This document shows positions 1-64,000 of a DNA stretch of 64,000 nt, piece by piece; within the stretch, counting starts at the first letter, position 1; each line of letters opens with the position of its first letter. The translations under genes were made by a program, and so were the position numbers. The notes under the pieces were generated by a model, which was given only the letters and a program-made list of their open reading frames with translations, did not search any database and was not told the origin of the DNA. This DNA comes from Heloderma charlesbogerti. Taxonomy: Eukaryota > Chordata > Lepidosauria > Squamata > Helodermatidae. The stretch lies in NCBI GenBank assembly GCA_026122225.1, contig JANEZZ010001854.1, forward strand, positions 1 to 64,000, written 5' to 3'.

Positions 1-362
1 AGATGTATGTATTTATGTTGGTGGTAGGGGTGAATGAGGGGTTGATTATAAAATGGGGGGATGTTTGGGTAATGGGGAGGGATGGTGAGTGGAGATATAT
101 TTTTAAGATGATATGGGGATTAAGGGGGGATGATTTGAGGTATAATTTTAAGGTGTAGAGTGAAAGGGGGTAATATTGGTGGTATGGAAAAATGATAAGA
201 TGGAGAAAAGTATGAGGGGATTAGATGTGTTTTTTGGTGTAGGTTGTTGGGGGTGTGTGGTAGGGAGTGAAGTGGGTTTTTTTTTTATTAAATAAGGTTT
301 ATGGGGAGTTGTTGTTGAGATGTTAAATGGGAGTTGATTGGTGGATGTTGAAATAGAAAGTA
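1..362. other. Cytosine-free block, origin unknown
   Basis: These 362 bases contain no C at all; my count is about 98 A, 125 T and 139 G. The first C is at 363 and composition is normal from there on. G is near 38 percent, about what G plus C make up together elsewhere in the window, so the block looks as if C had been merged into G rather than into T. No reading frame, repeat family or gene is recognisable. A plus-strand TTTATT at about 284-289 would read AATAAA on the minus strand, but in this block I do not trust it as a poly(A) signal. A base-calling or assembly artefact is more likely than biology. Confidence 0.8.
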
Positions 363-695
363 CATAGTCCTTTGCACTGCAAACCTGGAGGGAAGCTGAG
401 GAAACATGTTGTGACTCCTGATTTCAGGCGAGTCTGTATGCACCCTTAGGCCTTAATCCTGGGCAGTGGGCACACTCCCTTGGAAGCAGGTTCCACGGAA
501 ATCAACCGGATCTACTTCCAGATAAATGTGTTTAGGGTAGTTATGTCAGATATTTTACAGAGACGGCTCAGCAGTGAACAAGCCCAATACAAGTTTCCTG
601 CAAGACCAATTCTGTGCCATCAGGATAACCCCATCCCAGCCTTGCACCAAGTCAGACCCCTGGCCCACCAAGCTCAGTATTGCTGACAGTGCCCG

Positions 696-828
696 CCTTT
701 CCCAAACCTGGATCCCCAGATGTTGTTGGGACTATCAGCCCTATCATCTCTGACCATTGGCCATACTGGCTGAGGATGATGGGACTTGTAGTCCATCATG
801 ATCAGGGGCTGGCGGTTGGGAAAGGCTG
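696..828. mobile_element. hAT-like palindromic MITE (family B)
   Basis: The left end carries 'cctttcccaaacctgg' and the right end 'ggttgggaaagg', with a palindromic body containing 'gatgatgggacttgtagtcc'. This family recurs across the window with ends of the form cagccttccccaacctgg. It has no coding capacity and is inferred to be mobilised in trans. This copy lies inside an antisense Sauria SINE. Confidence 0.6.
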
Positions 829-861
829 GTTCTCCCTGATCGGCAGTGATTCTTTAAGGGA

Positions 862-991
862 GCGATTCTATGTATGTTCAGACAGAAAAGAATCCTTCAA
901 CTCCCAGCATTCCTCAGGCAGCATGGCTGGCTGGAGAAAGCTGGGAGTTGTAGGACTTTTTTCTGTCTGAGAATGCATAGGATTGCACCTT
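862..991. mobile_element. Palindromic MITE (family A)
   Basis: The ends are complementary: 'tcagacagaaaagaatcc' on the left and 'acttttttctgtctgag' on the right. The inner palindrome is built on 'ctcccagcattcc' and 'gctgggagttgtagg', and the element closes with 'gcataggattgcacctta'. The same structure recurs at 5411, 30205, 36060, 51950, 55478 and 56133. No coding capacity. Confidence 0.65.
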
Positions 992-1001
992 AAGGCAGCC
1001 T

Positions 1002-1127
1002 TCCCCAACCTGGTGCCCTCCGGATGTTTTGAACTACAACTCCCAGCATTCTTGACCATTCACCATGCTGGCTGGGGCTGATGGGAACTGAAGTCCAAAA
1101 CATGGAGGGCACCAGGTTAGGAAAGGC
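1002..1127. mobile_element. hAT-like palindromic MITE (family B)
   Basis: A nearly complete copy: left end 'gccttccccaacctggtg', right end 'caccaggttaggaaaggc', and a palindromic centre 'catgctggctggggctgat'. It abuts the 5' half of an antisense Sauria SINE. No clear 8-bp target duplication is visible for this copy. Confidence 0.7.
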
Positions 1128-2243
1128 TGTGCTTGGGTTTCAGAGAGGTACAGGTATCTTTCCCAGCCCTACCTGGAAATGCTGGGACCTTTTGCATACA
1201 AATCATGGGCTCTACCACTGAGCTATGGCCCTTCTCCATCACTTTGCCATTTTTACAGGTTTGCTGCCAGATTAGGAAACTAGCGTGCTACCAAATTGGC
1301 CCCATAAAGCCAATGTTCCAATGCAAAAAGTACCTTTGTAGAGATGACTAAGCTTATTCAGATCACAGCTGAGTCCAAAAGATGGCAAATGGAGCTTTTC
1401 ATAAGTAACAATGGACCTGGAGCTGAAGCTAAGGAGGCACATAATCCAATTGCTTATGTACTACTCTTTTTTCTATTCTTTTTTAAGGCTACAAAGTAGC
1501 ACAGGGTGTTGTTTCTCGACAAAATGTCTTCTACAAAGTTATCCTTTTGGCCATGTTTACAATAATATATATCTTGGACACTGAGGGCCAAACTCTGCCC
1601 TAATTATATTAGTACAAATCTAGTTATCCTAAAAAGGGAGCACAATTTGGCTCAATACATCCTGGAATAGCACATGAAAAACAAAAGTGTGCACACCTGA
1701 AATACCATTCGGATAACAAGTCCCTGATTCTCCCCCACCCTCCCTTCACAAAGTATACACAGAGAACAATGTGGTGGAATGTTATACAAAGTATCAAAGA
1801 CGAGGGTCTAAACCGTGCATTTCATATGACAAATGCCAGTTTCCATCTTGCTACCTCCAGGAAACAAGATACAGTAAAATATCCATTATCTGACACGAGC
1901 TGTAAAAATAATAACAATCTTGTTATTCACTGTGTGTCCCTTCCCCATGGCAATGCAACTTAGCATGAGCAATGCTTCTTCCTTGACCAGTGTCCAATTC
2001 TGTGTATCCCAGAATTTTTTTGTGCATTAAAATAACAGCAACACCCGATGCTTCGCTCCAAGCAAGAAGAGCTGGTTTCCAAGAAATATCTCATCGCACT
2101 CTTATGAACGTGTCATCTGTGCTGCGTTTCAAAAAAATGCAGCTTTACCTGATTCAGGTTGAACACCGTTTACAAATAAGAAGCAAAGAGCAGGGAAAGA
2201 ATATGAAGCACCATACAGGCAAAAGGCGGGCAAAACTGCAATT

Positions 2244-54885
<52,642 letters not shown>

Positions 54886-55010
54886 GGCGACCAGCCAGGG
54901 GGCAGCGGAGGCATATTGCGGGTGAGGAAGAGCGGCCGAGAGGAGGGAGCGCGCAGGCTCCCGGCGGCCGCTGAGGAGCCGCCGCGGCGAGAGCGGGTCT
55001 CTCTGAAGCC

Positions 55011-55027
55011 CGCGCGCGCGCGCGCGC
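55011..55027. repeat. FAM171B: (CG)8 run in CpG island
   Basis: Eight CG dinucleotides in a row, followed by 'cccgcccgcgcggg'. It lies 126 bp upstream of the FAM171B start codon, probably in the 5' UTR or core promoter. Alternating CG of this kind can adopt Z-DNA. Confidence 0.9.
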
Positions 55028-55082
55028 CCGCCCGCGCGGGCTCCCGCTCACCGCGGGGCAGCGGGAGGCGGCTCCCTACGCC

Positions 55083-55088
55083 CACGTG
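55083..55088. promoter_or_regulatory. FAM171B: E-box CACGTG
   Basis: The palindromic core CACGTG in 'gcccacgtgacgg' about 200 bp upstream of the start codon. It matches the binding motif of USF/MYC-type bHLH factors. Function is inferred only from position in the CpG island. Confidence 0.45.
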
Positions 55089-55477
55089 ACGGAGAGGGGA
55101 GGAGGCAGAAGAGGGAGCCGCCGGCCAAGGGCCCCCCTCGCGACCCTCGCCTGGGTTTACTTTCCGAAGGTGCCCCGCGGGGCCCACGCCCGGACTGGCC
55201 GTCGCGGGGCGCTTGCTGGCGGAACGCGGGAAGTCCCCGGGATGTTGCTCTTCTGTGCCCCCTGGACTTTTCTTCCCAAAGCACCAAACGGCTTTCCCCG
55301 AGGGGCGTCTTGCCCCGAGTTCTCTTGGCCTCGGCAAAGTAGCTGGGGACGACTTTTGGGGTGGCTGCCGTCTTTCCCGGCGGGGCTCCTGCGCGTCTGT
55401 TGATTTATGGATGGCACGGCTTACCCGCTTTTCATTCTGAAACAATCCCGAAGGTACAAGCAACAGAATACGGGAAG

Positions 55478-55596
55478 GACGCAATCCTGTGCATGTTTAG
55501 ACAGAAGAAAGCCCTTCAACTCCCAGCACTCCCCAGCCAGCTATGCTGGGAGTTGTAGGACTTTCTTCTGTCTAAACATGCACAGGATTGCGCCCT
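55478..55596. mobile_element. Palindromic MITE (family A)
   Basis: 'gcaatcctgtgcatgtttag' at the left and 'aaacatgcacaggattgcgc' at the right are near-perfect complements, with 'gacagaagaaagcccttcaa' inside. It is about 0.6 kb upstream of the FAM171B start codon. Confidence 0.75.
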
Positions 55597-55663
55597 AAAA
55601 TAATAGACCACTATTACCCACACAAAGAGGGAAGGAGAGGAAGAGACAGGTTTCGGGCATCTT

Positions 55664-55738
55664 AGGGTGAAATCCTATGCTTGTTTAGACGGAAAAAAAT
55701 CCTACAACTCCTAGCATGCCCCAGCCAGCAAGGTTTTT
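55664..55738. mobile_element. MITE family A, left half
   Basis: 'ggtgaaatcctatgcttgtt', 'agacggaaaaaaatcctaca' and 'gcatgccccagccagcaagg', cut off at the palindrome centre. Confidence 0.6.
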
Positions 55739-56132
55739 GTGGACCGTTTGTGTCTTGCTACATCACCCCCATCTAATCGTGTGTGTCTGGTGAATTTGGT
55801 TGATTTGGCTCACTTGGAAGTTGGCGTTCTAGCCATTTTCTGGAATAGGGATTATAGCCTGGAACAAGTATCCGAATGTGGTTTTTGTGAAACTTTTGTG
55901 GCTTGTTGCATCCCTGCCATACAGTCATGTGTGACGGGTGAATTTGCTTGGCTTGGCTTGCTTGGCATTCCGGGCCATTCTGTTCTGGATGGGTTCTCGG
56001 CATCATGGGGTAAAATATAATTTTGCAAGGGTTTTAGTCCTAAAATATTGTTCTCTAGTGTCTGTAACACATGCCATTGATATGGTTTCTTTTTAAATAA
56101 AGGGCCTGTTCTGTTCTGACTTTTATACCATC
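55739..56132. other. Intergenic stretch, unidentified
   Basis: No gene is recognised. Two similar segments, about 55740-55830 and 55875-55965, share patterns such as 'gtgtctggtgaatttg' and 'gtgacgggtgaatttgcttg', so a diverged tandem duplication of about 150 bp is possible. Confidence 0.4.
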
Positions 56133-56253
56133 CGGCAATCCTATGCATGTTGAGAAAAAAGGCCTACAACTCCCAGCAACTTCCATCCAGCCATGTTGTC
56201 TGGGGAATGCTAGGACTTGTAGGAGTTTTTTTCTGCCTAAACACACATAATAC
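56133..56253. mobile_element. Palindromic MITE (family A)
   Basis: 'ggcaatcctatgcatgttga' to 'tttttctgcctaaacacaca', with inner 'ctacaactcccagcaacttc' opposite 'gctaggacttgtaggag'. Confidence 0.6.
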
Positions 56254-56279
56254 TGCTACCTTACAGGCGGAGTGGTGCC

Positions 56280-56500
56280 CCCTTCCCCCACCCTTAGTCA
56301 AGGTGCAGAGCACCCAGGTACCTGAAACAGAATCTCATGAGCAGTACGCCTACATATGCCAGTTGCTGGGGGGCACAAGCAGGAGAGTTCTGTTTCCCTC
56401 ATGTCCTACTTGTTGGCTTCCCACAGACAGCTGGTTGGCCGCTGTGTGAACAGAATGCTGAACTAGATAGAACTTTAGTCTGATTCAGCACAGCTCTTCT
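56280..56500. repeat. Family R repeat, inverted orientation
   Basis: 'gctggttggccgctgtgtga', 'acagaatgctgaactagata' and 'gtctgattcagcacagctct' form the reverse complement of the family R consensus at 43757-43866. Confidence 0.5.
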
Positions 56501-56654
56501 TATGTAAGCAACTTTCACCCTCCCTGGCAGTACAAATATAGCAGTCACAAATGAAATGATTACCAATTTGCTGCCCTTTCATGCATGACACACCAAATCA
56601 GCCCCCCCCCCTCTGCCTAAAAGTGATTTTATCACCCTAATGTTTGTATTACCT

Positions 56655-56890
56655 CAATATGGATTTTGGAATTTCCAGCTGTATGAGTCTGTTGAAGCAA
56701 AAACAGCAAAGAGTCTGGGAACAAGTATTTAAGATGCCACAAGACTCTTCATGGATTTTGGAATATTTGTTGTGGGCCTACATGTCATCAGGTGTATTAA
56801 GTGTCATCATGCATCTGATGAAGTGGGCTCTAGTCCACAAAACTTATGCCACAATAATTTGGCTAGTCTTTAAGATGCCATAAGATTAAT
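56655..56890 (+). repeat. Unnamed dispersed reptile repeat
   Basis: 'atgcatctgatgaagtgggc', 'tctagtccacaaaacttatg' and 'ctagtctttaagatgccata' are a well-known text in reptile genomes. The family name is not known to me. It contains an open frame of about 79 codons, which I regard as accidental. Confidence 0.5.
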
Positions 56891-57083
56891 CCACATAATG
56901 CTTTTCTGACACAACAATCAGATCCAGAACATATAATCAATATGACGGATTTCTGGAACCCATTCGTTACTTTTTAAAACAATAATCAGTTTATTACATA
57001 TAATCAAGCATCAAAATTCATTAAGCACATTTTAACAATAATTAGTTAATTACATATGATCTGGATAATCAAAATACATTAAT
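56891..57083. other. AT-rich intergenic stretch
   Basis: Contains near-repeats of 'acaataatcagtttattaca' and 'acaataattagttaattaca' some 50 bp apart, suggesting a small diverged tandem duplication. No gene. Confidence 0.4.
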
Positions 57084-57797
57084 GGAGCAATCCTGTGGCC
57101 ACTAGATACTGTCTAGAGGGCCATAATATTTTCAGTTTCTGGGAACTGAGGTCGGAGCCAGGTCTCTGAATGTGGTTCCCAGAAACCGTGCTCCCGTCCT
57201 CTCTCACTTCTCTCCGCGGTGGTTACGTCTCCTCGCTCAGAAATGGAGCGTGGAGACAGGGCACGGGGGGTGGTCCAGGGCGGGGGGGAAGACCACAGAA
57301 GCCACTTTATGCAGCTTCCGATGTGCTGTGCAGCCTCCTTCCTTCCCCCTCCCCAAAGCTGAGGCTAGACAGCCAAAACTGTCCATCTGGCCAAAAATGC
57401 AGGGCGGCCGGAGCACAGAGGTGAGAGCAATCCAGGCAGAGTCCAGGAGGTCATAGGATAGTTTGGATTTCTGGATCCAAGGCTGGAGACAGCGCTCAGA
57501 CCCAGGAGTCCGAGCTCCCCACCCCCTCACAGCTGGTGCAGAGAGAACTGCACGAGCTGCCTCTCTCATGTCGCAATAGTGACCTTGGAGGGTAGGTAAA
57601 GGGGGCATTCCTGTGGGCGGGGAGAGGATGGGGAGGCCAGCTTATACCATTTCCAGAGGCCCCCACAGCCTCCTTTCCTTCCCCTCTGATGTCTCAGCTA
57701 GATGGGTAAAAATGCAGAGTGGGAGGAGCGTGGAGGTGAAGATCCACATTGGATGGCCATAAGCCTCCAAATACTGAGGCTTATGGCCATCCCAATA
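57084..57797. mobile_element. GC-rich MITE-like element, tentative
   Basis: Left 'ggagcaatcctgtggccact', right (reverse complement) 'gggtgcaattctattgggat'. Near the right end is a 17-bp perfect hairpin (57751-57767 with 57776-57792). It resembles the element at 49797-50240. Open frames inside show no recognised domain. Confidence 0.35.
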
Positions 57798-58763
57798 GAA
57801 TTGCACCCTAGGTTCAATTTAAAACAATAATTCATTGAGTATAATGGAAACAAAGTACTCAAAATTTGTTATGTATCAAAGATAGCTTCATACCCCAGTG
57901 AAATGTATTAACTAAAATTGAGAAACAAATGTAGTTAATTGTTTCACCTAGATATACAAAATGTTCACGCTATAATTGGGTAGATATATTAACTTCAGAT
58001 ATATTCTTAATGAGACCAAATTTCTGAAGCCACAGCCACAAAAAAGAAAACAAACCCTAGTAGCTTCTGTCCTTGCTCCCTTCTCAAGTGGCATTTTCAA
58101 AGTGGCGGGCCCCCTCTGTGTTGAGCATTGCATCCAAGTCCAGAGTAGATCTTTAACCAGTTCACACAAAGGTCCCATGCACTTGCAAAGAAGTCTAGAG
58201 AAGCAGCAGCAACAAAACACATATCTCCCGAGTTCCAGGTAAGGCAGTGATTTGCCTGGAGCGACAAACTAGAGGGTCAGATATCCTCTGTGAGGCTACA
58301 AGTTGACAGTGGAGATTTCTCTTCCACCTGCTCTTCTCTCTCTCTCTCTGGCAGAAAAATGTCTTTGGCACAAGAGAAGTGCAAACTTGAAAACACCAAC
58401 CTGCTTCCTACTAGCAACTTCTCTTTCCCGCAACACTTTGCATTCATTGTTTTGACTAATACTGTTATACTGGAGTGCAAAAGACATTGAGTTTTAATGC
58501 AGAAGCTTTTCAAACAACTTTCCAGCACTAAAGCAGGTGTAAGAAAATGTAGAATGCAAAGAACAAGCAAACTAGAGCAGGAGTCTGCCACGTGGCATTA
58601 AACATTGCAGATCTAGTCCAACCTCCTGCTCAGAAGCATGAACATCCCAAACAATTATGAGAGAATACTTGTTCAGTATTACTAGTGGTGTAGGGAGCTG
58701 TGACAACAGGCAGCAGGTCCCAGCAGCTCACCTCACAGAACAATCTAAGTAGTCCAGGTCTAG
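57798..58763. other. Intergenic stretch, nothing recognised
   Basis: AT-rich to mixed sequence. Open frames of 60-104 codons on both strands overlap each other and show no known domain; one includes a (CT)n run at about 58335-58350. Confidence 0.5.
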
Positions 58764-58851
58764 ATCAGCCTTCCCCAACCGCTGGCTGGGGATGATCAGC
58801 ATTATAGTACAACACATTTTAGAGGGCACCAGGTTGCAGAAAACTGTTCTA
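58764..58851. mobile_element. hAT-like MITE (family B)
   Basis: 'cagccttccccaaccgctgg' and 'gagggcaccaggttgcag', flanked by gtctagat and ttctagac, which agree at 6 of 8 positions and fit the hAT target nTCTAGAn. Confidence 0.65.
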
Positions 58852-59394
58852 GACAATATTAAGAGCCTTCAGTGTGTCTGTATTAGAATTCACTTGACAG
58901 TGATGGAATTATGGCATAAGCACTTACATTGCTCAGTCCTTTTTGTCTGGCACTTAATGGTTTAGGATGCTCTGAGCAAAGGATGAATCTTTCAAACCAT
59001 CTGGCTGTGAAGACACTAATGGCTCTATAAGCCAGGTATTTTCTTTAAACATTTTGAGCCAGTTTCCCCTACAGAATCTGGTGATTCGAACTTCTCAAAC
59101 ATGCAGTTTTAAATTGAAAGAGGCAACAAAATGTTCCCTCAAAGCAAGCAGTTGTTTTAAGCTTCAGGCACAGAAGCAAATCAAAAAGGAAGACTACAGT
59201 CCAACTGCTTTAGGACACCAGGATTTTGAAAAGATGCAAATGATACTGTGCACACAGCCTAGAGCTCTGCACCTCTGCATCATCTTGACAAACTGAGCAA
59301 ATTTTCCATACTTCTAATAAAATTCCCTTTGCTAGTATAGGACAGTACTGTAAACAACTGGGTTAGCAAGGGCTACATGCAAGCTGTGTCTATT

Positions 59395-59590
59395 ACACTC
59401 ATATCCAACCTTTCCTCCAAGGAAGCTGAGGTGGCCTACATGGTTCTCTCCCATTTTATTCCTGCAACAACCCTGTGAGGTAAGTGAGGCTGGGAGAGTG
59501 ACTGGCCCAAAGTCATCCAGTGAACTTCATAACTGAGGGGGATTTGACCCTGGGTCTCCCCAGTCGTAATCTGAAATTCTAATCACTTGC
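59395..59590 (+). repeat. L2/MIR-type 3' region
   Basis: 'attcctgcaacaaccctgtg', 'aggtaagtgaggctgggaga', 'ggcccaaagtcatccagtga' and 'ggggatttgaccctgggtct' follow the conserved L2/MIR 3' segment of amniotes. Confidence 0.6.
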
Positions 59591-59599
59591 TACTCTTCA

Positions 59600-62450
59600 A
59601 CTGACTGTAGGAATTTACCACTCCGTAAAAGGTTGTCTGTAGTTATCCATCTATCCACACACACTGTCTCACACACATTTGAAAGAACAGTACTTCCGTG
59701 TAGGGATCTGGGACAAGAGACAATGGATCCCACCAGTAGCAGATAGTGGTACAGCTAGGGATGGACCTTGGGGCTAAAGTCCAGGCCTCCTAACTGCCTC
59801 TTCCCTCACCCCCATGAGCACCCAGAGAGTGGCAGCTGATGAGGGCATCAGCAGAGCAGAAATCAACACCATTTTATTCCTGTAGTCAAGATGGTGGTAA
59901 TAATTTAAGTGAGTTTAAAATGCAAACTGCACGTGCACAGAGTATTGTTTTAAAAATATCAGGGTTGGCGAACGGTTTTGTTATTATTTTCCTACCATAA
60001 CAGGAATGTAGAAGCCGTTAAAAAACATGGGGAGTTGGAGGTGGGAAGAGAAAGGTTAGCTGTGTGTTTCCTTGACAAGGCCTTCTGCAGGCAGGACGAT
60101 ATCAGTGGGGGTGGCCATTCTATTGACATCACTGCAATGCCCTACCCATTTTTACTCTCTCTGTGCTGAGAGAGGCTCAGAATTCCATGCTTTTCTCTCA
60201 GCACAGGCAAAGGGACCCAGCCAGTGCTATGCATGCGTCGTACCCATGGAAGTGTACATGTATTACCTCATGGGGCTGGAGAGGAAGAACATGTTGGAAT
60301 TGGGTCATGTGTGGAATCAACACACATAGGCTTGCATGATAGTGAGCAGCGCATCCTTTTTTCCAGCTACTTACCAGTCTGACTTTCTAAACTAATTTCA
60401 TGAATTTGTTCCGGGCACTCCCACATTTTGCAGATCCAAAGCGAGTTTTATCTTGGGTAAAAATACAAAGCATTGTTGTGAGCTTGAAATCATATCCTGA
60501 AATTTTGTGCTTTGCAGAATATGGACCCATTAAATAAATCCAAATAATAGACTGTGAGAGGTATTTTATTCACCATTTAAAAACATTAGTTAAGCTACTA
60601 TTTACAATAACAAATGGTTAATTGATTTATGTGAACAATTTAAAAATATATCTGATTTTCTTTTCCAAAATAATAAAAGTTTTAACATCAATGGATTTGC
60701 AGGATTAAAGAACGACCAATTTAGAAAGACAAATAATAAATTGTATCTGCCATAGACTATTTTGATTGCTGCTGTGTGCTACAACATAGATTTTTATTAT
60801 TTGTTATCAACAGTTAAAAACTATCCATTCACACAGCTTTATATAAGGCTTACGTTGTAAGTGCTGGTGGGTTTTGCTTGTTGTCTCTCCTATATGTTTA
60901 TTCCAGAGCATTACCAGTGTGACCATGCTGTTCATGCTAAATCAAACCCAAATGAACATATCTGAGGTCTCAGTGTATTGTTCCTTACATACCCTTTTAA
61001 TTTCTAAGAAATTGAGGGTATAAAGTGCATTGAAGACTTCACAGCCAAAATGAGTGAACACAAAATGTTTTAGGATGTACCTGCTACAGACTTAAACTGG
61101 GTTAACAGTCATTCCATCTTCACAGGGAACCATGGAAATTGGAGTTTTGGGGAGGGAGAACTAGGGATTTGTAAGATCATTCTCAGTACCCTAAACAAAC
61201 ACACCAACAATAACAATTCCCAGGGTTCTTTGGGGGCAGTCATGACAGATAAACTGATATAACTAAAAACAGGTTTTCAGCGTAGGTGTATCCTTTCAGT
61301 TCATGTACTGTACAACCTCATGTATCAAAATAGTTTGGGAGACATCTGAAATGTTTGGATAAACCAAAGGATGTATTATTGTACACAATACACAGTCAAA
61401 AAAGGGCACAGGATAATCAGGAAATGCATATTATCAAAGTGTGTCCATCATATGGATGACGGGGTGGGTGGGGCAACAGTTCCACAAATGTGTAGCAGTT
61501 ACTTTGTCAGTTACCAGCTTGTGTAAACTATGCTATAGGTGTTTAACAAATAAGCACTACCTATGCATAAAACAAATACTAGGGAATGATCGAATAAAAT
61601 ATACGTACTAAATATCAAGATTACAAACTTAGGCCAGGGTCTAAAGGTTCTTTTGGACTGGCTTGTACCCACCCATTTGGATTTTTTACTGTATTTTTGA
61701 ACTACAGACCTCCTGCTTCATAAAATATCTAAGCTGCTTTTCCTACTTACTGGAGGATTTGTCAAGACATTACAGGAAATTCCCTGTCTCTTTTCTCCTT
61801 ATGTCTAGGTAAACACAATACAGTGCTGTCTTGCCGTGTGTTGTGCCACCGCCGGCTCACATAACTGGCTATTGGCCAGCTGGGATGAGGCAACGCACAG
61901 CGCAATAGATTATGTCATGTGTTTATTCCAACATTATGAGGAAGAGGGGAAAGATAGACACTGAACTCCAACAGCTCTATGTCTATTGTAATTACCAATT
62001 CCTCCCCAAGTTCAAAAAGTTTTTTTTACCATGCAGCATGGACAACTGGTTTAAAAAATTAAAGTCCAAAGCAAACATGCTTAGGCACACAAAACTACTT
62101 GAGTGAATATTTGGATTCAATCCATAGTCTCTCACATTAGAAAGGATCACTGTTAGCGTTAGGTGATAGTGTTAATGTTAAGCAAAACTTGTCTTGCTTT
62201 TTTAAATGATGGGTTAATTTATGCTGAAATGACACGGAAAATCATTTTACAAGGACAATATATTTAGAGATATATTCATTTGAGACAATAGTAGCTCTGT
62301 TGGATCAGCTTAGTTTCTGTATAGTCATGAGTCCACTTGCAAAGTTTACAACTAAATCGTAACATTGGCAACTAGCAAACTTTATAACGTACATGGTGCC
62401 TTACCCAATGTGGGCAATCAGAACATTTACTGGAACAATTGCATATGGAC
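59600..62450. other. Intergenic stretch, nothing recognised
   Basis: Largely single-copy AT-rich sequence upstream of FAM171B. No exon, RNA gene or named repeat is supported. Conserved regulatory elements may exist but cannot be judged from one sequence. Confidence 0.5.
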
Positions 62451-62454
62451 ACTG

Positions 62455-62545
62455 AGTCTACAATCCTAAGCACTCTTACTAGTAAGATCCATTGAAATCA
62501 GTCACATTTACTTCTGAGTAAACTTGCTTAGGCTCACGCTGTTAT
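62455..62545. repeat. Unnamed dispersed repeat (family D)
   Basis: 'gtctacaatcctaagcactc', 'agtaagatccattgaaatca' and 'acttctgagtaaacttgctt' in order. Confidence 0.5.
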
Positions 62546-64000
62546 TTTTGCTCTCTGCAGAACAAGTCTTGACCTCTGGGAGATAATATATGCTACATCC
62601 ATTTCAAGCCAACTTGAGTAGGCTGTACCAGATTTTATGCTTTTCCTGGGCTTGGCTTTGGCATCATATGTCACACTGGTACCGTTTCACAGGGTGAGAC
62701 TCTTGCACTATACTAGTACAGAGTGTCCTGTGGCAGGGAGAAGTAAGGAAAGGGAAAGTGGATGAGACTGATCTACAATCAAAAGGGTTTGTCTCAGAGC
62801 TCCAAGAAGCCCATGAGGGGCATTAAAGTGCAATCACCTCCTCTCTGGGACCCTGGAAGTCTTTATGCTCACAAAAAATCGTTGGTAGAGTGAATTCACA
62901 CATTCACATTGAACGTCAGTGATGAGTTGCATGACCAAACCGGGTTTCACATATTGAAGAATACAAAAAAGAGCTTTCTTTGCAGAATTGTTTTGGTTAA
63001 AAATCAACACTACACAGTAATTTTAATCTGAGTCAGTTCATACATTCAGGGTCTAGTTCATACATTTAGAGATTGCACATGTATGCTTATTGGATGTGTT
63101 CATACGTGGATACATTCCACATCAAGTTCACATCAGCAACATTAATATTGAGCAAATGACTTGGTATTGTCTTTGGAATTGCCATCACAGATCAAACAGA
63201 ATAAAGGCTTTCATATGACCTCAGACACAATGCTTTTTTAATGGATTCCCTGTGGCACTGAACAATGAACCTACATGTATGAATCAGTTTTTAAGTGACT
63301 GGAAATTATTCATAACAGCCACTTCCATAGGAGAGAGTTCCCCAGCAGAATTACAGGATCAGGCTTCTCATTACTTGGGCCTGTGTTGATAATTTGGCAA
63401 GTAATTAATTAAAACCAGTTATAAAAGATGTATTGCACTTAAGTTCTATCGAAGTCAAAGAGAACTGAATTAACTGAGTACCTTTAAGACTCTCCTTTGA
63501 AAATGAAGCAATAGTGGACCAATATTAAAGTATAAACTCATCATCAACAAATAGATACCACCCCTATCTATAAAATTGTGACGATGTCTTAGAGAGACTG
63601 GGTAGCACTGATTACTGGAGGAGTTTATGAAGAGATCATACAGTCTAAATACAGTATTTAGACTACTGGGGTAGTCTACAGCTGTGTACCGATTTTAGCT
63701 TGCAAGAAATGTGAAGGAGGTATCACACAACCACAGTTGCCCACAGAACACACACTTTCATTTTTTCCCCATCCTGCTGTTGTTTTTGGTCAAACAGATT
63801 TTGCAGGTTTTTAAACTGCTTCAAAAGTCAACAAAACTTGTTTAACCAGAGATGCTAGCAGGACAAAAATAATGATTCAGCAAGAACGGCTGTCATACTG
63901 AATAACTACCACCTATGCAAAGTTCATTTGATTATTAAGTAGTCCATTATTAGCATCAGCTATATTTTGGCACAGAGCACTGATTTTACAAAATAATGGC
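62546..64000. other. Intergenic stretch to window end, nothing recognised
   Basis: AT-rich single-copy-looking sequence without convincing open frames, repeats or RNA genes. A short inverted repeat around 63643-63665 ('agtctaaatacagtatttag' and 'actac') is the only local structure noted. Confidence 0.5.

What the first reader, a model, noticed from the sequence alone, without database searches (positions are those of the whole stretch)
1..362. 362 consecutive bases without a single cytosine
Directly visible: A, G and T only, then normal sequence from 363. With about 20 percent C expected, chance is roughly 0.8 to the power 362, about 1e-35. G is near 38 percent, T 35 and A 27. Simple C-to-T conversion (bisulfite or deamination) would leave G near 20 percent and push T to about 50; instead G equals the usual G plus C, so the data look like C merged into G. 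A base-calling, polishing or encoding artefact is my first explanation. A real strand-asymmetric sequence would be remarkable.
Basis: partly seen in the sequence, partly recalled or inferred. Interest (0 to 1): 0.75.

Follow-up and report, generated by a model that had tools for sequence, protein, structure and literature searches.

The report
Shifted base calls at contig end
The 362 bases without a C are not a biological curiosity: they are ordinary genomic DNA at the raw end of a contig, in which the sequencing step called nearly every base one step off along a fixed scale (C as A, A as T, T as G), and some other contig ends of the same assembly look alike.

Summary
In detail: window 1-362 has no C (139 G, 125 T, 98 A). 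Contig C698 is 100% identical to window 355-1500 and continues past the tip with ordinary four-letter DNA. Between that sequence and the tip lies a letter cipher (window strand): true C is called A, A is called T, T is called G, G stays G. It fits 318 of 339 aligned bases and is best of 256 mappings (254.5; next 165.5; shuffle maximum 100.9). A second tip, the end of C20, obeys the same cipher against a repeat copy; eight further tips could not be decoded. Of 77 readable contig starts 5 are nearly C-free, of 57 ends 5 nearly G-free, none the reverse by that test. The cipher is a one-rung shift along C-A-T-G, as expected if bases are told apart by signal level and an uncorrected single-pass read was mis-scaled; platform and cause are inferred. 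Biological interest is low; as a decodable, recurring assembly error it has some.

The parts
1..353 (+). Miscalled contig tip: real sequence written through the cipher A>T, C>A, G>G, T>G; 14% of alignment columns are further mismatches or indels
   Evidence: Tip 1-351 aligned to C698:9354-8997 under the cipher: 318 matches in 339 aligned pairs, 370 columns
354..362 (+). Normal sequence that lacks C by chance; it made the block look 9 bases longer
   Evidence: Identity to C698 extends left to window 354
355..1500 (+). Stretch 100% identical to contig C698 (minus strand, 7848-8993); the anchor that reveals the true sequence under the tip

Best explanation
Window 1-353 is the raw end of a single, uncorrected long read left at the edge of a contig. 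In that stretch nearly every base was called one rung off along the fixed order C, A, T, G (window strand: C called A, A called T, T called G; G has no further rung and stays G), so no C can appear. Shown: the cipher, its sharp boundary, the ordinary sequence beneath it, a second tip with the same cipher, and C-depleted tips on other contigs. Inferred: that the order is a signal-level (brightness) scale of the instrument, that the level was mis-scaled for part of one read, that the platform is a single-pass PacBio-type one, and that the assembler kept the tip because no other read corrected it there.
For: Contig start. C698 identical to window 355-1500 and ordinary beyond. Best of 256 mappings, 254.5 against 165.5 for the next; null over 168 mappings and 200 shuffles: mean 88.3, maximum 100.9; the same cipher against 208 other stretches of the window (104 stretches, both strands): maximum 95.2. 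Replicated: the end of C20 matches a repeat copy in L029 under the same cipher at 250 bits, next mapping 107, among mappings onto at least three letters. Decoded agreement is 85.9% of alignment columns, indels included, about what I recall for single-pass long reads. Of 19 true bases deleted, 17 are G or T, the merged end of the scale, and isolated G/T are lost too (5 of 35, against 2 of 104 isolated A or C), as expected if weak signals are missed. C698's own start is 1993 G and 7 T in 2000 bases: further rungs along the same scale would give that.
Against: The true sequence is in hand for one tip only; C20 rests on a diverged repeat copy that matches 235 of its bases (tip 4-238). Eight other C-depleted tips (starts of C600, C30, C2900, C160; ends of C1632, C2500, C698, C1600) found no match under any mapping clearly above the others in the loci held; for three of them (C600, C30, C160) a search with inner flank found no fully identical partner contig among the scored candidates, and for the rest the search did not complete or not made. 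Sequence-context statistics rank this cipher first of 256 only for C600; it is 3rd for the block, 7th for the C20 end, and 4th to 32nd for the five others ranked. The order C-A-T-G is its own complement, so the strand of the read cannot be told. Poly-G or poly-C tracts also occur in the opposite orientation (C230 end, C85), so one direction of shift does not explain all of them. No read data, platform name or paper confirms the signal scale.
Confidence: 0.87

Rival explanations
1. Genuine strand-asymmetric, C-free genomic DNA, for instance an allele or insertion present in C1630 and absent from C698.
For: The block is unlike its surroundings, and a DNA search of the own genome returned only itself (that search skips common words).
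Against: Its letters are predicted base by base from the ordinary C698 sequence through one fixed cipher (318 of 339); it begins exactly at a contig tip.
Confidence: 0.01
2. Chemical or enzymatic conversion or letter merging (C to T, C to G, C to A).
Against: Against the true sequence none of the single-base replacements exceeds shuffles; three of four letters changed.
Confidence: 0.01
3. A software or file-level letter recoding (for example a wrong code table) rather than a signal error.
For: The cipher is nearly deterministic for A and C (101 of 104, 85 of 87) with a sharp end at 353/354.
Against: After decoding, 52 of 370 columns still disagree, deletions fall on G and T (17 of 19), and 11 of 78 T stayed T; a recoding of good sequence would decode without loss. 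A noisy single read that was recoded is not excluded.
Confidence: 0.08
4. Cipher real, but caused by something other than signal level on one axis, for example colour-channel misassignment in the detector.
For: Any fixed error of channels would give a cipher; the platform is unknown.
Against: A channel swap need not merge two neighbours nor follow one ordered chain; poly-G with T strays at the C698 start fits an ordered scale.
Confidence: 0.12

Closest known systems
Uncorrected low-quality ends of single-pass long reads kept at contig tips (recalled, general knowledge)
   Same: At a contig tip; 86% agreement with the true sequence after decoding, with indels
   Different: Not random error: nearly every base is replaced by a fixed other base
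Poly-G from two-colour Illumina chemistry, dark signal read as G (recalled)
   Same: Loss of signal is read as a base; this assembly also has poly-G and poly-C tracts
   Different: The block keeps three letters and an ordered one-step shift with indels
Bisulfite or deamination (C to T)
   Same: C is absent from one strand
   Different: True C is called A, and A and T change too
GA/TC-rich HiFi coverage dropout at contig ends (PMC10234299, passages seen)
   Same: Odd composition close to contig ends
   Different: There the composition is real DNA that breaks assembly; here the letters are wrong

Membership tests
Base-calling artefact at a contig tip | Lies at the end of a contig | tested here: met
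   G000:C1630:1 is window 1
Base-calling artefact at a contig tip | True sequence known from elsewhere in the assembly differs | tested here: met
   C698 is identical over window 355-1500 and continues with ordinary sequence
Base-calling artefact at a contig tip | Deterministic relation between true and called letters | tested here: met
   318 of 339 aligned bases, best of 256 mappings; nulls
Base-calling artefact at a contig tip | Recurs on other contig tips of the same assembly | tested here: met
   Tips with at most 5 C (starts) or G (ends) in the outer 100: 5 of 77 starts and 5 of 57 ends, one start being poly-G; the cipher itself is shown on the block and one other tip, eight others undecided
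One-axis signal-level shift in a single-pass read | Instrument separates bases by level in the order C-A-T-G | not testable with these tools
   No read data; listings of paper searches showed nothing on it
One-axis signal-level shift in a single-pass read | Weak end of the scale is lost more often | tested here: met
   17 of 19 deleted true bases are G or T; isolated G/T 5 of 35 deleted, isolated A and C 2 of 104
C-to-T conversion | C replaced by T, other bases kept | tested here: not met
   (outward strand, G to A: below shuffles) and matrix
C merged into G | Match after collapsing C and G | tested here: not met
   (outward strand, G to C: 75.6 against shuffles 83.7)

The most novel reading that the evidence does not exclude
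A systematic and decodable failure of long-read base calling, a one-rung shift along an ordered four-level scale, sits at several per cent of the contig ends of this animal genome assembly, can be recognised by inward C-free tips and can be related to the true sequence by a fixed cipher. The nine paper searches aimed at such artefacts or at the instrument listed no paper whose title or abstract describes it; the papers themselves were mostly not opened.
Probability: 0.6. Interest if true: 0.4.

Novelty: not a real feature. Interest (0 to 1): 0.3.

Why it matters
Such tips look like remarkable three-letter DNA to anyone reading sequence alone, and they may block joins: C1630 and C698 are identical over at least 1146 bases, yet they are separate contigs, and the starts of both are corrupt. 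A simple check (inward C-free or poly-G tips of 60 bases or more) would flag them for trimming before scaffolding, repeat annotation or database searches. About 120,000 overlapping 80-base places of poly-G or poly-C (up to 3 mismatches) in the assembly suggest that the damage is not confined to a few tips.

Tried and rejected
Composition and three-letter Markov models favoured C merged into G and were misleading. Collapsed-alphabet alignment of the block to the rest of the window gave nothing under C>G, C>T or C>A. Collapsed alignment of tips to the other loci then held, before the true sequence was known, gave only short matches close to those of reversed controls. Direct alignment of the block to C698 without a cipher shows no relation. 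A hairpin or turn-back read was tested by aligning to the inner window on both strands under mappings onto three letters; best 92.7 against 254.5. Rfam: no match in the window at the gathering thresholds. Context ranking of the 256 mappings on eight tips and two ordinary controls could not tell the mapping apart except weakly for C600; both controls ranked plain identity first. Decoding of eight other tips by matches to fetched loci failed.

Papers: PMC10234299 and PMC13320880 were seen as passages only; all others only as search listings, and one search listed 10 of 18. sought the genome's own paper and found none.

Full report
What was checked. Window 1-362 holds no C: 139 G, 125 T, 98 A; the next longest C-free run in the window is 65 bases. 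A frame at window 2244-3602 (minus) matches Pfam FAM171A1-2-B_C and a frame at 39447-41561 matches a reverse transcriptase domain; with the genome size this points to an animal, probably a vertebrate (inference). So the block is a contig tip, which changes the question from biology to assembly.

First attempts. But no collapsed-alphabet alignment to the rest of the window exceeded shuffles.

The true sequence. A search of the own genome with window 355-1500 found contig C698:7848-8993, minus strand, 100% identical over 1146 bases. C698 continues beyond that point, under the tip, with ordinary four-letter sequence. Without a letter mapping the tip and this sequence are unrelated. I then scored mappings of true letters onto three letters against three targets in two directions (216 combinations) and all 256 mappings in the direct orientation. 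One stands out: on the window strand A to T, C to A, G to G, T to G, score 254.5; the next, 165.5, shares three of its four assignments. Aligned pairs: A to T 101 of 104, C to A 85 of 87, G to G 67 of 70, T to G 65 of 78 (11 stayed T); deleted true bases: G 7, T 10, A 1, C 1; 12 inserted letters. The alignment covers tip 1-351 and C698 9354-8997 with 318 matches in 370 columns, 86%. Nulls: best of 168 mappings (those onto at least three letters) over 200 shuffled tips, mean 88.3, sd 3.6, maximum 100.9; the same cipher against 208 other stretches of the window, mean 79.0, maximum 95.2. Plain identity begins at window 354.

Not only here. I read contig tips picked by number, plus three chosen ones (both tips of C698, the end of C1630). 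Of 81 starts fetched (C1630's own start not counted) 4 were masked; of the 77 scored, 5 had at most 5 C in the outer 100 bases (C600, C30, C160, C2900, and C698, which is poly-G) and none had at most 5 G. Of 57 ends, 5 had at most 5 G (C1632, C2500, C20, C698, C1600) and none at most 5 C. Without the three chosen tips that is 4 of 76 starts and 4 of 55 ends. Among 2399 interior 100-base tiles the figures are 4 for C and 5 for G. The C600 start is C-free for 809 bases. Reading inward from the tip, these tips lack C: 8 of 8 by this criterion when the chosen tips are left out. Against this, the end of C230 carries a C-free terminal run of 72 bases, mostly G, in the opposite orientation, and C85 has a poly-C tract at 2.5-2.8 kb from its start, also opposite; C235 has a poly-C tract near its end, in the expected orientation. 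The list was cut, so I know the places of only a few such tracts.

Replication of the cipher. With all mappings onto at least three letters, the C20 end (bases 4-238 from the tip) matches a repeat copy in L029 under the same cipher at 85.9% over 248 columns and 250 bits; the next mapping gives 107. In that call matches of other tips under other mappings reach 67.5 bits, which marks the noise level. Confusion counts over a longer local alignment, whose outer part is not supported by the BLAST match: A to T 58 of 63, C to A 90 of 97, G to G 73 of 83, T to G 106 of 132. The other tips tested gave no clear winner: C600, C30, C2900, C160, C1632 and C2500, C698 end and C1600 end. So the cipher is shown on 2 of 10 three-letter tips (the block and nine others); the other eight are alike only in lacking C.

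How it most likely works. The cipher is a step along one order: C to A to T to G, with G staying G. That is what a base caller would do if it told four bases apart by signal level on one axis and the level were mis-scaled by about one rung. Weak signals should then be missed: 17 of 19 deleted bases are G or T, and isolated G or T are deleted in 5 of 35 cases against 2 of 104 for isolated A or C. A larger shift should turn everything into the last letter with rare strays of its neighbour: the C698 start is 1993 G and 7 T in 2000 bases. Because the order is its own complement, a dimmed read running inward and a dimmed read running outward give the same letters; the deletion pattern speaks for dimming, not for a direction. 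From memory, unchecked, PacBio signal-to-noise tags are usually highest for C and lowest for G, which would fit a read running inward from the tip. The 86% agreement with many indels is about what I recall for a single-pass read; the assembler would have kept it uncorrected where nothing else covered the tip.

Verdict. Artefact, with the letter relation shown and the physical cause inferred. The paper searches aimed at this listed no title or abstract that describes such a shift; two papers were opened as passages, the others not.

Noticed in passing
L124, L125 (C698:1-2000): The start of contig C698 is 1993 G and 7 T in 2000 bases. If the overlap with C1630 is collinear, its counterpart in the window (about 7347-9347) is ordinary sequence; C698:2001-7847 was not read.
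   Followed up: partly
whole genome G000: Poly-G of 80 bases (up to 3 mismatches) has 47570 forward and 72498 reverse overlapping places: roughly 120 kb of poly-G or poly-C in the assembly. An orientation test was planned but did not complete.
   Followed up: partly
L146 (end of C230), L130 (C85:2500-2782): Poly-G-rich tip and poly-C tract in the orientation opposite to the C-free tips.
   Followed up: no
L055 and L075 (both tips of C1100): Strong skew without loss of a letter: start G 179 and C 39 of 400, end C 173 and G 47 of 400, the same direction as the corrupted tips.
   Followed up: no
window 355-1500 and C698:7848-8993: Two contigs share a 100% identical stretch but were not joined, perhaps because the starts of both are corrupt.
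   Followed up: partly
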